A DNA stretch of 64,000 bases from Nocardioides jiangsuensis (GTDB lineage Bacteria; Actinomycetota; Actinomycetes; Propionibacteriales; Nocardioidaceae). The notes beneath the pieces are model-generated. The model saw nothing but the letters and a program-made list of their open reading frames with translations. It was not told the origin of the DNA and did not search any database. Where the stretch lies: positions 372,001 through 436,000 of the forward strand of contig NZ_JAIEZQ010000001.1 in assembly GCF_019679455.1 (NCBI RefSeq). Reading direction: 5' to 3'. Position numbers and translations under genes: made by a program. This document shows, one piece after another, positions 1-64,000 of this stretch (position 1 is its first letter; every line of letters begins with the position of its first letter).

Positions 1-7
1 GGAGTCC

Positions 8-1093
8 GTGACGAACACCCGGGCGGTCCGGCTGGGGGCGTTCATCGCCGTGGCGTGGCTGCTGCTGCTCTCCGTGGTCGACGTCCTCGTACCGCCCGAC
101 ATCTCGCCCGACCCGCTGTTCGCGCTCGCTGCGCTGGTGGCTGCCGCGGTGCTGTCGCCGCGCGCCACCGCTGGGTTTGCGGCCGCTGCGGTCGTGCTCG
201 TGGTGCTGTCGGGTCTGTACAACGAGGCTTGGGACACCGCGCAGCAGTGGGTGCGGCTGCTCGACGTGGTCCTGGTGGGAGCGGCCGCCGTGGTGATCGC
301 CGAGGTCCGGGTCCGCCGGGAGCGTCGCTTCGGGCACGTGGCCACCATCGCGGAGGTGGCCCAGCGTGCCGTTCTGCCCACCCTGCCGGCCGCGGCCGCC
401 GACGTGCGGGTGACCGCGCGCTACCAGAGCGCGGTTGAGGACGCCGTCGTGGGTGGGGACCTCTACGACTGCTCGCTCGCCGGGGCCCGCGTCCGGTTCC
501 TGGTCGGTGACGTGCGCGGCAAGGGGCTCGCGGCCGTCGAGCAGGCGGCTCGCGTGATCCGCGCGTTCCGCCAGGCGGCGGCCACCGCGACGTCGCTGCC
601 CGATGTCGCCAGCGATGTGGACGCCTACCTGACGCCGTTCATGGGTGACGAGGACTTCGCCACCGCGCTGATGGTTGATGCTTCCCATCGCGGCCGAGTC
701 GACCTCCTGTCGTGCGGTCACCCACCCCCCATGCTCATCCGTCCCGACGGGACCGCCGAACTGCTGACCGTGCCGCCCGGGTTGCCGCTGGGGCTGGGTG
801 CCGGAGACGAGTCGGTCACGCTGTCGTGGGAGGCCGGCGACCGACTGCTGCTGTACACCGATGGCCTCAGTGAGGCGCGCGACGAGCAGGGTCGGTTCCT
901 CCCGCTACTCGAACTGGCCCCCACCCTTGCAGCGGCGCAGCCCGATGTCGCGCTCGATGGCGTCCTTGAGCGGGTCCGGCGTCACATTGCGGGCGGTCGG
1001 CTCAGCGACGACCTCGCCATCGTGCTGCTGGAGAACACGGCCGGGCGTCTCACCGGGGGGGCAACTCACGCGAGTGGTGAGACCGAGTGGTGA
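8..1093 (+). CDS. Membrane-anchored PP2C/SpoIIE-type serine phosphatase
   Basis: A 361-residue protein with three hydrophobic segments (about residues 8-28, 36-70 and 82-100) followed by a cytosolic SpoIIE/PP2C phosphatase domain from about residue 130. Metal-binding and catalytic motifs are visible: GGDLYD (149-154), GDVRGKG (167-173), DGLSEARDEQG (285-295) and DDLAIV (334-339). The family dephosphorylates phosphoserine proteins, often anti-sigma-factor antagonists. No anti-sigma or STAS partner is visible here, so the target is unknown. The GTG start has GGAG at positions 1-4, only 3 nt away, which is short; the frame is open to the window edge, so the true start could lie upstream. A hairpin follows the stop codon. 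Confidence 0.88.
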   Translation: MTNTRAVRLGAFIAVAWLLLLSVVDVLVPPDISPDPLFALAALVAAAVLSPRATAGFAAAAVVLVVLSGLYNEAWDTAQQWVRLLDVVLVGAAAVVIAEVRVRRERRFGHVATIAEVAQRAVLPTLPAAAADVRVTARYQSAVEDAVVGGDLYDCSLAGARVRFLVGDVRGKGLAAVEQAARVIRAFRQAAATATSLPDVASDVDAYLTPFMGDEDFATALMVDASHRGRVDLLSCGHPPPMLIRPDGTAELLTVPPGLPLGLGAGDESVTLSWEAGDRLLLYTDGLSEARDEQGRFLPLLELAPTLAAAQPDVALDGVLERVRRHIAGGRLSDDLAIVLLENTAGRLTGGATHASGETEW

Positions 1094-1107
1094 GAGATGG
1101 TCGCGCC

Positions 1108-1140
1108 AGTGGTGGAGAACGGTCGCCACGAGCCACCACT
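1108..1140 (+). terminator. Candidate terminator hairpin after the phosphatase gene
   Basis: Perfect 8-bp arms AGTGGTGG (1108-1115) and CCACCACT (1133-1140) with a 17-nt loop, starting 15 nt after the stop codon. There is no U-tract, as is usual in high-GC actinobacteria. The following 190 nt up to the convergent glycosylase gene hold no gene that I can see. Confidence 0.4.
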
Positions 1141-1330
1141 CGCGCGCGAGCGGCTCTACCTAAAGATCCCGGTCCATGAGGTGCCAATGCCGAAGGACTC
1201 AAGCGCCAGGCCGGGACGTCCGCACATCGGCAGATCCGGTAAACGCGCGTGCCTAGCGCGCGGCCGCCAATAGGGACACACCCAGTGAGCGCGGACGGTA
1301 CGGCGGTGGGGCCGCCGTCGCGCGCTGCCC

Positions 1331-2317
1331 TCAGGGGCGCCGGCGCGGGTACGGCCGCCGGGTGACCGTGGCGGGGAGGTGCCGCCGGGGGGCCATCCGG
1401 GCACCCCGCCGCGGGCGGCCCAGCCCCGCGAGCTCGACGAGCCGCTGCACCCGGTGCCGGTGCGGGCGGTAGGGCTCGAGCAGCTCGGCCATCCCGTCGT
1501 CGTCGACCTCCTCGCCGGTCAGGGCCCAGCCGACGTTCTTGGCGATGTGGTAGTCGCCGAAGCTCACCGCGTCTGCGTCGCCGTGCGCCCGGAAACGCAC
1601 CTCCGCCGACGTCCACACGCCGATCCCGGGGACCGACCGGAGCCGCCGGTCCACCTCGTCGCCGTCGAGACCAACGGTCCGCTCGAGCGCGGCGGCGACC
1701 TGCGCCGCCCGGAGGATGGTCCGGGAGCGGGCCGGGTCGACGTGCAGCTTGAGCCACTCCCACGACGGGATTAGCCGAACCTGCTCGGGTGACGGCTGGA
1801 CCCACAGCCCGCGCTCCGCGCCGGGGCCGGGTGCCTGCTCGCCGAACCGGTAGACCATCATCCGGAAGCCCGCGAAGGCCTCCTGGCCGGTCACCTTCTG
1901 CTCGATCACCGCCGGCACCAGCGACTCCATCACCAGTCCGCTCCGGCCGAGCCGCCAGTGCGGGTGGCGGCGGTGCGCCTCCGCGATCACCCGGTGGCGC
2001 GGCTCGAAGCCGCTCGGGTCGTCCCCGGCGCCGAGCATCGCCGGGAGCTCGTCGAGCACCCAGGCGGCGCCGGGACCCCACGCGGTGGCGTGCACCTCAC
2101 CGTCGTACGGGCGGGTGCCGACCCGCAGCGTGGTGACGCCTTCGGGGGTGCGCAGGCCCCGCCAGATCGTGCCGTCGGGGTCGGTGCGGAAGGTGGGGTC
2201 GCCCGCGCCGCGCCGGCCCGGCCGCAGCACCACGTCGACCGGGCACGGCCAGGACGGCCGCCAGGTGCGCTCCAGCGGAGCGGACACGGCGGCGGGGTCG
2301 GGGGCTGCTTCGGACAT
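1331..2317 (-). CDS. AlkA-like DNA-3-methyladenine glycosylase (HhH-GPD family)
   Basis: A 328-residue HhH-GPD superfamily protein. A conserved helix segment with IEQKVTGQEA lies at 139-148, the helix-hairpin-helix VPGIGVWTSAEV at 229-240, and the candidate catalytic aspartate is D255 in SFGDYHIAKNV. Members excise alkylated bases in base-excision repair. The start MSEAAPD was chosen because a TAGCCT -10 box lies 8 nt upstream on the coding strand, implying a leaderless mRNA; longer extensions upstream have no ribosome site. The gene is divergent from a DNA ligase gene, so two repair genes share a 120-bp promoter region. The last 25 residues are Arg/Pro-rich and probably not part of the fold. 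Confidence 0.85.
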   Translation of the reverse strand: MSEAAPDPAAVSAPLERTWRPSWPCPVDVVLRPGRRGAGDPTFRTDPDGTIWRGLRTPEGVTTLRVGTRPYDGEVHATAWGPGAAWVLDELPAMLGAGDDPSGFEPRHRVIAEAHRRHPHWRLGRSGLVMESLVPAVIEQKVTGQEAFAGFRMMVYRFGEQAPGPGAERGLWVQPSPEQVRLIPSWEWLKLHVDPARSRTILRAAQVAAALERTVGLDGDEVDRRLRSVPGIGVWTSAEVRFRAHGDADAVSFGDYHIAKNVGWALTGEEVDDDGMAELLEPYRPHRHRVQRLVELAGLGRPRRGARMAPRRHLPATVTRRPYPRRRP

Positions 2318-2325
2318 CGCGGCCA

Positions 2326-2331
2326 AGGCTA
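2326..2331 (-). promoter_or_regulatory. -10 box TAGCCT of the AlkA-like gene
   Basis: On the minus strand TAGCCT ends 8 nt before the ATG, the spacing expected for a leaderless transcript. The identical hexamer recurs before at least five other genes in this window. Confidence 0.5.
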
Positions 2332-2437
2332 GCCCCGGCCACGGACGGACCTCCCGGCAGGAAGTCGCACGATCCCCGGCACACACCCGCGCACCTGGAC
2401 GTGCGGGACTGTCGGTCCGGGGGGACAGAATGGCGGC

Positions 2438-3973
2438 ATGCTGCTCCAGGACGTGGTCGAGGCGTCGCGCGCCGTGGGCGCCACCCGCTCCCGCAAGGCG
2501 AAGACGGAGGCGCTCGCCGCGGCACTGCGCGCGGCCGGGCCCGCCGAGGTCGAGACCGTGACCGCCTACCTGTCCGGGGTGCTCCGGCAGCGCCGCACCG
2601 GGCTCGGCTGGCGCAGCCTCACCGAGCTGCCGCCTCCGGCCGCGACCAGCACGCTGGGGGTCGAGGAGGTGCACGCCACCCTCGAGCAGGTCAGCGCGGT
2701 CGCCGGAGCGGGCTCGCGGCAGGCCCGCACGGACCTGGTCGACGGTCTGTTCGGGCGGGCCACCGCCGAGGAGCAGGAGTTCCTCCGCCGGCTCGTCACC
2801 GGCGAGCTCCGCCAGGGGGCGCTCGACGGGCTGATGCTGGAGGCGATCGCCGCCGCGGCCGACGTGTCCCCGGCCGCGGTGCGCCGGGCGTCGATGCTGT
2901 GCGGGGCCACCGTCCCGGTCGCGGTGGCCGCGCTCACCGGCGGCGAGCAGGAGCTCGCCGGCTTCTCGCTCGAGGTGGGGCGACCGCTGCGGCCGATGCT
3001 GGCCTCCAGCGCCCCCGACCTGCCCGCCGCGGTCGAGAAGGTCGGGCCGGGCGTCGAGCTCGCGGTCGACTGCAAGCTCGACGGGATCCGGATGCAGGTG
3101 CACAAGCACGACGGCGGCGTCCGGGTCTACACCCGCACCCTCGACGACATCACCGACCGGCTGCCCGAGGTGGTCGAGGCCGTGGCCGCGCTCCCCGCCC
3201 GCACGCTGGTGCTCGACGGCGAGGCCATCGCACTCGACGCCGGGGGCCGGCCGCGCCCGTTCCAGGAGACTGCGGCGCGCACCGCGAGCAAGCTCGACGT
3301 GGCGACGCTGCGGACCCGGGTGCCGCTGACGTCGTACTTCTTCGACCTGCTGCACGTCGACGGCGAGGACCTGCTCGACCGGCCCGCCCGCGACCGGTTC
3401 ACCGCGCTGGCCGACGCGCTCCCGGCCGACCTCGTGGTGCCGCGTCTGGTCACCGCCGACGCGCAGGAGGCCGCGGACTACTTCGCGAGCACGGTCGCCT
3501 CCGGCCACGAGGGCGTGGTCGTCAAGGGGCTCGACGCGGCGTACGACGCCGGCCGGCGCGGGGCCTCGTGGGTGAAGGTCAAGCCGCGGCACACGCTCGA
3601 CCTCGTGGTGCTGGCGGTCGAGTGGGGCAGCGGGCGGCGCAGCGGGCTGCTGTCCAACATCCATCTCGGCGCCCGCGACGAGGACGGCGGCTTCGTGATG
3701 CTCGGCAAGACCTTCAAGGGGATGACCGACGAGATGCTCGCCTGGCAGACCGAGCGGTTCCTCGAGCTCGAGACCTCGCGGACGTCGTACGTCGTCCACG
3801 TCCGGCCCGAGCAGGTGGTGGAGGTGGCCTTCGACGGCATCCAGACCTCCAGCCGCTACCCGGCTGGGATGGCCCTGCGCTTCGCCCGTGTCCTGCGCTA
3901 CCGCGACGACAAGCCCGCGGCGGAGGCGGACACGATCACCACGGTCCGGTCCCTGCACACTGGGGAGGCGTGA
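2438..3973 (+). CDS. ligB: ATP-dependent DNA ligase (LigB type)
   Basis: A 511-residue ligase matching mycobacterial LigB in length and N-terminal character. An N-terminal DNA-binding domain (about 1-180) is followed by the adenylation domain with the nucleotidyl-lysine motif CKLDG (K213) and motif V region GVVVKGLDAAYD with WVKVKP, then an OB-fold C-terminus. It would seal nicks using ATP in addition to the essential NAD-dependent LigA (not in this window). The ATG is preceded by CAGAAT about 6 nt upstream and no strong ribosome site, so a leaderless mRNA is likely. Next to the AlkA-like gene it suggests a base-excision-repair context. The pairing with LigB rather than LigC/LigD rests on length and motifs only. 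Confidence 0.9.
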   Translation: MLLQDVVEASRAVGATRSRKAKTEALAAALRAAGPAEVETVTAYLSGVLRQRRTGLGWRSLTELPPPAATSTLGVEEVHATLEQVSAVAGAGSRQARTDLVDGLFGRATAEEQEFLRRLVTGELRQGALDGLMLEAIAAAADVSPAAVRRASMLCGATVPVAVAALTGGEQELAGFSLEVGRPLRPMLASSAPDLPAAVEKVGPGVELAVDCKLDGIRMQVHKHDGGVRVYTRTLDDITDRLPEVVEAVAALPARTLVLDGEAIALDAGGRPRPFQETAARTASKLDVATLRTRVPLTSYFFDLLHVDGEDLLDRPARDRFTALADALPADLVVPRLVTADAQEAADYFASTVASGHEGVVVKGLDAAYDAGRRGASWVKVKPRHTLDLVVLAVEWGSGRRSGLLSNIHLGARDEDGGFVMLGKTFKGMTDEMLAWQTERFLELETSRTSYVVHVRPEQVVEVAFDGIQTSSRYPAGMALRFARVLRYRDDKPAAEADTITTVRSLHTGEA

Positions 3974-4019
3974 CCCGCCGGGCGTGTACGACGCGTGCAA
4001 CTCTCCGTTCCACGCGGCA

Positions 4020-4025
4020 TAGCAT
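4020..4025 (+). promoter_or_regulatory. -10 box TAGCAT of the TetR gene
   Basis: TAGCAT ends 6 nt before the ATG, with only GGGGGC between them, so transcription would begin at the start codon. Confidence 0.45.
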
Positions 4026-4031
4026 GGGGGC

Positions 4032-4727
4032 ATGAGCCCCGTGACCAGCGAGAAGACCGACGGCCGTCGGTCCGCAGCGGCGGTGCGCCGCCGGCTGCGC
4101 GAGAAGGAGATCCTCGACGCCACCCGCGCGCTCTTCGACGCGCGCGGCGTCCGCGACGCCCAGATCGAGGACATCGCCCGGTCGGTCGGGATCAACCGCG
4201 CGATCATCTACCGGCACTTCTCCGGCAAGGAGGAGCTGTTCGCGCTGACCCTGGTCGGCTACCTCGACGAGCTCGAGAGCCGGCTCGCCGCCGCCGACGA
4301 CACGAGCGCCTCCCCCACCGCACGGCTGCGCGGCATCACCGGGGCGTTCATCGACTACGGCATCGAGTTCCCCGCCTTCGTGGACTGCGCCCAGACCCTG
4401 ATGCGGCGCCCGGGACCGGAGCTGCTCGAAGAGGTCAGCGAGGGGGCGGTGTACCGGCTCGGCCGCGGGATCGCGAGCTGCCTCGCGCACGTGGCCGAGG
4501 TGCTGCAGGCCGGCGTGGACGAGGGGACCTTCCACACCCCCGACGTGCACCTGCTCGCGAACGCGCTGTACGCGATGGGGCTCGGCGGCATGCAGCTGGC
4601 CCGGGTCGGGATGCTCGTCAAGGAGGCCGCGCCGGGAGTACCCACGGTGGCGCCGCTCTCCCCCGAGCAGCTGCGCGAGCACATGGTGGCGACCAGCATC
4701 GCGATGGCCGTCGGCCCTCCGGCCTGA
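4032..4727 (+). CDS. TetR-family transcriptional regulator
   Basis: A 231-residue protein with an N-terminal TetR helix-turn-helix (about residues 33-78) containing QIEDIARSVGINRAIIYRHF, the classic recognition helix ending in Y-RHF. The C-terminal ligand domain is of ordinary length. It lies convergent to a thiolase gene whose divergent partner region carries a palindrome (6165-6182), making that region a plausible target. Mycobacterium also has a TetR gene (Rv0238) beside its fadA2/fabG4/htdX genes, which supports a lipid-related role by inference. The effector is unknown. Confidence 0.88.
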   Translation: MSPVTSEKTDGRRSAAAVRRRLREKEILDATRALFDARGVRDAQIEDIARSVGINRAIIYRHFSGKEELFALTLVGYLDELESRLAAADDTSASPTARLRGITGAFIDYGIEFPAFVDCAQTLMRRPGPELLEEVSEGAVYRLGRGIASCLAHVAEVLQAGVDEGTFHTPDVHLLANALYAMGLGGMQLARVGMLVKEAAPGVPTVAPLSPEQLREHMVATSIAMAVGPPA

Positions 4728-4729
4728 CG

Positions 4730-4755
4730 CCGACCCGCCGGGATGCGGCGGTCGG
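4730..4755. terminator. Bidirectional terminator hairpin
   Basis: Arms CCGACCCGCC (4730-4739) and GGCGGTCGG (4747-4755) pair with one bulged C and a 7-nt loop. It fills the 29-bp gap between the convergent TetR and thiolase stop codons. Confidence 0.6.
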
Positions 4756-4756
4756 G

Positions 4757-6037
4757 TTACTTCTCGAGGATCGCGGTGACGCCCTGGCCGCCGGCAGCGC
4801 AGATCGAGATCACGCCGCGGCCCGAGCCCTTCTCGTCGAGCAGCTTGGCCAGCGTCGCCACGATCCGCCCGCCGGTCGCCGCGAACGGGTGCCCCGCGGC
4901 CAGCGACGACCCCGCCACGTTCAGCTTCTCGCGGTCGATCGACCCCAGCGGCGCGTCGAGCCCGAGCCGCTCCTTGCAGAAGATCGGGTCCTCCCACGCC
5001 TTGAGGGTGGCCAGCACCTGCGAGGCGAACGCCTCGTGGATCTCGTAGAAGTCGAAGTCCTGCAGGGAGAGCCCGGCGCGGTCGAGCATCCGCGGCATGG
5101 CGTAGGCCGGCGCCATCAGCAGCCCCTCACCACCGTGCACGTAGTCCACCGCCGCGGTCTCGGCGACGGTGAGGTAGGCCAGCACGTTCCAGCCCTGCTC
5201 CGCGGCGTACTCCTCCGACGCGAGCAGCACGGCCGAGGCGCCGTCCGTCAGCGGCGTGGAGTTCGCGGCGGTCATCGTGGCCGCCTCGCCCTTGCCGAAC
5301 ACCGGCCTGAGCGTCGCGAGCTTCTCCAGCGAGGAGTCCGCGCGCAGGTTCTGGTCGCGCTCGAGACCGTTGAACGGGGTGACCAGGTCGTCGAGGAAGC
5401 CCCGGTCGTACGCCGCCGCGAGGTTGTGGTGCGAGCGGACCGCGAGCTCGTCCTGCTCCTCCCGGCCGATGTCCCACTCCAGCGCGGTGAGCGCGGCGGA
5501 CTCCCCCATCGACAGACCGGTGCGCGGCTCCTTGTTCGCGGGGATCGACGGCGCGAGGTGGCCCGGGCGCACCTTGACGAGCGCGGCGAGCCGGGCCTGC
5601 AGGGTCTTGGCACGGTTCGCCTCGAGCAGGATCTTGCGGAGCTTCTCGTTCACCGCGATCGGGGCGTCGGAGGTGGTGTCGGTGCCGCCGGCGATGCCCA
5701 CCTCGATCTGCCCGAGGGCGATCTTGTTCGCCACCGTGACGGCCGCCTGGATGCCGGTGTCGCACGCCTGCTGGATGTCGTACGCCGGCGTCTCCGGGGC
5801 GAGCTTCGAGCCGAGCACCGACTCGCGCGTCAGGTTGAAGTCGCGGGAGTGCTTGAGGATGGCGCCGGCGACGACCTCGCCGAGCCGACGACCCTCGAGG
5901 CCGTAGCGGGCCACCAGCCCGTCGATCGCGGCGGTGAGCATGTCCTGGTTGGACGCGTTCGCGTAGACGGTGTTCGAGCGCGCGAACGGGATCCGGTTGC
6001 CGCCGATGATGGCGACCCGACGGGTGTTGGCCTGCAT
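4757..6037 (-). CDS. Acetyl-CoA C-acyltransferase (FadA2-type thiolase)
   Basis: A 426-residue thiolase. The nucleophilic cysteine is C92 in QQACDTG, followed by EIHEAFASQ, the GHPFAATGGR loop and the second active-site cysteine in ICAAGGQG near the C-terminus. It cleaves 3-ketoacyl-CoA or condenses acyl-CoAs. AGGAGC lies 7 nt before the ATG. It is divergent from a FabG4-HtdX gene pair, the arrangement of mycobacterial fadA2 (Rv0243) with fabG4-htdX (Rv0242c-Rv0241c), so the FadA2 assignment rests on synteny as well as motifs. The mycobacterial fadE5 neighbour is absent here. Confidence 0.92.
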   Translation of the reverse strand: MQANTRRVAIIGGNRIPFARSNTVYANASNQDMLTAAIDGLVARYGLEGRRLGEVVAGAILKHSRDFNLTRESVLGSKLAPETPAYDIQQACDTGIQAAVTVANKIALGQIEVGIAGGTDTTSDAPIAVNEKLRKILLEANRAKTLQARLAALVKVRPGHLAPSIPANKEPRTGLSMGESAALTALEWDIGREEQDELAVRSHHNLAAAYDRGFLDDLVTPFNGLERDQNLRADSSLEKLATLRPVFGKGEAATMTAANSTPLTDGASAVLLASEEYAAEQGWNVLAYLTVAETAAVDYVHGGEGLLMAPAYAMPRMLDRAGLSLQDFDFYEIHEAFASQVLATLKAWEDPIFCKERLGLDAPLGSIDREKLNVAGSSLAAGHPFAATGGRIVATLAKLLDEKGSGRGVISICAAGGQGVTAILEK

Positions 6038-6164
6038 GTCTCAGCTCCTGGTGATGTCCAGCGACGGGTGGACGGCGCACGGTCGGGCGAGCGGCGCCCG
6101 GCACGTGCGAGTCTTACCCGGCCATCCTTGCGCGGCCGCGCGCCGGAAGGGAACGTAGTGAGGG

Positions 6165-6182
6165 CCACATCACGAAATGTGG
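6165..6182. promoter_or_regulatory. Candidate operator palindrome between fadA2 and fabG4 genes
   Basis: A perfect inverted repeat CCACAT-N6-ATGTGG sits in the 230-bp divergent region. Its 6-bp arms and 18-bp span are typical of a dimeric repressor site such as a TetR protein. A regulator gene of that family is 1.4 kb away. Confidence 0.5.
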
Positions 6183-6189
6183 ACTCCGA

Positions 6190-6210
6190 GTTACACCCAT
6201 AGTTACATGT
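6190..6210. promoter_or_regulatory. GTTACA direct repeats and ACATGT palindrome
   Basis: GTTACA occurs at 6190-6195 and again at 6202-6207, spaced 12 bp (about one helical turn), and the second copy runs into the palindrome ACATGT (6205-6210). It lies about 60 bp before the fabG4-type ATG and is unusually AT-rich for this window, so it is probably part of a promoter or a regulator site. Confidence 0.35.
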
Positions 6211-6267
6211 GATCCGGAGCTCGAGGACCGGGCCCGCAGCTGCACCGACCTGGAGGAGACAGTCCGC

Positions 6268-7605
6268 ATGAGCGATAGGTACCAGTCCCTGATCCACACC
6301 CCCGTGGGCCAGCTGCTCGCCAAGAACCTCGGCCTGCCCAACCCGGTGACGCTGGACCGGTGGACCGAGGGCGCCCCCCTCGTCGACGGCACGGTCGTGG
6401 TCGGCGGCGACGGACGGCTCGGCACCGCCGTGGTCTCCGCGCTCGACGAGCTCGGCATCGCCTCGGTCACACACGCCGCCGAGGGCGAGCAGTACAAGGG
6501 CCTGGTGTTCGACGCCACCGGCATCGAGTCCTCGGCCGACCTGGTTGCCCTCCAACGCTTCTTCACCCCGCTCATGCGCAGCCTGCAGAGCTGCGCTCGC
6601 GTCGTGGTGCTCGGCACGCCGCCGGAGAGCACCAACTCCACCGCCGAGCGCGTCGCCCAGCGCGCCCTCGAGGGCTTCACCCGCTCCCTGGGCAAGGAGA
6701 TCGGCCGCGGCTCGACCGTCCAGCTGGTGTACGTCGCCCCGGCCGCCGACGCCGCCACCGCCTCCACCCTCGGCTTCCTGCTCTCCCCCAAGTCGGCCTA
6801 CGTCTCGGGTCAGGTCGTCCGGATCGGCGTCACCGGCGCCACCGCGGCCGAGCCGGTCGAGGACTGGACCCGGCCCCTCGCCGGCAAGGTCGCGCTCGTC
6901 ACGGGCGCCAGCCGCGGCATCGGCGAGCAGATCGCCCGGGTGCTGCACCGCGACGGCGCGACGGTCCTCGGCGTCGACGTACCCCAGGCCGCCAGCGAGC
7001 TCCAGGCGCTGATGAGCGAGCTCGACGGTGACCACCTCACCCTCGACATCACCACCAAGGACGCGCCGCAGCGGATCGCGCGCCATGTCGAGGAGAAGCA
7101 CGGCGGGGTCGACGTGGTCGTGCACAACGCCGGCATCACCCGCGACAAGAAGCTGGCGAACATGCCGGAGGACCGCTGGAGCTCCACGATCGCGGTGAAC
7201 CTGACCGCGCCGGAGCTGATCACCGCCGAGCTGCTGAAGCAGAAGCTGGTCAACGCCAACGGCAGGATCGTCGGCGTCGCGTCGATCGCGGGCATCGCCG
7301 GCAACCTGGGCCAGACCAACTACGCCGCGTCCAAGGCCGGCGTGATCGGCCTCGTCGACGCGCTCGCGGGCGAGCTGGACCGGGGGATCACGATCAACGC
7401 GGTCGCCCCGGGCTTCATCGAGACGAAGATGACCGCCGCGGTCCCGTTCATGACCCGCGAGGTCGGCCGCCGACTCAACGCCCTCTCGCAGGGCGGGCTG
7501 CCGGTCGACGTCGCCGAGACGATCGCCTGGTACGCCAGCCCCGCCTCCACCGCCGTCAACGGCAACGTGGTCCGGGTCTGCGGCCAGATGATGCTGGGGG
7601 CCTGA
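6268..7605 (+). CDS. High-molecular-weight 3-oxoacyl-ACP/CoA reductase (FabG4 type)
   Basis: A 445-residue two-domain SDR. The N-terminal 200 residues form the flavodoxin-like domain typical of HMwFabG; the C-terminal half is a classical SDR with TGASRGIG (212-219), NAG (287-289) and catalytic S339, Y352 and K356. Mycobacterial FabG4 (454 residues) is an NADH-dependent ketoacyl-CoA reductase with the same layout. GGAGGAG precedes the ATG at normal distance. The gene is followed 4 nt later by a MaoC-type dehydratase gene, so reduction and dehydration steps are encoded as one operon. Confidence 0.92.
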   Translation: MSDRYQSLIHTPVGQLLAKNLGLPNPVTLDRWTEGAPLVDGTVVVGGDGRLGTAVVSALDELGIASVTHAAEGEQYKGLVFDATGIESSADLVALQRFFTPLMRSLQSCARVVVLGTPPESTNSTAERVAQRALEGFTRSLGKEIGRGSTVQLVYVAPAADAATASTLGFLLSPKSAYVSGQVVRIGVTGATAAEPVEDWTRPLAGKVALVTGASRGIGEQIARVLHRDGATVLGVDVPQAASELQALMSELDGDHLTLDITTKDAPQRIARHVEEKHGGVDVVVHNAGITRDKKLANMPEDRWSSTIAVNLTAPELITAELLKQKLVNANGRIVGVASIAGIAGNLGQTNYAASKAGVIGLVDALAGELDRGITINAVAPGFIETKMTAAVPFMTREVGRRLNALSQGGLPVDVAETIAWYASPASTAVNGNVVRVCGQMMLGA

Positions 7606-7609
7606 GGCG

Positions 7610-8509
7610 ATGCCCGAGGCCACCACTCGCGAGGTCACCGGCGAGCCGAGGACCCTGCCGCTGCTGCTCAAGGCGGCGCTGCCGGTCCTGCCCGGGATCT
7701 CCCGGCTGCCCGGCGTCCGCAGGACCGGGTCCGCCCTGCCCCAGGTCACGCTGACCCGGCACGACGTCCCCGTCGACCGGGCCCACGTGGCGGCGTACGC
7801 CGAGGTCTGCGGCTTCGGGCTCAAGGAGACCCTCCCGGTCACCTACCCGCACCTGCTGGCGTTCCCGTTGCACATGGCGATCATGACCGACGCGCAGTTC
7901 CCGTACCCGGCGATCGGCACCGTGCACCTGGAGAACACGATCACCCAGCACCGGGCGATCTCGGCGGGCGAGCGGCTCCAGGTCTCCGCCCGTCCGGAGG
8001 GGCTGCGCGGGCACGCGAAGGGCACGCTCTTCGACCTCGTCACCGAGGTGCACTCCGGCGGCGAGCCGGTCTGGGAGGAGACCTCCACCTTCCTGCGCCG
8101 CGGACGGCCCGCCGAGGGCGCGGTCGACGAGGGGCTCGACCTCGAGACGGTGCCGTCGTCGGGGACGCAGTGGCGTCTCGGCGCCGACCTGGGCCGCCGG
8201 TACGCCGCGGTCTCCGGGGACCACAACCCGATCCACCTGTACGCCGTCACGGCGAAGGCGTTCGGGTTCCCCCGACAGATCGCGCACGGCATGTGGAGCA
8301 AGGCCCGCTGCCTCGCCGCGCTCGACGGTCGGTACCCCGACGCGGTGCGGGTCGACGTCGCGTTCAAGAAGCCGGTGCTGCTGCCGGGCACGGTCGCGTT
8401 CGGGTCGCGCGCGGTCTCGTCCGGGGACGCACGGGACTGGGCGTTCTCGCTGACCAGCCCGAAGGACGGCGCGCCCCACCTGCTGGGCCGCGCCACCGCG
8501 CTCCGTTAG
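7610..8509 (+). CDS. MaoC-family (R)-3-hydroxyacyl dehydratase (HtdX type)
   Basis: A 299-residue double hot-dog protein. The hydratase-2 motif is present in the second half: SGDHNPIH with D204 and H209, followed by GFPRQIAHGM. The family interconverts (R)-3-hydroxyacyl and trans-2-enoyl thioesters. Only 4 nt separate it from the reductase stop codon and a GAGG overlaps the junction, so the two are translated together. The length and context match mycobacterial HtdX (Rv0241c). The next gene is convergent, so the operon ends here. Confidence 0.9.
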   Translation: MPEATTREVTGEPRTLPLLLKAALPVLPGISRLPGVRRTGSALPQVTLTRHDVPVDRAHVAAYAEVCGFGLKETLPVTYPHLLAFPLHMAIMTDAQFPYPAIGTVHLENTITQHRAISAGERLQVSARPEGLRGHAKGTLFDLVTEVHSGGEPVWEETSTFLRRGRPAEGAVDEGLDLETVPSSGTQWRLGADLGRRYAAVSGDHNPIHLYAVTAKAFGFPRQIAHGMWSKARCLAALDGRYPDAVRVDVAFKKPVLLPGTVAFGSRAVSSGDARDWAFSLTSPKDGAPHLLGRATALR

Positions 8510-8566
8510 CGCACCGCCGCCGTCGGGACACGAATGGGCCGGCGACCGCAGTCAGGACGGGCCGGG

Positions 8567-9781
8567 TCAGCGGGCGGCGCCGCGGCCGCGCGTCCGGAGG
8601 TAGATCGCCATCGCGGCCGCCGCGACCCGGTTCCGGTCCGACAGGTCGGCGCCCTTGCGCCGGACCCGGTAGGCCGCGCCCCGCAGCCCGCTCGAGGCCC
8701 GCACCGCCACCGACCCGGCGGCGGTGCCCGGCTGGTCGGACCTGCGGTTGCGCCACCACAGCTTCGCGTGCCGCTCGGCGAGCACGGTGAGCACGTGCAG
8801 CGCGGAGTCGAGCAGCTCCTCGTCGCTGACCTCGTCGGGCAACCGGCCACCCTGCGGCGCCTGCGGCCGGAGCTCGTCGAGGCCGCCGACGACGTCGTAG
8901 CCGCCGCGCTCCAGCCGACCGACCATCCGCTCGGCCTGCTCGGTCGCCCAGGCCAGGTGCTCGGCCGGCAGCACCATCCGGTCCGCGGCGGTGGTCGACG
9001 GCGGGTCCTGCTCCACGGTGTTCTTGACCACCCAGTCGTACTGCCGCTGGTTCAGCCGGCCCCCGAGCCGCTCGTTGAGCCGCCGGACCACCTCGGTCCC
9101 CGAGGTGCCGATCGACGTGTTCCCGCGGGCCACGGGCGCGGTCAGCCGGGCGGGGTCGAAGCCGACGAGCCCGCCCATCCGCGCGAGCAGGAGCCCGGGC
9201 TCGGAGCCCTCCGGCGGGACGGTCACCACGTGCACGCGGTCGGCGCCGGCCGCCTCGGCCCAGGTCTCCACCACGGCAGGCAGGTCGTGCCGCAGCCAGA
9301 AGCCGCGGGCCGGGTCACGGGTGAGCGCGTCGGGGTCGCGTACGGCGGCGATGAACTCCGGCCATGTGTACGCCGCCCCGCTCTTCACGTCCTCCTGCCA
9401 CGCCGAGGACAGGACCCGGCCGAGGTCACGGGCGGTCACCACGACGTGCACCTCGTGGTCGGGGAAGGCGGCGACGGCGCGGCGGGCGCGGCGTACCGAC
9501 ACCGAGGCCAGCGACTCCTCGGAGAGCAGCACGGTCCGGTCCGCCCGCTCCGAGACCGCGGCGGTCAGCGCGGCCCACTGGCCGGCGGTGCGACCGTCGT
9601 CGGCGCCACGCGGCTGCCGGCCGAGGAAGTCCCACACGGCGAACCGCTGCGCCGGCGACCCGGGCGCGACCGGGTAGTAGACGCCCTGGTCGGCGAGCTC
9701 CTCGTGGTTGGCCCGCCAGACGTTCTGCAGGTAGGTCGTGCCCGTCTTCATCATGCCGACGTGCAGGTAGAGCCGGTGCAT
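8567..9781 (-). CDS. Sulfotransferase-like P-loop protein
   Basis: A 404-residue protein beginning with the sulfotransferase 5'-phosphosulfate loop HVGMMKTGTTYLQ (residues 7-19), the site that binds PAPS in carbohydrate-type sulfotransferases. A strand-loop with VHVVVTARDLGRVL near residue 115 matches the 3'-phosphate-binding region (R and S of typical members; here R at that position is visible). No acceptor-specific motif is recognised. Neighbours (a lipid operon and a secreted peptidase) do not show the substrate. GGAGGA is only 3-4 nt before the ATG, slightly close. It could act on a cell-surface glycolipid or polysaccharide, but that is inference. Confidence 0.75.
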   Translation of the reverse strand: MHRLYLHVGMMKTGTTYLQNVWRANHEELADQGVYYPVAPGSPAQRFAVWDFLGRQPRGADDGRTAGQWAALTAAVSERADRTVLLSEESLASVSVRRARRAVAAFPDHEVHVVVTARDLGRVLSSAWQEDVKSGAAYTWPEFIAAVRDPDALTRDPARGFWLRHDLPAVVETWAEAAGADRVHVVTVPPEGSEPGLLLARMGGLVGFDPARLTAPVARGNTSIGTSGTEVVRRLNERLGGRLNQRQYDWVVKNTVEQDPPSTTAADRMVLPAEHLAWATEQAERMVGRLERGGYDVVGGLDELRPQAPQGGRLPDEVSDEELLDSALHVLTVLAERHAKLWWRNRRSDQPGTAAGSVAVRASSGLRGAAYRVRRKGADLSDRNRVAAAAMAIYLRTRGRGAAR

Positions 9782-9851
9782 GCGTCCTCCGAAGGCCTCG
9801 AGAGCCGTCGACCCGCGGGCCCGACAGCCGGTGTCCAGAGGACAGGCTAGA

Positions 9852-11087
9852 TCAGCGCGGCTGGCCGAAGACGAGGGCGGTGACCCGGGCCCGGCGGAGT
9901 CCCGGCGCCGGCGTGGTCCGCAGCGTGTACGTCGCGGTGGCCGGGGTCCACACGCCGAGGTCGGTGACCCCGTCGCCGTTCCAGTCCCCCGTCACCGGGA
10001 GGTCGGTGGCGGTGCCCAGCGCGACGGTGCTGGTGCTCGCCGTGCCGCCCGCGACCGTGCGGAGCGTGAACGTCGCGGTGGCCGCGTCGAAGACGCCGAG
10101 GTCGGTGACCCCGTTGCCGTCCCAGTCCCCCGTCACAGGAGTGGAGCCGACCGTGCCGAGGCGCACCACCTGCTGCGTGCCGTCGGCGCGCAGCAGCCGG
10201 AACGCGTGCGCCCCGGGGCGCCAGACGCCGACGTCGGTGGTGCCGCTGCCGTCCCAGTCGCCGGTGACGGGCAGGTCGGTGATCCGGCCGATCTTGACGC
10301 GGGTGCTGGTGCCGTCGTCCTTGCGGAGGAAGAACGCGCGGCCGCGCTGGCGCCGTACGCCCACCTCGGTGACCTGGTCGCCGTCCCAGTCGCCGGTCAC
10401 CGGGGTGTCGCTCCCCCGTCCGAAGGTGACGGTGCCGACGGAGCCGTCGGTGCCCGCGAGCAGGAAGGACCCGGACGGGGTACGACGGAAGACCGCCACC
10501 TGGTCCGTCCGGTCGCCGTCCCAGTCGCCGGCCAGCGGTACGTCGGGACAGTTGCCCGAGGCGAGGGTGGTGCCGAACGTGAAGGTGGTGCCGGAGAAGG
10601 AGGGCCGGACCACGTCGCCGTCGTACTTCTCCTCGAAGTGCAGGTGGGCGCCGCTGACCCCGCCGGACTCGCCGACGAGCCCGAGCGCCATGCCCTGGTC
10701 GACCACCTGGCCGGTGCGCACCCACTGCGCCTTCAGGTGGGCGTGGAGGCTCTGCCAGCCGTCGCCGTGGTCGACCACGATCCACTTGCCGTAGCTGCTG
10801 CTGCCGGAGTCCGCGACCCGCGAGACCACACCCGGCGCGGAGGCCACCACGAGCGCACCGAGGTCGCCCGGCCGGTTGAAGTCGACCGACAGGGCGCTGG
10901 GGCGGTGCGTGGAGCGGGTGGTGCCGGTCCACTGCTCGCCGCACGGGAAGGGCATCTCGTAGTCCGGCCGGGCCAGCGCCGGCGCCGCCGTCGCCACGGT
11001 CGCGGTGGCCACCACCGCGACCACCCCCGCCGCGAGGGCCGGGCGGCAGCGCCGTCGGGCGACGGGAGCAGGCAGTCTCGGGGCCAC
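9852..11087 (-). CDS. Secreted M23-family peptidase with FG-GAP/VCBS repeats
   Basis: A 411-residue exported protein. An N-terminal basic region and hydrophobic helix ending in APALA (about residue 39) form a signal peptide. The M23/LytM domain (about 45-160) shows candidate zinc ligands H61 and D69 in HRPSALSVD, with H115, H117 and the HLHF motif at 148-151. Five repeats of about 48 residues follow, each with a core like TPVTGDWDGNGVTDLGV, the calcium-binding FG-GAP/VCBS type that folds as a beta-propeller or stalk. M23 enzymes cut peptidoglycan cross-bridges, but other members act only as activators. The fusion suggests surface or substrate tethering. Confidence 0.85.
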   Translation of the reverse strand: MAPRLPAPVARRRCRPALAAGVVAVVATATVATAAPALARPDYEMPFPCGEQWTGTTRSTHRPSALSVDFNRPGDLGALVVASAPGVVSRVADSGSSSYGKWIVVDHGDGWQSLHAHLKAQWVRTGQVVDQGMALGLVGESGGVSGAHLHFEEKYDGDVVRPSFSGTTFTFGTTLASGNCPDVPLAGDWDGDRTDQVAVFRRTPSGSFLLAGTDGSVGTVTFGRGSDTPVTGDWDGDQVTEVGVRRQRGRAFFLRKDDGTSTRVKIGRITDLPVTGDWDGSGTTDVGVWRPGAHAFRLLRADGTQQVVRLGTVGSTPVTGDWDGNGVTDLGVFDAATATFTLRTVAGGTASTSTVALGTATDLPVTGDWNGDGVTDLGVWTPATATYTLRTTPAPGLRRARVTALVFGQPR

Positions 11088-11377
11088 GGCGGGTCCTCTC
11101 GGTCGGGCGGGGACGTGGCTCGGCCCCCAGGAGTCACACAGACCTCATAGGGTGAACTACGCCTCAAATCGCCCAACCGTATCCGGCGCCCGGCGTGTCT
11201 GTCGCCCGGTTCGGGAGATTTGTGCTAGCCGAGGCGGCGGGACATCACGTCCCGGACCGTCCGCTCACGACCCCGCGGGACCACGTGCACCCGCGTCCCC
11301 TGGCCGGGCCGCCCGCCAAGATCAGTGGGAGAACCCGACATTTCCGGGTGGAATCTGGACAAAGCGCCCCAGGTTCG
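11088..11377. other. 290-nt intergenic region upstream of the M23 gene
   Basis: No gene is visible. It must hold the promoter of the minus-strand M23 gene and the end of the tesB operon. The part at about 11150-11190 is AT-richer than its surroundings. A c-di-AMP (ydaO) riboswitch, common before actinobacterial wall hydrolases, was looked for by eye; its conserved boxes were not recognised. Confidence 0.5.
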
Positions 11378-12244
11378 TCAGCCGCGGTCGCGGACCCGGA
11401 TCAGCCCCTCCTGGGCCATCGACGCGACCAGCGTCCCGTCCTCGGTGAACAGCCGGCCGATCGCAAGCCCACGCGCCCCGGACGCCGACGGGGACGCCTG
11501 GTCGTAGAGCATCCACTGGTCGGCCCGGAACGGGCGGTGGAACCACACCGTGTGGTCGAGCGAGGCCGACTGCATGGTCGGGTGCGAGACGTGCACGCCG
11601 TGCGGCACGAGCGTCGACCCGAGCAGGGTCATGTCGCTGGCGTAGGTCAGCGCCGCCTGGTGCAGCAGCCGGTCGTCGCCGAGGTCGCCGTTGACGCGGA
11701 TCCACAGCCGCGACTGCGCCGGCCGCTCGTCGTTCGGGATGCTCCCGCCGTCGCGGGAGTCCCCCACCCAGCGCAGCTCGAGCGCGGCCCACTCCCGCAG
11801 CCACTCGTCGGCGCTCTCGGGCGACCGGGCCCGGAACATCTCCCCCATGTCCTGCAGCTCGCCCGGCGAGGGCACGACCGGCATCACGTCCTGGTGCTCG
11901 AACCCCTCCTCGGGGATCTGGAAGCTCGCGGTCATGTAGTAGATCGGCCGGCCGTGCTGGCGGGCCGCGATGCGGCGGGTCGAGAAGGTCCGTCCGTCGC
12001 GGATCCGCTCGACGTCGTACACGATCGGCACCGAGGTGTCGCCGGGCCGCAGGAAGTAGCTGTGCAGGGAGTGCACGACGAGCGCGTCGTCCACGGTGCG
12101 CGCGCCCGCGACCAGCGCCTGCGCGGCGACCTGGCCGCCGAAGACCCGCTGCAGGATCGTGTCGGGCTGGATGCCGCGGAACAGGTTGATGTCGATGGTC
12201 TCGAGGTCGAGGAGCTCGACGAGCTCGTCGGCGGATCTGGGCAC
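11378..12244 (-). CDS. tesB: Acyl-CoA thioesterase II (TesB)
   Basis: A 288-residue double hot-dog thioesterase. Family features are FGGQVAAQALVAGARTV near the N-terminus, HSLHSYFLRPGD, TRRIAARQ, and SLDHTVWFHRPFRADQW in the second half, which carries the catalytic Asp region; the C-terminus ends with ASMAQEGLIR, holding the conserved Gln. It hydrolyses medium and long acyl-CoAs to free acids. The GTG start has GAGG about 9 nt upstream and lies 11 nt after the PAC2 stop codon, so the two genes form an operon. Upstream in-frame sequence is the PAC2 gene in another frame and was excluded. Confidence 0.92.
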   Translation of the reverse strand: MPRSADELVELLDLETIDINLFRGIQPDTILQRVFGGQVAAQALVAGARTVDDALVVHSLHSYFLRPGDTSVPIVYDVERIRDGRTFSTRRIAARQHGRPIYYMTASFQIPEEGFEHQDVMPVVPSPGELQDMGEMFRARSPESADEWLREWAALELRWVGDSRDGGSIPNDERPAQSRLWIRVNGDLGDDRLLHQAALTYASDMTLLGSTLVPHGVHVSHPTMQSASLDHTVWFHRPFRADQWMLYDQASPSASGARGLAIGRLFTEDGTLVASMAQEGLIRVRDRG

Positions 12245-12255
12245 GGCGGGAACCT

Positions 12256-13191
12256 CTACTCGTCGGGGCGGTCGGGACGGTCCAGCCCCGCCAGGAAACG
12301 TTCGAACTCGGCGCCGATCTCCTCGCCGGTGGGCAGGTCGCGCTCCTCGGCCAGCGGGAGCGCGCTCCCCTCCTCGGTGCTCGGCCGGTGGAAGGCGTCG
12401 TACTGCTGCTCGAGGCCCTGCACCACGTCGCGGACCTCCTCGGAGTCCTCGATCTGCGCGGCGATCTCGGCCATCTTGGTGTCCCCAGCGGTGCGCAGCG
12501 GGCCGAGGTCCCACTCCAGGCCGGTGACGTCCTCGACGGACTCGAGGATGGAGACCGCGGCCCGGGGGTAGTCGAACTGCGCCACGTAGTGCGGGATGTG
12601 CGCGACGAAGCCCATCGCGGCGTGCCCCCACTCCCCGAGCCGCAGCTCGAGCAGCGACTGCGCGCTCGCGGGGATCCGGATCTGCCCCTTCCACACGTTC
12701 TCCTGGATCAGCAGCTCCGGTGACGTGGCGTGGTTGGTCAGCATCACCGGCCGGGTGTGCGGCACCGCCATCGGTACGGCGCCCATGGCGACGGTCAGGC
12801 GCACCCCGAAGTGCTCGACGACCGCACGCACCGCGGACGCGAACCCCTCCCAGTGCATGTCGGGCTCCGGCCCGTGCAGGAGCAGGTACGGCGTCCCGTG
12901 CTGGTCGTGCATCAGCCGCACGACGAGCCGCGGCGCGTCGTACTGCTCGTAGTGGTGCTCGATGAACGTCATCGCCGGGCGCCGGGCGCGGTAGTCGTAG
13001 AAGTCGTCGACCTCGAGGCTCGCGACGACCCGGCCGCTCGACTGCGACAGCAGGTGCTTGGCGGCCAGGTTCGCCGCGTTGCCGGCGTCCAGGAAGCCGT
13101 CGAGCGCGTGCACGAGCACCGGGCCGTCGGTGCGACCCTCGAGCTCGGGCACCTCGTCGACGATGTGCACGAAGCGGGAGGCCTCAGCCAT
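12256..13191 (-). CDS. PAC2-family protein
   Basis: A 311-residue member of the PAC2 (proteasome assembly chaperone 2-like, PF09754) family, recognised from LVHALDGFLDAGNAA near the N-terminus, VASLEVDDFYDYRARRP and the region LTVAMGAVPMAVPHTRP. Actinobacterial members are widespread and of unclear function; proteasome assembly is known only for the eukaryotic relatives. The start MAEASRF has AAAGG at suitable distance. It leads into tesB 11 nt downstream. The last 60 residues are acidic and probably flexible. Confidence 0.88.
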   Translation of the reverse strand: MAEASRFVHIVDEVPELEGRTDGPVLVHALDGFLDAGNAANLAAKHLLSQSSGRVVASLEVDDFYDYRARRPAMTFIEHHYEQYDAPRLVVRLMHDQHGTPYLLLHGPEPDMHWEGFASAVRAVVEHFGVRLTVAMGAVPMAVPHTRPVMLTNHATSPELLIQENVWKGQIRIPASAQSLLELRLGEWGHAAMGFVAHIPHYVAQFDYPRAAVSILESVEDVTGLEWDLGPLRTAGDTKMAEIAAQIEDSEEVRDVVQGLEQQYDAFHRPSTEEGSALPLAEERDLPTGEEIGAEFERFLAGLDRPDRPDE

Positions 13192-13269
13192 CACACAACC
13201 TTTCGTGGCGCGGTCGTTGAACGGAAATCTCCGGCCGCTCGATGCTGGAACGCGGATGACCTCCGCGCT

Positions 13270-13497
13270 ATGCCCGCACCCGAGCAGGATTCCGCCCCAT
13301 TGTCGCAGCCCGGCCTCGTCGAGGAGCTCCGCGCCCGGATCGCCGAGGTGTGCGACCCCGGGACGGCGCCGAGGATGCGGGCCTCCATGCAGTCCGCGAT
13401 GCCCTTCCGCGGGCGTGACGACCGGCACAGCACCGGCTGCTTCCCGGCTTTGTTACCAGCCGGTAGCATCAGGGCGTCATTCCCCTACGACGCATGA
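13270..13497 (+). pseudogene. Truncated N-terminal remnant of a DNA alkylation repair (AlkD-like) gene
   Basis: An open frame of 75 codons. Residues about 13-48 read like the start of DNA_alkylation (AlkD/PF08713) proteins: LVEELRARIAEVCDPG followed by RMRASMQSAMPFRG, close to the family's conserved Y-M-K-S-x-M-P-F-x-G. After RG, at about position 13414, the similarity stops and the frame runs through the fadA promoter to a TGA at 13495. Normal members are 220-240 residues, so most of the gene is missing. The identification is from memory of the family motif, not from a search. Confidence 0.55.
13445..13468. promoter_or_regulatory. Candidate operator/promoter of the fadAB operon
   Basis: Nested inverted repeats lie about 45-60 bp before the fadA start: CCGGCT-N8-AGCCGG (13445-13464) and TTACC-AGCC-GGTAG (13454-13467). 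They overlap TAGCAT (a TANNNT -10 candidate) by position 13465. A repressor bound there would block the promoter. The regulator is unknown. Confidence 0.35.
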
Positions 13498-13508
13498 AGG
13501 AGCCCTTC

Positions 13509-14738
13509 GTGGCCCGACAGTTGCGAGAGGTCGTCTTCGTCGACGGCGTGCGGACGCCGTTCGGCAAGGCCAAGGGTCAGTACGCCGAGACGCGTGCGGA
13601 CGACCTGGTGATCAAGTGCATCCGCGAGCTCATGCGGCGCAACCCCAACCTGCCTCCCGAGCGGGTGGACGAGGTCGCGATCGCCGCCACCACCCAGATC
13701 GGCGACCAGGGGCTGACCATCGGCCGCACCGCCGCGCTGCTCTCGGGCCTGCCCCAGAGCACCCCCGGCTACGCCATCGACCGGATGTGCGCCGGCGCGA
13801 TGACGGCGGTCACCACGACCGCGGGCGGCATCGCGTTCGGCTCCTACGACGTGGTCATCGCCGGCGGCGTCGAGCACATGGGCCGCCACCCCATGGGCGA
13901 GGGCGTCGACCCGAACCCGCGGATCATCTCCGAGAAGGTCGTCGACCCCGAGGCGCTGTCCATGGGCAACACCGCGGAGAACCTGCACGACCGCTACCCC
14001 TCGATCACCAAGCAGCGCGTCGACGCCTACGCCGTCCGCTCGCAGGAGAAGACCGCGCAGGCCTACGCCGACGCGAAGATCCAGCCCGACCTGGTGCCGG
14101 TCGCGATCCGCACCGCGGAGGCCGGCTGGGGCCTCGCCACCGCCGACGAGCCGCCGCGTCCGGGCACCACGATGGAGACCCTCGCGGCCCTGAAGACCCC
14201 GTTCCGCGCGCACGGCCGGGTCACCGCGGGCAACGCGGCCGGCATCAACGACGGCGCCACCGCCTGCCTGCTCGCCGACGAGGAGACCGCCCGCGACCTC
14301 GGCCTGCCGGTGCGGATGCGCCTGGTCTCCTTCTCCTTCGTGGGCGTCGAGCCCGAGGTGATGGGCGCCGGCCCGATCCCGGCGACCGAGAAGGCACTGA
14401 AGCAGGCCGGCCTCACCATCGACGACATCGGCGCGTTCGAGGTCAACGAGGCGTTCGCGGTGCAGGTGCTCGCGTTCCTCGAGCACTTCGGGATCGCCGA
14501 CGACGACGCCCGGGTCAACCCGTACGGCGGCGCCATCGCGATGGGCCACCCGCTCGCCTCCTCCGGCGTGCGGCTGATGACCCAGCTGGCGCGGCAGTTC
14601 GAGGAGCGTCCCGAGGTCCGCTACGGAATGACCACCATGTGCATCGGCATCGGCATGGGCGGCACCGTGATCTGGGAGAACCCGCACTGGGACGGCTCCG
14701 CCGACAAGTCCACGACGAACCAGGAAGGCGCAGCCTGA
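13509..14738 (+). CDS. fadA: Acetyl-CoA C-acyltransferase (FadA, beta-oxidation thiolase)
   Basis: A thiolase of 409 residues from the GTG at 13509, chosen because AAGGAG lies exactly 6 nt upstream; an in-frame ATG at 13494 would add five residues but has no ribosome site. The acylated cysteine is in DRMCAGAMTAV, and the C-terminal active-site pieces FEVNEAFAVQ, GHPLASSGVRL and TMCIGIGMG are present. It carries out the last step of beta-oxidation. Its stop codon overlaps the fadB start (TGATG), so FadA and FadB are translationally coupled, as expected for the two subunits of a trifunctional complex (mycobacterial Rv0859-Rv0860). Confidence 0.93.
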   Translation: MARQLREVVFVDGVRTPFGKAKGQYAETRADDLVIKCIRELMRRNPNLPPERVDEVAIAATTQIGDQGLTIGRTAALLSGLPQSTPGYAIDRMCAGAMTAVTTTAGGIAFGSYDVVIAGGVEHMGRHPMGEGVDPNPRIISEKVVDPEALSMGNTAENLHDRYPSITKQRVDAYAVRSQEKTAQAYADAKIQPDLVPVAIRTAEAGWGLATADEPPRPGTTMETLAALKTPFRAHGRVTAGNAAGINDGATACLLADEETARDLGLPVRMRLVSFSFVGVEPEVMGAGPIPATEKALKQAGLTIDDIGAFEVNEAFAVQVLAFLEHFGIADDDARVNPYGGAIAMGHPLASSGVRLMTQLARQFEERPEVRYGMTTMCIGIGMGGTVIWENPHWDGSADKSTTNQEGAA

Positions 14739-16834
14739 TGACCACCACCCCCGAGCTTCGGGCTCTGCTCGACCGCGGTGCCGCCATGTCGGCGAACGAG
14801 GTGGTCACCGAGGCCAAGGTCCGCGACGTGACGCTGCCGTACGGCGCCGGCACGATGGCGCTGATCACCCTCGACAACGGCCTCGACCACACCCGGCCGA
14901 ACACGTTCGGCCCGAAGAGCCTCGACGCGCTCAACACCGCGATCGACGCGGCGCTCGCCCGCGACGAGGTGACCTCGATCGGCGTCACCGGCAAGCCGTT
15001 CATCCTCGCCGCCGGCGCGGACCTGTCCGGCGTGCCCGGCATCACCGACCGCGAGGACGCCAAGCTGATCGCCCAGATCGGGCACGGCGTGTTCCGCAAG
15101 CTCGTCGACGGCGGCAAGACGTCCTTCGGCTTCGTCAACGGCCTCGCCCTCGGCGGCGGCCTCGAGGTGGCCCTGAACTGCACCTACCGCACGATCATGG
15201 ACTCCGTGCCCGCCGTGGCGCTGCCCGAGGTCTTCCTCGGCCTGGTCCCCGGCTGGGGCGGCGCCTACCTGGTGCCGAACCTGGTCGGCCCCGAGAAGGC
15301 CGTGACGCTGCTCGTCGAGAACGCGCTGAACAACAACAAGATGCTCGGCGGCACCGCCGCGTTCGAGCTGGGCCTGGCCGACGCGGTGTTCGAGGGCGCG
15401 GACTTCCTCGAGCAGTCCCTGCTCTGGGCCGCGCGGGTGCTGACCGGCGAGGTCACCGTCGCGCGTCCCGAGATCGACCGCGGCGAGGCCTGGGCCGCCG
15501 CCGTCGCCAAGGGCCGCGGCATCGCCGACGCGAAGACCGGCGGCGCCGCCCCCGCGGCGTACCGGGCGCTGGACCTGATCGTGCTCGCGCGGACCGCCGA
15601 CCGGGACGAGGCGTTCGCCGCCGAGGACGAGGCGCTCGCCGACCTGATCATGACCCCGGAGCTCAAGGCCGGCCTGTACGCCTTCGACCTCGTGCAGAAG
15701 CGCGCGAAGCGTCCCGCCGGTGCGCCGGACAAGGCGCTGGCACGACCGGTCACCAAGGTCGGCATCGTCGGGGCCGGGCTCATGGCCAGCCAGCTCGCGC
15801 TGCTCTTCGCGCGCCGCCTCGAGGTGCCCGTCGTACTCACCGACCTCGACCAGGCCCGGGTGGACAAGGGCGTGAGCTACGTGCACGCCGAGATCGACAA
15901 GCTCCTGCTCAAGGGCCGGGCGAGCCAGGACAAGGCGAACCGGCTCAAGGCCCTCGTGTCCGGCGCGGTCGACAAGAGCGAGGTCTTCGCCGACGCCGAC
16001 TTCGTGATCGAGGCGGTGTTCGAGGAGCTGAAGATCAAGAAGCAGGTCTTCGCCGACGTCGAGGCGATCGTCTCGCCGGAGTGCGTGCTCGCGACGAACA
16101 CCTCCTCGCTGTCGATCACCGAGATGGCCGCGGACCTCGCGCACCCCGAGCGGGTCGTGGGCTTCCACTTCTTCAACCCGGTCGCGGTGATGCCGCTGCT
16201 CGAGATCGTCCGCGGCGAGCGCACCGACGACGCCGCGCTGGCCACCGCGTTCGCGACCGGCAAGAAGCTGAAGAAGACCACGATCCTGGTCAAGGACAGC
16301 CCGTCGTTCATCGTCAACCGGCTGCTCGGCCGGTTCATGGGCGAGGTCAGCAAGGTCGTCGACGAGGGCACGCCGATCTCGGTGGCCGACAACGCGTTCG
16401 CCGGGGTCGCCCCGATGCCGCCGTTCGTCCTGTTGTCGCTGGTCGGGCCGGCCGTCGCGCTGCACAACAACGAGACCCTGTACGGCGCCTTCCCGGACCG
16501 GTTCTACGTCTCGGAGAACCTCAAGCGGCTCGTGGCCGCCGGCAAGCCGGGGCTCTACGGCCCCGACGGCGCCGTCGACCCCGAGGTCGAGGAACTCTTC
16601 GAGACCCCGGCCGAGCCGGTCGTACTCACCTCCGAGCAGGTGCGCGAGCGCGTCCTCTCCGTGCTCGCCGAGGAGGCCCGTCTCATGCTCGACGAGGGTG
16701 TCGTGGCCGCCCCCGAGGACCTCGACCTCGGCATGATCACCGGGGCCGGGTTCTCGTTCTGGAACGGCGGGCTCACCCCGCTGCTGGACCGGACCGGCGT
16801 CGCGGAGAAGGTCACCGGCTCCACCTTCCACTGA
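14738..16834 (+). CDS. fadB: 3-hydroxyacyl-CoA dehydrogenase / enoyl-CoA hydratase (FadB)
   Basis: A 698-residue fusion. The N-terminal crotonase domain has the oxyanion segment ILAAGADLSG, NGLALGGGLEVALNC with a catalytic Glu, and PEVFLGLVPGWGG with the second. From about residue 340 the dehydrogenase domain has the NAD loop GIVGAGLMASQLAL and the catalytic His in VGFHFFNPV, then the C-terminal helical domains. It hydrates enoyl-CoA and oxidises the 3-hydroxyacyl-CoA in beta-oxidation. AGGAAGG precedes the ATG, which overlaps the fadA stop codon by one base. A strong hairpin terminator follows. Confidence 0.94.
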   Translation: MTTTPELRALLDRGAAMSANEVVTEAKVRDVTLPYGAGTMALITLDNGLDHTRPNTFGPKSLDALNTAIDAALARDEVTSIGVTGKPFILAAGADLSGVPGITDREDAKLIAQIGHGVFRKLVDGGKTSFGFVNGLALGGGLEVALNCTYRTIMDSVPAVALPEVFLGLVPGWGGAYLVPNLVGPEKAVTLLVENALNNNKMLGGTAAFELGLADAVFEGADFLEQSLLWAARVLTGEVTVARPEIDRGEAWAAAVAKGRGIADAKTGGAAPAAYRALDLIVLARTADRDEAFAAEDEALADLIMTPELKAGLYAFDLVQKRAKRPAGAPDKALARPVTKVGIVGAGLMASQLALLFARRLEVPVVLTDLDQARVDKGVSYVHAEIDKLLLKGRASQDKANRLKALVSGAVDKSEVFADADFVIEAVFEELKIKKQVFADVEAIVSPECVLATNTSSLSITEMAADLAHPERVVGFHFFNPVAVMPLLEIVRGERTDDAALATAFATGKKLKKTTILVKDSPSFIVNRLLGRFMGEVSKVVDEGTPISVADNAFAGVAPMPPFVLLSLVGPAVALHNNETLYGAFPDRFYVSENLKRLVAAGKPGLYGPDGAVDPEVEELFETPAEPVVLTSEQVRERVLSVLAEEARLMLDEGVVAAPEDLDLGMITGAGFSFWNGGLTPLLDRTGVAEKVTGSTFH

Positions 16835-16861
16835 CCCGCCGCGTCCCGGGTCGCACCACCT

Positions 16862-16900
16862 GCGCAGCGCCGTCTCCCCGCTCGGGAGGCGGCGCTGCGT
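16862..16900 (+). terminator. Strong terminator hairpin after fadB
   Basis: A 15-bp stem, GCAGCGCCGTCTCCC (16864-16878) against GGGAGGCGGCGCTGC (16884-16898), with one G-T wobble and a 5-nt loop; flanking bases extend it by up to two pairs. It starts 29 nt after the fadB stop codon and has no U-tract. Confidence 0.75.
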
Positions 16901-16948
16901 GCGTCTGGCCGCGGCTCGGCACGCGCCACCCCGTCTGGTCGGGCCCGG

Positions 16949-17006
16949 TAGTTCGTGAGCAGATGGTCCTCAGGCGACGCGCGAACAGCCGTTTGCTCAC
17001 GAACTA
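16949..17006. repeat. Long inverted repeat, 18-bp arms, between fadB and the permease gene
   Basis: Arm TAGTTCGTGAGCAGATGG (16949-16966) pairs with CCGTTTGCTCACGAACTA (16989-17006): the outer 13 bp are perfect, and the inner 5 include two wobbles. The spacer is 22 nt. It lies about 50 nt beyond the fadB terminator and 62 nt beyond the permease stop codon. Its AT-richer arms differ from the GC-rich terminators of this window. It may be a REP-type or small mobile element, an operator, or a second terminator for the permease. Confidence 0.6.
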
Positions 17007-17067
17007 TCCGCCGTACGCCCGCCGCCGTACGCCGGGCTACCGGCGCACGACGCGACGGCCAGCAGCG

Positions 17068-18573
17068 CTACCGGCTGGTGACGTCGACGTCGGTCTCCTC
17101 GCCGGCGCGCCGCCCCACCATGCTGTTGCGGTAGCTGTAGGCGAAGTAGACGACGAAGCCGAGACCCATCCACACCGCGAACCGCACCCAGGTGTCGCCC
17201 GTGAGGTTGAGCATCAGGTACAGGCAGAGCAGCACCGCGAGGGTCGCCACCACCGGCGCGGCGGGCACCCTGAAGGAGCGCGGGAGGTCCGGTCGGGTCC
17301 GGCGCAGGATGACCACGCCGACGCTGACCAGGATGAACGCGAAGAGCGTGCCGATGTTGACCAGGTGCGCCAGCGTCGCGAGGTCGACCAGTCCGGCGAT
17401 GATCGCGACGGCGACGCCGGTGATCGCGGTGATCCGGTACGGCGTCCCGAAGGTGGGGTGCACCTTCGCGACCTTGCGGGGCAGCAGCCCGTCGCGGGCC
17501 ATCGCGAAGGCGACGCGGGTCTGGCCGAGCATCAGGATCATCACCACGACGGTGAGCCCGATGCAGGCGCCGACCGCGATCAGGTTGCCCATCCACTCCA
17601 CGCCGACCGCGTCGAAGGCGGTGGCCAGCGGCGCGGCGTCGTTGGGGTCGATGTCCTGGTAGTTCTGCATGCCGGTGATGACGAGGCTGACCGCCATGTA
17701 GAGCACGGTGACGATGGCCAGCGAGCCCAGGATGCCGATCGGCACGTCGCGCTGCGGGTTCTTCGCCTCCTCGGCGGTGGTGGCGACCACGTCGAAGCCG
17801 ATGAAGGCGAAGAAGACCAGGGCCGCGCCCGCGACCACGCCCGCGACGCCGTACACCGCGGGGTCCAGCCCCAGCAGGGAGGTGATCAGCGGCTGCTCCA
17901 TGAAGCTGCCCGCGCTGCCGGTGCTCGGCTCGGACGGGGGCACGAACGGCGAGTAGTTGGAGGCGTCGATGTAGCCGATGCCGGCGACCACGACGAGCGC
18001 GACCACGGTGAGCTTGATCGCGACGACGACCTGGTTGATCACGCTGGACAGCTTGATGCCGACGATCAGCACCCCCATCACCGCGAGCGCGATGAGCACG
18101 GCGGGCAGGTTCACCACGCCCTCCTCGGCGGAGGCCAGCGCGGGCGGGAGCTCGAAGGCGGTGCCGGCCAGCAGGTTCTGCAGGTAGCCGGAGAAACCGG
18201 TGGCCAGCGCCGCGGAGCCGATCGTGAACTCGAGCACCAGGTCCCAGCCGATGATCCACGCGATCAGCTCGCCGAACGTGGCGTAGCTGAAGGTGTAGGC
18301 GCTGCCGGCGACCGGCACGGTGGAGGCGAACTCCGCGTAGCACAGGGCCGCGAGCCCGCAGGCGAGGCCGGCGATCGCGAACGAGACGGCGACGGCGGGC
18401 CCGGCGTTGGTGGCCGCCGCGGTACCGGTGAGCACGAAGATGCCGGCACCGATGATGACGCCGACGCCGAAGATCACCAGGTCGAGGGCCCCGAGGTTCT
18501 TCTTCAGCGTGTGGTCGGGCTCGTCGGTGTCCCTGATCGACTGCTCGACCGACTTCGTGCGTAGGACGTTCAT
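17068..18573 (-). CDS. APC-family amino acid permease (CAT-like)
   Basis: A 501-residue transporter with about 12 membrane helices. The N-terminal cytosolic tail is followed by GALDLVIFGVGVIIGAGIFV, the helix-1 signature of the cationic amino acid transporter (CAT) branch of the APC superfamily with its unwound GAGIF. Later helices include NPQRDVPIGILGSLA, also typical of CAT members. It would take up amino acids by proton or sodium symport or by exchange; the substrate cannot be read from the sequence. GAGGAG lies 5 nt before the ATG. The leader between dxs and this gene holds two hairpins. Confidence 0.9.
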   Translation of the reverse strand: MNVLRTKSVEQSIRDTDEPDHTLKKNLGALDLVIFGVGVIIGAGIFVLTGTAAATNAGPAVAVSFAIAGLACGLAALCYAEFASTVPVAGSAYTFSYATFGELIAWIIGWDLVLEFTIGSAALATGFSGYLQNLLAGTAFELPPALASAEEGVVNLPAVLIALAVMGVLIVGIKLSSVINQVVVAIKLTVVALVVVAGIGYIDASNYSPFVPPSEPSTGSAGSFMEQPLITSLLGLDPAVYGVAGVVAGAALVFFAFIGFDVVATTAEEAKNPQRDVPIGILGSLAIVTVLYMAVSLVITGMQNYQDIDPNDAAPLATAFDAVGVEWMGNLIAVGACIGLTVVVMILMLGQTRVAFAMARDGLLPRKVAKVHPTFGTPYRITAITGVAVAIIAGLVDLATLAHLVNIGTLFAFILVSVGVVILRRTRPDLPRSFRVPAAPVVATLAVLLCLYLMLNLTGDTWVRFAVWMGLGFVVYFAYSYRNSMVGRRAGEETDVDVTSR

Positions 18574-18591
18574 GTCAGCTCCTCAAGCGTC

Positions 18592-18617
18592 TGTGTCCCC
18601 AGTCCTTCAGGGACACA
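18592..18617. repeat. Inverted repeat in the permease leader
   Basis: Perfect 8-bp arms TGTGTCCC (18592-18599) and GGGACACA (18610-18617) with a 10-nt spacer, 19 nt upstream of the permease start codon on the minus strand. It could be an operator or a leader hairpin near the ribosome site. Confidence 0.4.
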
Positions 18618-18628
18618 TACCCGGATTT

Positions 18629-18646
18629 CGCAGGCGGATACCTGCG
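18629..18646 (-). terminator. Candidate dxs terminator
   Basis: Perfect 6-bp arms CGCAGG and CCTGCG around a 6-nt loop, 35 nt after the dxs stop codon on the minus strand, followed by a short A-rich stretch. Confidence 0.4.
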
Positions 18647-18680
18647 CAGCACGCTATCGGAGTACGGCGCCGCCCTCGCG

Positions 18681-20582
18681 TCAGGGCCGGTCGACCTCGA
18701 CGAGCGGGCTGCCCTGGTCCAGAGCGGTGACGTCCTCGACGACGCTGCGCGCCAGGGCCTGCGCGGTGAGGCCGATCTCCTCGAGGATCTTCGCGCGCTT
18801 GGCGTGGTGGAGGAACCGCTGCGGGATGCCGTGCAGGCGGACAGGCGTGTCGACCCGCGCCTCGTTGAGGGTCTGCAGCAGGACCGAGCCGCAGCCGCCG
18901 ACGATGCCGTTGTCCTCGACGCTGACCACCAGCCGGTGCCCGCGGGCGAGGTCGACGACCGCCGGGTCGAACGGCTTGACCCAGCGCGGGTCGACGACGG
19001 TGACGCCGATCCCCTGCGCGGAGAGCCGCTCCGCCACGTCGACCGCGGTGGAGGCCATCGAGCCGATCCCGACCAGCAGCACGTCCTTGGCTCCCTGGCG
19101 CACCAGCACGTCCATGCCGCCGGCGCGGTCCACCGGCTCGACGTCGGCGATCGGCGGACCCTTCGGGAACCGTACGACGGTCGGGGCGTCGTCGACCTGC
19201 ACCGCCTCGCGGAGCAGCTCGCGCAGCCGCGCACCGTCACGGGGCGCCGCCAGCCGGAGCCCGGGCACCACCTGGAGCACCGACATGTCCCACATGCCGT
19301 TGTGGCTGGCGCCGTCGTCGCCGGTCACCCCGGCCCGGTCGAGGACGAAGGTGACGCCGCACTTGTGCAGCGCGACGTCCATCAGCACCTGGTCGAAGGC
19401 GCGGTTGAGGAAGGTGGCGTAGACCGCGACCACCGGGTGCAGCCCGCCCATCGCGAGGCCGGCGGCCGAGGTGGCGGCGTGCTGCTCGGCGATCCCGACG
19501 TCGAAGGTGCGCTCGGGATACTGCGCGGCGAACCGGTCCAGGCCGACCGGGTGCAGCATGGCGGCGGTGATCGCGACCAGGTCCTGGCGCTCCCCGCCGA
19601 GGGTGAGCATCTCGTCGGCGAAGATGTCGGTCCAGATCTGCCCCTTGGGCTTCTCGACCCCGGTCGCCACGTCGAACGGCCCGGGCGAGTGGAACTGGTC
19701 GGCCTCGTGGCGCTCGGCGGCGTCGTAGCCGAACCCCTTCTTGGTGATCACGTGCACGATGACGGGGCCGCCGTACCGCTTGGCCTGCGCGAGCGCCTGC
19801 TCCACGGTGGTGCGGTCGTGGCCGTCGATGGGGCCGACGTACTTCAGCCCGAGATCCTCGAAGAGCCCCTGCGGCGCGAGCGCGTCCTTCATGCCCTTCT
19901 TGACGGCGTGGAGCGCGTCGTACACGGCGGGGCCGACCCCGCGCACGCCGTTGAGCCGCTTCTTGACGAGCTCCAGGACCTGCTCGTAGCGCGGGTTCGT
20001 GCGCAGCGTGGTGAGGTGGTTGGCGAGGCCGCCGACGGTCGGGGTGTAGGAGCGGCCGTTGTCGTTGACGACCATGACCAGCTTGCGGTCCTGGTTGGCG
20101 GCGATGTTGTTCAGCGCCTCCCAGGCCATCCCGCCGGTGAGCGCGCCGTCGCCGATCACCGCGACGACGTACCGGTCCTCACCGCGGATGGAGTAGGCCT
20201 TGGCGAGGCCGTCGGCGTAGGACAGCGCGGTGGACGCGTGCGAGTTCTCGACCACGTCGTGGGCGGACTCGGCCTGGCTCGGGTAGCCGGAGAGGCCGCC
20301 CTCCTGGCGCAGCGAGTCGAACATGCCGGCGCGACCGGTGAGCATCTTGTGCACGTAGGCCTGGTGGCCGGTGTCGAACACCACCCGGTCCGTGGGCGAG
20401 TCGAAGGTCCGGTGGATCGCCATGGTCAGCTCGACCACGCCGAGGTTCGGCCCGAGGTGGCCGCCGGTGCGCGAGACCTTCGAGACCAGCTCGTCACGGA
20501 TCTCGGCGGCGAGCTCGTCGAGCTGGTGGTCGTCGAGCTCGCGCAGGTCGCGCGGTCCCGTGATCGACTCCAGGTAACCCAT
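18681..20582 (-). CDS. dxs: 1-Deoxy-D-xylulose-5-phosphate synthase
   Basis: A 633-residue thiamine-diphosphate enzyme that condenses pyruvate and glyceraldehyde 3-phosphate, the first step of the MEP isoprenoid pathway. Signatures are [14 protein letters not shown], the thiamine motif from [17 protein letters not shown] to VVNDN, and [15 protein letters not shown] in the pyrimidine domain; the C-terminal transketolase domain is complete. The start MGYLESI is the family's usual one and has GGAG 5 nt upstream; an ATG 11 codons earlier was rejected. Next to acnA and the trkA-dut block it is in the same neighbourhood as mycobacterial dxs1 (Rv2682c). Confidence 0.96.
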
Positions 20583-20639
20583 GAAACTCCAGCCTCTTCC
20601 GGTTTGTGACGGCAACTGCTCGAGTCTAGACGCCGTGGC

Positions 20640-21575
20640 TCATACCTCGAAGTTGGCGACGGCCGGCTCGACCAGGCTGCCGAGCCACACCCGCCCGTCG
20701 TGCTCGCGGACGCCGGTGACCATGTGGAAGTCGGCGGCGTCGAACGACCGGTCGTGGACCACCCCGCCGGCCACGTCGAGGGCCATCACGCGGGCCGTGC
20801 GCCTGGGCTGCGGCTGGAGCTTCGCGGGCAGCCGCCAGGCCACCCGGCGCAGCAGCATCGGGCCGGTCATCAACCGCTCCACGACCGGGTCGGTCGGCGA
20901 GGCGATCGTCACCCACACGAGGCCGTCGCTGCCGAGGGCGATGTTGTCGGGGTAGCCCGGCAGGTCGGTGGCGAGGTGGTCGGTCTCCCCCGCCCGCGCT
21001 CCGGAGAGCCAGTGGCGTACGACGGTGCGCCCGGCGGTCTCCGCGACGGCGACGAAGGAGCCGTCCGCGGCGAGCGCCACGCCGTTGGCGAACCGCAGGT
21101 GCTCGAGGACCACGTCGACGGTCCCGTCGGGGTCACGGCGGAGCAACCGGCCCGAGCCGGTGTTCTCCACCAGGTCGGCCTTCCACCGGTCGATGCCGTG
21201 GAGCCGCGAGGAGTCGCTGAACCAGATCTCGCCGCCGGCCCCCACCGCCGCGTTGTTGCAGAACGTCATCCGCCGGCCACGCACCAGAGCCGTGAGGACC
21301 TCGACCACGCCGGACCCGGGGTCGAGCGCGAGCAGGCCGCGCCGGGCGTCGCAGACCAGGATCCGGCCGTCCGGGAGCGTCTCGAGGCCCAGCGGGCGGC
21401 CGCCGGTGCCGCCGACCCGGTCGACCTGCTGCCCGTCGGCGCTGACCCGCCACACGGTCCCGTCGTCCGTGCCGGTGTAGACCGAGCTGTCCGGGCCGAC
21501 CAGGACGTCCTCGGCCCCCTCGCCGGGAACCGGGACGATCCGCAGGCGGTCAGTGTGCGCAGGGGTGGCGGTCAT
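20640..21575 (-). CDS. SMP-30/strictosidine-synthase-like beta-propeller protein
   Basis: A 311-residue six-bladed beta-propeller of the SMP-30/gluconolactonase/strictosidine-synthase-like superfamily. Repeated blade motifs are visible (PDGRILVCDARRGLLAL, NNAAVGAGGEIWFSDSS, LRFANGVALAADGSFVAVAET, YPDNIALGSDGLVWV). The NGVAL and PDNIAL loops hold the Asn residues that bind calcium in this fold. Such proteins are lactonases or esterases; the substrate is unknown. No signal peptide is seen. A TAGCCT box lies 7 nt before the ATG, so the mRNA is probably leaderless. Confidence 0.82.
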   Translation of the reverse strand: MTATPAHTDRLRIVPVPGEGAEDVLVGPDSSVYTGTDDGTVWRVSADGQQVDRVGGTGGRPLGLETLPDGRILVCDARRGLLALDPGSGVVEVLTALVRGRRMTFCNNAAVGAGGEIWFSDSSRLHGIDRWKADLVENTGSGRLLRRDPDGTVDVVLEHLRFANGVALAADGSFVAVAETAGRTVVRHWLSGARAGETDHLATDLPGYPDNIALGSDGLVWVTIASPTDPVVERLMTGPMLLRRVAWRLPAKLQPQPRRTARVMALDVAGGVVHDRSFDAADFHMVTGVREHDGRVWLGSLVEPAVANFEV

Positions 21576-21582
21576 GCCCGGA

Positions 21583-21588
21583 AGGCTA
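21583..21588 (-). promoter_or_regulatory. -10 box TAGCCT of the SMP-30-like gene
   Basis: TAGCCT on the minus strand ends 7 nt before the ATG at 21575; no ribosome site lies between, so a leaderless mRNA is likely. Confidence 0.5.
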
Positions 21589-21602
21589 CCGCCGGGTCGG
21601 TG

Positions 21603-21974
21603 CTACAGCCGGGCGACGAAACGGCGTCCGCGCAGCGCCTCCTCGACGAGTCCCACGGCCCGTCGCTCGGCGATGAGCCGAGCCGACTCCCGCTGCCAGG
21701 TCTCGATCGCCCGCTCGACGGTGTCGGCGTCGGCCACGTCGCGCAGCACCGACCGCGCCTCGCTCAGCCCCCGGCGTACGGCGGCCTGGCAGGCCTCGAC
21801 GTGCAGCACGGCGAACCGGGCCAGCACCACCTCGTGCCGGCGCAGCACCGGGTAGCCGCGGAACTCGGGCGGGCAGATGTCGAGCAGCCAGTTGACCGCC
21901 GTACCCTCCCATCCCGGCGCGCCGGGCGGGCGGACCTGCCCGGGCCAACCGGGCGGCGAGACGAGCTGGACCAT
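21603..21974 (-). CDS. Conserved actinobacterial hypothetical protein
   Basis: A 123-residue protein of unknown function. It begins MVQLVSPPGWPGQVRPPGAP, a proline-rich start that I have seen in hypothetical proteins of this phylum, then WLLDICPPEFRGYPVLRRHEVVLARF and a helical C-terminal half rich in Arg and Glu. No membrane segment or signal peptide. TATCCT lies 6 nt before the ATG, again a leaderless layout. It lies between the SMP-30-like gene and the hydrolase operon on the same strand. Confidence 0.75.
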   Translation of the reverse strand: MVQLVSPPGWPGQVRPPGAPGWEGTAVNWLLDICPPEFRGYPVLRRHEVVLARFAVLHVEACQAAVRRGLSEARSVLRDVADADTVERAIETWQRESARLIAERRAVGLVEEALRGRRFVARL

Positions 21975-22017
21975 GACCCCAGGATACCCCGGACTCGAAC
22001 GTCTGTTCGACAGTCGC

Positions 22018-22722
22018 TCAGCTCTCCACAGCGGCCAGGATCACGCGGACAAGGTCGTCGGGGCGGGTGAGCTGGGGCCAGTGCCCCGTGGGCAGGTCGA
22101 CGAAGTCGACGTCGCGGATGTGCGTGAACTCCCGCACCGGCCCGGCTCCCTCGGCGATCCAGTCGCGGAGCATGCCGGTGGTGTACTCCGTCGCGACCGC
22201 GGTCACGGGAACGTCGTAGCGTCGCTCGTCGACCAGCCGCTGCGGGTCGCGGGTCACGCGCTCGGGCGACGGGACCGACCGCTCACGGAAAGCGGCGCGC
22301 GCCGCCTCGTCCATGTCCGCCAGGTCTTCCGCATCGAACTCCGACCAGGCCGGCAGCGGGACCTCCCCGTTCTCGGCCGGGAAGCCGGCGGCCAGCGCGT
22401 CTCCGTCACCGGTCGGGAAGCCACCGACGTAGACGGCCCGAGCGACGCGGTCCGGACGGGCGTCCACGGCCGCGTGCGCGATGGCGCACCCGGCCGAGTG
22501 CCCGACGAGAACGACCTTCTCGTCCGGGTGGCAGGCGTCGATCTCCCTGGTCACGGCATCCACGTGGTCGCGGAGGGTGACGCGCGAGCGGTCCACGTCC
22601 TTCGACTCCATGCCAGGCAGGGTGAGGGGACGCGCAGAGTGTCCGGCTGCCTCGAGCCCGGGGACGACCTGCTTCCACGAGGATCCGTCCAGCCACAGGC
22701 CCGGAACGAGGATGATCTCCAT
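22018..22722 (-). CDS. Alpha/beta-hydrolase
   Basis: A 234-residue alpha/beta-hydrolase. The nucleophile elbow is VGHSAGC (Ser in G-H-S-A-G); the N-terminal strand IILVPGLWLDGSSWKQVVPGL provides the oxyanion region; the conserved His is in DLPTGHWPQLTRPDDL near the end, and an acid residue lies in the strand before it. The substrate is unknown. Its ATG overlaps the stop codon of the AlkZ-like gene by one base (TGATG), so the two are coupled in one operon, which is worth noting because the partner is a DNA-repair-type protein. Confidence 0.88.
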   Translation of the reverse strand: MEIILVPGLWLDGSSWKQVVPGLEAAGHSARPLTLPGMESKDVDRSRVTLRDHVDAVTREIDACHPDEKVVLVGHSAGCAIAHAAVDARPDRVARAVYVGGFPTGDGDALAAGFPAENGEVPLPAWSEFDAEDLADMDEAARAAFRERSVPSPERVTRDPQRLVDERRYDVPVTAVATEYTTGMLRDWIAEGAGPVREFTHIRDVDFVDLPTGHWPQLTRPDDLVRVILAAVES

Positions 22723-23846
22723 CAGTGACCTCCCGGAAGCACGCCACGCGGCAGCCGGAGGTCGAGCCCGAGCCAGCGAGCCAGGTCCTCGATCTCGCCG
22801 CGCACCGCGGCGGTCATGGCCTGGGTGAGGTCCACGTCCTCGTGGACGGCGTCGACCCGCAGAACGCCGGCCGCGCGGTCGGCGGTGGCGTCGAGCTTCC
22901 CCACCAGGCGGTCGCCGTACAGGATCGGGAGCGCGAAGTAGCCCCAGCGCCGCTGGGCAGCGGGCTTGTACATCTCCAGCTGGTAGTCGAACTCGAAGAG
23001 CTCGGTCGTGCGCCGGCGGTCGTGGACCAGCCGGTCGAACGGGGAGAGCAGCGCCGCCCGACCCGAGAACGGCTGACCCAGCAGGGAGGGGTCGACCCGC
23101 CACGTGCCCTTGACCCCCTCGACCACGGCCGGCTCACCGGCCTCACCCACGTCGTTCGGCTCCATCGGGGATTTCGGAGCCCTGGCGCGGGCGATGCCCA
23201 GAGCTTTCAACCGCCGCTCGTCGAGGATGCGGAGCGCCTCCTCCGCGGGGACCACCGGGTCGTCGGGGTAGACCCGCGTCGCCAGGTCCCACAGCCGCTC
23301 GCGGCCCTTTCGCCCCGCGGTCGCGACCTCGCCGCGCTGCACCATGAAGCCGAGGAGCCTGATCACGTTCTGGTTGTTGGTCCAGCCCGTCGACGTCCAG
23401 GGCACCTCGCACGTGTCCGGGATCTCCCGCGAGGTGAGCGGACCCGAGGAACCGAGCCGGTCCAGGATGTCCAGACGGCACGCCTCGTTGGCCTTGACCC
23501 AGTCGCGGAGGGACTTCTGCCAGTCGCGCAGCTCCCCGGCCCCGGGCCACTCGGCCATCTCGGCACGGAACAGCGCCAGGTCCTCGCTGGGCCGGACCAG
23601 GGCATGCAGCTCGATCAGCGTCCGGTCCCGGAGCGCCGTCGTCAGCTCGCCGCGGTCGTAGGACGACCCGAGCCGGCTCCACGCCACCAGGTCGGCGTTC
23701 GGCGCGACGGCGGCGGTCGGGTCGAGCTGGAGCAGGGTCAGGTGGCGCACCAGGTCGAGCAGGCCGGGCGGCCGCCTGCTGTCCAGGAGCTGCGCCTGCA
23801 CCGCGACGCGGCGGGCGTCGGTGCGGGAGAGCCGGTGCACGGTCAC
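22722..23846 (-). CDS. AlkZ/YcaQ-like winged-helix DNA glycosylase
   Basis: A 374-residue HTH_42 (DUF1006) family protein built of tandem winged helices. Residues 17-19 are QAQ, matching the catalytic QxQ motif of AlkZ (azinomycin resistance glycosylase), rather than QxD of the YcaQ/AlkX branch. Other family features are LTLLQLDPTAAVAPNADLV, PSEDLALFRAEMAEWPG, LLSPFDRLVHDRRRTTELFEF and PAAQRRWGYFALPILYGDRL. Characterised members unhook DNA cross-links or remove bulky alkylated bases. The GTG start has TAGCCT 6 nt upstream, so it is probably leaderless. It is coupled to a downstream hydrolase gene. Confidence 0.85.
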   Translation of the reverse strand: MTVHRLSRTDARRVAVQAQLLDSRRPPGLLDLVRHLTLLQLDPTAAVAPNADLVAWSRLGSSYDRGELTTALRDRTLIELHALVRPSEDLALFRAEMAEWPGAGELRDWQKSLRDWVKANEACRLDILDRLGSSGPLTSREIPDTCEVPWTSTGWTNNQNVIRLLGFMVQRGEVATAGRKGRERLWDLATRVYPDDPVVPAEEALRILDERRLKALGIARARAPKSPMEPNDVGEAGEPAVVEGVKGTWRVDPSLLGQPFSGRAALLSPFDRLVHDRRRTTELFEFDYQLEMYKPAAQRRWGYFALPILYGDRLVGKLDATADRAAGVLRVDAVHEDVDLTQAMTAAVRGEIEDLARWLGLDLRLPRGVLPGGH

Positions 23847-23852
23847 GGTCCG

Positions 23853-23858
23853 AGGCTA
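23853..23858 (-). promoter_or_regulatory. -10 box TAGCCT of the AlkZ-like gene
   Basis: TAGCCT on the minus strand ends 6 nt before the GTG start codon. Confidence 0.5.
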
Positions 23859-23954
23859 GGCCACGGGCCGCTCGGGCGCCGGGTAACGCTCAGGTGCGAG
23901 GTCACGCCCGACGGGCGATGACTTTCGACCCGCCGGGACGTCTCATAGTGCAGT

Positions 23955-23971
23955 GGGCTCGTCGCGAGCCC
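23955..23971 (+). repeat. Inverted repeat upstream of the DHFR-family gene
   Basis: Perfect 7-bp arms GGGCTCG and CGAGCCC with a 3-nt loop, 27 nt before the ATG at 23999. It could be a leader hairpin or a repressor site. Confidence 0.35.
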
Positions 23972-23998
23972 CGGACCCGATCCGAAAGGACACGCACG

Positions 23999-24610
23999 AT
24001 GAGGAAGCTGATCGTGAGCACCTTCCTGACCCTCGACGGGGTGATGCAGGCCCCGGGTGGGCCGGAGGAGGACGACAGCGGCGGTTTCGCGCACGGCGGC
24101 TGGTCGGTGACCTACTGGGACGACCGGATGGGTGAGGTCATGGGCGCCGCGATGAGCGTCCCGTTCGACCTCGTGCTCGGCCGGAAGACCTACGACATCT
24201 TCGCCGCGTACTGGCCGCATGCCTCGGAGGAACAGGGGGCCAAGCCGCTGAACGACGCCACCAAGCACGTCGCCTCGCGGAGTCGGCCCACGCTGGAGTG
24301 GCGCAACTCGGTCCTGATCGACGGGGACGCGGCCGAGGGGATCGCGGCGCTCAAGCAGCAGGACGGGCCCGAGCTGCAGGTCCATGGCAGCGGGGACCTG
24401 GTGCAGACGCTGCTGCGTCACGGCCTCATAGACGAGTACCGGCTGTGGGTCTTCCCGCTCGTCATCGGGTCGGGCAAGCGCCTGTTCGCGGACGGCACCG
24501 TCCCCGCGGCGCTGCGGCTCGTGGACAGCCAGGTCTCCACCACGGGGGTCGTGATGGGCACGTACGAGCCGGCAGGCGAGATCGTCACGGGATCGTTCGC
24601 GCTCGAGTGA
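23999..24610 (+). CDS. Dihydrofolate-reductase-family (RibD C-terminal-like) protein
   Basis: A 203-residue protein with the RibD_C/DHFR-like NADPH-binding fold: MRKLIVSTFLTLDGVMQAPGG at the N-terminus, LVLGRKTYDIFAAYWP, LQVHGSGDLVQTLLRHGLIDEYRLWVFPLVIGSGKRLF and the closing TTGVVMGTYEP. It probably uses NADPH, but most stand-alone members have no known substrate and it is not a true DHFR or RibD. AAAGGA lies 9 nt before the ATG. It is a single gene ending in a hairpin terminator. Confidence 0.88.
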   Translation: MRKLIVSTFLTLDGVMQAPGGPEEDDSGGFAHGGWSVTYWDDRMGEVMGAAMSVPFDLVLGRKTYDIFAAYWPHASEEQGAKPLNDATKHVASRSRPTLEWRNSVLIDGDAAEGIAALKQQDGPELQVHGSGDLVQTLLRHGLIDEYRLWVFPLVIGSGKRLFADGTVPAALRLVDSQVSTTGVVMGTYEPAGEIVTGSFALE

Positions 24611-24612
24611 CC

Positions 24613-24637
24613 GTGCTCGGCACCGTACGCCGAGCGC
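24613..24637 (+). terminator. Terminator hairpin after the DHFR-family gene
   Basis: Perfect 7-bp arms GCTCGGC (24615-24621) and GCCGAGC (24629-24635) with a 7-nt loop, extendable by two pairs, beginning 3-5 nt after the stop codon. Confidence 0.55.
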
Positions 24638-24692
24638 TCGGGAACCGGACCGTCGCCGGCGCTGGTCCCAGCATCGGTGCGGGCCGGACCGG

Positions 24693-25097
24693 TCAGCCGG
24701 GCAGGAACGAGAGCCGCACCTGCCGCTCCCGGTTGTCGACGTTGAGGTCGACCAGGCAGACGCTCTGCCAGGTGCCGAGCGTGAGCCGGCCGCCGACGAC
24801 CGGGATGGTCGCGTACGGCGGGACCAGGGCCGGCATCACGTGCGACCGGCCGTGGCCGGGGCTGCCGTGCCGGTGCCGCCACCGGTCGTCCGAGGGCAGG
24901 AGGTCCTCGAGGGCGGCGAGCAGGTCGTCGTCGCTGCCGGCGCCGGTCTCGAGGATCGCGATCCCGGCGGTGGCGTGCGGCACGAACACGTGCAGCAGGC
25001 CGTCCCCCTCGCCGGAGACGAACCCGGCGCAGTCACGGGTGATGTCGAGGACCACGTCGCGGTCCCCGGTGGTGTAGTCGACGGTCTCGGAGCGCAT
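24693..25097 (-). CDS. YjbQ-family (UPF0047) protein
   Basis: A 134-residue single-domain protein of the YjbQ/UPF0047 family. Conserved residues are visible: HVFVPHATAGIAILETG, LLPSDDRWRHRHGSPGHGRSHVMPALV and LGTWQSVCLVDLN. The His-rich face is thought to bind a ligand or metal; E. coli YjbQ has been reported to have weak secondary thiamine-phosphate synthase activity, but the true role is unclear. The ATG lies 6 nt after CACGAT, a possible leaderless -10. It ends convergent to the DHFR-family gene and is followed upstream by a TauE/SafE gene on the same strand. Confidence 0.9.
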   Translation of the reverse strand: MRSETVDYTTGDRDVVLDITRDCAGFVSGEGDGLLHVFVPHATAGIAILETGAGSDDDLLAALEDLLPSDDRWRHRHGSPGHGRSHVMPALVPPYATIPVVGGRLTLGTWQSVCLVDLNVDNRERQVRLSFLPG

Positions 25098-25125
25098 GCG
25101 CCCATCGTGCCCCGGTCCGGGTGCG

Positions 25126-25845
25126 CTATGCCGGCAGGAACAGGCTCTTCGCCAGCAGGACCACCGACGACAGCCCGCAGACCCAGAGCACCGCGGGCCG
25201 GAAGTGGCGGGCGGGGACGACCCGGTGCAGCACCCGGGACAGCACCACGCCGACCAGCAGCGCCGGGGCCAGCGTGACCGCCAGGAGGAACGTGGACCGG
25301 TCGACGGCGCCCGTGAGGCCCAGTCCCAGCAGGCTCACGCCCGCCCCGCCCACGAAGTAGACCGCCAGCGTGCTGCGGACCTGCAGCGCGGCACGGTGCT
25401 GGAGCAGGATCGCCATCGGCGGACCGCCGATGGACGTGGTGGTCCCGGCGACGCCGGAGACGAAGCCGGCCGTGGTGAGGCTGACCCGGTTCACCGGCAG
25501 CCGCACGGACCACGCGGTCACCAGGACGCTCGCCAGCACCATCAGGCCGACCGCGACGCCCATCGCCTGGGCGGAGAACATGCCCACCAGGACGACGCCG
25601 ACGACGGTGCCCGGCAGCCGCGCGGACATCGACCAGCCGAGCCCGCGCCAGTCGATGTCGTGGTGGTCGCGCACCAGCGTGACCACGGGCAGGAAGAGCG
25701 CGAGCCACAGCAGCAGTCCGGGCATCAGGTCCGGCGCGAGCAGCGTGGTCACCGGGGCGGCGACCAGCCCGAGGCCGAGCCCGACCAGCCCCTGGACGGT
25801 GGCGCCGACGACGAGGGTGGCGGCCAGGACGGCCGCCACCCCCAC
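25126..25845 (-). CDS. TauE/SafE-family transporter
   Basis: A 239-residue membrane protein with about seven or eight hydrophobic helices, containing the two family glycine/proline repeats: GATVQGLVGLGLGLVAAPV at the N-terminus and GFVSGVAGTTTSIGGPPMAI in the middle. TauE/SafE proteins export or import small organosulfur or sulfoacid anions; the substrate is not readable. It lies between yjbQ and acnA on the minus strand, 27 nt from the acnA stop codon. Confidence 0.9.
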   Translation of the reverse strand: MGVAAVLAATLVVGATVQGLVGLGLGLVAAPVTTLLAPDLMPGLLLWLALFLPVVTLVRDHHDIDWRGLGWSMSARLPGTVVGVVLVGMFSAQAMGVAVGLMVLASVLVTAWSVRLPVNRVSLTTAGFVSGVAGTTTSIGGPPMAILLQHRAALQVRSTLAVYFVGGAGVSLLGLGLTGAVDRSTFLLAVTLAPALLVGVVLSRVLHRVVPARHFRPAVLWVCGLSSVVLLAKSLFLPA

Positions 25846-25872
25846 GTCGACTCCCCCGATGTCCAGAGAGGG

Positions 25873-28677
<2,805 letters not shown>

Positions 28678-28794
28678 CAGCCATCTCCTCGTGACGTCTC
28701 GGCAACTCGCTCCGCCCATCTTGCCCATGGAGCACCGACCCTCGGAAGTGAGGTGACACTAACTTCGGGCGTCGGCGGGACAGAGCGGGGGTTC

Positions 28795-28822
28795 TCTTGA
28801 CATCAAGATACACGATGTCGAG
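28795..28822. promoter_or_regulatory. Candidate operator upstream of acnA
   Basis: TCTTGA-CA-TCAAGA (28795-28808) is a palindrome, and the half CTTGACATC (28796-28804) recurs inverted as GATGTCGAG (28814-28822). The minus strand has TATCTT, a TANNNT -10 candidate, between them. The site is about 120 bp before the acnA ATG. Aconitase genes of other actinobacteria are repressed by TetR- or MarR-type proteins, so an equivalent site is expected here; the regulator is not in the window as far as I can tell. Confidence 0.5.
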
Positions 28823-28870
28823 CGATTTCGGGGACCGACTTTCCACCCTCCCGCCGCATCCCGACGGCGG

Positions 28871-30103
28871 TCAGCCGGCGGTGCGGGTGAGCAGCGCGAC
28901 GCACTCCACGTGGTGGGTCATCGGGAACAGGTCGAACGCGCGCAGCCCGGTGAGCTCGTAGCCGTGCTCGGCGAAGATCGCCACGTCGCGGGCGAGCGCC
29001 GCGGGCTCGCAGGCGACGTAGGCCACCGCCCGGGGACGCAGCGCGGCGATCCCCTCGACCACGTCGCGCTTGGCGCCCGTCCGCGGCGGGTCGAGCACCA
29101 CCACGTCCATCCGCTCCCCCAGCGCGCCGCGGCGCAGCGCCCGGTCGACCCGGTCCACGACCGACTCCACCTGCGCGAGGTCGGCGAGGTTGCGGGCGGC
29201 GTCGCCCACGGCGACCTCGTCCCCCTCGACGCCGGTGACCCAGCCGGTCGGGCCGACCCGCTCGGCCAGCGCCGCGGAGAACAGCCCGACCCCGGAGTAC
29301 AGGTCGGCGGCCCGCTCCCCGGGCGCCGGCTCGAGCGCCTCGAGCACCGCGGAGACGAGCGTGTCCGCCGCGCCGGGGTGCACCTGCCAGAAGCCGGACC
29401 CGGTGACCCGCCAGTCACGGCCGGCGGCGCGCTCGTGCAGCACCTTCGGGCCGTCGAGGTAGAGGTCGCCGTCGGCGGTGACGATCCGGAGCCGCTCCCC
29501 CGTGTCGGAGACGATCGCCTCGACGGCGTCCGCGCCGTACCAGTCCTCGCTCGTCACGGCGGGCAGGTCCGGGTGCGCGATGCGGCAGGTGTCGAGCCGG
29601 ACGATCTCGTGCGAGCGGTGCGCGCGGAGGCCGGCGTGGCCGTCCTCGTCGACGGCGTACTGCACCCGGGTCCGCCAGGCGAGGCCCTCGTGGTCGCCCG
29701 GCACCGGCTCGACCGTCACCGGCACGTCGAGCCCGGCGAGGCGCTGCAGCTGCTCGCGCACGACGAACGCCTTCAGCTCCCGCTGGGCCGCGAGCCGCAC
29801 GTGCTGGAAGTCGCAGCCACCGCACAGGTGCGGGCCCGAGAACGGGCAGGGCGGCTCGACGCGGTCGGGCGACGCCTCGAGCACCTCGACCGCGTCCCCG
29901 CGCAGGAACTTGGACTGGTCGTCGCCCTCGGTCACCTCGACGACGACCCGCTCGCCGGGCAGGGTGTGCCGCACGAAGATCACGACGCCCTCGTGCCGGG
30001 CGACGCAGTGGCCGCCGTGGGCGACGTTGCCGACCTCGACGGCGTAGCGCTCCCCCACGAGCGAGCGCCCTCGCGGGGCACGCTGCCGGTGCTGCCTGCT
30101 CAT
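28871..30103 (-). CDS. TRAM-domain Fe-S RNA (uracil-5-)-methyltransferase (TrmA/RlmD family)
   Basis: A 410-residue protein with an N-terminal TRAM domain (about 14-80), four cysteines for a [4Fe-4S] cluster (C86, C94, C97 and C173), and a Rossmann methyltransferase domain with GSGFWQVHPG (235-244), DLYSGVGLFS, DPPRTGAK (338-345) and the nucleophile C365 in YVACEPAALARD. The family methylates C5 of a specific uridine in rRNA or tRNA using S-adenosylmethionine; which base is not readable. Its ATG overlaps the upstream permease stop codon (ATGA). The same pair is Rv2690c-Rv2689c in Mycobacterium. Confidence 0.93.
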   Translation of the reverse strand: MSRQHRQRAPRGRSLVGERYAVEVGNVAHGGHCVARHEGVVIFVRHTLPGERVVVEVTEGDDQSKFLRGDAVEVLEASPDRVEPPCPFSGPHLCGGCDFQHVRLAAQRELKAFVVREQLQRLAGLDVPVTVEPVPGDHEGLAWRTRVQYAVDEDGHAGLRAHRSHEIVRLDTCRIAHPDLPAVTSEDWYGADAVEAIVSDTGERLRIVTADGDLYLDGPKVLHERAAGRDWRVTGSGFWQVHPGAADTLVSAVLEALEPAPGERAADLYSGVGLFSAALAERVGPTGWVTGVEGDEVAVGDAARNLADLAQVESVVDRVDRALRRGALGERMDVVVLDPPRTGAKRDVVEGIAALRPRAVAYVACEPAALARDVAIFAEHGYELTGLRAFDLFPMTHHVECVALLTRTAG

Positions 30104-32154
30104 CGGTCCTCGCTCGTCCGGTCCTTGACCTGGTCGCTGAGCACCCGGCCGCGTCGGACGTCGCCGGCCTGCGCCTGGTGCAGCAGCCGTTCCTCGCGCT
30201 GCTTCGCGACCTCGGAGGAGCGCAGCTGGTAGGGCACCGAGATGACCATGACGCCGGGGGTGAACAGCAGCCGCCCCTTGAGCCGCAGCGCGGTCTGGTT
30301 GTGCAGCAGCTGCTCCCACCAGCGCCCGACGACGTACTCGGGGATGTACACGGCGACCACGCCGCGCGGGTTGGCGTTCCGGATGCTGCGCGTGTAGTCG
30401 ACGATCGGCTTGATGATCTCGCGGTACGGCGAGTACAGGACCTTCAGCGGGACGTCGATCCGCCGGTCGTCCCACTCCTCGAGGAGTCGGGCCGTGGCCG
30501 CGGAGTCGGTGTCGACGAAGACGGCCTCGAGCACGTTCGGGCGCGACGCCTTCGCGTACGCCAGGGCCCGCATCGTCGGCTTGTGCAGCTTGGACACCAG
30601 CACCACCGCGTGCACCCGGGTCGGCAGGACCTGGTCGTCCTCCTCGATGGTCAGCTCCACGCCCACGTTGTCGTAGTGGCGGCGGATCGCCTTCATGATC
30701 ATGAAGAAGGTGCCCATCGCCAGGATCGCGATCCACGCGCCGGCGAGGAACTTGGTGACCAGCACGATCACCAGCACGACCGCGGTCATCCCGAGGCCGA
30801 AGGTGTTGATCGCGCGCGAGCGCATCATCCGGCGGCGGACCGCGGGATCGGTCTCCGTGCGCAGGTGCCGGGTCCAGTGCCGGATCATGCCGAGCTGGCT
30901 GAGGTTGAACGACACGAAGACGCCGACGATGTAGAGCTGGATCAGCTTGGTGACCTCGGCGTCGAACGCGACGATCAGGCCGATCGCCATCAGCGCGAGG
31001 ATCAGGATGCCGTTGCTGTAGGCCAGCCGGTCGCCGCGTGAGCTGAGCTGCCGCGGCAGCAGGCCGTCCTTGGCCAGGATGGAGCCGAGCACCGGGAAGC
31101 CGTTGAAGGCGGTGTTCGCGGCGAGCACCAGGATGATGCCGGTCATCGCGATGACGAAGTAGAAGCCGGGCGAGAAGTTGTCGAAGACGCCGCGGGCGAT
31201 CTGCGCGATCACGGTGTGCTGGTCGTAGCCGGGCGGGACCGGCTCGCCGCTGGGGAGGATCAGCCGCTCGAAGTCGTGCGGGTCGACGTACCGCAGGCTC
31301 ATCCGGTTGGCCAGGGTGATGACGCTGAGCATCATCGTGATCGCGATCAGCCCGAGCAGCAGCAACGTGGTCGCGGCGTTGCGGCTCTTGGGCTTGCGGA
31401 ACGCCGGTACGCCGTTCGAGATCGCCTCCACACCGGTCAGCGCCGCACAGCCCGACGAGAACGCCCGGGCCAGCAGGAAGACCAGCGCCACCGTGGTGAT
31501 GGTGCCCTCGTAGCCCTCCGCCTCGATGATCCGGAGCTCGGCGCTCTCCGCGTCGGGCAGCGTCCCCGACAGCAGCCGCAGGAAGCCCCAGGCGCACATG
31601 CCGAGGATGGCGAGCATGAAGCCGTACGTCGGGATCGCGAAGAACGTGCCCGACTCGCGTACACCGCGGAGGTTGAGCGCCGCGAGCAGCAGCACGAGCA
31701 CGCTGGCGACGAGCGCCTCGTTGCCGGAGATGAACGTCAGCGCGGCCGCGGCGTTCTGCACGCCCGACGAGATCGACACCGCCACCGTGAGCACGTAGTC
31801 CACCAGCAGCGCGCTCGCGACGGTCACGCCGGCGTTCTGGCCGAGGTTGACGGTCGCCACCTCGTAGTCGCCCCCGCCGCTGGGGTAGGCGTGCACGTTC
31901 TGCCGGTAGGAGGCGACCACGGTGAGCATCACCAGCGCGACCAGCAGGCCGATCTTCCAGGACCAGCTGTACGCCGCGACGCCCGCGAACGACAGCATGA
32001 TGAAGATCTCGTCCGGCGCGTACGCGACCGAGGACAGCGCGTCGCTCGCGAACACGGGCAGCGCGACGCGCTTGGGCAGCAGGGTCTCGCCCAGCTGCGT
32101 GCTACGGAGCTTGCGCCCCAGGAGAATCCGCTTGGATACGTCGCCAACACCCAC
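30100..32154 (-). CDS. Large APC/KUP-type permease, probable potassium transporter
   Basis: A 684-residue membrane protein: about 12 helices to residue 480, then a cytosolic domain. The helix-1 region LPVFASDALSSVAYAPDEIFIML and PSGGGDYEVATVNLG resemble the KimA/YdaO branch, whose Bacillus member is a potassium-proton symporter. The soluble tail (VHAVVLVSKLHKPTMRALAYA) is also typical. It is divergent from two TrkA genes across a 72-bp gap, an arrangement conserved in Mycobacterium (Rv2690c with ceoB-ceoC). Potassium transport is inferred from family and context; amino acid transport is the alternative. The GTG start has TAGCCT 7 nt upstream, implying a leaderless mRNA. Confidence 0.85.
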   Translation of the reverse strand: MGVGDVSKRILLGRKLRSTQLGETLLPKRVALPVFASDALSSVAYAPDEIFIMLSFAGVAAYSWSWKIGLLVALVMLTVVASYRQNVHAYPSGGGDYEVATVNLGQNAGVTVASALLVDYVLTVAVSISSGVQNAAAALTFISGNEALVASVLVLLLAALNLRGVRESGTFFAIPTYGFMLAILGMCAWGFLRLLSGTLPDAESAELRIIEAEGYEGTITTVALVFLLARAFSSGCAALTGVEAISNGVPAFRKPKSRNAATTLLLLGLIAITMMLSVITLANRMSLRYVDPHDFERLILPSGEPVPPGYDQHTVIAQIARGVFDNFSPGFYFVIAMTGIILVLAANTAFNGFPVLGSILAKDGLLPRQLSSRGDRLAYSNGILILALMAIGLIVAFDAEVTKLIQLYIVGVFVSFNLSQLGMIRHWTRHLRTETDPAVRRRMMRSRAINTFGLGMTAVVLVIVLVTKFLAGAWIAILAMGTFFMIMKAIRRHYDNVGVELTIEEDDQVLPTRVHAVVLVSKLHKPTMRALAYAKASRPNVLEAVFVDTDSAATARLLEEWDDRRIDVPLKVLYSPYREIIKPIVDYTRSIRNANPRGVVAVYIPEYVVGRWWEQLLHNQTALRLKGRLLFTPGVMVISVPYQLRSSEVAKQREERLLHQAQAGDVRRGRVLSDQVKDRTSEDR

Positions 32155-32161
32155 GAGTGGA

Positions 32162-32167
32162 AGGCTA
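32162..32167 (-). promoter_or_regulatory. -10 box TAGCCT of the large permease
   Basis: TAGCCT on the minus strand ends 7 nt before the GTG start codon. The opposed trkA -10 box lies about 47 bp away, so the two promoters share one small regulatory region. Confidence 0.5.
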
Positions 32168-32213
32168 GACCACGACGAGGGCGTTGCTCGCCCGGCGTTC
32201 GACTATGTCGGTG

Positions 32214-32219
32214 TAGCGT
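32214..32219 (+). promoter_or_regulatory. -10 box TAGCGT of the first trkA gene
   Basis: TAGCGT ends 7 nt before the GTG start codon at 32227; no ribosome site is present, so the transcript is probably leaderless. Confidence 0.5.
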
Positions 32220-32226
32220 CTGGTTC

Positions 32227-32889
32227 GTGCATGTCGTCATCATGGGCTGTGGCCGCGTCGGTTCCACTCTCGCCCGCAGCCTCGAGGACCGTGGCCACAC
32301 CGTCTCCATCATCGACAGCAACCCGGACGCCTTCCGCCGGCTCGGCCCGTCGTTCAACGGCACCAAGGTCACCGGGATCGGCTTCGACCAGGACGTGCTG
32401 GACCGGGCGGGCATCGACAAGGCCGACGCGTTCGCGGCGGTCTCCAGCGGGGACAACTCCAACATCATCGCCGCGCGGGTGGCCCGCGAGACGTTCGGGA
32501 TCCAGCAGGTCGTGGCCCGGATCTACGACCCCGGCCGCGCCGAGGTCTACCAGCGGCTCGGCATCACCACCGTCGCCACGGTGAAGTGGACCGCCGACCA
32601 GGTGCTGCGCCGGATCCTCCCGGCCGGCGCCGAGCCGGACTTCCGCGACCCGTCGGGGACGATCCGCCTGGACCAGCTCCGCGTCAACGAGGCCTGGGTC
32701 GGCCAGCGGACGGTGAAGTTCCAGGAGCAGTCCGGCAGCCGCATCGCCTGGATCGACCGCCTCGGAGAGGGCATGCTTCCCACCAGGGACACCGTGATCC
32801 AGGAGGGTGACACCCTGCACCTGGTGATGCGGGAGGAGAACGCGGGCCGGGTCTACTCGGTCTACAACGACGGGCCGGAGGCCGAGTGA
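32227..32889 (+). CDS. trkA: TrkA-family potassium-transport regulatory protein (first copy, CeoB-like)
   Basis: A 220-residue RCK protein: an N-terminal Rossmann domain with MGCGRVGSTLARSLEDRGH (NAD-binding G-x-G-x-x-G) and D in IDSN, then a C-terminal RCK_C half that binds a ligand. Such proteins gate potassium channels or transporters from the cytosolic side. The GTG start was chosen because HVVIMGCG is the usual beginning of the domain and a -10 box lies 7 nt upstream. The stop codon overlaps the second trkA start (TGATG). No TrkH/Ktr membrane subunit is present, so the divergent permease is the likely partner. Confidence 0.93.
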   Translation: MHVVIMGCGRVGSTLARSLEDRGHTVSIIDSNPDAFRRLGPSFNGTKVTGIGFDQDVLDRAGIDKADAFAAVSSGDNSNIIAARVARETFGIQQVVARIYDPGRAEVYQRLGITTVATVKWTADQVLRRILPAGAEPDFRDPSGTIRLDQLRVNEAWVGQRTVKFQEQSGSRIAWIDRLGEGMLPTRDTVIQEGDTLHLVMREENAGRVYSVYNDGPEAE

Positions 32890-33557
32890 TGAGGGTCGCC
32901 ATCGCCGGAGCGGGAGCGGTCGGACGCTCCATCGCGCGGGAGCTGATCGCCAACGGGCACCGGGTCCTGCTGATCGACAAGAACCCCGAGTCCATCAAGC
33001 CCGACCGGGTGCCGAAGGCCGAGTGGCTGCTGGCCGACTCGTGCGAGCTGTCCTCCCTCGAGGAGGCCGGTCTCGAGCACTGCGACGTGGTGATCTCCGC
33101 GACCGGTGACGACAAGGCCAACCTGGTCACCGCGCTGCTCGCCAAGACGGAGTTCGGCGTGCCGCGCACCGTCGGCCGGGTCAACCACCCCAACAACGAG
33201 TGGCTGTTCACCGAGGCCTGGGGCGTGGACGTCAACGTCTCCACCCCGCGGATCATGTCCGCGCTGGTCGAGGAGGCGGTGACCGTCGGCGACCTGGTCC
33301 GCCTGTTCACCTTCCGCCGCGGCAACGCCAACCTGGTCGAGATGACGCTGCCCGAGGACTCGCCGTACGTCGGCAAGCCCACCGGCCTGATCCCGTGGCC
33401 GGAGAACACCGCGCTGGTGACCATCCTGCGCGACGGGCAGGTCTACACGCCGTCGGCGGAGCAGCCGATCGAGTCCGGTGACGAGCTGCTGTTCGTCACC
33501 GCGGCGGACTCCGAGGAGGAGCTCGAGCGGCTCCTCGCCCCCGTCGAGCACGGCTGA
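32889..33557 (+). CDS. trkA: TrkA-family potassium-transport regulatory protein (second copy, CeoC-like)
   Basis: A 222-residue RCK protein with MRVAIAGAGAVGRSIARELI as the NAD-binding loop, DKNPES after strand 2, and a C-terminal RCK_C half (NLVEMTLPEDSPYVGKPTG). It is homologous to the preceding gene but clearly diverged, so this is an old duplication; the pair probably forms a hetero-oligomeric gating ring. GGAGG lies 7 nt before the ATG, which overlaps the upstream stop codon by one base. A GTG one codon earlier is possible but less likely. Confidence 0.93.
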   Translation: MRVAIAGAGAVGRSIARELIANGHRVLLIDKNPESIKPDRVPKAEWLLADSCELSSLEEAGLEHCDVVISATGDDKANLVTALLAKTEFGVPRTVGRVNHPNNEWLFTEAWGVDVNVSTPRIMSALVEEAVTVGDLVRLFTFRRGNANLVEMTLPEDSPYVGKPTGLIPWPENTALVTILRDGQVYTPSAEQPIESGDELLFVTAADSEEELERLLAPVEHG

Positions 33558-33606
33558 CGCGCGCGACGACCGACCGACCGACCGCCGCCGCTCCTGCGGC
33601 TGCTGC

Positions 33607-34377
33607 TCAGGTGAGCGTGGGTTCGCCCTGCTCCGGGTCGACCGGGGTGTGGTTGCGGGCGAGCAGCCACACCATCGCGGCGAGCGCGGCGATCTGGAGC
33701 GGCCAGCCCATGACGATCTTCGAGACGCCGAGCGCCGCGACCGCCGCCTCGGGGTCGTAGGCGCCGCTCGTCCCGGCGAGGTAGAGCGGGAGCTGGACCG
33801 AGACCCGGATGACACAGGGGGCGACGAGCAGCCAGCTCAGGTTGCTGCACAGCCGGACGACCTGCCGGTCCCGGTGCCACGCGGTCGGGTCGCCGGCGAC
33901 GCTGCCCACCATGAAGCCGACCACCGGCCAGCGGACCAGGATGGTCAGCGAGATCACCGCCGCGTAGACGGCGTTGTAGAGCACGCCCGGCAGGAAGTAG
34001 GCCAGCGCCTGGTCGTTGGCGTCGCCCCCTCCCCGCGCGCTGCGCCACGCGAAGAACGCGCCGATGCCGATCCCGAAGAGCGCATTGATCACGAACTGCA
34101 CGGTCGAGCGCTGCACGAGCCGCACCACGAGCAGCAGCAGCGCGGCGGCGACGCTGACGCCGAGGGCCACCTCGAGCTGCTTGGTCGAGAGGAACATGAC
34201 CGTGAAGATCAGCGTGGGTACGGCGGCCTCGAGCATGCCGCGCTTGCCCCCGAGCGCCCGGGACAGCTGGGCGCGGACGACCGCCTCGACGGTCTCCTCC
34301 CCCACCGGCCTCTGCGCCGGGCCCTCACCACCGGGGTGGACGGCGTCGCGGGACGGGCCCACCTCGGGATGGCTCAC
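33607..34377 (-). CDS. DUF3159 integral membrane protein
   Basis: A 256-residue membrane protein with about six hydrophobic helices in residues 40-245, matching DUF3159 (mycobacterial Rv2693c). Recognisable stretches are LGGKRGMLEAAVPTLIFTV, VQFVINALFGIGIGAFFAWRSARG and VVGFMVGSVAGDPTAWHRD. The termini are soluble. Its function is unknown; its constant position beside trkA and the OB-fold gene suggests, without proof, a link to membrane or ion homeostasis. Four nt separate it from the OB-fold gene. Confidence 0.88.
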   Translation of the reverse strand: MSHPEVGPSRDAVHPGGEGPAQRPVGEETVEAVVRAQLSRALGGKRGMLEAAVPTLIFTVMFLSTKQLEVALGVSVAAALLLLVVRLVQRSTVQFVINALFGIGIGAFFAWRSARGGGDANDQALAYFLPGVLYNAVYAAVISLTILVRWPVVGFMVGSVAGDPTAWHRDRQVVRLCSNLSWLLVAPCVIRVSVQLPLYLAGTSGAYDPEAAVAALGVSKIVMGWPLQIAALAAMVWLLARNHTPVDPEQGEPTLT

Positions 34378-34380
34378 GTG

Positions 34381-34746
34381 TCAGTACCTCAGCTCGTAGC
34401 GCGGGTTGTACATGATCCGCATCTTGTCCTGCGTGCCGACCCGGCCCTCGACCTTCACCGCGCGCCCCGGCTCGATCCCGGCGATGCGACGCCGGCCCAG
34501 CCAGACCAGGGTGATCACGCCCGAGCCGTCGTACAGCTCGGCCTCGAGCGCCGGGACGCCGCCGCGGGGGCGCAGGGTGACGGTGCGCAGGCTGCCGCGC
34601 AGCTCCACCCGCTCCCGGTCGGCGGCCTCGGCGATGGGGCAGCACCCCGCCTTGACGGTGTGGTCCTTCAGCTCCTTGGCGTCCATGTCCTCGCTACTCG
34701 CCCACCGGCTGAGACTGCGACGCAACCGACCCTTCACTTCTGCCAT
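34381..34746 (-). CDS. OB-fold nucleic-acid-binding protein (Rv2694c-like)
   Basis: A 121-residue protein with a basic N-terminal helix and an OB-fold (tRNA_anti-like) from about residue 50: RVELRGSLRTVTLRPRGG, LEAELYDGSGVITLVWLGRR, GRAVKVEGRVGTQDKMRIMYNPRYEL. The YDGSG and LGRR loops are typical of nucleic-acid-binding OB-folds. The target is unknown. It leads into DUF3159 and matches the mycobacterial gene order. TACGCT lies 6 nt before the ATG with a GGAG between, so either leaderless or led initiation is possible. Confidence 0.88.
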   Translation of the reverse strand: MAEVKGRLRRSLSRWASSEDMDAKELKDHTVKAGCCPIAEAADRERVELRGSLRTVTLRPRGGVPALEAELYDGSGVITLVWLGRRRIAGIEPGRAVKVEGRVGTQDKMRIMYNPRYELRY

Positions 34747-34795
34747 GTCTCCAGCGTAACCACGCCCGGCGCTGCCGCGACGGGGGTCCCGGTGA

Positions 34796-35485
34796 TCACT
34801 CCGCGGGGTTCTGCGGCGGCATCGGCTGGGCGTTGGCCGGCATGGTCAGCGGCAGCGGCTCGCCGGGCGCCATCGGGTCGTTGCCGCGCACCACGACCAC
34901 GTCGCGCAGCGCGGACTCCATGTCCCCGTCAGGGTCGGGCTCCACGGCCGGACGGCCGAGGAAGGTGGCCCGGAGCAGCCAGCGGGGGCCGGCGATGCCC
35001 ATCACCCGGGAGGGCTGCTGGGCGGCCTGGCCGTCGGGGGTGGTCATCGGCATGAGCACCCGCAGCTCCTTGCCGTACGCGCCGTCCGCCTCGGTGGCGG
35101 TGCCGCCGCGGCGGGCGGTCTCGGCGGCGATCTGCTTGCGGATGTCGTCCCAGATGTCGGCGTTGCGGGGTGCGGCGAACGGGCGCAGCTCGACCGCGCC
35201 CTCGGGGCCGATCAGCAGCACCGCGGCGACCTGCCGGCTCGCCTCGTCCACCTGGAGCCGCAGCTCGAGCCCGGGCCGTCCGGTGACCACGAGCCCGCCG
35301 AGGTCGACCTTGGTCGGGTCCTCCTCGTCGAGGTCCACCTCGGTGGAGTCCCACGGACCCTTCGCCCGCACATCGTCCTCCGCGGGACGCGCGGTCTCGG
35401 CGGCCTCCGCGTCGGCCGTCGTCGGCGGTGAGGTCTCGACGTCGTCCCCGGTGGGGGCGTCGGACTGCTTGCGGCGGAACTTCAC
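34796..35485 (-). CDS. DUF3710 domain protein
   Basis: A 229-residue soluble protein of the actinobacterial DUF3710 family (Rv2696c). The N-terminal 55 residues are charged and disordered; the conserved core begins GPWDSTEVD and continues with [45 protein letters not shown] and [18 protein letters not shown]. No catalytic motif or membrane segment. Its ATG overlaps the dut stop codon (ATGA), so the two are co-translated, but no functional link to nucleotide metabolism has been shown that I know of. Confidence 0.9.
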
Positions 35486-35985
35486 TGCTTCTCCTCGAAG
35501 ACGGTGGGGAGGGGCGCGGGGGTGACCGGCTCCCGGCCGGGACCGCTGGCGAAGCCCCCGGTAGAACCGTAACCCCCGTCACCTCGGTCGGAGCCGGGCA
35601 GCCGCTCGACCTCGACGAACCGGGCGCGCTCGACCTGCTGCACGACGAGCTGGGCCACGCGGTCGCCACGGCGCAGCCGGACCGGCTCGGCCGGGTCGAG
35701 GTTGATCAGCATGACCTTCACCTCGCCGCGGTAGCCGGCGTCGACGGTGCCGGGCGCGTTCACGATGGACACCCCGCACCGGGCGGCGAGGCCTGAGCGC
35801 GGGTGGACGAGGGCGACGTACCCGTCGGGCAGCGCGAGGCTGATCCCGGTCGGCACCATCGCCCGCTCCCCCGGCGCGAGCTCGAGGTCCACGGTGGTGG
35901 TCAGGTCCGCCCCGGCGTCGCCGGGGTGTGCGTACGACGGCAGCGGGACGTCCTCGTCGAGGCGCCGGATCAGGATCTCCACCAT
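35482..35985 (-). CDS. dut: dUTP diphosphatase (trimeric dUTPase)
   Basis: A 167-residue dUTPase that hydrolyses dUTP to dUMP and keeps uracil out of DNA. All five motifs are present in order: DAGADLTT (motif 1), [11 protein letters not shown] (2), [16 protein letters not shown] (3, with the catalytic Asp), [11 protein letters not shown] (4) and the C-terminal arm [11 protein letters not shown] (5). The start has a TAGGGT box 8 nt upstream (leaderless). It heads an operon with DUF3710. Confidence 0.97.
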
Positions 35986-35993
35986 GGTCGCCG

Positions 35994-35999
35994 ACCCTA
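35994..35999 (-). promoter_or_regulatory. -10 box TAGGGT of dut
   Basis: TAGGGT on the minus strand ends 8 nt before the dut ATG, with no ribosome site in between. Confidence 0.45.
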
Positions 36000-36089
36000 T
36001 CGGCAGCCACCCGAGGCACCGGTGGCAGGCTTGTCCCGAGCACCGGCGGACGACCGGGCCGTACCGAGCAGACCAGGACGAGTGAGCGA

Positions 36090-36569
36090 GTGACCAGCGT
36101 GGGCCCCGAGACCACTATGCTGTACGACGAGAAGCTGCGGGTCCCGCTGCGCTGGTGGGTCCAGGCCACCATGTTCCTGGCCAGCATCTGGCTCGCCTTC
36201 GTCGTCGCGCTGCCGGCCGCCGTGGCCTGGGGCGCCACCGCCGTCCTCGGGGCCGGGGTGGTCGCGCTGTTCCTCGGCTACGGGGCCGCCCGGGTCCGGG
36301 TGGAGCACGGCGTGCTGCACGCCGGCCGGGCGCAGATCCCTGCGCACCTGCTCGCCGCGCCGACCGCACTGGACGCGGAGGCCACGCACCGGGTGGCCGG
36401 GCGCGACGCGAACGCGCACGCCTACCTGCTGCTGCGCCCCTACCTCAAGCGGGCCGTACGGGTCACGGTCTCCGACCCCGCCGACCCGGCCCCCTACTGG
36501 CTGGTGTCCACCCGGCGGCCGGACGAGCTGGCAGCGGCGCTCGTCGCCGCCGGCGCGCAGGCCGGCTGA
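36090..36569 (+). CDS. DUF3093 membrane protein
   Basis: A 159-residue protein with two adjacent hydrophobic helices (about 28-68) and a soluble C-terminal part, matching DUF3093 (Rv2698-like). The stretch [18 protein letters not shown] and the C-terminal [16 protein letters not shown] are recognisable family pieces. It is divergent from dut. The GTG at 36090 has AGGA upstream at a long distance; the ATG at 36117 (150 residues) is a reasonable alternative start because the conserved region begins there. The last 76 bases overlap a minus-strand zinc-ribbon gene. Function unknown. Confidence 0.85.
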
Positions 36570-36679
36570 GGGGCGCCGTCGCAGCACGGCTCGTAGTACA
36601 GGCACCGGGGGCACCGGTTGTGGGCCTGTTCTGCGTACATCTGGGTACCGCACCCCGGACAAGGAAGATCGAGCGCCAT
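36494..36679 (-). CDS. Small zinc-ribbon protein overlapping DUF3093 antisense
   Basis: A 61-residue protein: MALDLPCPGCGTQMYAEQAH then [17 protein letters not shown]. The two CxxC knuckles (CPGC, CPRC) plus a CC pair make a rubredoxin-like zinc ribbon. AGGA lies 7 nt before the ATG. The conserved-looking part ends at about residue 36 near the end of the DUF3093 coding region; the remaining tail is low-complexity Ala/Ser and is antisense to DUF3093, so it may be unimportant. The frame has good Cys spacing that chance would not give, but the short length keeps confidence moderate. Confidence 0.6.
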   Translation of the reverse strand: MALDLPCPGCGTQMYAEQAHNRCPRCLYYEPCCDGAPQPACAPAATSAAASSSGRRVDTSQ

Positions 36680-36776
36680 GTCTCCATCCTGCCGTGTCGC
36701 GGCTCCGTGCGGGGCAGCGACACGGCGCCGGGTGGCAGACTGGCGGTGATCACCCCACTCCACAGGAGGAAGCACT

Positions 36777-37064
36777 ATGGCCTCGGGCTCGAAGGTCTGG
36801 ACCCTGTACGCACTCGGCGCCACCACGGTGGCGGGCCTCGCCGCCCGCAAGGCGCTGACCACGTCCTGGAAGGTCGCCACGGGGAAGCAGCCGCCGCAGA
36901 ACCCGGCGCACCCCGACACGTCGTTCGGTGAGGCCGTGATGTGGGCCTCCGTCAGCGGTGTCGCCGTCGGCGTCGCCCGCATGCTGGCCTCGCGCAAGGC
37001 AGCGACCTACTACCGCAAGTCGACCGGCCACCTCCCGGCGAACCTGGAGGAGGTCGAGGTCTAG
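36777..37064 (+). CDS. DUF4235 membrane-associated protein
   Basis: A 95-residue protein of the DUF4235 family, common in actinobacteria. Two hydrophobic stretches (about 7-24 and 53-70) surround a conserved basic region: AARKALTTSWKVATGKQPPQNPAHPDTSF. AGGAGGAA lies 6-8 nt before the ATG, one of the best ribosome sites in the window, suggesting high expression. Function unknown. A perfect 16-bp hairpin terminates it. Confidence 0.9.
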   Translation: MASGSKVWTLYALGATTVAGLAARKALTTSWKVATGKQPPQNPAHPDTSFGEAVMWASVSGVAVGVARMLASRKAATYYRKSTGHLPANLEEVEV

Positions 37065-37108
37065 ACCTCCCGGCGCGCCCGCGGGCGCGCCGGTACCTCA
37101 GAAGACGC

Positions 37109-37143
37109 CGAAGGCCGGCCCCCGCATCGGGGGCCGGCCTTCG
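37109..37143. terminator. Bidirectional terminator between DUF4235 and DUF4193
   Basis: Perfect arms GAAGGCCGGCCCCCG (37110-37124) and CGGGGGCCGGCCTTC (37128-37142) with a 3-nt loop and one further C-G pair outside. It lies between two convergent genes. In both directions the stem starts A-rich and ends T-rich, helping termination. Confidence 0.8.
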
Positions 37144-37183
37144 ACGTTCGCGCCCGGTCGTGGCCGGGCAACGGGTGGTCTGC

Positions 37184-37474
37184 TCAGGCGCAGTCGCGGC
37201 AGATCATCTTGTCCGCGTCCGCGAGCTGGCTGCGGTGGTGCACCAGGAAGCAGCTCATGCAGGTGAACTCGTCCTCCTGCCGGGGGCGCACCTCGACGGC
37301 GAGCTCCTCGTGCGAGAGGTCGGCACCGGGCAGCTCGAACGACTCGGCGGCCTCGGCCTCGTCCTCGTCGACCTTGCCGGAGTTCTTGTCGTGGCGGCGA
37401 GCCTTGAGCTCCTCGAGGCTCTCCTCGCTCTGCTCTTCCTCGGTCTTGCGAGGTGCGTCGTAATCAGTTGCCAT
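37184..37474 (-). CDS. DUF4193 zinc-ribbon protein
   Basis: A 96-residue acidic protein of the DUF4193 family (Rv2699c), strictly actinobacterial. The N-terminal 70 residues are charged (MATDYDAPRKTEEEQSEES, then ELKARRHD), followed by a CxxC-x17-CxxC zinc ribbon: FTCMSCFLVHHRSQLAD and MICRDCA at the very C-terminus. AGGAGA lies 5 nt before the ATG. It resembles small transcription-associated zinc proteins, but no direct evidence of a role is visible. The 202-nt gap upstream of it (37475-37676) holds its promoter and no gene. Confidence 0.92.
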   Translation of the reverse strand: MATDYDAPRKTEEEQSEESLEELKARRHDKNSGKVDEDEAEAAESFELPGADLSHEELAVEVRPRQEDEFTCMSCFLVHHRSQLADADKMICRDCA

Positions 37475-37676
37475 AGTCGTCTCCTGCCCCCTGTTACCAG
37501 TGGGTGCCGTGCTCACAAGTCATGGGCGATCAAGTCGTGCGGATTGTGCACCATCGGAGGCCGTCTTCGCACGCCCATTCCACATGGTGTCGCCAGTCTC
37601 ACAACGACCCGTCCATCGCGCGCGTTCCCGCACACGCGCAGGGGGACAACCGCGCGGCGGGCCGGGCTATTCCCGG

Positions 37677-38474
37677 TCAGTCCTCCGCGAAGAAACCGCA
37701 CTCCGCGGCCAGGGCCACGACCTCGTCGAACCCGTCGGCGGGGGCGCACACCACGCACGGCTTGCCGCCCACGCCGGGGCGCGTCTCCAGGCGGGCACCC
37801 GCCTCGGTCGCCACCAGCCCGCCCGCGGCCACGTCCCAGGGGTTCAGCCCCTCCTCGACATAGGCGTCGGTCCGCCCGGCGCCGAGGAAGCACAGGTCCA
37901 GGGCGGCGGAGCCGAGCCGGCGCACGTCGCGGACCCGGCCCAGCATCGCGGCGACGGCCTGGGCCTGCCGGGCCCGCACGTCGCGCTCGTAGGAGAAGCC
38001 GGTGAAGACCAGCCGCTCGGAGACCGGCGCGTGGGCGCGTACGGCGAGGCGCTCGCCGTCGCACCAGGCGCCACCGCCGCGGGTGGCGGTGAAGCACTCG
38101 CCGGACACCACGTTGAGCACCACGCCGGCGACGGTCTCGCCGTCCACGGTCGCGGCGATGGAGATCGCGTACTGCGGCAGCCCGTAGAGGAAGTTCACGG
38201 TCCCGTCGATCGGGTCCACCACCCAGGTGACACCGCTCGCGGACTCCCGGGCCGCGCCCTCCTCACCCAGGAAGCCGTCGTCGGGGCGGGCGGCCACCAG
38301 CCGCTCGTGGATCAGCTCCTCGGCGGCGCGGTCCACCGCGGTGACGATGTCGGTGGGGCTGCTCTTGGTCTGCTCCACCTCGACCCCCTGCCGCCGGCGG
38401 TCGCGCACCAGCTCCGCGGCCTCGACGGCCACCGCGCGGGCGAGGTCGAGCAGGGCGTCCTGGTCGTGCCCCAC
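37677..38474 (-). CDS. suhB: Inositol-1-monophosphatase family protein (SuhB)
   Basis: A 265-residue IMPase. The magnesium-binding motifs are present: LGEEGA (Glu), WVVDPIDGTVNFLYG (the D-P-I-D-G-T core) and WDVAAGGLVATEAGA near the C-terminus. It hydrolyses inositol monophosphate, supplying inositol for phosphatidylinositol and mycothiol, or acts on related sugar phosphates. It starts 3 nt after the hemH stop codon, so both are in one operon. Rv2701c is the syntenic counterpart. Confidence 0.92.
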   Translation of the reverse strand: MGHDQDALLDLARAVAVEAAELVRDRRRQGVEVEQTKSSPTDIVTAVDRAAEELIHERLVAARPDDGFLGEEGAARESASGVTWVVDPIDGTVNFLYGLPQYAISIAATVDGETVAGVVLNVVSGECFTATRGGGAWCDGERLAVRAHAPVSERLVFTGFSYERDVRARQAQAVAAMLGRVRDVRRLGSAALDLCFLGAGRTDAYVEEGLNPWDVAAGGLVATEAGARLETRPGVGGKPCVVCAPADGFDEVVALAAECGFFAED

Positions 38475-38477
38475 CGG

Positions 38478-39566
38478 TCAGTCCCTCCCGCACAGCGCCG
38501 GGCGCGGGCCGCGCTGGTTGGCGCAGCAGCCGGGCGGGCACACGTCCCACGACGGCTCCAGGGCGCCGACGGAGGCGCGGGTGACGTCCTCGCCCCGCTC
38601 CACGGCGGCCCGCTCCAGCAGCAGGTCACGCACCATCGACACGAACCGCGGGTCGACCCCCGCGGTGGCGGCCCGGACCAGCTGCATCCCGAGCTTCTCC
38701 GCGGTCGCCGCGGCTTCGGTGTCGAGGTCGTAGATGACCTCCATGTGGTCGGAGACGAAGCCGATCGGGACCACCACGACCGCGCGGACCCCGCCCTCGG
38801 CGAGCTCCTCCATCCGGTCGTTGACGTCGGGCTCGAGCCACGGCACGTGCGGGGCGCCCGAGCGGGAGCAGAAGACGAGGTCGCTGGCGTAGCGGTGGCC
38901 GGTCTCCTGGCGGACCCGGTCGCCGATCTCGTCCGCGACGCTGAGGTGCTGCGCGACGTAGGCGCCTCCCTCGGGCCCGCTCGCGGCGTTCATCGCCGTC
39001 GGGACCGAGTGGGTCACGAACAGCACGTGGGCGTCGTGGCGCACGTCGTCCCCGAGCTCGGCGAGCGCGCTCAGCGTGGCGTCGACCATCGCCTCCACGA
39101 AGCCGGGGTGGTTGAAGTAGTGGCGCAGGCGGTCGAGGCGGGGGGCTCCCTCGCCGACCTCCGCCACGGCGTCGTACAGGTTCTCCCGGTACTGCCGGCA
39201 CCCGGAGTACGACGAGTAGGCGCTCGTCACGAGGCAGGCGGCCCGCGCGATGCCGTCGTCCTTCATCCGGCGCAGCGTGTCCGCGAGGTAGGGGTCCCAG
39301 TTCCGGTTGCCCCAGTAGACGGGCAGGTCGAGGCCGGAGGTGCGGAAGTCCTCCTCGACCGCGGCGATGAACGCGCGGTTCTGGTCGTTGATGGGGCTGC
39401 GACCGCCGAACAGGAAGTAGTGCTCGCCCACCTCCTCGAGACGCTCGCGGGGGATCCCGCGGCCGCGGGTCACGTTCTCCAGGAAGGGGACCACGTCCTC
39501 GGGCTTCTCGGGGCCCCCGAAGGAGACCAGCAGGAGGGCGTCGTACGGCGCGGCGTCAGGAACCAT
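38478..39566 (-). CDS. hemH: Ferrochelatase (coproporphyrin III ferrochelatase type)
   Basis: A 362-residue ferrochelatase, inserting iron into coproporphyrin III (the usual actinobacterial substrate) late in haem synthesis. Core features are [26 protein letters not shown], the catalytic His in [10 protein letters not shown] and the conserved Glu in [25 protein letters not shown]. The C-terminus ends with four cysteines (C343, C347, C348, C359), fitting the [2Fe-2S] cluster of Mycobacterium-type enzymes, with C123 as a possible further ligand. A TAAGAT -10 box 6 nt before the ATG indicates a leaderless mRNA. It leads the suhB operon. Confidence 0.95.
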
Positions 39567-39572
39567 GCGCCC

Positions 39573-39582
39573 ATCTTAGGAT
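39573..39582. promoter_or_regulatory. Overlapping opposed -10 boxes in the 24-bp hemH/MFS gap
   Basis: Minus-strand TAAGAT (39573-39578) lies 6 nt before the hemH ATG; plus-strand TAGGAT (39577-39582) lies 8 nt before the MFS ATG. The boxes share two bases, so both promoters cannot be occupied together. Both -35 regions would lie inside the opposite gene's coding sequence. Confidence 0.5.
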
Positions 39583-39590
39583 TGCCGTCG

Positions 39591-40817
39591 ATGTTCACCC
39601 CCTACCGTCGTGTGCTCTCGGTGCCGGGCGCCCTGGCGTTCTCGCTCAGCGGGCTCGTGGCCCGCCTGCCGATCTCGATGGTCAGCCTCGGGGTGGTCCT
39701 GCTCGTCTCCACCCGGACCGGGTCCTACGGCCTCGCCGGCGCGGTCGCCGCGGCGTACCTGATCGCCAACGCGGTGTTCGCCATCCCGCAGGGACGGCTC
39801 ACCGACCGGCTCGGGCAGGTCCGGGTGCTCCCGGTGACGATCCTGGCGTTCACCGTGGCGATGACCCTGCTGATGGTGGCGGTGGAGCGGTCCTGGCCCA
39901 CGCCGCTGCCGCACGTGTTCGCCGCGCTCGGCGGTGCCGCGCTGCCTCAGATCGGCTCCAGCGTCCGGGCCCGGTGGAGCCGGGTGGTGCCCGACAAGCG
40001 GGAGCTGCAGACCGCGTTCGCGTTCGAGGCGGTGGTCGACGAGGTCGTCTTCATGCTCGGCCCGATCCTGGTCACCGTGCTCGCCACCGCGGTGCACCCG
40101 CTGGCGGGGCTGGTCGCGGCGGTGGCCTCGGGCCTGGTGGGCACGCTGGCGCTCGCCGCGCAGCGCGGCACCGCTCCCCCGCCGCACCCGCGCGCCCCCG
40201 GCAGCCACGGCGCCGGCTCGATGGGCTGGCCGGTCCTCGGGCCGCTGGTCGTGGCCGGCTGCATGCTCGGCGTGCTGTTCGGCGGCGTCGAGGTGGCCAC
40301 GGTCGCGTTCGCGGAGGAGCTGGGCGCGAAGGCCGCGGCCGGTCCGCTGCTCGGCGTGTTCGCGCTGGGCAGCCTGCTGTCGGGGGTCGCCACCGGCGCC
40401 ATCTCCTGGCGGTGGCGCAACGCGGTCCGGTTCCGGACCGGGATGCTGGCCCTGGCCCTCGCGCTGGTGCCGCTGCCGTTCGTCGACGGCTTCGCGGCGA
40501 TGACCGGGGTGCTGTTCCTGGCCGGGTTCGCGATCTCCCCGACCCTCATCGCCAGCGTCGCGCTGATCGAGGAGACCGTGCCCGCGTCACGGCTGACCGA
40601 GGGGATCGCGACGATGACCACCGGCATGTACGCCGGCCTGGCGCCCGGCGCCGCGGTCGTCGGCGCGGTCGTGGACCGGCAGGGCGCCTCGGCGAGCTAC
40701 TGGGTGTCGGTCGTCGCGGCGATGCTCGGCGCGCTCGTGGCCTTCGGCGCGACCCTGCTGCCGAGCGCCCGGCGGGTCACCGGGGAGGGCTCATCGCCCA
40801 GCGGATCGTCCGCGTGA
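39591..40817 (+). CDS. MFS transporter
   Basis: A 408-residue 12-helix major facilitator. The loop 2-3 signature appears as PQGRLTDRLGQVRVLPV. The N-terminal half includes ARLPISMVSLGVVLLVSTRT, and the second half includes LGVFALGSLLSGVATGAISWRWRN. The substrate is unknown; drug-efflux-like annotation is usual for this subfamily. The ATG at 39591 was chosen over an open upstream frame that only shadows hemH and suhB on the other strand. Its last 41 bases overlap the convergent MpaB-family gene. Confidence 0.88.
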   Translation: MFTPYRRVLSVPGALAFSLSGLVARLPISMVSLGVVLLVSTRTGSYGLAGAVAAAYLIANAVFAIPQGRLTDRLGQVRVLPVTILAFTVAMTLLMVAVERSWPTPLPHVFAALGGAALPQIGSSVRARWSRVVPDKRELQTAFAFEAVVDEVVFMLGPILVTVLATAVHPLAGLVAAVASGLVGTLALAAQRGTAPPPHPRAPGSHGAGSMGWPVLGPLVVAGCMLGVLFGGVEVATVAFAEELGAKAAAGPLLGVFALGSLLSGVATGAISWRWRNAVRFRTGMLALALALVPLPFVDGFAAMTGVLFLAGFAISPTLIASVALIEETVPASRLTEGIATMTTGMYAGLAPGAAVVGAVVDRQGASASYWVSVVAAMLGALVAFGATLLPSARRVTGEGSSPSGSSA

Positions 40818-41635
40818 TCACGACGCCGGCGGCCCGCATCGCCACGGCCTCGGTCAGCGGGAGCCGCGGGATCCGGAGCGGGCGCCGGGCCCAGCGCGGC
40901 AGCAGCGCCACGGCCGCCGCGGCGATCGCGGCGTAGGGGCCGCGGGCCAGCAGCGGCAGCGGCGGGTTGAGCAGGATGAACCGGGCCGCCTCCCGCGCCT
41001 CCGGGGTCGAGGCCAGCTCGGGCCGGTACTCCTCGAGCGCCGCCCGGAGCTCGGCCTCGGTGCGCGGCGGGTCGACCACCCCGAGCGCCTCCGCGACCCG
41101 CGCCGTGTCGGCGACGTAGCCGTCCCGCCCGGCGGCGTCGAGGGGCGCGGCGCCGTACCGCTGGTGGGCGGCGAGGAAGCTGTCCACCTCCGCGACGTGC
41201 ACCCAGCGCAGCAGGTGCGGGTCGGACGCGGCGTACGGGCGGCCGTCGGGGGCGGCGCCGACCACGGTCGCGTGCACGGCCCGGATCCGCCGCACCATCG
41301 CCTCGGCGTCCTCGGCGGTGCCGAACGTGGTCACCGCGAGGAAGTGACTGGTGCGCTGGAGCCGGCCCCAGGGGTCGCCCTTGAACCCCGAGTGGGCGGC
41401 GACGCCGGCCATCGCCAGCGGGTGCAGCGACTGGAGCAGCAGGGGCGCGGACCCCGCCGACGAACATGGACGCGTCCCCGTGCACCTGCCGGATCGGGGC
41501 GTCCTCGGGGAACCAGCGCGGGCCCGGCGTGTGGTGGATCCGGTCGCGCCGCGCGGGCCCCTCCGGCCCCGCGACGCGGGCGAAGAGCCGCTCACCGAGT
41601 CGGTTGCGGACGTCGTGCACGACGGGCAGCGTCAC
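40777..41635 (-). pseudogene. MpaB-family oxygenase (DUF2236) with a single-base frameshift
   Basis: The family sequence is split over two frames. From the GTG at 41635 the first frame reads VRNRLGERLFARVAGPEG and continues to QVHGDASMFVGGVRA; the match resumes in the next frame as LLLQSLHPLAMAGVAAHSG, then FLAVTTFGTAEDAE and HLLRWVHVAEVDSFLAAHQ, to the stop at 40777. One extra C in the minus-strand CCCC (plus-strand GGGG at 41442-41445) explains the shift, and the total of 859 nt is one more than a multiple of three. Intact, it would be about 285 residues of the MPAB_Lcp (PF09995) haem oxygenase-like family. It may be a real pseudogene or an assembly error in the homopolymer. CATACT lies 7 nt upstream of the GTG. 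Confidence 0.85.
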
Positions 41636-41642
41636 GTTCTCG

Positions 41643-41648
41643 AGTATG
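41643..41648 (-). promoter_or_regulatory. -10 box CATACT of the MpaB-family gene
   Basis: CATACT on the minus strand ends 7 nt before the GTG at 41635. The same hexamer and spacing precede the rhodanese gene. Confidence 0.4.
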
Positions 41649-41672
41649 TCCGACGGGTGGTGAGGCCTCCCG

Positions 41673-41678
41673 TAGCCT
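41673..41678 (+). promoter_or_regulatory. -10 box TAGCCT of the lactone oxidase gene
   Basis: TAGCCT ends 6 nt before the ATG at 41685; it lies only 25 bp from the opposed CATACT box. Confidence 0.5.
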
Positions 41679-41684
41679 CGGCGC

Positions 41685-43010
41685 ATGCACCCGCCGCTCC
41701 ACGCCGCCGAGCCCGCCGTCACCTGGCGGAACTGGGCGGGTCTGGCCTCCGCCGCCCCGGCCCGGGTCGTCACCCCGGCCGACCCGGACGAGGTCGTGGC
41801 GGCGGTCTGTGCCGCCCGTGACGAGGGGCGCCGGGTGAAGATGGTCGGCTCGGGCCACTCCTTCACCGACGTCGCGGTCACCGACGGCGTCCTGCTGCTC
41901 CCGGACCGGCTGTCCGGGATCCGGGGTGTCGACCGGGAGGCGATGACCGTGACGGTTCTCGCCGGGACGCCGCTGCACGTGCTCAACGACCGGCTGCACG
42001 CGCTGGGCCTGGCCCTGCACAACCTCGGCGACATCGACCGGCAGACCGTGGCCGGTGCGGTCTCCACCGGCACCCACGGCACGGGTGGGCGGCGCGCCTC
42101 GCTGTCGGCCCAGGTGACCGCGCTCGAGCTCGTGGACGGCGAGGGCCGGCTCCGTACCTGCAGCGCCGGGACCGACCGCGACCTGTTCGCGGCGGCCCGG
42201 GTCGGGCTGGGCGCGCTGGGGGTCCTCACCGCCGTCACCTTCGCGGTGGAGCAGGCCTTCACGCTGGAGGCGGTCGAGGAGCCGATGCCCCTCGACGAGG
42301 CGGTGGACCGCTACGACGAGCTGGTCGACGGCAACGACCACGTGGACCTGTACTGGTTCCCGCACACCGACCGAGCGCTGGTGAAGCGCGACAACCGGAC
42401 CACCGAGCCGCCCCGGCCGCTGTCCCGGTCCCGGGAGCTGCTCGAGGACGTGTTCCTCGCCAACACCGTCTTCGGCTGGGTCAACCGGGCAGGGAACGCG
42501 GTCCCGGCGGCGGTCCCCGCGCTGAACCGGCTGTCGGCGCGGGCGCTGTCCGCCCGGCGCTACAGCGACGCCTCGCACCGGGTGTTCTGCTCGCCGCGGA
42601 CGGCGCGCTTCCGGGAGATGGAGTACGCCGTGCCGCGGGAGGCGGGCATGGAGGCGCTGGCCGAGGTCCGGGCGCTGATCGCGCGGTCGGGCCTGCGGAT
42701 CGGCTTCCCCGTGGAGGTCCGCTGCACGCCGGGCGACGAGGCGTGGCTCTCCCCGGCGTACCGGCGGGAGTCGGTGTTCCTCGCCTTCCACGTGAACCGG
42801 CAGACCGACCACACGGCGTACTTCACGGCGGTCGAGGAGGTGCTGCGGGCGTACGACGGGCGCCCCCACTGGGGCAAGCTGCACACCCGGACCGCCCCCG
42901 ACCTTGCCTCGGCCTACCCCCGGTGGGACGACGTCGCGCGGGTCCGCGACCGGGTCGACCCGGACCGGGCGTTCGCCAACGCCTACCTGGACCGGGTGCT
43001 CGGCGGCTGA
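41685..43010 (+). CDS. D-arabinono-1,4-lactone oxidase family FAD oxidoreductase
   Basis: A 441-residue VAO/PCMH-fold flavoprotein. The FAD domain shows KMVGSGHSFTDVAVTDGVLL, LALHNLGDIDRQTVAGAVST and GTHGTGGRRASLSAQV; the C-terminal ALO domain ends with the family motif HWGKLHTRT and YPRWDDVARVRDRVDP. It oxidises aldonolactones such as L-gulono- or D-arabinono-lactone, as the mycobacterial relative Rv1771 does, or a sugar alcohol (alditol oxidase is the alternative). The mRNA appears leaderless. Confidence 0.92.
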   Translation: MHPPLHAAEPAVTWRNWAGLASAAPARVVTPADPDEVVAAVCAARDEGRRVKMVGSGHSFTDVAVTDGVLLLPDRLSGIRGVDREAMTVTVLAGTPLHVLNDRLHALGLALHNLGDIDRQTVAGAVSTGTHGTGGRRASLSAQVTALELVDGEGRLRTCSAGTDRDLFAAARVGLGALGVLTAVTFAVEQAFTLEAVEEPMPLDEAVDRYDELVDGNDHVDLYWFPHTDRALVKRDNRTTEPPRPLSRSRELLEDVFLANTVFGWVNRAGNAVPAAVPALNRLSARALSARRYSDASHRVFCSPRTARFREMEYAVPREAGMEALAEVRALIARSGLRIGFPVEVRCTPGDEAWLSPAYRRESVFLAFHVNRQTDHTAYFTAVEEVLRAYDGRPHWGKLHTRTAPDLASAYPRWDDVARVRDRVDPDRAFANAYLDRVLGG

Positions 43011-43023
43011 CCGGGCCGACCGG

Positions 43024-43665
43024 TCACGTGCTGGCCGACCCGGCGGGGCGAGGCGCCTCCCAGCCCTTGCGCAGCGCCAGCAGCCGCCACCCGGTGCACA
43101 GCACCACCGCCGGGATCGCGTAGGCGAACGTGGAGAGCCCGCTGGACTCACCGGCCACCGCCACCGCGGCGCCGACCAACGCGGGCGTCGCGTAGATCTC
43201 GCTGCGCAGCACCACCGGCACCCGGCCCGCGAGCAGGTCGCGGGCGACGCCGCCGCCGATCCCGGTGAGCATCCCCATCAAGGCCGCCGGGACCGGCCCG
43301 AGGCCGAAGTCGAGCGCCTTGAGCGCACCGGTGACGCAGAACAGGCCGAGCCCGGCCGCGTCGAACACGTTGACCAGCCGCTCCATCCGGCCGAGCGCCG
43401 GGTGGAAGTAGAAGGTGACCAGCCCGGCGGCCACCGGAACCATCAGGTACCGCCAGTCCGCGAGCGCCGCCGGGGGGACGGCGCCGATCAGCACGTCGCG
43501 GAGGAACCCGCCGCCGAGACCGGTCGTCCAGGCGAGCACCAGCACCCCGAAGATGTCGAGCCCCTTGCGGACCGCGACCAGCCCGCCGGAGATCGCGAAG
43601 ACGAAGATCCCCACCATGTCGAGGGTGACCAGGAGCGCGCCCGGCTCCACGACCGTAGATTCCAT
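43024..43665 (-). CDS. TRIC (UPF0126/YadS-YicG) cation channel family protein
   Basis: A 213-residue seven-helix membrane protein made of two homologous repeats, each with the TRIC glycine motif: LGGGFLRDVLIGAVPP (first) and IGGGVARDLLAGRVPVVLRSEIYA (second). Prokaryotic TRIC proteins form trimeric potassium/sodium channels in structural studies; many are simply annotated YicG. TAGCCT lies 6 nt before the ATG. It ends 13 nt from the convergent oxidase gene. Confidence 0.92.
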   Translation of the reverse strand: MESTVVEPGALLVTLDMVGIFVFAISGGLVAVRKGLDIFGVLVLAWTTGLGGGFLRDVLIGAVPPAALADWRYLMVPVAAGLVTFYFHPALGRMERLVNVFDAAGLGLFCVTGALKALDFGLGPVPAALMGMLTGIGGGVARDLLAGRVPVVLRSEIYATPALVGAAVAVAGESSGLSTFAYAIPAVVLCTGWRLLALRKGWEAPRPAGSAST

Positions 43666-43671
43666 GGGCCG

Positions 43672-43677
43672 AGGCTA
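43672..43677 (-). promoter_or_regulatory. -10 box TAGCCT of the TRIC gene
   Basis: TAGCCT on the minus strand ends 6 nt before the ATG at 43665, implying a leaderless transcript. Confidence 0.5.
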
Positions 43678-43760
43678 CCGAGCAAGCGCGGCGCCACCGG
43701 CCGGTGCCTGCGCTTGAAGTAGGCTCGTCCGAACAGCACTCAGACAAGGAGCGGGACACG

Positions 43761-44828
43761 ATGCAGGACCTCACACTCGTGGGGCTGACGGAGGACAGGT
43801 CCAAGCTCGTCCTCGTCAGTGACTCGGGTGAGGAGTACGCCCTTCCTGCGGACGCGAAGCTCCGGGCCGCCCTCCGAGGTGACCACGCACGACTCGGCCA
43901 GTTGGAGATTCAGATGGACAGCGCCCTGCGCCCCCGCGACATCCAGGCACGGATCCGCTCCGGGGAGACCCCCGAGGCGGTCGCCCAGGCTGCGCAGACC
44001 ACCGTCGACCGGATCATGGGCTTCGCCGGACCGGTGCTCGCCGAGCGTGCCCACATCGCCGACCGCGCGCAGCGCGCCTCCGTCCGCCGCAAGGCCGGGG
44101 AGGGGCCGGCCCGCGTGCTCGGGGACGCCGTGGCCGAGCAGCTGCGGTCCCGCAACGTCGACCCCGACTCCGTCGAGTGGGACGCCTGGCGCCGCGAGGA
44201 CGGCCGCTGGGCGCTGGTCGCCGACTACCGCCACGGTGAGCGCTCCAAGCACGCCGAGTTCGTGTTCGACGCCCCCGGGCGCTTCGTCGTGGCCGAGAAC
44301 GACGAGGCCCGTCTGCTCCTCGGCGAGCAGCCCGTCAAGAAGCCGGCCGCGCCGCGTCCCGCCGAGCCCGCCGCCCGCCGGCTCTCTCCGGTCGGCAGCG
44401 AGGACGAGCTGCCCCTGGGCGAGGACGTCATCGGCATGGTCTCCCCGCAGGAGCACCGCCCGGTGTCCGCCGACGAGGTCACCGTCGACCTCAGCCAGAC
44501 CGCCCAGCAGGTACGGCGCCGCTCGGTGCCCGAGGTCGGCGAGCCCGCCGCCGCGACCGGCGACGCCGACTGGATGGCCACCCAGGCGACCGAGCGGCCC
44601 GCCGGCCGCCGCGACCCCGAGCCGCGGACCGCGGAGCCGGCGGCGACCTCGCCGGTCGAGACCCCCGTGGAGCAGGCCGACGAGCCCGCCGCCCGGGACG
44701 CGGAGCAGCCCGCCGAGGGCGACGAGGCCGCGAAGCCCGAGGCCCCGGCGAAGAAGGGTCGCCGCAACCGCCGCGCCTCGGTCCCGAGCTGGGACGAGAT
44801 CATGTTCGGTGGCGGACGCTCCGAGTGA
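43761..44828 (+). CDS. sepH: Septation protein SepH (DUF3071)
   Basis: A 355-residue protein matching SepH, an actinobacterial cell-division protein that binds FtsZ and stimulates its assembly. The conserved N-terminal DUF3071 region begins MQDLTLVGLTEDRSKLVLVS and includes RPRDIQARIRSGETPEAVA and RIMGFAGPVLAERAHIAD (helix-turn-helix-like), then WDAWRREDGRWALVADY. After residue 190 it is a disordered Pro/Glu/Ala-rich tail ending in the conserved SVPSWDEIMFG. AAGGAG lies 9 nt before the ATG. It heads the plus-strand run with the reductase gene. Confidence 0.93.
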   Translation: MQDLTLVGLTEDRSKLVLVSDSGEEYALPADAKLRAALRGDHARLGQLEIQMDSALRPRDIQARIRSGETPEAVAQAAQTTVDRIMGFAGPVLAERAHIADRAQRASVRRKAGEGPARVLGDAVAEQLRSRNVDPDSVEWDAWRREDGRWALVADYRHGERSKHAEFVFDAPGRFVVAENDEARLLLGEQPVKKPAAPRPAEPAARRLSPVGSEDELPLGEDVIGMVSPQEHRPVSADEVTVDLSQTAQQVRRRSVPEVGEPAAATGDADWMATQATERPAGRRDPEPRTAEPAATSPVETPVEQADEPAARDAEQPAEGDEAAKPEAPAKKGRRNRRASVPSWDEIMFGGGRSE

Positions 44829-44864
44829 CCTGACCTCACCCGACCTACCGAAGCGGACGGTTCC

Positions 44865-46874
44865 ATGGCCTACTTCGTCACCGGCGCGACCGGCTTCATC
44901 GGCCGGCACCTCGTGCAGGAGCTGCTCGACCACCGCGACGGCGAGGTGTTCGTGCTGGTGCGGGAGGGGTCCCGCAGGCGGCTCGACGCGCTGGTCCGCT
45001 CGTGGGGCGTGCCCGGCCGGGTGACCCCGGTGACCGGCGACCTCGGCAGCCCGGGGCTCGGCGTGGACCCGGCCTGGGTCGAGGAGCACCGCGGCTCCGT
45101 CGAGCACTTCTTCCACCTCGCGGCGCTCTACGACATGACCGCGCCCGACGACCTGAACGAGCAGCTCAACGTGGGCGGCACCCGCGCGGCGCTGGGGCTC
45201 GCGGCCGACCTCGACGCCGGTGTCTTCCACCACGTCTCGTCCGTCGCCGCCTCCGGTGACTACCCCGGCGTCTACGACGAGAGCATGTTCGACGTCGGGC
45301 AGGGCCTGCCGTCGTCGTACCACCGGACGAAGTTCGAGTCCGAGCGGATCGTCCGCGAGGAGTCCGAGGTGCCCTGGCGGGTCTACCGTCCGGCGGTCGT
45401 CGTGGGCCACTCCGAGACCGGGGCGATGGACAAGGTCGACGGGCCCTACTACTTCTTCCCGCTGTTCAAGCGGATGCGCGACAGCCTCCCGCAGTGGCTG
45501 CCCCTGCTCGGCGTGGACCTCGGCGACACCAACGTCGTCCCCGTCGACTACGTCGCCAAGGCGATGGACCACATCGCCCACGAGCCGGGGCTCGACGGCC
45601 AGGCGTTCCACCTGGTCAACCCCGACCCGCAGCCCACGGTGGAGGTCGTGAACACCTTCGCCGCCGCCGCGCAGGCCCCGCGGTTCGCGGTGCCGTTCGA
45701 CCGCCGGGTGACCGGCATCCTGCCGCGCGGGGTGCTCCCCCGGGCGCTGCGGCCGAGCGGTCTGGTCAGCAACGCGCTGCGGCTGGCCCCGGTGCAGCTG
45801 GCGCTGCGCGAGACGATCGGCCGGCTCGGCGTCCCTCCCCAGGTCCTCGAGCACGTCTCCTTCCCGACCCAGTACGCCTCACGCCGTACCGAGCGGGCGC
45901 TGCGCGGGTCCGGCATCTCCTGCCCCGACCTGGACAGCTACGCCCTCACCCTGTGGAACTACTGGGAGGACCACCTCGACCGCACGACCGCGCAGGACGA
46001 CCACCTGCGTGAGGCGCTGGCCGGCCGGACGGTGGTGATCACCGGTGCCTCGTCGGGCATCGGCAGGTCGACCGCGCTCAAGGTCGCCCAGGCCGGCGGC
46101 GTCCCGGTCCTGGTGGCGCGCGGCAAGGACAAGCTCGAGGACACCCAGGCCGCGATCGAGGCTGCCGGCGGCATCGCGTACGTCTACCCCTGCGACCTCT
46201 CCGACCTGACCGCGATCGACGCGCTGTGCGAGCAGCTCTGCGCCGAGCACGAGACGATCGACTTCGTGGTCAACAACGCCGGCCGCTCGATCCGGCGCTC
46301 GCTGGCGCTGAGCCACGACCGGTTCCACGACTTCGAGCGCACCATGCAGCTCAACTACTTCGGCGCGGTCCGCCTGGTGATGGGCGTGATGGAGAAGATG
46401 CGGGCGCAGGGGTTCGGCCACATCGTCAACGTCAGCTCGATCGGCGTGCAGACCAACCCGCCGCGGTTCAGCGCCTACGTCGCCTCGAAGGCCGCGCTCG
46501 ACGCGTGGAGCAACGTGGTCAGCTCCGAGGTCGTCGGCGACGGGGTCAGCTTCACCACCGTGCACATGCCGCTGGTGAAGACCCCGATGATCGCGCCGAC
46601 CAAGATCTACGACCGGTTCCCCACGATCACCCCGGCGCAGGCGGCCGACCTGGTGCTGCGCGCGCTCGCGGACCGGCCGCACGAGATCAACACGGCGCTC
46701 GGCAGCCTGGGTGCGGTCGCGCACACGGTGGCGCCGAAGACCACGTTCCGGATCCTGCACCTGGCCTACCAGGTCTTCCCGGACTCGGCGGCCGCGCGCG
46801 GCGAGGACGCCGGCGACGCGCCGACCTCGGAGCAGATGTTTCTCGCCCGCCTGCTCAAGGGCGTGCACTGGTAG
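44865..46874 (+). CDS. Two-domain SDR, probable fatty acyl-CoA reductase (alcohol-forming)
   Basis: A 669-residue fusion of two reductases. The N-terminal extended SDR (NAD_binding_4-like) has TGATGFIG at 6-13 and the catalytic pair in SSYHRTK; the C-terminal classical SDR has TGASSGIG, NNAGRS and the catalytic Tyr/Lys in AYVASKAALDAW. Size and order match mycobacterial AcrA1/FcrA (Rv3391, about 650 residues) and the Marinobacter alcohol-forming reductase, which reduces acyl-CoA to aldehyde and then alcohol. It could supply alcohols for wax esters. No wax synthase gene is seen. Its 3' end overlaps the convergent kinase gene by 20 bp. Confidence 0.85.
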   Translation: MAYFVTGATGFIGRHLVQELLDHRDGEVFVLVREGSRRRLDALVRSWGVPGRVTPVTGDLGSPGLGVDPAWVEEHRGSVEHFFHLAALYDMTAPDDLNEQLNVGGTRAALGLAADLDAGVFHHVSSVAASGDYPGVYDESMFDVGQGLPSSYHRTKFESERIVREESEVPWRVYRPAVVVGHSETGAMDKVDGPYYFFPLFKRMRDSLPQWLPLLGVDLGDTNVVPVDYVAKAMDHIAHEPGLDGQAFHLVNPDPQPTVEVVNTFAAAAQAPRFAVPFDRRVTGILPRGVLPRALRPSGLVSNALRLAPVQLALRETIGRLGVPPQVLEHVSFPTQYASRRTERALRGSGISCPDLDSYALTLWNYWEDHLDRTTAQDDHLREALAGRTVVITGASSGIGRSTALKVAQAGGVPVLVARGKDKLEDTQAAIEAAGGIAYVYPCDLSDLTAIDALCEQLCAEHETIDFVVNNAGRSIRRSLALSHDRFHDFERTMQLNYFGAVRLVMGVMEKMRAQGFGHIVNVSSIGVQTNPPRFSAYVASKAALDAWSNVVSSEVVGDGVSFTTVHMPLVKTPMIAPTKIYDRFPTITPAQAADLVLRALADRPHEINTALGSLGAVAHTVAPKTTFRILHLAYQVFPDSAAARGEDAGDAPTSEQMFLARLLKGVHW

Positions 46875-48063
46875 GCGGCGCCTCCAGCGCGGGGTAGCCG
46901 TCCATCGGTACGACGTCCCCCCAGCGCTCCGCGAGCCCCGCCAGCAGCGACTCGAACAGCGCCGCGGTCGCGGGCCACTCCCCCGCGTCACGGGCCCGGT
47001 CCACGAGCCCGCGGACACGCAGGACCACCCTCTGCCGGATGGTGGCCCGGCCCCAGTCGCGGTCCTCGGCCACCACCTTCGGCAGCAGCCAGGTCACCAT
47101 GCGCAGCGCCCAGTAGGCCCGCACCGCGAGCAGGGCGGCGTCGTACGCCGCGTCGTCGCGGGCCGCGGGCAGGTGCTCGCCGAGCACGGACCGGTAGGTC
47201 CGCTCCAGCGAGGTCTGGAGCGCGGGGTCCAGGGTGCCCACGCACCAGCAGGTCGGGAACGGCACGGTGAGGTAGGCGCCGTCCACCAGGGCGTGCCGCA
47301 GGCCGGCGAACTCGAAGTCGAAGTGGGCCAGCCTGCCGTCAGCGGCGAGGAGGTTGTTGTCCGGGCACGGGTCGCCGTGGGTGAAGGCCGTCCAGGCGGG
47401 GTCGGTGAGGCTTTCGCGGAGCGCGGACAGCTCGGCGGCGAGGGTGGCGTCGACCGGCAGGCCCAGCGGGCCCAGTGCCCCGGGCAGCCCGGCCAGCACC
47501 TCGCCGACCTCGTCGCCCCACGCCGTGTCCGGGTCGGTCGCCCCGAGCGCGCGGCTCTCGGCCCGGAACGCGTCGAGGTGCGGCCGCGTGGCACCGTTGA
47601 GCGTCCCCAGCGACCGGGCGTAGCGGTGAAGCGCGTCGACGGCCGCACCGTCCGCGGGTGCCGCGCCGACACCGGAGGCGAGCAGGACGTCGGCCAGGCT
47701 GACGCCGTCCCCGAGGTCCTCCATCACCACGACCCGCTGCCGCGCGGAATCGCCCACCAGGCCCGGCGCCCCGAGGTCAGCCTGCCCGGCCACCTCCGGC
47801 CGTGACAGGAACCGGAGCGAGGCGAGCTCGGCGTGGAACAGGCCCAGGGCGTCGGGGTCGCCGGCCGACGCGGACTTCAGCCGCTTGGCGACCACGCTGG
47901 CGGGCAGGTCGCCGGGGCCGTCGAGGTGCAGCCGCAGCAGCGCGCTGCGCTCTCGGACCCCGCCGACCCGTCGCGACCTGGTCACCCGCGCGTCGGCCCC
48001 GAACGCCTCCCGGACCACGGCCGCGACCGGTGCGGTGGTCGCGGAGCGGCCCCAGGTGCTCAT
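46855..48063 (-). CDS. Aminoglycoside-phosphotransferase-fold small-molecule kinase
   Basis: A 402-residue protein with the choline/ecdysteroid/APH-kinase fold. The catalytic loop is THGDPCPDNNLL (Brenner motif H-G-D-x4-N), and the metal-binding Asp follows in HFDFEFAGLRHALVDGAYL. The nucleotide-binding Lys is in SVVAKRLKSAS and VVVMEDLGDG matches the hinge. The substrate is unknown, and it should not be taken as antibiotic resistance. The start MSTWGRS was chosen because TAGCGT lies 8 nt upstream (leaderless); an upstream in-frame extension was rejected. Confidence 0.85.
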   Translation of the reverse strand: MSTWGRSATTAPVAAVVREAFGADARVTRSRRVGGVRERSALLRLHLDGPGDLPASVVAKRLKSASAGDPDALGLFHAELASLRFLSRPEVAGQADLGAPGLVGDSARQRVVVMEDLGDGVSLADVLLASGVGAAPADGAAVDALHRYARSLGTLNGATRPHLDAFRAESRALGATDPDTAWGDEVGEVLAGLPGALGPLGLPVDATLAAELSALRESLTDPAWTAFTHGDPCPDNNLLAADGRLAHFDFEFAGLRHALVDGAYLTVPFPTCWCVGTLDPALQTSLERTYRSVLGEHLPAARDDAAYDAALLAVRAYWALRMVTWLLPKVVAEDRDWGRATIRQRVVLRVRGLVDRARDAGEWPATAALFESLLAGLAERWGDVVPMDGYPALEAPPTSARP

Positions 48064-48173
48064 GGACCCCCACGCTAGTGCAGGCGCCCGGATCCTGAGA
48101 TCCGGCTGCACGCGACCCGCCGAGCTGCCACCCTGGACCGGTCATGAGTCACCTGTGTTGTCGCTGCCGCTGA

Positions 48174-48191
48174 CACCAGCCCCGGCTGGTG
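48174..48191. promoter_or_regulatory. 18-bp palindrome upstream of the 143-residue hypothetical gene
   Basis: CACCAGCC-CC-GGCTGGTG, perfect over 8-bp arms, 43 bp before the ATG at 48235 and about 110 bp from the divergent kinase start. The two-base centre makes it more like a protein-binding site than a hairpin. Confidence 0.45.
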
Positions 48192-48234
48192 CACCACCGC
48201 CTGCCGACGACCGCCCGACCCGGAAGCCGTGACC

Positions 48235-48666
48235 ATGACCTCCTCCGCTCCGCTGACCTTCCCCGCCTGGACCGCCGCCCTGGGCGACCGCGGCCTCACC
48301 GTGCTCTCCCCCAGCCACCGCGTCCCGGTCGCGCTGTGGCTGCGCTCCGCCGAGCACGGCATGCTGCACTTCTTCGCGCGCGGCACCCGGGTGGTGCTGC
48401 GCACCCACCGCCCGGAGGACCTGACCTGGCTGCTGCTGCGCTCGGAGTGCGACTGCGCCGAGCACCGCACGGCGGGCGCGGGACGACGTCTCGTCCTCCG
48501 GCCCGGCGCGGTCCCGGTCGCCGAGGTCGTGCTCGACGGCGCCGCGGCGCACGACTGGCGCGGCTACGACGCCGGGCTGATCGACGTACCGACGGCGGCG
48601 GCGGTGTTCGACCGGCTGCTCGCGGACCTCGCCGAGCCGGTGCAGGCGCACGGCGCCGTCGCCTGA
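48235..48666 (+). CDS. Hypothetical protein
   Basis: A 143-residue protein that I do not recognise. It has PVALWLRSAEHGMLHFFARGTRVVLR, then LTWLLLRSECDCAEHRTAG with a CxC-x-x-H pattern, and a helical acidic C-terminus. No signal peptide or membrane helix. The ATG has GGAAG 8 nt upstream; a GTG two codons earlier is too close to that site. Composition is like that of its neighbours. A palindrome upstream suggests regulated expression. Confidence 0.65.
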   Translation: MTSSAPLTFPAWTAALGDRGLTVLSPSHRVPVALWLRSAEHGMLHFFARGTRVVLRTHRPEDLTWLLLRSECDCAEHRTAGAGRRLVLRPGAVPVAEVVLDGAAAHDWRGYDAGLIDVPTAAAVFDRLLADLAEPVQAHGAVA

Positions 48667-48792
48667 CCGCACCCGAGCCTCACCGGGGTCTTCGGCCAGG
48701 TCGGTGACCGTGGCCGCTCGCGACCGGGCCCGGACAGGCAACGAGGCCGCGGATCGGTACCCCTGATCTCACCGACCCACGACCTCGTCAGA

Positions 48793-48829
48793 GCGACGGG
48801 CCCGCCGGGTTGGCTGACGGGCCCGTCGC
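48793..48829 (-). terminator. Terminator hairpin of the M36 peptidase gene
   Basis: Perfect 12-bp arms GCGACGGGCCCG (48793-48804) and CGGGCCCGTCGC (48818-48829) with a 13-nt loop, 6 nt beyond the stop codon on the minus strand. Confidence 0.7.
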
Positions 48830-48834
48830 CCGGC

Positions 48835-51800
48835 CTACTGGGTGTCCACCGCCTCGAGGACGACGTCGGTCGCCGCGCCGAGGTAGGCGGAGGTGACCAC
48901 GAAGGCGGTCCCGGTCGGCAGCGCGCCGGACTCGTCGGCGGCGCTGGAGGCCGCGCTGCCGATGAGCTCGCAGTCGGTGTTGTAGAAGTACAGGTCGAGG
49001 TCGTACGCCGCACCCGACCCGGTCGCCGCCACCTTGTGGGCACCGTCGCCGAAGGACTCCGGCAGGGTGCTGACCCAGCCGTCCGTGCCCTGGCTGGCCG
49101 GCGGGGCGCTGCACGTGCTCGCGAGCTCGGCGCCGACGACGCCGCCGCCGGTCAGGTCGCTGCTCGGGTTGCTGCCGGCGATCGTGAACGTCTCGGTGAA
49201 CGGCTCGTCGAGAGGCGCCGGGGGCAGCGGCGACACCTTCACCGGCGCGTTGCTGAAGACCTGCAGGTCACCGAACTGCGCGTTGGTCTTGGTCTCGCCG
49301 AGCGCGGAGTCGGCCCACAGCCGCACGTAGGACGCCTTCACCGGAGTCGGCAGCGTGAACGTGCGGTAGTGCACGTCGCCCACCGTCGGCCGCGGGATCT
49401 GGTAGTCGAACGCGTCCTTGCCGATCGGCTGCGTCTTCCAGTTCACGCCGTCGTTCGAGGTCTGCAGCGTGAAGGAGCGGACCGCCTCGAAGCGCGACGT
49501 GGTGAAAGCGCTGACCTGGACCTTCGAGATGGTGGCCGGCCGGGCCAGCTTCACCACGGCGTTGCCGGACTTGACGGTCGTCTTCCACCGGGTCTGCTCG
49601 GTGTCGTCGATCAGCGACTTCGCGCCGCCGGTGGTCGAGGAGACGACCTGCGCCCCGTTGGCCTCCGAGGTCAGGTTCGGCGCGACCGCGAACTGCTGCG
49701 AGAGCGTCTGGCCGGCGGCCACGTCGAGCGCGTCGACGGTCCGGGCGCCGTACCCGCGGGCCTGGATGGTCAGCGGGTAGCTGCCCTCGGCGGCGGTCAC
49801 GGTGAAGCGGCCGTCGGCTCCGGTCCGCGCGACCGGGGTGACCCCGGCCTCGAGGGTGCCGAGCATGATCCGGGCGTCGGCCACCGGGTCGCCCGAGGAG
49901 GCGTTGACCACCCGGCCGGCGAGCACCCCGTTGCGCTCGGGGTTCTGGTGGGCGAACGACGGGACGGGGTCGATGTCGCCGGCGCCGGTCTCGTCGGCCT
50001 CGCTCTTCTGGTTCGAGGCGCCGGTGCCCATGCCGTGGTCGGCGAACGCGCCGTACACGACGTCCTGGAGCACGTCGAAGTCCGCCCGCGAGTGGTAGCG
50101 GATGTCGAGCGCCTTGAGGATCGCGTCGCGCATGTCGAGCATGCTCGGGTCGTTGGGAGCCAGCGGCATCCCGTCGGTGACGATGAACGAGGCGACCTCC
50201 GCGGCCTCCTGCTCACCGAGCTCGGCGACGAGGGCCTGGCGCATGTCCCACAGGGTCGCGGTCCAGATCTCGCCGTCGGAGTGCACCTCGGGGCCGCCGA
50301 GGTCGTAGCCGATGTCGCCGAAGTTGGCCTCGGTGTCGTCGTAGGCCCAGTTGCGGATGCCCCGCTCCTCGTTGCCGGTCACGTAGGTGCCGACCACCGA
50401 GTTGTCCTGGAGCCCCTCGCGGTGCAGGTGGTTCAGCGCGTACCAGTCGCCCCAGCCCTCGCCCATCGAGCCGGACTGGTGCCCGCCGAGCGCGCCGTCC
50501 TCGGTGCCGACGTAGCGGTTGGACAGGCCGTGGGCGTACTCGTGCTCGATCACCCCGGCGTCGAAGTCGCCGTCGCGGCAGGGCCCCTCGAACGCGTCGT
50601 TGATCGGCTCCCACAGGAACATCCCGCTCCACGGCGGGATGCCGTCGGGCAGCGTCAGCATGTAGGCGTTGTCGCGGCCGGTGTACGTCGGGGCGCCGCC
50701 GCTGATCGCGCCGGCCTGGACCAGGCCCATGATCGGGTCGCCGCCGTCGGCCTGGAAGTTCCCGGCGCTCTCGGTGAACCCGTAGGAGTAGAACTCGTCG
50801 TGGATCCGGTTGTGCTGGTAGAAGAGGTTCGTCGACGAGGCGTCGGAGTCCTGCTCGTACGCCGGCGGGACCGCCTGGCACTCCGAGGTCTCCCACGCGT
50901 TGGGGAAGCCGAAGTTGAACTGGCCGGTCGGAGCCACGGTGCGGTTCGCCTGGTCGAGCGGGGCGATGAAGTTCGACCAGTTCTTGAAGGTGTCGGCGTT
51001 GTTGCCGAGCGTGGTCACCCCGATCCCGGTGAGGCCGGTCGGGTCGACGTACCCGCCGGGCGACTCGGCGGTGGGCCCGAAGCTGACCTTCTCCTGCTCG
51101 CCGCCCTGCGGGGCGCCCGGGTAGTTCTCGTAGACCAGGCCCTCGGCCTCGTGCTGCACCAGCGAGGTCTTGTAGAGCACCTCGCCGGTCTGCGCGTCGA
51201 CGACCATGTCCCAGGCCTCGTCGAGCTTGTTCACGAAGAGCACGCGGTAGGCGGCGCGGGCGCCGTCCGCGGTCGGGAACGCGGCCTTCTGCACGTAGGA
51301 CTGCGAGGCCAGGCCGGTCTCGAAACGGTCGAAGCCGGCGACGTCGCCGTCGGCCCTCGGCGCCAGCGACGTGACGCCGAGGGCGGCGCCGGCCCTGGTC
51401 AGGGCAGCCGCGGCGGTGAGCCCGTACGAGCCGAGCAGGTCGCTGTCCGGGGCCACCTCCCCGGTGAATGCCAGGACCCGGCCGGCGCCGTCGACCGCGA
51501 GGCCCATGGAGCCTCCGCGGACGGTCCGGACCCCGGCGACGGTCTGGGTGAAGTTGACGACGTGCACGTCGACGCCGGTGAGCCTGTGGTCGCGGGTGAC
51601 CGCGAGGGCGGCGACCTCGGCCGAGCTGAGCCCGAAGGCGGCGCGGTTGGCGTCGACGAAGGCGCGGGCGACGTCGACCGCGGACCCGTCGCGGGGCGCG
51701 GAGAGGGCCTCGCCGGGCGCCGGGTAGATCGTGCGCGGAGTGCCGAACTCGGTGTCCCAGGTGACCCGGGCGCCGCTGCCGGCCCGCGCGACCAGCTGCT

Positions 51801-51996
51801 TGACCGCGTCGACGCGGCTGCTGTCGGGCCGGACCAGCGGGTTGCCGGTGCGGCTGTCCTCGGCCGCGTGCCCGGACGGGGTGGCCAGGGAGTGCTCGGT
51901 GACTGCCTCGGCTGCGGGGAGCAGTCCGCCGGCGGCGAGGGTGGCAGCCGACGTGGCGAGGATGGTCGCGACAGCTGCGGAACGGCGGAGGCGCAT
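48835..51996 (-). CDS. Secreted M36 (fungalysin) metallopeptidase
   Basis: A 1053-residue secreted protease. A signal peptide (to about residue 31, ending PAAEA) is followed by an FTP propeptide domain (MGLAVDGAGRVLAFTGEV), then the M36 catalytic domain with zinc site HEYAH (codons at 50530-50544) and the third ligand in GSMGEGWGDWYAL. Past residue about 640 there are a carboxypeptidase-regulatory-like repeat (VVNASSGDPVADARIML), a discoidin/F5-8C-like module (SFTLQTSNDGVNWKTQPIG) and a C-terminal beta domain. It would cleave external proteins for nutrition. It is a single gene with a strong terminator. Confidence 0.93.
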   Translation of the reverse strand: MRLRRSAAVATILATSAATLAAGGLLPAAEAVTEHSLATPSGHAAEDSRTGNPLVRPDSSRVDAVKQLVARAGSGARVTWDTEFGTPRTIYPAPGEALSAPRDGSAVDVARAFVDANRAAFGLSSAEVAALAVTRDHRLTGVDVHVVNFTQTVAGVRTVRGGSMGLAVDGAGRVLAFTGEVAPDSDLLGSYGLTAAAALTRAGAALGVTSLAPRADGDVAGFDRFETGLASQSYVQKAAFPTADGARAAYRVLFVNKLDEAWDMVVDAQTGEVLYKTSLVQHEAEGLVYENYPGAPQGGEQEKVSFGPTAESPGGYVDPTGLTGIGVTTLGNNADTFKNWSNFIAPLDQANRTVAPTGQFNFGFPNAWETSECQAVPPAYEQDSDASSTNLFYQHNRIHDEFYSYGFTESAGNFQADGGDPIMGLVQAGAISGGAPTYTGRDNAYMLTLPDGIPPWSGMFLWEPINDAFEGPCRDGDFDAGVIEHEYAHGLSNRYVGTEDGALGGHQSGSMGEGWGDWYALNHLHREGLQDNSVVGTYVTGNEERGIRNWAYDDTEANFGDIGYDLGGPEVHSDGEIWTATLWDMRQALVAELGEQEAAEVASFIVTDGMPLAPNDPSMLDMRDAILKALDIRYHSRADFDVLQDVVYGAFADHGMGTGASNQKSEADETGAGDIDPVPSFAHQNPERNGVLAGRVVNASSGDPVADARIMLGTLEAGVTPVARTGADGRFTVTAAEGSYPLTIQARGYGARTVDALDVAAGQTLSQQFAVAPNLTSEANGAQVVSSTTGGAKSLIDDTEQTRWKTTVKSGNAVVKLARPATISKVQVSAFTTSRFEAVRSFTLQTSNDGVNWKTQPIGKDAFDYQIPRPTVGDVHYRTFTLPTPVKASYVRLWADSALGETKTNAQFGDLQVFSNAPVKVSPLPPAPLDEPFTETFTIAGSNPSSDLTGGGVVGAELASTCSAPPASQGTDGWVSTLPESFGDGAHKVAATGSGAAYDLDLYFYNTDCELIGSAASSAADESGALPTGTAFVVTSAYLGAATDVVLEAVDTQ

Positions 51997-52073
51997 GCGT
52001 GCCCTTTCGTTGGACCGTAGGCCCGCCGGGGTTGGGCGGGCACACGTGTCTCAACGACGCTGGGTGCGATTGG

Positions 52074-52982
52074 TCACGTGCCGGCCGCGGGCTCCTCGCC
52101 GGTCGCGATCGGGCGTGCCGGGTCGGCCACCCACCCACTCCAGGAGCCCGGGTAGAGCGCGGCCCGCACTCCCAGCACCTCCAGGGCGAGCACGTCGTGC
52201 GCGGCGGTGACACCCGAGCCGCAGTAGACGCCCACCTCCCGGCCGCCGAGGGCACCCGCGCGGGTGTAGAGCGGCTCGAGGTCCTCGGCGGGTCGGAACG
52301 TCTGCACGTCCGCCTCGGGCGCGCCCACCAGGTTCGCGGTGGCGGGCAGGTTCACCGCCCCGGGGACGTGTCCGGCCACCGGGTCCACCGGCTCCACCTC
52401 GCCCCGGTAGCGCTCCGGGGCGCGGGCGTCGAGGAGGACGCCGTACCGGGCGACCCGGGCCGCGCCGTCCGCGTCGAGCACCGGCATCCCGCCGGGACGG
52501 GCGGTGAGGTCGCCCGGTTCGCGGGGCACGGTGTCCCCCTCCTCCACCGCGCCGCCGGCCGCGACCCAGGCCGGGTAGCCGCCGTCGAGCACCCGCACGT
52601 CGCGGTGGCCGTGGTGCCGCAGCAGCCACCAGCACCGCGCCGCGGACGTCCCGCCGACGGCGTCGTACACGACGACGGGCCGGTCCTCCCGCACACCGCA
52701 GCGGCGCATCGCGGCCTCGAACCGCGCCGGGTCCGGCAGCGGGTGCCGTCCCCCGGGGCCGGGCGGGTCGGCCAGGTCGGTCTCGAGGTCGATGTACGCC
52801 GCCCCGGGGAGGTGCCCGCGGGCGAACTCCTCGGCTCCGGGCGGCCCGCCGAGCCGCCAGCGGACGTCGAGCAGGGTCACGGGCTTTTCCGTGTCGAGCA
52901 GCGCGGCGAGCGCGGCCACCGTGGTCAGCGGGCCGGGCGCGGGGCTGGTCTGCGGACGGGTCAACGGGGTGGGGTCGGCCAT
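52074..52982 (-). CDS. Sulfurtransferase (two-domain rhodanese)
   Basis: A 302-residue tandem rhodanese. The first, inactive domain has LLDVRWRLGGPPG and ARGHLPGAAYIDLETDL; the second carries the active-site cysteine in VYCGSGVTAAHD, the CGSGVT loop matching thiosulfate or mercaptopyruvate sulfurtransferases. It transfers sulfane sulfur to a thiol acceptor. The start MADPTPL has CATACT 7 nt upstream (leaderless); a longer in-frame start further upstream was rejected because it runs through the promoter of the divergent gene. Confidence 0.92.
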   Translation of the reverse strand: MADPTPLTRPQTSPAPGPLTTVAALAALLDTEKPVTLLDVRWRLGGPPGAEEFARGHLPGAAYIDLETDLADPPGPGGRHPLPDPARFEAAMRRCGVREDRPVVVYDAVGGTSAARCWWLLRHHGHRDVRVLDGGYPAWVAAGGAVEEGDTVPREPGDLTARPGGMPVLDADGAARVARYGVLLDARAPERYRGEVEPVDPVAGHVPGAVNLPATANLVGAPEADVQTFRPAEDLEPLYTRAGALGGREVGVYCGSGVTAAHDVLALEVLGVRAALYPGSWSGWVADPARPIATGEEPAAGT

Positions 52983-52989
52983 GCCCGCG

Positions 52990-52995
52990 AGTATG
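52990..52995 (-). promoter_or_regulatory. -10 box CATACT of the rhodanese gene
   Basis: CATACT on the minus strand ends 7 nt before the ATG at 52982. Confidence 0.45.
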
Positions 52996-53034
52996 CCTCG
53001 GGACAAACCGCCCCGCGAGGCGGGATCCGTCCCC

Positions 53035-53040
53035 GATACT
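53035..53040 (+). promoter_or_regulatory. -10 box GATACT of the small secreted protein gene
   Basis: GATACT ends 7 nt before the GTG at 53048, with GCTCCCC between; it mirrors the opposed rhodanese promoter 40 bp away. Confidence 0.45.
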
Positions 53041-53047
53041 GCTCCCC

Positions 53048-53413
53048 GTGCATGCATCCCTCAGGCGCCGCCTCGCCTCGCCGTTCCTCACCGTGGCGCT
53101 CGCCGTCGGTCTCGTCGTCACCTCGGCCGGCTGGGTCAGCGCCGCCCACCAAGGCGGGAGCCCACCGGAGTGCTACTCCGTCGGTGGGGACAGCAGGCTG
53201 ACGTTCCACATCATGCACGGCGGCGAGACCTCCCGGGTGACCTTCTCCGTCGCGGAGTCGGAGGACGAGGTCACCGCGAGCTTGTCGCAGGACGTGGGCG
53301 CCGGCTTCCACACCGTGGTCGGACTCCCCTCCACCGTGACCTACCAGCTGGGCGAGGCTCTCGGCGACCGGCAGGTCGTGGACCCCGCTGGGCGGGCGAT
53401 CCGGCGCTGCTAG
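53048..53413 (+). CDS. Small secreted hypothetical protein
   Basis: A 121-residue protein with a clear signal peptide: a basic start (MHASLRRRLA), a hydrophobic core (TVALAVGLVVTSAG) and a cleavage-like WVSAA at about residue 32. The mature part has two cysteines (in PPECYSV and the C-terminal IRRC) that could form a disulfide, and beta-strand-like segments. No family is recognised. The GTG start is supported by a -10 box 7 nt upstream. A hairpin terminator follows. Confidence 0.75.
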   Translation: MHASLRRRLASPFLTVALAVGLVVTSAGWVSAAHQGGSPPECYSVGGDSRLTFHIMHGGETSRVTFSVAESEDEVTASLSQDVGAGFHTVVGLPSTVTYQLGEALGDRQVVDPAGRAIRRC

Positions 53414-53419
53414 GCCACG

Positions 53420-53454
53420 ACGGCGCCGCCGGGTCTCCCCTCGGGCGGCGCCGT
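53420..53454 (+). terminator. Terminator hairpin after the secreted protein gene
   Basis: Perfect 11-bp arms ACGGCGCCGCC (53420-53430) and GGCGGCGCCGT (53444-53454) with a 13-nt loop, 7 nt after the stop codon. Confidence 0.7.
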
Positions 53455-53495
53455 TCGCCTGCGCGTGCGAGCGGGGTTGCGCGAGGATGCCTCCC

Positions 53496-53927
53496 ATGGA
53501 CTGGACGCTGGAGGTCGTGCTACTCCCGGTGAGCGACATCGACCGCGCGGTCGCCTTCTACCGGGACCAGGTCGGCTTCGTGCTCGACCACGACACCCGC
53601 ACCGAGCAGATGCGCGTCGCGCAGCTGACGCCACCCGGCTCGGGCTGCTCCATCGTGGTCGGGGACCTGCCGGCGCAGCAGGAGATGGCGCCGGGGTCGA
53701 TGCGGGGCCTCCAGCTGTGCGTCGCGGACGCGGTGGCCGCCCGGGAGGAGCTCCTGGGCCGCGGCGTCGAGACCAGCGAGATCACCGTGTTCGACGAGCG
53801 CGACGGCGGCACGTTCTTCGGTTTCAGCGACCCCGACGGGAACACCTGGGCCGTCCAGCAGCTCAAGGTCCGGGGCGAGAAGCCGCTCATTCCGACGGAG
53901 GCCCGGGACCGGTTCGGCGCCGAGTGA
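53496..53927 (+). CDS. VOC-family (glyoxalase/bleomycin-resistance fold) protein
   Basis: A 143-residue single-domain VOC protein with paired beta-alpha-beta-beta-beta units: LEVVLLPVSDIDRAVAFYRDQVGF (first) and GGTFFGFSDPDGNTWAVQQ (last strand with a Glu/Gln metal position). Metal-dependent isomerase, dioxygenase or drug-binding roles occur in the family; the substrate is unknown. GAGG lies 9 nt before the ATG at 53496; the ATG at 53487 is directly next to that site and was rejected. Confidence 0.87.
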   Translation: MDWTLEVVLLPVSDIDRAVAFYRDQVGFVLDHDTRTEQMRVAQLTPPGSGCSIVVGDLPAQQEMAPGSMRGLQLCVADAVAAREELLGRGVETSEITVFDERDGGTFFGFSDPDGNTWAVQQLKVRGEKPLIPTEARDRFGAE

Positions 53928-53977
53928 GCTGAGCCCTCAGGTGGGCGACGAGGCCGACGAGGGCGTCGAGCGACCGC

Positions 53978-54637
53978 TCACCCGAACGGCAGCGGCTCCG
54001 GCGCGAGGGAGACCGCCTTGGCCCGGGCCGCGGTGAGCTTGCGCCGGTGGTGCTGGCGGCAGAGCACCTCGTAGCCGACGTGGGAGTCGGCGGGCTCCTC
54101 GTCGGCGCTCTCGATGTCCCCGACGACCACCACCTCGCCCTCGGTGACCATCACGCCGTTCTCCGTGCGGGCGTTGTGGGTGGCTCGCTTGCCGCACCAG
54201 CACAGGGCCTCCACCTGGAGCACGTTCATCCGGTCCGCGAGCTCGACGAGCCGCGCGGAGCCCGGGAAGAGCTGGGAGCGGAAGTCGGTGAGGATGCCGA
54301 ACGCGAAGACGTCGATCTGGAGCTCGTCGACGATCCGGGCGAGCTGCTCGATCTGCTGCGGCGTGTAGAACTGGGCCTCGTCGCAGATCAGGTAGTCGAT
54401 GCGGCCGCCGTGGGTCAGCGAGCCCACGACGTACTTCCAGAAGTCGAAGTCGGCCGCGACCTCGATCGCCTCGTGGGTGAGCCCGAGCCGGCTCGACAGG
54501 GTGGCGGTGCCGGCCCGGTCGTGCGTGGTGAAGATCCGTCCGACCCGGTTGCGCGCCGCGTGGTTGTGGTTGGTCTGCAGGGCCAGCGTCGACTTACCGG
54601 AGTCCATCGTCCCGGTGAAGAATTGGAGTTCAGCCAC
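53978..54637 (-). CDS. tdk: Thymidine kinase
   Basis: A 219-residue type II thymidine kinase for thymidine salvage. The P-loop is GTMDSGKST (9-17), the Asp/Glu motif CDEAQFY follows, and the lasso region and zinc-ribbon cysteines are present (LCWCGKRATHNAR and VGYEVLCRQHH). The GTG start is the family's M-A-E-L-Q-F-F beginning, and GATTCT lies 5 nt upstream. A long open frame on the opposite strand was rejected as a shadow. It ends the run with the phosphodiesterase and DUF5998 genes. Confidence 0.95.
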   Translation of the reverse strand: MAELQFFTGTMDSGKSTLALQTNHNHAARNRVGRIFTTHDRAGTATLSSRLGLTHEAIEVAADFDFWKYVVGSLTHGGRIDYLICDEAQFYTPQQIEQLARIVDELQIDVFAFGILTDFRSQLFPGSARLVELADRMNVLQVEALCWCGKRATHNARTENGVMVTEGEVVVVGDIESADEEPADSHVGYEVLCRQHHRRKLTAARAKAVSLAPEPLPFG

Positions 54638-54656
54638 GGGCGAGAATCATGCCACG

Positions 54657-55778
54657 TCAGGCGACCAGGATCGGGACCAGCATCTCCGCCGAGGTCAGCG
54701 AGCCGTGCAGGCCGAGCAGCTTCGCCTCGTGCGGGAAGGCGGAGAGGCTCTGCACGGCGAAGTCGCCCCGGCAGGCGACCACGACGTCGCCGTACCGCGG
54801 CCGTACGACGGGCAACACCTCGCCGAACCAGCCCAGGGCGAGCGCCTCGTCGCGCGACAGCACCTCCGCCCGCGCGCCGAGCACGGAGCGCCAGCTGGCC
54901 ACCACGTCGTCCACGGCGCCGCTGCGGCAGTACAGGTGGCGGAACCGCGCCTCGCCGCCGACCAGCGCCACGCCGTCCTGTAGGTCCGGCACCTCGTCCA
55001 CGTCGACCCGCTGGTCGAACGGGGAGTCGACCATCCCGTGGTCGGCCACCACCACGACGCGGACGTCGGAGGGCAGCGTCTCGCGCAGGTGCTCGGCGGC
55101 CATGTCGATCATCGACAGCTGCTGCTCCCACTGCATCGAGGCGACCCCGTAGGCGTGCCCGGTCCAGTCCAGGTCGCCGTCGTACAGGTAGGTCAGCGAG
55201 GGCGACCCGGTCGACGCCTCCAGCGCGGCGGCCAGGCGCTCCCCGACGCGGTCGGCGCCGACGAACTCCGCGCCGCGCTGGCCGGCCACCGTCAGCCCGG
55301 AGGTCGCGAACGCGCGCTTGTTCACCACCGTCGTGTGCACGCCGGCGGCGGCCATCCGGCCGAACGCGGTCGGGTGGGACTGCCACTCACGGGCGTCGAC
55401 GCCGGCGTCCCAGAGCAGCGCGTTGAGCAGCCTGTCGCTGCCCGGGATGCGGGAGGTGTACCCGACGACCCCGTGCGTGCCCGGGGGCAGGGCCGTGCCC
55501 AGCGACGTGAGGCTGGTCGCGGTGGTGGACGGCACCCCCACCGTCGCGGGGGCTTGCGCGCCGAGCAGCGAGTGCAGGAACGGCGCTTCCTCGGGGTGGT
55601 CGCGCAGCAGCTCGTAACCGAGGCCGTCGACGAGGAAGACGACGTACCGCCGACCCTCGGGGAGCTCGATCGAGGTGGGGCCGAGGCCGGCGTCGACACC
55701 CATCGCGGCCGCGACCGCGGGCAGGACGTCGCCGAGCGAGCGGTCGCCGTAGGCCGGGGCGGTGAACTCGTCGGTCAT
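54657..55778 (-). CDS. Alkaline-phosphatase-superfamily phosphodiesterase
   Basis: A 373-residue nucleotide pyrophosphatase/phosphodiesterase-type protein. The metal-binding Asp is in VVFLVDGLGYELLRD, the nucleophilic Thr in VPSTTATSLTSLGTALPPG (T of P-S-T-T), and later metal ligands in LYDGDLDWTGHAYG and VVVVADHGMVD. It hydrolyses phosphodiester or pyrophosphate bonds in small molecules; no signal peptide is seen, so it probably acts inside the cell. Its ATG overlaps the DUF5998 stop codon (ATGA), so the two are co-translated. Confidence 0.9.
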   Translation of the reverse strand: MTDEFTAPAYGDRSLGDVLPAVAAAMGVDAGLGPTSIELPEGRRYVVFLVDGLGYELLRDHPEEAPFLHSLLGAQAPATVGVPSTTATSLTSLGTALPPGTHGVVGYTSRIPGSDRLLNALLWDAGVDAREWQSHPTAFGRMAAAGVHTTVVNKRAFATSGLTVAGQRGAEFVGADRVGERLAAALEASTGSPSLTYLYDGDLDWTGHAYGVASMQWEQQLSMIDMAAEHLRETLPSDVRVVVVADHGMVDSPFDQRVDVDEVPDLQDGVALVGGEARFRHLYCRSGAVDDVVASWRSVLGARAEVLSRDEALALGWFGEVLPVVRPRYGDVVVACRGDFAVQSLSAFPHEAKLLGLHGSLTSAEMLVPILVA

Positions 55779-56371
55779 CGGGCGGGCGTGGTGCCCGCGG
55801 TGCTCGCGGACAGCACCTCGGCGAAGGAGAGCACGTGGGCCACGGCGTCGACCCCGTCGGCGGCGGCGCTGACCCGGATCGAGAAGTCGTCGGAGGCGAT
55901 CACGCCGGTGTAGCCGTGGTCGGCCTCGCACTGCGGGTCCGAGCAGCCGGCCGGCTCGAGGTCGACCCGGCCGACGCCGCCCCAGCCGATGGTCAGGACG
56001 ACCTCGCTGGCGCCGGGCGGCGGGACCGGCTTGCCGGCGTACGACGCCGGGTTGGCCACCATGCGGTTGACCACCACCGAGCGCACGGAGTGCAGCATCA
56101 CCGCCTCGGTGGAGGTCGAGGTGTACGGCGCCGGCAGCAGGTCGTCCGGCTCGTGCTCGTCGGTGTGCGCCAGGATGAGGCGGCTCGGGGTGAGCACGAC
56201 CACGGTCACGTGGCGGCGCACCTCGTCCCGGTCGATCGTCGGCTCGTGGTGGACCAGGAACGACACGACGCCCTCCCCCGCCACCGCCGCGTTCACCGAG
56301 TCCGCGACGACGTCGGGGTAGTAGCCCGACTTCTCGATGGCGGCCCGCAGGTCTGCGTAACGGTCTTGCAT
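55775..56371 (-). CDS. DUF5998 protein
   Basis: A 198-residue protein of the actinobacterial DUF5998 family. Conserved stretches are LRAAIEKSGYYPDVVADSV at the N-terminus, FLVHHEPTIDRDEVRRHVTVV, RLILAHTDEHEPDD and LEPAGCSDPQCEADHGYTG, where two cysteines and a His may bind metal. Function unknown. The start MQDRYADL was chosen as the family's usual start; a longer in-frame start gives an Arg-rich tail unlike the family. It is coupled to the phosphodiesterase gene. Confidence 0.9.
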   Translation of the reverse strand: MQDRYADLRAAIEKSGYYPDVVADSVNAAVAGEGVVSFLVHHEPTIDRDEVRRHVTVVVLTPSRLILAHTDEHEPDDLLPAPYTSTSTEAVMLHSVRSVVVNRMVANPASYAGKPVPPPGASEVVLTIGWGGVGRVDLEPAGCSDPQCEADHGYTGVIASDDFSIRVSAAADGVDAVAHVLSFAEVLSASTAGTTPAR

Positions 56372-56384
56372 GCTGGTCAGTCTT

Positions 56385-57698
56385 TCATGCAGCCAGCGTG
56401 ACCTCGGCCTCCACACCGTCCTGGGCGTCGGTCAGGTGCCGGCGCAGGTTGAGGAAGAGCAGCGCGCCGACCGCCGTGCCGCCCACGGTGCAGGCCACCC
56501 ACACGTGCGCGAGCCCGTTGCCGATCAGCAGGCCGGCCAGCGCCGGGCCGACGATCATCGCCACGGTCCAGGTCATCCCCTGGAGCGCGTTGTAGCGCCC
56601 GCGCAGCTCCTCGGTGGCCAGGTCGTTGATGATCGCCGGGGCCACCGGGGCCCACAGCGTCTCGCCCAGGCCGAACAGCCCGAGCCCCACGACGACCAGC
56701 AGCACCGACGTCGCGCCGTCGACCGCGTCGGAGGAGGCGATCACCGCCCACGACAGCGACCAGATCGCCGCGCACAGGGCGAGCATCGACGTACGCCGCC
56801 GGCCCTTGATCAGCCGGAGGGTGACCAGCTGGCCGAGCACGATCGCGGCGGTGTTGGCGCCGAACGCCCAGCCCAGCGACTTCGCCGGTACGCCGGCCAC
56901 GTCCACGGTGTACGCCGCGAACCCGGCCTCGAACTGCGCGTAGCCGAAGGTGATCACCACCACGGACATCGCGACCACGCGCACCAGGGTGCGGTCGCGG
57001 AGCACCTCCCGCCAGCCCGGCTGGGGCCCGATCTCCTCCTCGGCCTCCCGGCGGGCCATCGCGCCGGTGCCGCGCGGCAGGCTGAGGATCACCGCGATGT
57101 AGACGACGTAGGACAGCGCGTCGACGAGGTAGAGCCGCTGGAAGGACGTGACGTCGCTCGTGGAGATCATCAGGCCGCTGACCACCCCGCCGACGCCGAG
57201 GCCGGCGTTGAGCAGCATGAACTGGAAGCCGTAGACCTTCTCGCGGGCCTCCTCGGGAACCAGCCGCGTGAGCATCGCCGTGCTCGCCGGGTAGAGCCCC
57301 ACGGTGCCGAGGGTGATGAAGGAGGAGACCAGGAACGCGTGCCAGGTGTTCTGCACCAGGGCCAGCGACGCGACGCCGATCGCCTCGGCGGTGAGCCCGA
57401 CGATCATCACCGGGCGCGGCCCGAACCGGTCGATCAGGGTGCCGCCCAGCGGCGAGCCGACGAAGCCGAGCAGGCCCATCCAGGCGAAGAGCAGGCCCAC
57501 GGTGGACGTCGAGATGCCGCGCATCTCCGCGAGGTAGACGTAGAGGAACGGCATGGTGAGGCCGCTGCCGAGCGCGGAGAAGGCGATGCCCACGAACAGC
57601 CGCTTGACCAGCGGGTCGAGGCGGGGCGGCACCAGCGCCTCGGGCTCGTCGGAGACGATGATGTTGTCCACGAGCCGGAATTCTCCGGTAAGCGGCAT
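56385..57698 (-). CDS. MFS transporter
   Basis: A 437-residue 12-helix major facilitator. The signature loop 2-3 reads GGTLIDRFGPRPVMIVG; TMPFLYVYLAEMRG lies in helix 1, and EEELGPQP-type charged linker is replaced by REAEEEIGPQPGWRE between the halves. The second half has FGANTAAIVLGQLVTLRLIKG. It probably exports a small molecule, unknown which. The ATG at 57698 begins a 23-residue cytosolic tail; an in-frame GTG ten codons later is a possible alternative start. It is 13 nt upstream of DUF5998. Confidence 0.88.
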   Translation of the reverse strand: MPLTGEFRLVDNIIVSDEPEALVPPRLDPLVKRLFVGIAFSALGSGLTMPFLYVYLAEMRGISTSTVGLLFAWMGLLGFVGSPLGGTLIDRFGPRPVMIVGLTAEAIGVASLALVQNTWHAFLVSSFITLGTVGLYPASTAMLTRLVPEEAREKVYGFQFMLLNAGLGVGGVVSGLMISTSDVTSFQRLYLVDALSYVVYIAVILSLPRGTGAMARREAEEEIGPQPGWREVLRDRTLVRVVAMSVVVITFGYAQFEAGFAAYTVDVAGVPAKSLGWAFGANTAAIVLGQLVTLRLIKGRRRTSMLALCAAIWSLSWAVIASSDAVDGATSVLLVVVGLGLFGLGETLWAPVAPAIINDLATEELRGRYNALQGMTWTVAMIVGPALAGLLIGNGLAHVWVACTVGGTAVGALLFLNLRRHLTDAQDGVEAEVTLAA

Positions 57699-57716
57699 TC
57701 GCGCGCCAACGAATTA

Positions 57717-57739
57717 CCCACCCCGCCCGGTGAGGTGGG
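57717..57739 (-). terminator. Candidate terminator of the FAD oxidase gene
   Basis: Perfect 6-bp arms CCCACC (57717-57722) and GGTGGG (57734-57739) with an 11-nt loop, 13 nt beyond the stop codon on the minus strand. Confidence 0.4.
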
Positions 57740-57751
57740 CCACAGCCGCCG

Positions 57752-59356
57752 CTACGACGCGTCCGAGGGCGCGGCGTACCGGCTGTAGAGGCTGTTCATC
57801 AGCAGCAGGCCGGGGTCGTACCGGCGCTTCAGCGCGAAGAACGCGTCCAGCTCCGGGTAGGCCCGCTCGAGGTCCGCGCGGGTGTAGTGCTGCTGGTAGG
57901 GCAGGTAGAAGGTGCCGCCGTGCTCGAGCGCGCTCGCGACCAGCGCCCGGGTGAGGCCGGCCATGTCCCGGTTCGCCCGCGGGGTGACCTCCTGGCTCAG
58001 GTAGAGCACCAGCGAGAAGCGCTCCTCGGCGGCGTAGCCGAGCATCACGTCGTCGCCGGGGACCGAGCGGATCGAGGCGTTGAGCAGGACCGCGTCGTGC
58101 TCACGGAGGGCCGCCCGGGTGTCGTCGAGGAACGGCACCAGCCGGTCGTGCGGCAGGAAGTACTCCTGGAGGATGTCGGTGTGCCGGTCCATCCGGTTCC
58201 GCAGCAGCCCGAGGCTGTTGTACATCGCCTGGTTGCGCCCGACCAGGCACGCCTCCGCGTCGCGCAGGGCCTCGTTGCGGGAGCGCCGGCAGGAGCGCAC
58301 GCGGGGCAGCAGGTGCCGCTGGGCGGCCCACTTCACCCGCTGGCCGACCTCGCCGGTCCGCGCCAGGTTGAGCACGAAGCGGCCGAACGCCATGCTCTCC
58401 GGCTCGCGCAGCGGCGGCACCGGCTCGCCGGCCGCCGTGGTCTCGTAGGTGTACACCACTGCCTCGCGCAGCAGGCTGTCCGGCGAGGTGGACAGGTGCG
58501 CGTACATCAGCCGGTACCGGTCGTCGGGCCAGAGCTCGTCGCGGAACAGGTCCGGGAAGCGGTCGTAGGCCACGGTCCGCTGGGTCAGCTCGTACATCTC
58601 GCTGTCCACCAGGTCGAGCTCCGCCTCCAGGACCACCCCGAACAGGCCGTAGCCGCCGAGCACGGCCCGGAACAGCTCCGGCTCGTGGGTCCGGTCCAGC
58701 GTGTGCACGGTGCCGTCGGCCAGCATCACCTCGAGGGAGCGCACCGTGGCCGAGAGGCTCCCGGCCCGGAAGTCCAGGCCGTGCGCGTCGATCGAGAGGG
58801 TGCCCCCGACGCTGAGCACGTCGATGCTCGGCATGGTCGCCACGGACAGGCCGTGCGGGTGGACGGCCTCGAGCACCTCGTGCCAGGTGGCCCCCGCCTG
58901 GACCGTCGCGGTGCGCGCGGCCGGGTCCACCCGCACCCGGTCGAGCCCGCGCATGTCGAGGACCAGCGCCCGCGGGAAGAACGCCTGGCCGCCCATGCTG
59001 TGCCGGGTGCCGGCCACGGACACCGACAGCCCCTCGGCGCGGGCGAAGGCGAGCGCCTCCCGGACGTCCGCGGCGGACCGCGGCCGCACGACGCCGTACA
59101 CCGGGGTGCGGTTCAGGCAGCTGGCGTCGTTGAGGGTGCCGCCGCGCTGGGCGAGCTCCCCGGGGTACTCCGCGACGGGGCGTGCCAGGTCCGGCGCCAC
59201 CGGCGTCGGAAGGGCGTGGACCGCGCAGTCCTTGGCCGAGGCCGGGGCCCCGGCGAGCTCGGCGACGGTGAGCCCGCCGTAGGTCAGCACCACGACCAGG
59301 ACGGCACCGACGAGCACCACCCGCGCCCTGCGCACCGCCGTCCCCCGACCTCTCAT
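57752..59356 (-). CDS. Secreted or membrane-anchored FAD-binding oxidase
   Basis: A 534-residue VAO/PCMH-fold flavoprotein. An N-terminal Arg-rich stretch and a hydrophobic helix (VVLVGAVLVVVLTYGGLTV, residues 13-31) give a signal anchor. The FAD domain follows (VVRPRSAADVREALAFARAEG, SVAGTRHSMGGQAFFPRALV, SVGGTLSIDAHGLDFRAGSL). The C-terminal part (DRHTDILQEYFLPHDRLVPFL) resembles the sugar or cytokinin oxidase type. It is distinct from the cytosolic lactone oxidase at 42 kb. The substrate is unknown. Confidence 0.85.
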   Translation of the reverse strand: MRGRGTAVRRARVVLVGAVLVVVLTYGGLTVAELAGAPASAKDCAVHALPTPVAPDLARPVAEYPGELAQRGGTLNDASCLNRTPVYGVVRPRSAADVREALAFARAEGLSVSVAGTRHSMGGQAFFPRALVLDMRGLDRVRVDPAARTATVQAGATWHEVLEAVHPHGLSVATMPSIDVLSVGGTLSIDAHGLDFRAGSLSATVRSLEVMLADGTVHTLDRTHEPELFRAVLGGYGLFGVVLEAELDLVDSEMYELTQRTVAYDRFPDLFRDELWPDDRYRLMYAHLSTSPDSLLREAVVYTYETTAAGEPVPPLREPESMAFGRFVLNLARTGEVGQRVKWAAQRHLLPRVRSCRRSRNEALRDAEACLVGRNQAMYNSLGLLRNRMDRHTDILQEYFLPHDRLVPFLDDTRAALREHDAVLLNASIRSVPGDDVMLGYAAEERFSLVLYLSQEVTPRANRDMAGLTRALVASALEHGGTFYLPYQQHYTRADLERAYPELDAFFALKRRYDPGLLLMNSLYSRYAAPSDAS

Positions 59357-59476
59357 GCCTGGAGGCTACGCAGCGGAGGCCGCCTGCGCCTGAGTATCCG
59401 CACCCGGCCCGGGCCGTTCTCGTACTCGGGTCGAGACCGGGGTACGGCGCCCCGGCCGCGGAGCGGAGGGCACTGG

Positions 59477-62203
59477 TCAGTCGTGCAGGGTGTCGCCGAC
59501 CTGCGAGCTGAGCCGGCGGACGAACCAGTCCGAGCGGGCGTCGGCGACCGGCTCCACCCGGCCGACGGCGTTGAGCACGGTCGCACCGTGCGCCCCGGCG
59601 AGGACCAGGTTGAGGTCCAGCGAGCTGATCTGCGGGAGGTCGTTCTTCAGCTGCGCGACCCGGAGCAGCAGGTGCTCGATCGCCTCGACGTCGACCTGCT
59701 CGCTGCCGCGGTAGCCGAACAGCAGCGGGGCCGCCTTGATCTCGCGGACCATGTCGGCCGCCTCGCCGCCGTGCATCGGCGGGATCCGGTAGGCCCGGTC
59801 GCCGAGCAGCTCGCTCGCCGCTCCGGAGACGCCGAAGGAGACGACCGGCCCGAACAGCGGGTCCTCGAGCCCGCCGATCGCGACCGGCACGCCCGGCGGG
59901 GCGACCCGCTGCACGATGAAGCCCGCGGTCCCCGGCTCGTCGATGATGCCGTGCATCGTCGACCAGGCGTCGCGCATCTCGGCCTCGGTGTCGATGTTGC
60001 GCCACACGTGCGCCAGGTCGAGCCGCTGGCGCAGGTGCTCGGCGGTGGCCTTGAGCACCACGTCCCAGCCGAGCTTCTCCCCTGCGGCGACGGCGGCGTC
60101 CTCGGAGTCGACCTCGATCCGCTCCCAGAGCGTGATCCCGTAGGCGTCGAGCACGTCGCGCAGGTCCTCGAACGACAGGTCGCGGCCCTCGGGGTGCTCC
60201 ATCAGGATCCGGTTCACCCGGCGCCGGGCGCGGCTCTCGTCGACCTCCTCGGGCGCGACGACCTCGCCCTCGGGGCGGGCCAGCCACGCGGCGTAGTCGA
60301 CCACCCGGGCCAGGGCGCGCACGGCGGCCTCCACCGCGGGGTACGACGGGACCGACCCCCGGCCGGCGGTGGACCCGGCGACGTCGGGCACCCGGAGCAG
60401 CTCCGGGACGCCCTCGCTGCCGAGGAAGCTGGACACGAGCGGCTTGTCGGACTGCTCCCCCACCGCGGCCAGGACGTTGGCCACCTCCTCGCCGGTGGTG
60501 TTCAGCGGCGGGATGAACACCGCGACCACCGAGTCGACCTCCGGGTCGTCGATCGCGGCGTCGAGCGCGTCCTCGAAGTCCTCGGCGGTGGCCTCCGGGC
60601 CCAGCGCCACCGGCTCGCGGACCTGGAGGCCCACCGAGGCGGCGGCGTCGGCGGCGAGCAGCCCGAGCGCGTCGGAGTTGCCGATCACCGCGACCCGCCG
60701 GCCGCGCGGCAGCGGCTGGTGGGCGACGAGCTGGGCGACGTCGAACATCTCGTCGAGCGTGTCGACCTGGATCACCCCGGCCTGGCGGAACATCGCGTCC
60801 ACCGCGGCCTGCGGGGCGATGATCGAGCGGACCGCGTGGCCCATCGGGACGCCCTGCGTCGTACGCCCGGAACGGACCGCGATGACCGGCTTGCGGCGCG
60901 AGACCCGGCGGGCCACCCGGCTGAACTTGCGCGGGTTTCCGATCGACTCCAGGTAGAGCAGGACCACCTCGGTGCTGGCGTCCTCCTCCCAGTACTGGAG
61001 GAGGTCGTTGCCGGAGACGTCGGCGCGGTTGCCGGCGCTGACGAACGAGGAGAGGCCGAGGCCGCGGCGGGCGACCTTCTCCAGGATCGCGACACCGAGG
61101 GCGCCGGACTGGCAGAAGAACCCGGCGCGCCCGCGCGGGGGCATCACCGTGGACAGCGACGCGTTCAGGGAGGTGTCGGCGGCCGTGTTGATGATCCCGA
61201 GGCAGTTGGGGCCGATCAGCCGGAGGCCGTAGCTGCGGGCGAGCCCGACGAGCCGCCGCTGGCGCACCCGGCCCTCCTCGCCGGTCTCGGCGAAGCCCGA
61301 GGAGATCACGATCATCCCGTGCACGCCCTTGGCCGCGCAGTCGAGGACCACGTCCTGCACCGCCTCGGCGGGGACCGCGACGATCGCCACGTCGACGGTG
61401 TCCGGGATGTCGGAGACGGAGGCGTACGCCGGCATCCCGGAGACCGCCTCCGCGGCGGGGTTCACCACGTAGACCCGGCCCCGGAAGTCGCCGAGAACGA
61501 GGTTGCGCACCAGGGTCTGGCCGACCGTGTCCTGCCGCCGCGAGGCGCCGATGACCGCGATGCTGCGGGCGTTGAAGAACCGCTGGATCGAGGCGGCCTC
61601 GGCGCGGTGCTCGCGGGAGAGCATCACGCTGATCGAGGTCTCGGTGGAGTCGATCGGGAACTCGAAGCGCATCACCCCGTCCGCGAACCCGCCGGCCACG
61701 TGGTAGCCGGCGTCGCGGAAGATCTGGATCATCCGCATGTTCTCGGGGAGCACCTCGGCGACGAACTTCTTCACGCCGCGCTCCCGCCCGGCCTGGGCGA
61801 GGTGCTCGAGCAGCAGCTGCGCGATGCCCCGGCCCTGGTGGGCGTCCTGGACCAGGAAGGCGACCTCGGCCACGTCGCCCTTGCCGTCCTTGTCCACGAT
61901 CCGGTCGAACCGGCCCACGGCGATGATCTTGCGGGCCACGGTCAGCACGAACGCGACCCGGTCCTTGTGGTCGACGTGGGTGAATCGCTGCACGTCACGC
62001 TCGGACAGCCGCGGCATCGGGGCGAAGAACCGCATGTACTTGGACTCGGCGGAGACCTGCTCGTAGAACTCGACGAGCAGCTGCTCGTCGTCGACGGAGA
62101 TCGGCCGCAGGTGCGCGGTGTGGCCGTCGCGGAGGAGGACGTCGGCCTCCCAGTGCTTCGGGTAGTCGAGGCCGGGGCCCGGAGCTGTCGTCGCTTCGCT
62201 CAC
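59477..62203 (-). CDS. Pat-type protein: N-terminal GNAT fused to an acyl-CoA synthetase (NDP-forming)-like region
   Basis: A 908-residue fusion. The GNAT domain (about 20-185) has [23 protein letters not shown] as the acetyl-CoA loop. The rest is a CoA-ligase-like protein: [20 protein letters not shown] (CoA-binding), [26 protein letters not shown] and an ATP-grasp-like end ([16 protein letters not shown]). E. coli PatZ carries GNAT at the C-terminus; an N-terminal GNAT is the layout known from Streptomyces PatA. Such proteins acetylate lysines of acetyl-CoA synthetase and other enzymes. The GTG start lies 6 nt after TACATT. It is divergent from parC. Confidence 0.87.
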
Positions 62204-62280
62204 CCCGGAAATGTATCGCCTCCGGGCAACAGCGGCGTGCCCCCGCACGACTTCCAGGTGTCCCGGGAGAGAATGGCGCA

Positions 62281-64000
62281 ATGGCACGACGCACCAAGCC
62301 CGCCCCGCCCCCCGACGACTTCGAGGAGCACATCCTCGACATCGACGTCGGCGACGAGATGCGGTCCAGCTTCCTCGAGTACGCCTACTCGGTGATCTAC
62401 AGCCGCGCGCTCCCCGACGCCCGCGACGGGCTCAAGCCCGTGCAGCGCCGGATCCTCTACACGATGGGCGAGATGAACCTGCGCCCCGACCGCGGCCACG
62501 TGAAGAGCGCCCGCGTCGTGGGTGAGGTCATGGGCCGGCTGCACCCGCACGGCGACGGCGCGATCTACGACGCGCTGGTCCGGATGGTCCAGCCCTGGTC
62601 GCTGCGGGTGCCGCTCGTCGACGGCCACGGCAACTTCGGCTCCCCCGACAACGGGCCCGCCGCGATGCGGTACACCGAGTGCCGGATGGCCCCCGCGGCG
62701 ATGCCGATGACGGTCTCGATCGACGAGGAGACCGTCGACTTCAAGCCGAACTACGACAGCCGAGAGCTCGAGCCGTCGGTGCTCCCCGCGGCGATCCCGA
62801 ACCTGATCGTCAACGGCGCCTCCGGCATCGCGGTCGGCATGGCCACCAACATCGCCCCGCACAACCTGGTCGAGGTGGTCCAGGCGCTGCGGCACATGAT
62901 CACCCACCCGTCGGCCGGGCTCGACGACCTGATGCGGTTCATCCCCGGCCCCGACCTGCCCACCGGCGGCAAGATCGTCGGCCTCGACGGGATCCGCGAC
63001 GCCTACGAGTCCGGCCGCGGGTCGTTCCGGATGCGGGCCACCGCCCGCGTGGAGAGCGTCACCCCGCGCCGCAAGGGCATCGTGGTCACCGAGCTGCCGT
63101 ACGGCGTCGGGCCGGAGAAGGTCATCGAGCGGATCAAGACGATGGTCCAGGCCAAGAAGCTCCAGGGCATCTCCGACGTCAAGGACCTCACCGACCACAA
63201 CAACGGGCTGCGCCTCGTGATCGAGGTCAAGAACGGCTTCCACCCCGAGGCGCTGCTCGAACAGCTCTACAAGCTCACCCCGATGGAGGACTCCTTCGGT
63301 ATCAACGCGGTCTGCCTGGTCGACGGGCAGCCGCGCACGCTCGGTCTCAAGGAAATGCTCGAGGTCTACCTCGGGCACCGCTACGACGTGGTCCGCCGCC
63401 GGTCGACGTACCGCCGGGCGAAGGCCGCCGACGAGCTGCACCTCGTCGAGGGCCTGCTGGTCGCGATCCTCGACATCGACGAGGTGATCCAGCTGATCAG
63501 GGCCAGCGAGAACGCCGCCGAGGCCAAGCAGCGGCTGATCACGGTCTTCGACCTCAGCGACGTGCAGGCCACCTACATCCTCGACATGGCGCTGCGCCGC
63601 CTGACGAAGTACTCGCGGATCGAGCTGGAGAACCGCAAGTCGGAGCTGGAGAAGACGATCGCCGAGCTCGACGCGATCCTCGACGACGAGAAGCTGCTCC
63701 GGAAGGTGGTCTCCGACGAGCTCGGCGAGGTGGCCAAGACCTACGGCACCCCGCGCCGCACCGTCCTGCTGGCCTCCGCCGGGCAGACAGTGACCTCCGC
63801 GGTCCCGCTCGAGGTCGCCGACGACCCGTGCTGGGTGTACCTGTCCTCGGCCGGCCTGCTGGCACGCAGCGGCGACGCGGAGCCGCCGGGCTCCGGAGGC
63901 GGCCGCACCAAGCACGACGTGGTGGTGTCGGCGGTGCGCACCACGGCCCGCGGCCAGGTCGGCGCGGTCACCAACCGGGGCCGGCTGGTCAAGCTCGACG
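62281..64000 (+). CDS. parC: DNA topoisomerase IV subunit A (ParC), 3' end outside the window
   Basis: The first 573 codons of a type IIA topoisomerase A subunit. The winged-helix region has [30 protein letters not shown] (88-102), [19 protein letters not shown] with the DNA-cleaving Tyr131, and the coiled-coil/gate region continues to the window edge. Assignment to topoisomerase IV rather than GyrA rests on the [14 protein letters not shown] sequence and the conserved actinobacterial neighbourhood; some actinobacteria have only gyrase, so the distinction is moderately sure. Residue 93, at the position of E. coli GyrA Ser83, is Gly; Asp97 (GyrA 87) is kept. The ATG has a purine-rich GGGAGAG upstream. 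Confidence 0.9.

Follow-up and report, generated by a model that had tools for sequence, protein, structure and literature searches.

Which kind of element occupies the gap between the PAC2-family gene and the fadAB operon of Nocardioides jiangsuensis? The stretch of DNA analysed (64,000 nucleotides, hereafter the window) contains at this place an open frame of 75 codons, reading from ATG to TGA (13270–13497, plus strand) and nested in a longer open frame. An initial annotation, made without database searches, had taken it for the remnant of an AlkD-type DNA repair gene, joined by a deletion to the fad operon region. The features of the locus are:

12256–13191, minus strand: PAC2-family gene, divergent, which marks the site in relatives (PF09754, E 9.7e-58)
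13270–13413, plus strand: AlkD-like (PF08713) 5' stub of 48 codons (matches to alkD of relatives, profile E 1.5e-8)
13411–13415, no strand: probable deletion junction, between the end of the alkD-like reading and the start of the fadA block; the exact base is not resolvable
13415–13508, plus strand: conserved fadA upstream region, the GTGACGACCGGCACA block (14 aligned fadA upstream regions of the family)
13452–13467, plus strand: palindrome GTTACC-N4-GGTAGC (position and alignment of upstream regions)
13464–13469, plus strand: -10-like hexamer TAGCAT, overlapped by the palindrome (position and alignment)
13495–13497, plus strand: TGA ending the 75-codon frame and touching the fadA ribosome-binding region (position)
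13497–13502, plus strand: Shine-Dalgarno-like AAGGAG (position)
13509–14738, plus strand: fadA, acetyl-CoA C-acyltransferase (TIGR01930, 424.9 bits, cut-off 240.55)
14738–16834, plus strand: fadB, the next gene of the operon (79–80% identical to fadB beside fadA in relatives G035 and G003)

Pfam does not detect the stub. Neither PF08713, for which the initial annotation had suggested a search, nor any other family matched the 75-residue frame at E ≤ 10, no family matched the stretch 13222–13413 at E ≤ 0.001, and the PF08713 gathering cut-off of 21 bits was not reached. As Pfam was silent, a profile was built from the AlkD-like genes of relatives. It comprises 36 sequences from 37 candidates (one short sequence was dropped), including a duplicate (L002 = L057), a fragment of 35 residues (L074) and a sequence that lacks the N-terminus (L085). 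Searched against the 976 stop-to-stop frames of the window with at least 20 codons each, this profile matched the stub frame with 30.4 bits (E 1.5e-8) as the sole hit under E 5, the runner-up having E 5.4. Direct comparison gave E 3.8e-11 with the AlkD-like gene of G035 (62% identity, query residues 7–48) and E 1.4e-10 with that of G002 from the same genus (50%, residues 1–48). Both these genes belong to PF08713 (E 2.2e-57 and 4.5e-63; 194.6 and 213.2 bits, respectively), while no NCBIfam family was found for the two whole proteins. Some match to the 75-residue frame at E ≤ 1 occurs in 50 of 58 genomes of relatives, but these are mostly weak and at chance level. The descent from an AlkD-type gene is thus borne out by the gene matches and the profile, and the initial estimate of about 36 matching residues agrees with the ungapped core.

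The match covers profile positions 6–52 of 241, short of a full-length domain. With the unbroken AlkD-like DNA glycosylase genes of relatives the stub shares about 45 N-terminal residues, the gene position and the orientation; it differs in that some four-fifths of the domain is absent, which leaves it below Pfam detection. The PF08713 domain is built of HEAT repeats, and the region with the catalytic residues presumably falls in the missing part. Having lost about 80% of the domain, the stub would be unable to give a working enzyme. No other copy is apparent: the genome contains no PF08713 match, and the intact G002 protein, searched at E ≤ 1e-8, finds the stub only. Hence, no other recognisable member of the family keeps the function.

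The unbroken gene stands at the same site in relatives. At E ≤ 1e-8, the G002 protein is matched in 57 of 149 genomes of the family, counting the window's stub and a second relic in G003; the PAC2 neighbour is found in 135 of the 149 at E ≤ 1e-60, and fadA at E ≤ 1e-170 in at least 26, with 12 candidates scored in each genome. An unbroken alkD lies beside PAC2, and divergent from it, in seven genomes (G002, G035, G014, G082, G086, G118 and G115). Except in G035, each of these genes matches almost the full profile in a single frame; the G035 gene is likewise unbroken and has a PF08713 match. One TGA occurs inside the match in G014, G082 and G115, yet the single-frame match extends to profile position 240/241, so that this codon is the gene's own end. 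In three of the seven (G035, G014 and G082), fadA follows alkD on the same strand, whereas in G002 the whole alkD is followed by dxs, with no fadA at that place. The surviving part thus has significant homology and an unbroken orthologue at the same site, as is expected of a 5' relic pseudogene.

The end of the match at about position 13414, described initially as abrupt, is indeed sharp. The alkD-like reading closes with ATG CCC TTC CGC GGG (M P F R G), the last codon being 13411–13413, and at 13415 the conserved block upstream of fadA (GTGA...) sets in. From here on, the order GTGACGACCGGCACA ... TTTGTTACCAGCCGGTAGCAT ... AAGGAG ... GTG is that of the fadA upstream region of relatives, and the block is common to relatives whose DNA farther upstream differs. 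Fourteen such regions, the window's included, were aligned; G166, G131, G087 and G113 failed the start pattern and were left out. The initial GTGA is kept in 12 of the 14 (exceptions G096 and G159), the GTTAC half of a GTTACC-N4-GGTAAC-like palindrome in 13 (exception G159), and a TA-n3-T hexamer overlapping the other half in all. Since the block matches the fadA upstream DNA of relatives, the 27 codons that close the 75-codon frame most likely represent fadA promoter DNA that is open by chance.

The roles as -10 element and operator are suggested by position and conservation. The palindrome at 13452–13467, found in most of the aligned regions, is perhaps a candidate operator of a beta-oxidation regulator. 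A promoter and terminator scan of 13150–13550 found nothing, the sigma-70 consensus used being ill-suited to a GC-rich genome; inverted repeats in 13180–13520 are short and uninformative, and an alignment by eye of the alkD promoter region allowed no firm conclusion. The alignment also points to the start of fadA. GTG is present at the codon 13509 in the 14 aligned genomes, the window's included, which makes it most likely the start in preference to ATG 13494; the latter falls on the fadA ribosome-binding site.

We propose, with a probability of roughly 0.94, that the feature is the scar of a deletion: the 5' stub of a pseudogene, bordered on either side by an upstream region that was kept. 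An AlkD-like DNA glycosylase would once have been encoded in the gap between the divergent PAC2 gene and fadAB. Everything from about codon 48 of alkD to the edge of the fadA upstream block would then have been deleted, so that 144 bp of the alkD 5' end remain; the left flank (the gap between PAC2 and alkD, expected to hold the PAC2 promoter) and the fadA promoter region would both survive. Read against relatives, the deletion would measure about 1.1 kb (G035) or about 3.3 kb (G082). The mechanism may have been illegitimate recombination between sites with little or no sequence in common, and selection to preserve both promoters may have set the limits of the deletion. With unbroken copies at the site in relatives, the fusion by deletion put forward in the initial annotation remains the best explanation. 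The locus records the loss of one gene in a lineage of the Nocardioidaceae, the junction being placed within a few bases. Prokaryotic pseudogenes and gene remnants have been surveyed (PMC522871). Like such pseudogenes, the stub is a shortened homologue of a gene whose intact form occupies the corresponding site in relatives, and no distinguishing feature was found. It is a pseudogene stub of the ordinary kind at the junction of a deletion, new only as a single instance.

Could the 75-codon frame instead be an independent small gene, or a leader peptide controlling fadAB through coupling to fadA? The frame is open, and its stop touches the Shine-Dalgarno-like region of fadA, so that coupling is conceivable. 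We nevertheless consider this very unlikely. The codons past 13413 are fadA upstream DNA conserved in relatives, the frame's strong relatives are the N-termini of alkD genes and relics, and the G003 relic is frameshifted. Moreover, the -10-like hexamer at 13464–13469 is present in 14 of 14 aligned regions, which would place the start of the main fadA transcript downstream of the stub. An equally slight chance is given to a more elaborate form, according to which alkD was repeatedly gained and lost in the slot between the PAC2 and fadAB promoters, and the stub has been recruited as a leader ending on the fadA ribosome-binding site, so that the expression of fadAB is coupled to read-through from the former promoter of alkD.

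Even less probable is that alkD was never whole here and that a short fragment of it was inserted between PAC2 and fadA. Such an insertion would suit the arrangement in the distant group g7, where PAC2 directly adjoins fadA in all 20 genomes listed with a close fadA (the aligned ends are about 120–260 bp apart) and where alkD, if listed, sits elsewhere. As g7 has no alkD between the two genes, the site is not alkD-bearing throughout the family, and it is the nearer relatives that indicate the direction of change. Among these, G002 and genomes of groups g12 and g5 have an unbroken alkD in the same orientation and at a similar distance from PAC2. Furthermore, the stub begins at the start codon of alkD itself, in the start context ATGCCC common to seven of eight other aligned genomes (G003 differs). 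The simplest history would be an entry of alkD into the PAC2–fadA gap in the ancestor of g1, g5 and g12, followed by partial or whole losses in several lineages. The least likely explanation is a misjoining of distant pieces in assembly or sequencing, for although the exact junction is known from one genome only, the window lies within a 1.79 Mb contig of a four-contig genome estimated to be 99.99% complete, no remainder of alkD was found elsewhere in that genome, and G003 has an analogous truncated alkD beside fadA.

In G003, a member of the same genus, alkD is broken as well and abuts fadA, with an end point unlike that in the window; the same gene is thus truncated beside fadA in two genomes of one genus. 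The relic (L030, L106) is readable over reference residues 52–116 (tblastn E about 7e-14 to 8e-14; profile E 8.3e-20), and its start is frameshifted. Both relics are a broken alkD between PAC2 and fadA with the fadA upstream block present, but that of G003 is readable about 40 codons further and is frameshifted near the N-terminus. Phylogeny is of little help. A tree of PAC2, dxs and acn was built for 18 genomes, of which G088 was half filled. The careful reconstruction groups the window's genome with G003 at 66/45, and FastTree places G003 with G001 and G002 at 0.205; both values are weak. One ancestral deletion with later decay and two separate events are both possible. The differing end points and the frameshift in G003 perhaps fit separate histories, short of proof.

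Run on 69 loci that total 610 kb, overlaps included, and contain 10,289 frames, the same profile returned alkD genes, the G003 relic and a fragmented gene of G116, the next match having E 2.2. At E ≤ 5, no further relic at the site beyond chance was found in the searched stretches of G068, G076, G088, g7 and the alkD-less g5 genomes. In G068 (g12), fadA and PAC2 are separated by 3.3 kb (L086, 1436–4705) containing no alkD and no relic detectable by the profile. The alkD-like gene of G116 is in pieces, with three matches in two frames, and lies away from the PAC2 locus (L113, G116:C4:80000–82500). Judging from this case, decay of alkD may not be confined to the PAC2–fadA site.

The codons of the stub were compared with those of relatives. 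The frame has remained open, with G or C at 36 of 36 third positions, as would be expected also of a frame still coding; in GC-rich DNA this counts weakly against a relic. Differences from G035 at the three codon positions number 4, 6 and 8 over 26 codons, counts too few for conclusions on selection. In the YMKS motif, the stub has S for Y and Q for K, while Y is present in 18 of 18 compared rows and K in 17 (R in the other). These rows, 16 of them distinct, were chosen by the pattern M[PA]F.G, so that agreement there is by construction; 19 of the 36 profile rows failed the pattern and were left out. The changed Y and K may reflect a loss of constraint, although the comparison spans no more than 36 codons.

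The stub had also been seen, together with AlkA-like, ligase and AlkZ-like genes, as a sign of shuffling of alkylation repair functions. Two of these genes were located in the window:

2438–3973: ATP-dependent DNA ligase, full (domain matches)
22722–23846: AlkZ-like gene between strictosidine-synthase-like and RibD_C genes, about 9 kb from the stub (family match; no NCBIfam family found)

This wider claim found no support. AlkZ-like genes are family-wide, with matches in 148 of 149 genomes and six (one partial) in the window's genome, no HhH-GPD domain is found in the window, and nothing was found to tie these genes to the stub. The four HhH-GPD (AlkA-type) matches of the genome all lie outside C1:372001–436000; the AlkA-like gene is thus not confirmed by HhH-GPD, the one AlkA model applied. 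One ground for calling the region an 'alkylation repair cluster' is thereby removed.

Replacement of AlkD by an AlkZ-like protein was considered and rejected. Since 148 of 149 genomes have an AlkZ-like gene and 57 of 149 an alkD-like match (E ≤ 1e-8, two relics included), the presence of AlkZ alone fails to explain why alkD was lost. No counterpart of the window's AlkZ-like gene turned up, with thresholds of E ≤ 1e-15 and 40% identity, in the dxs–acn stretches of G003, G002, G035, G068, G096 and G112 (that of G002 was read in two pieces, acn being cut by the contig end). G014 carries a 67% homologue in the region. Elsewhere in the window, 48835–51996 encodes a large metallopeptidase of family M36 (fungalysin-type) that carries an F5/8-type C domain.
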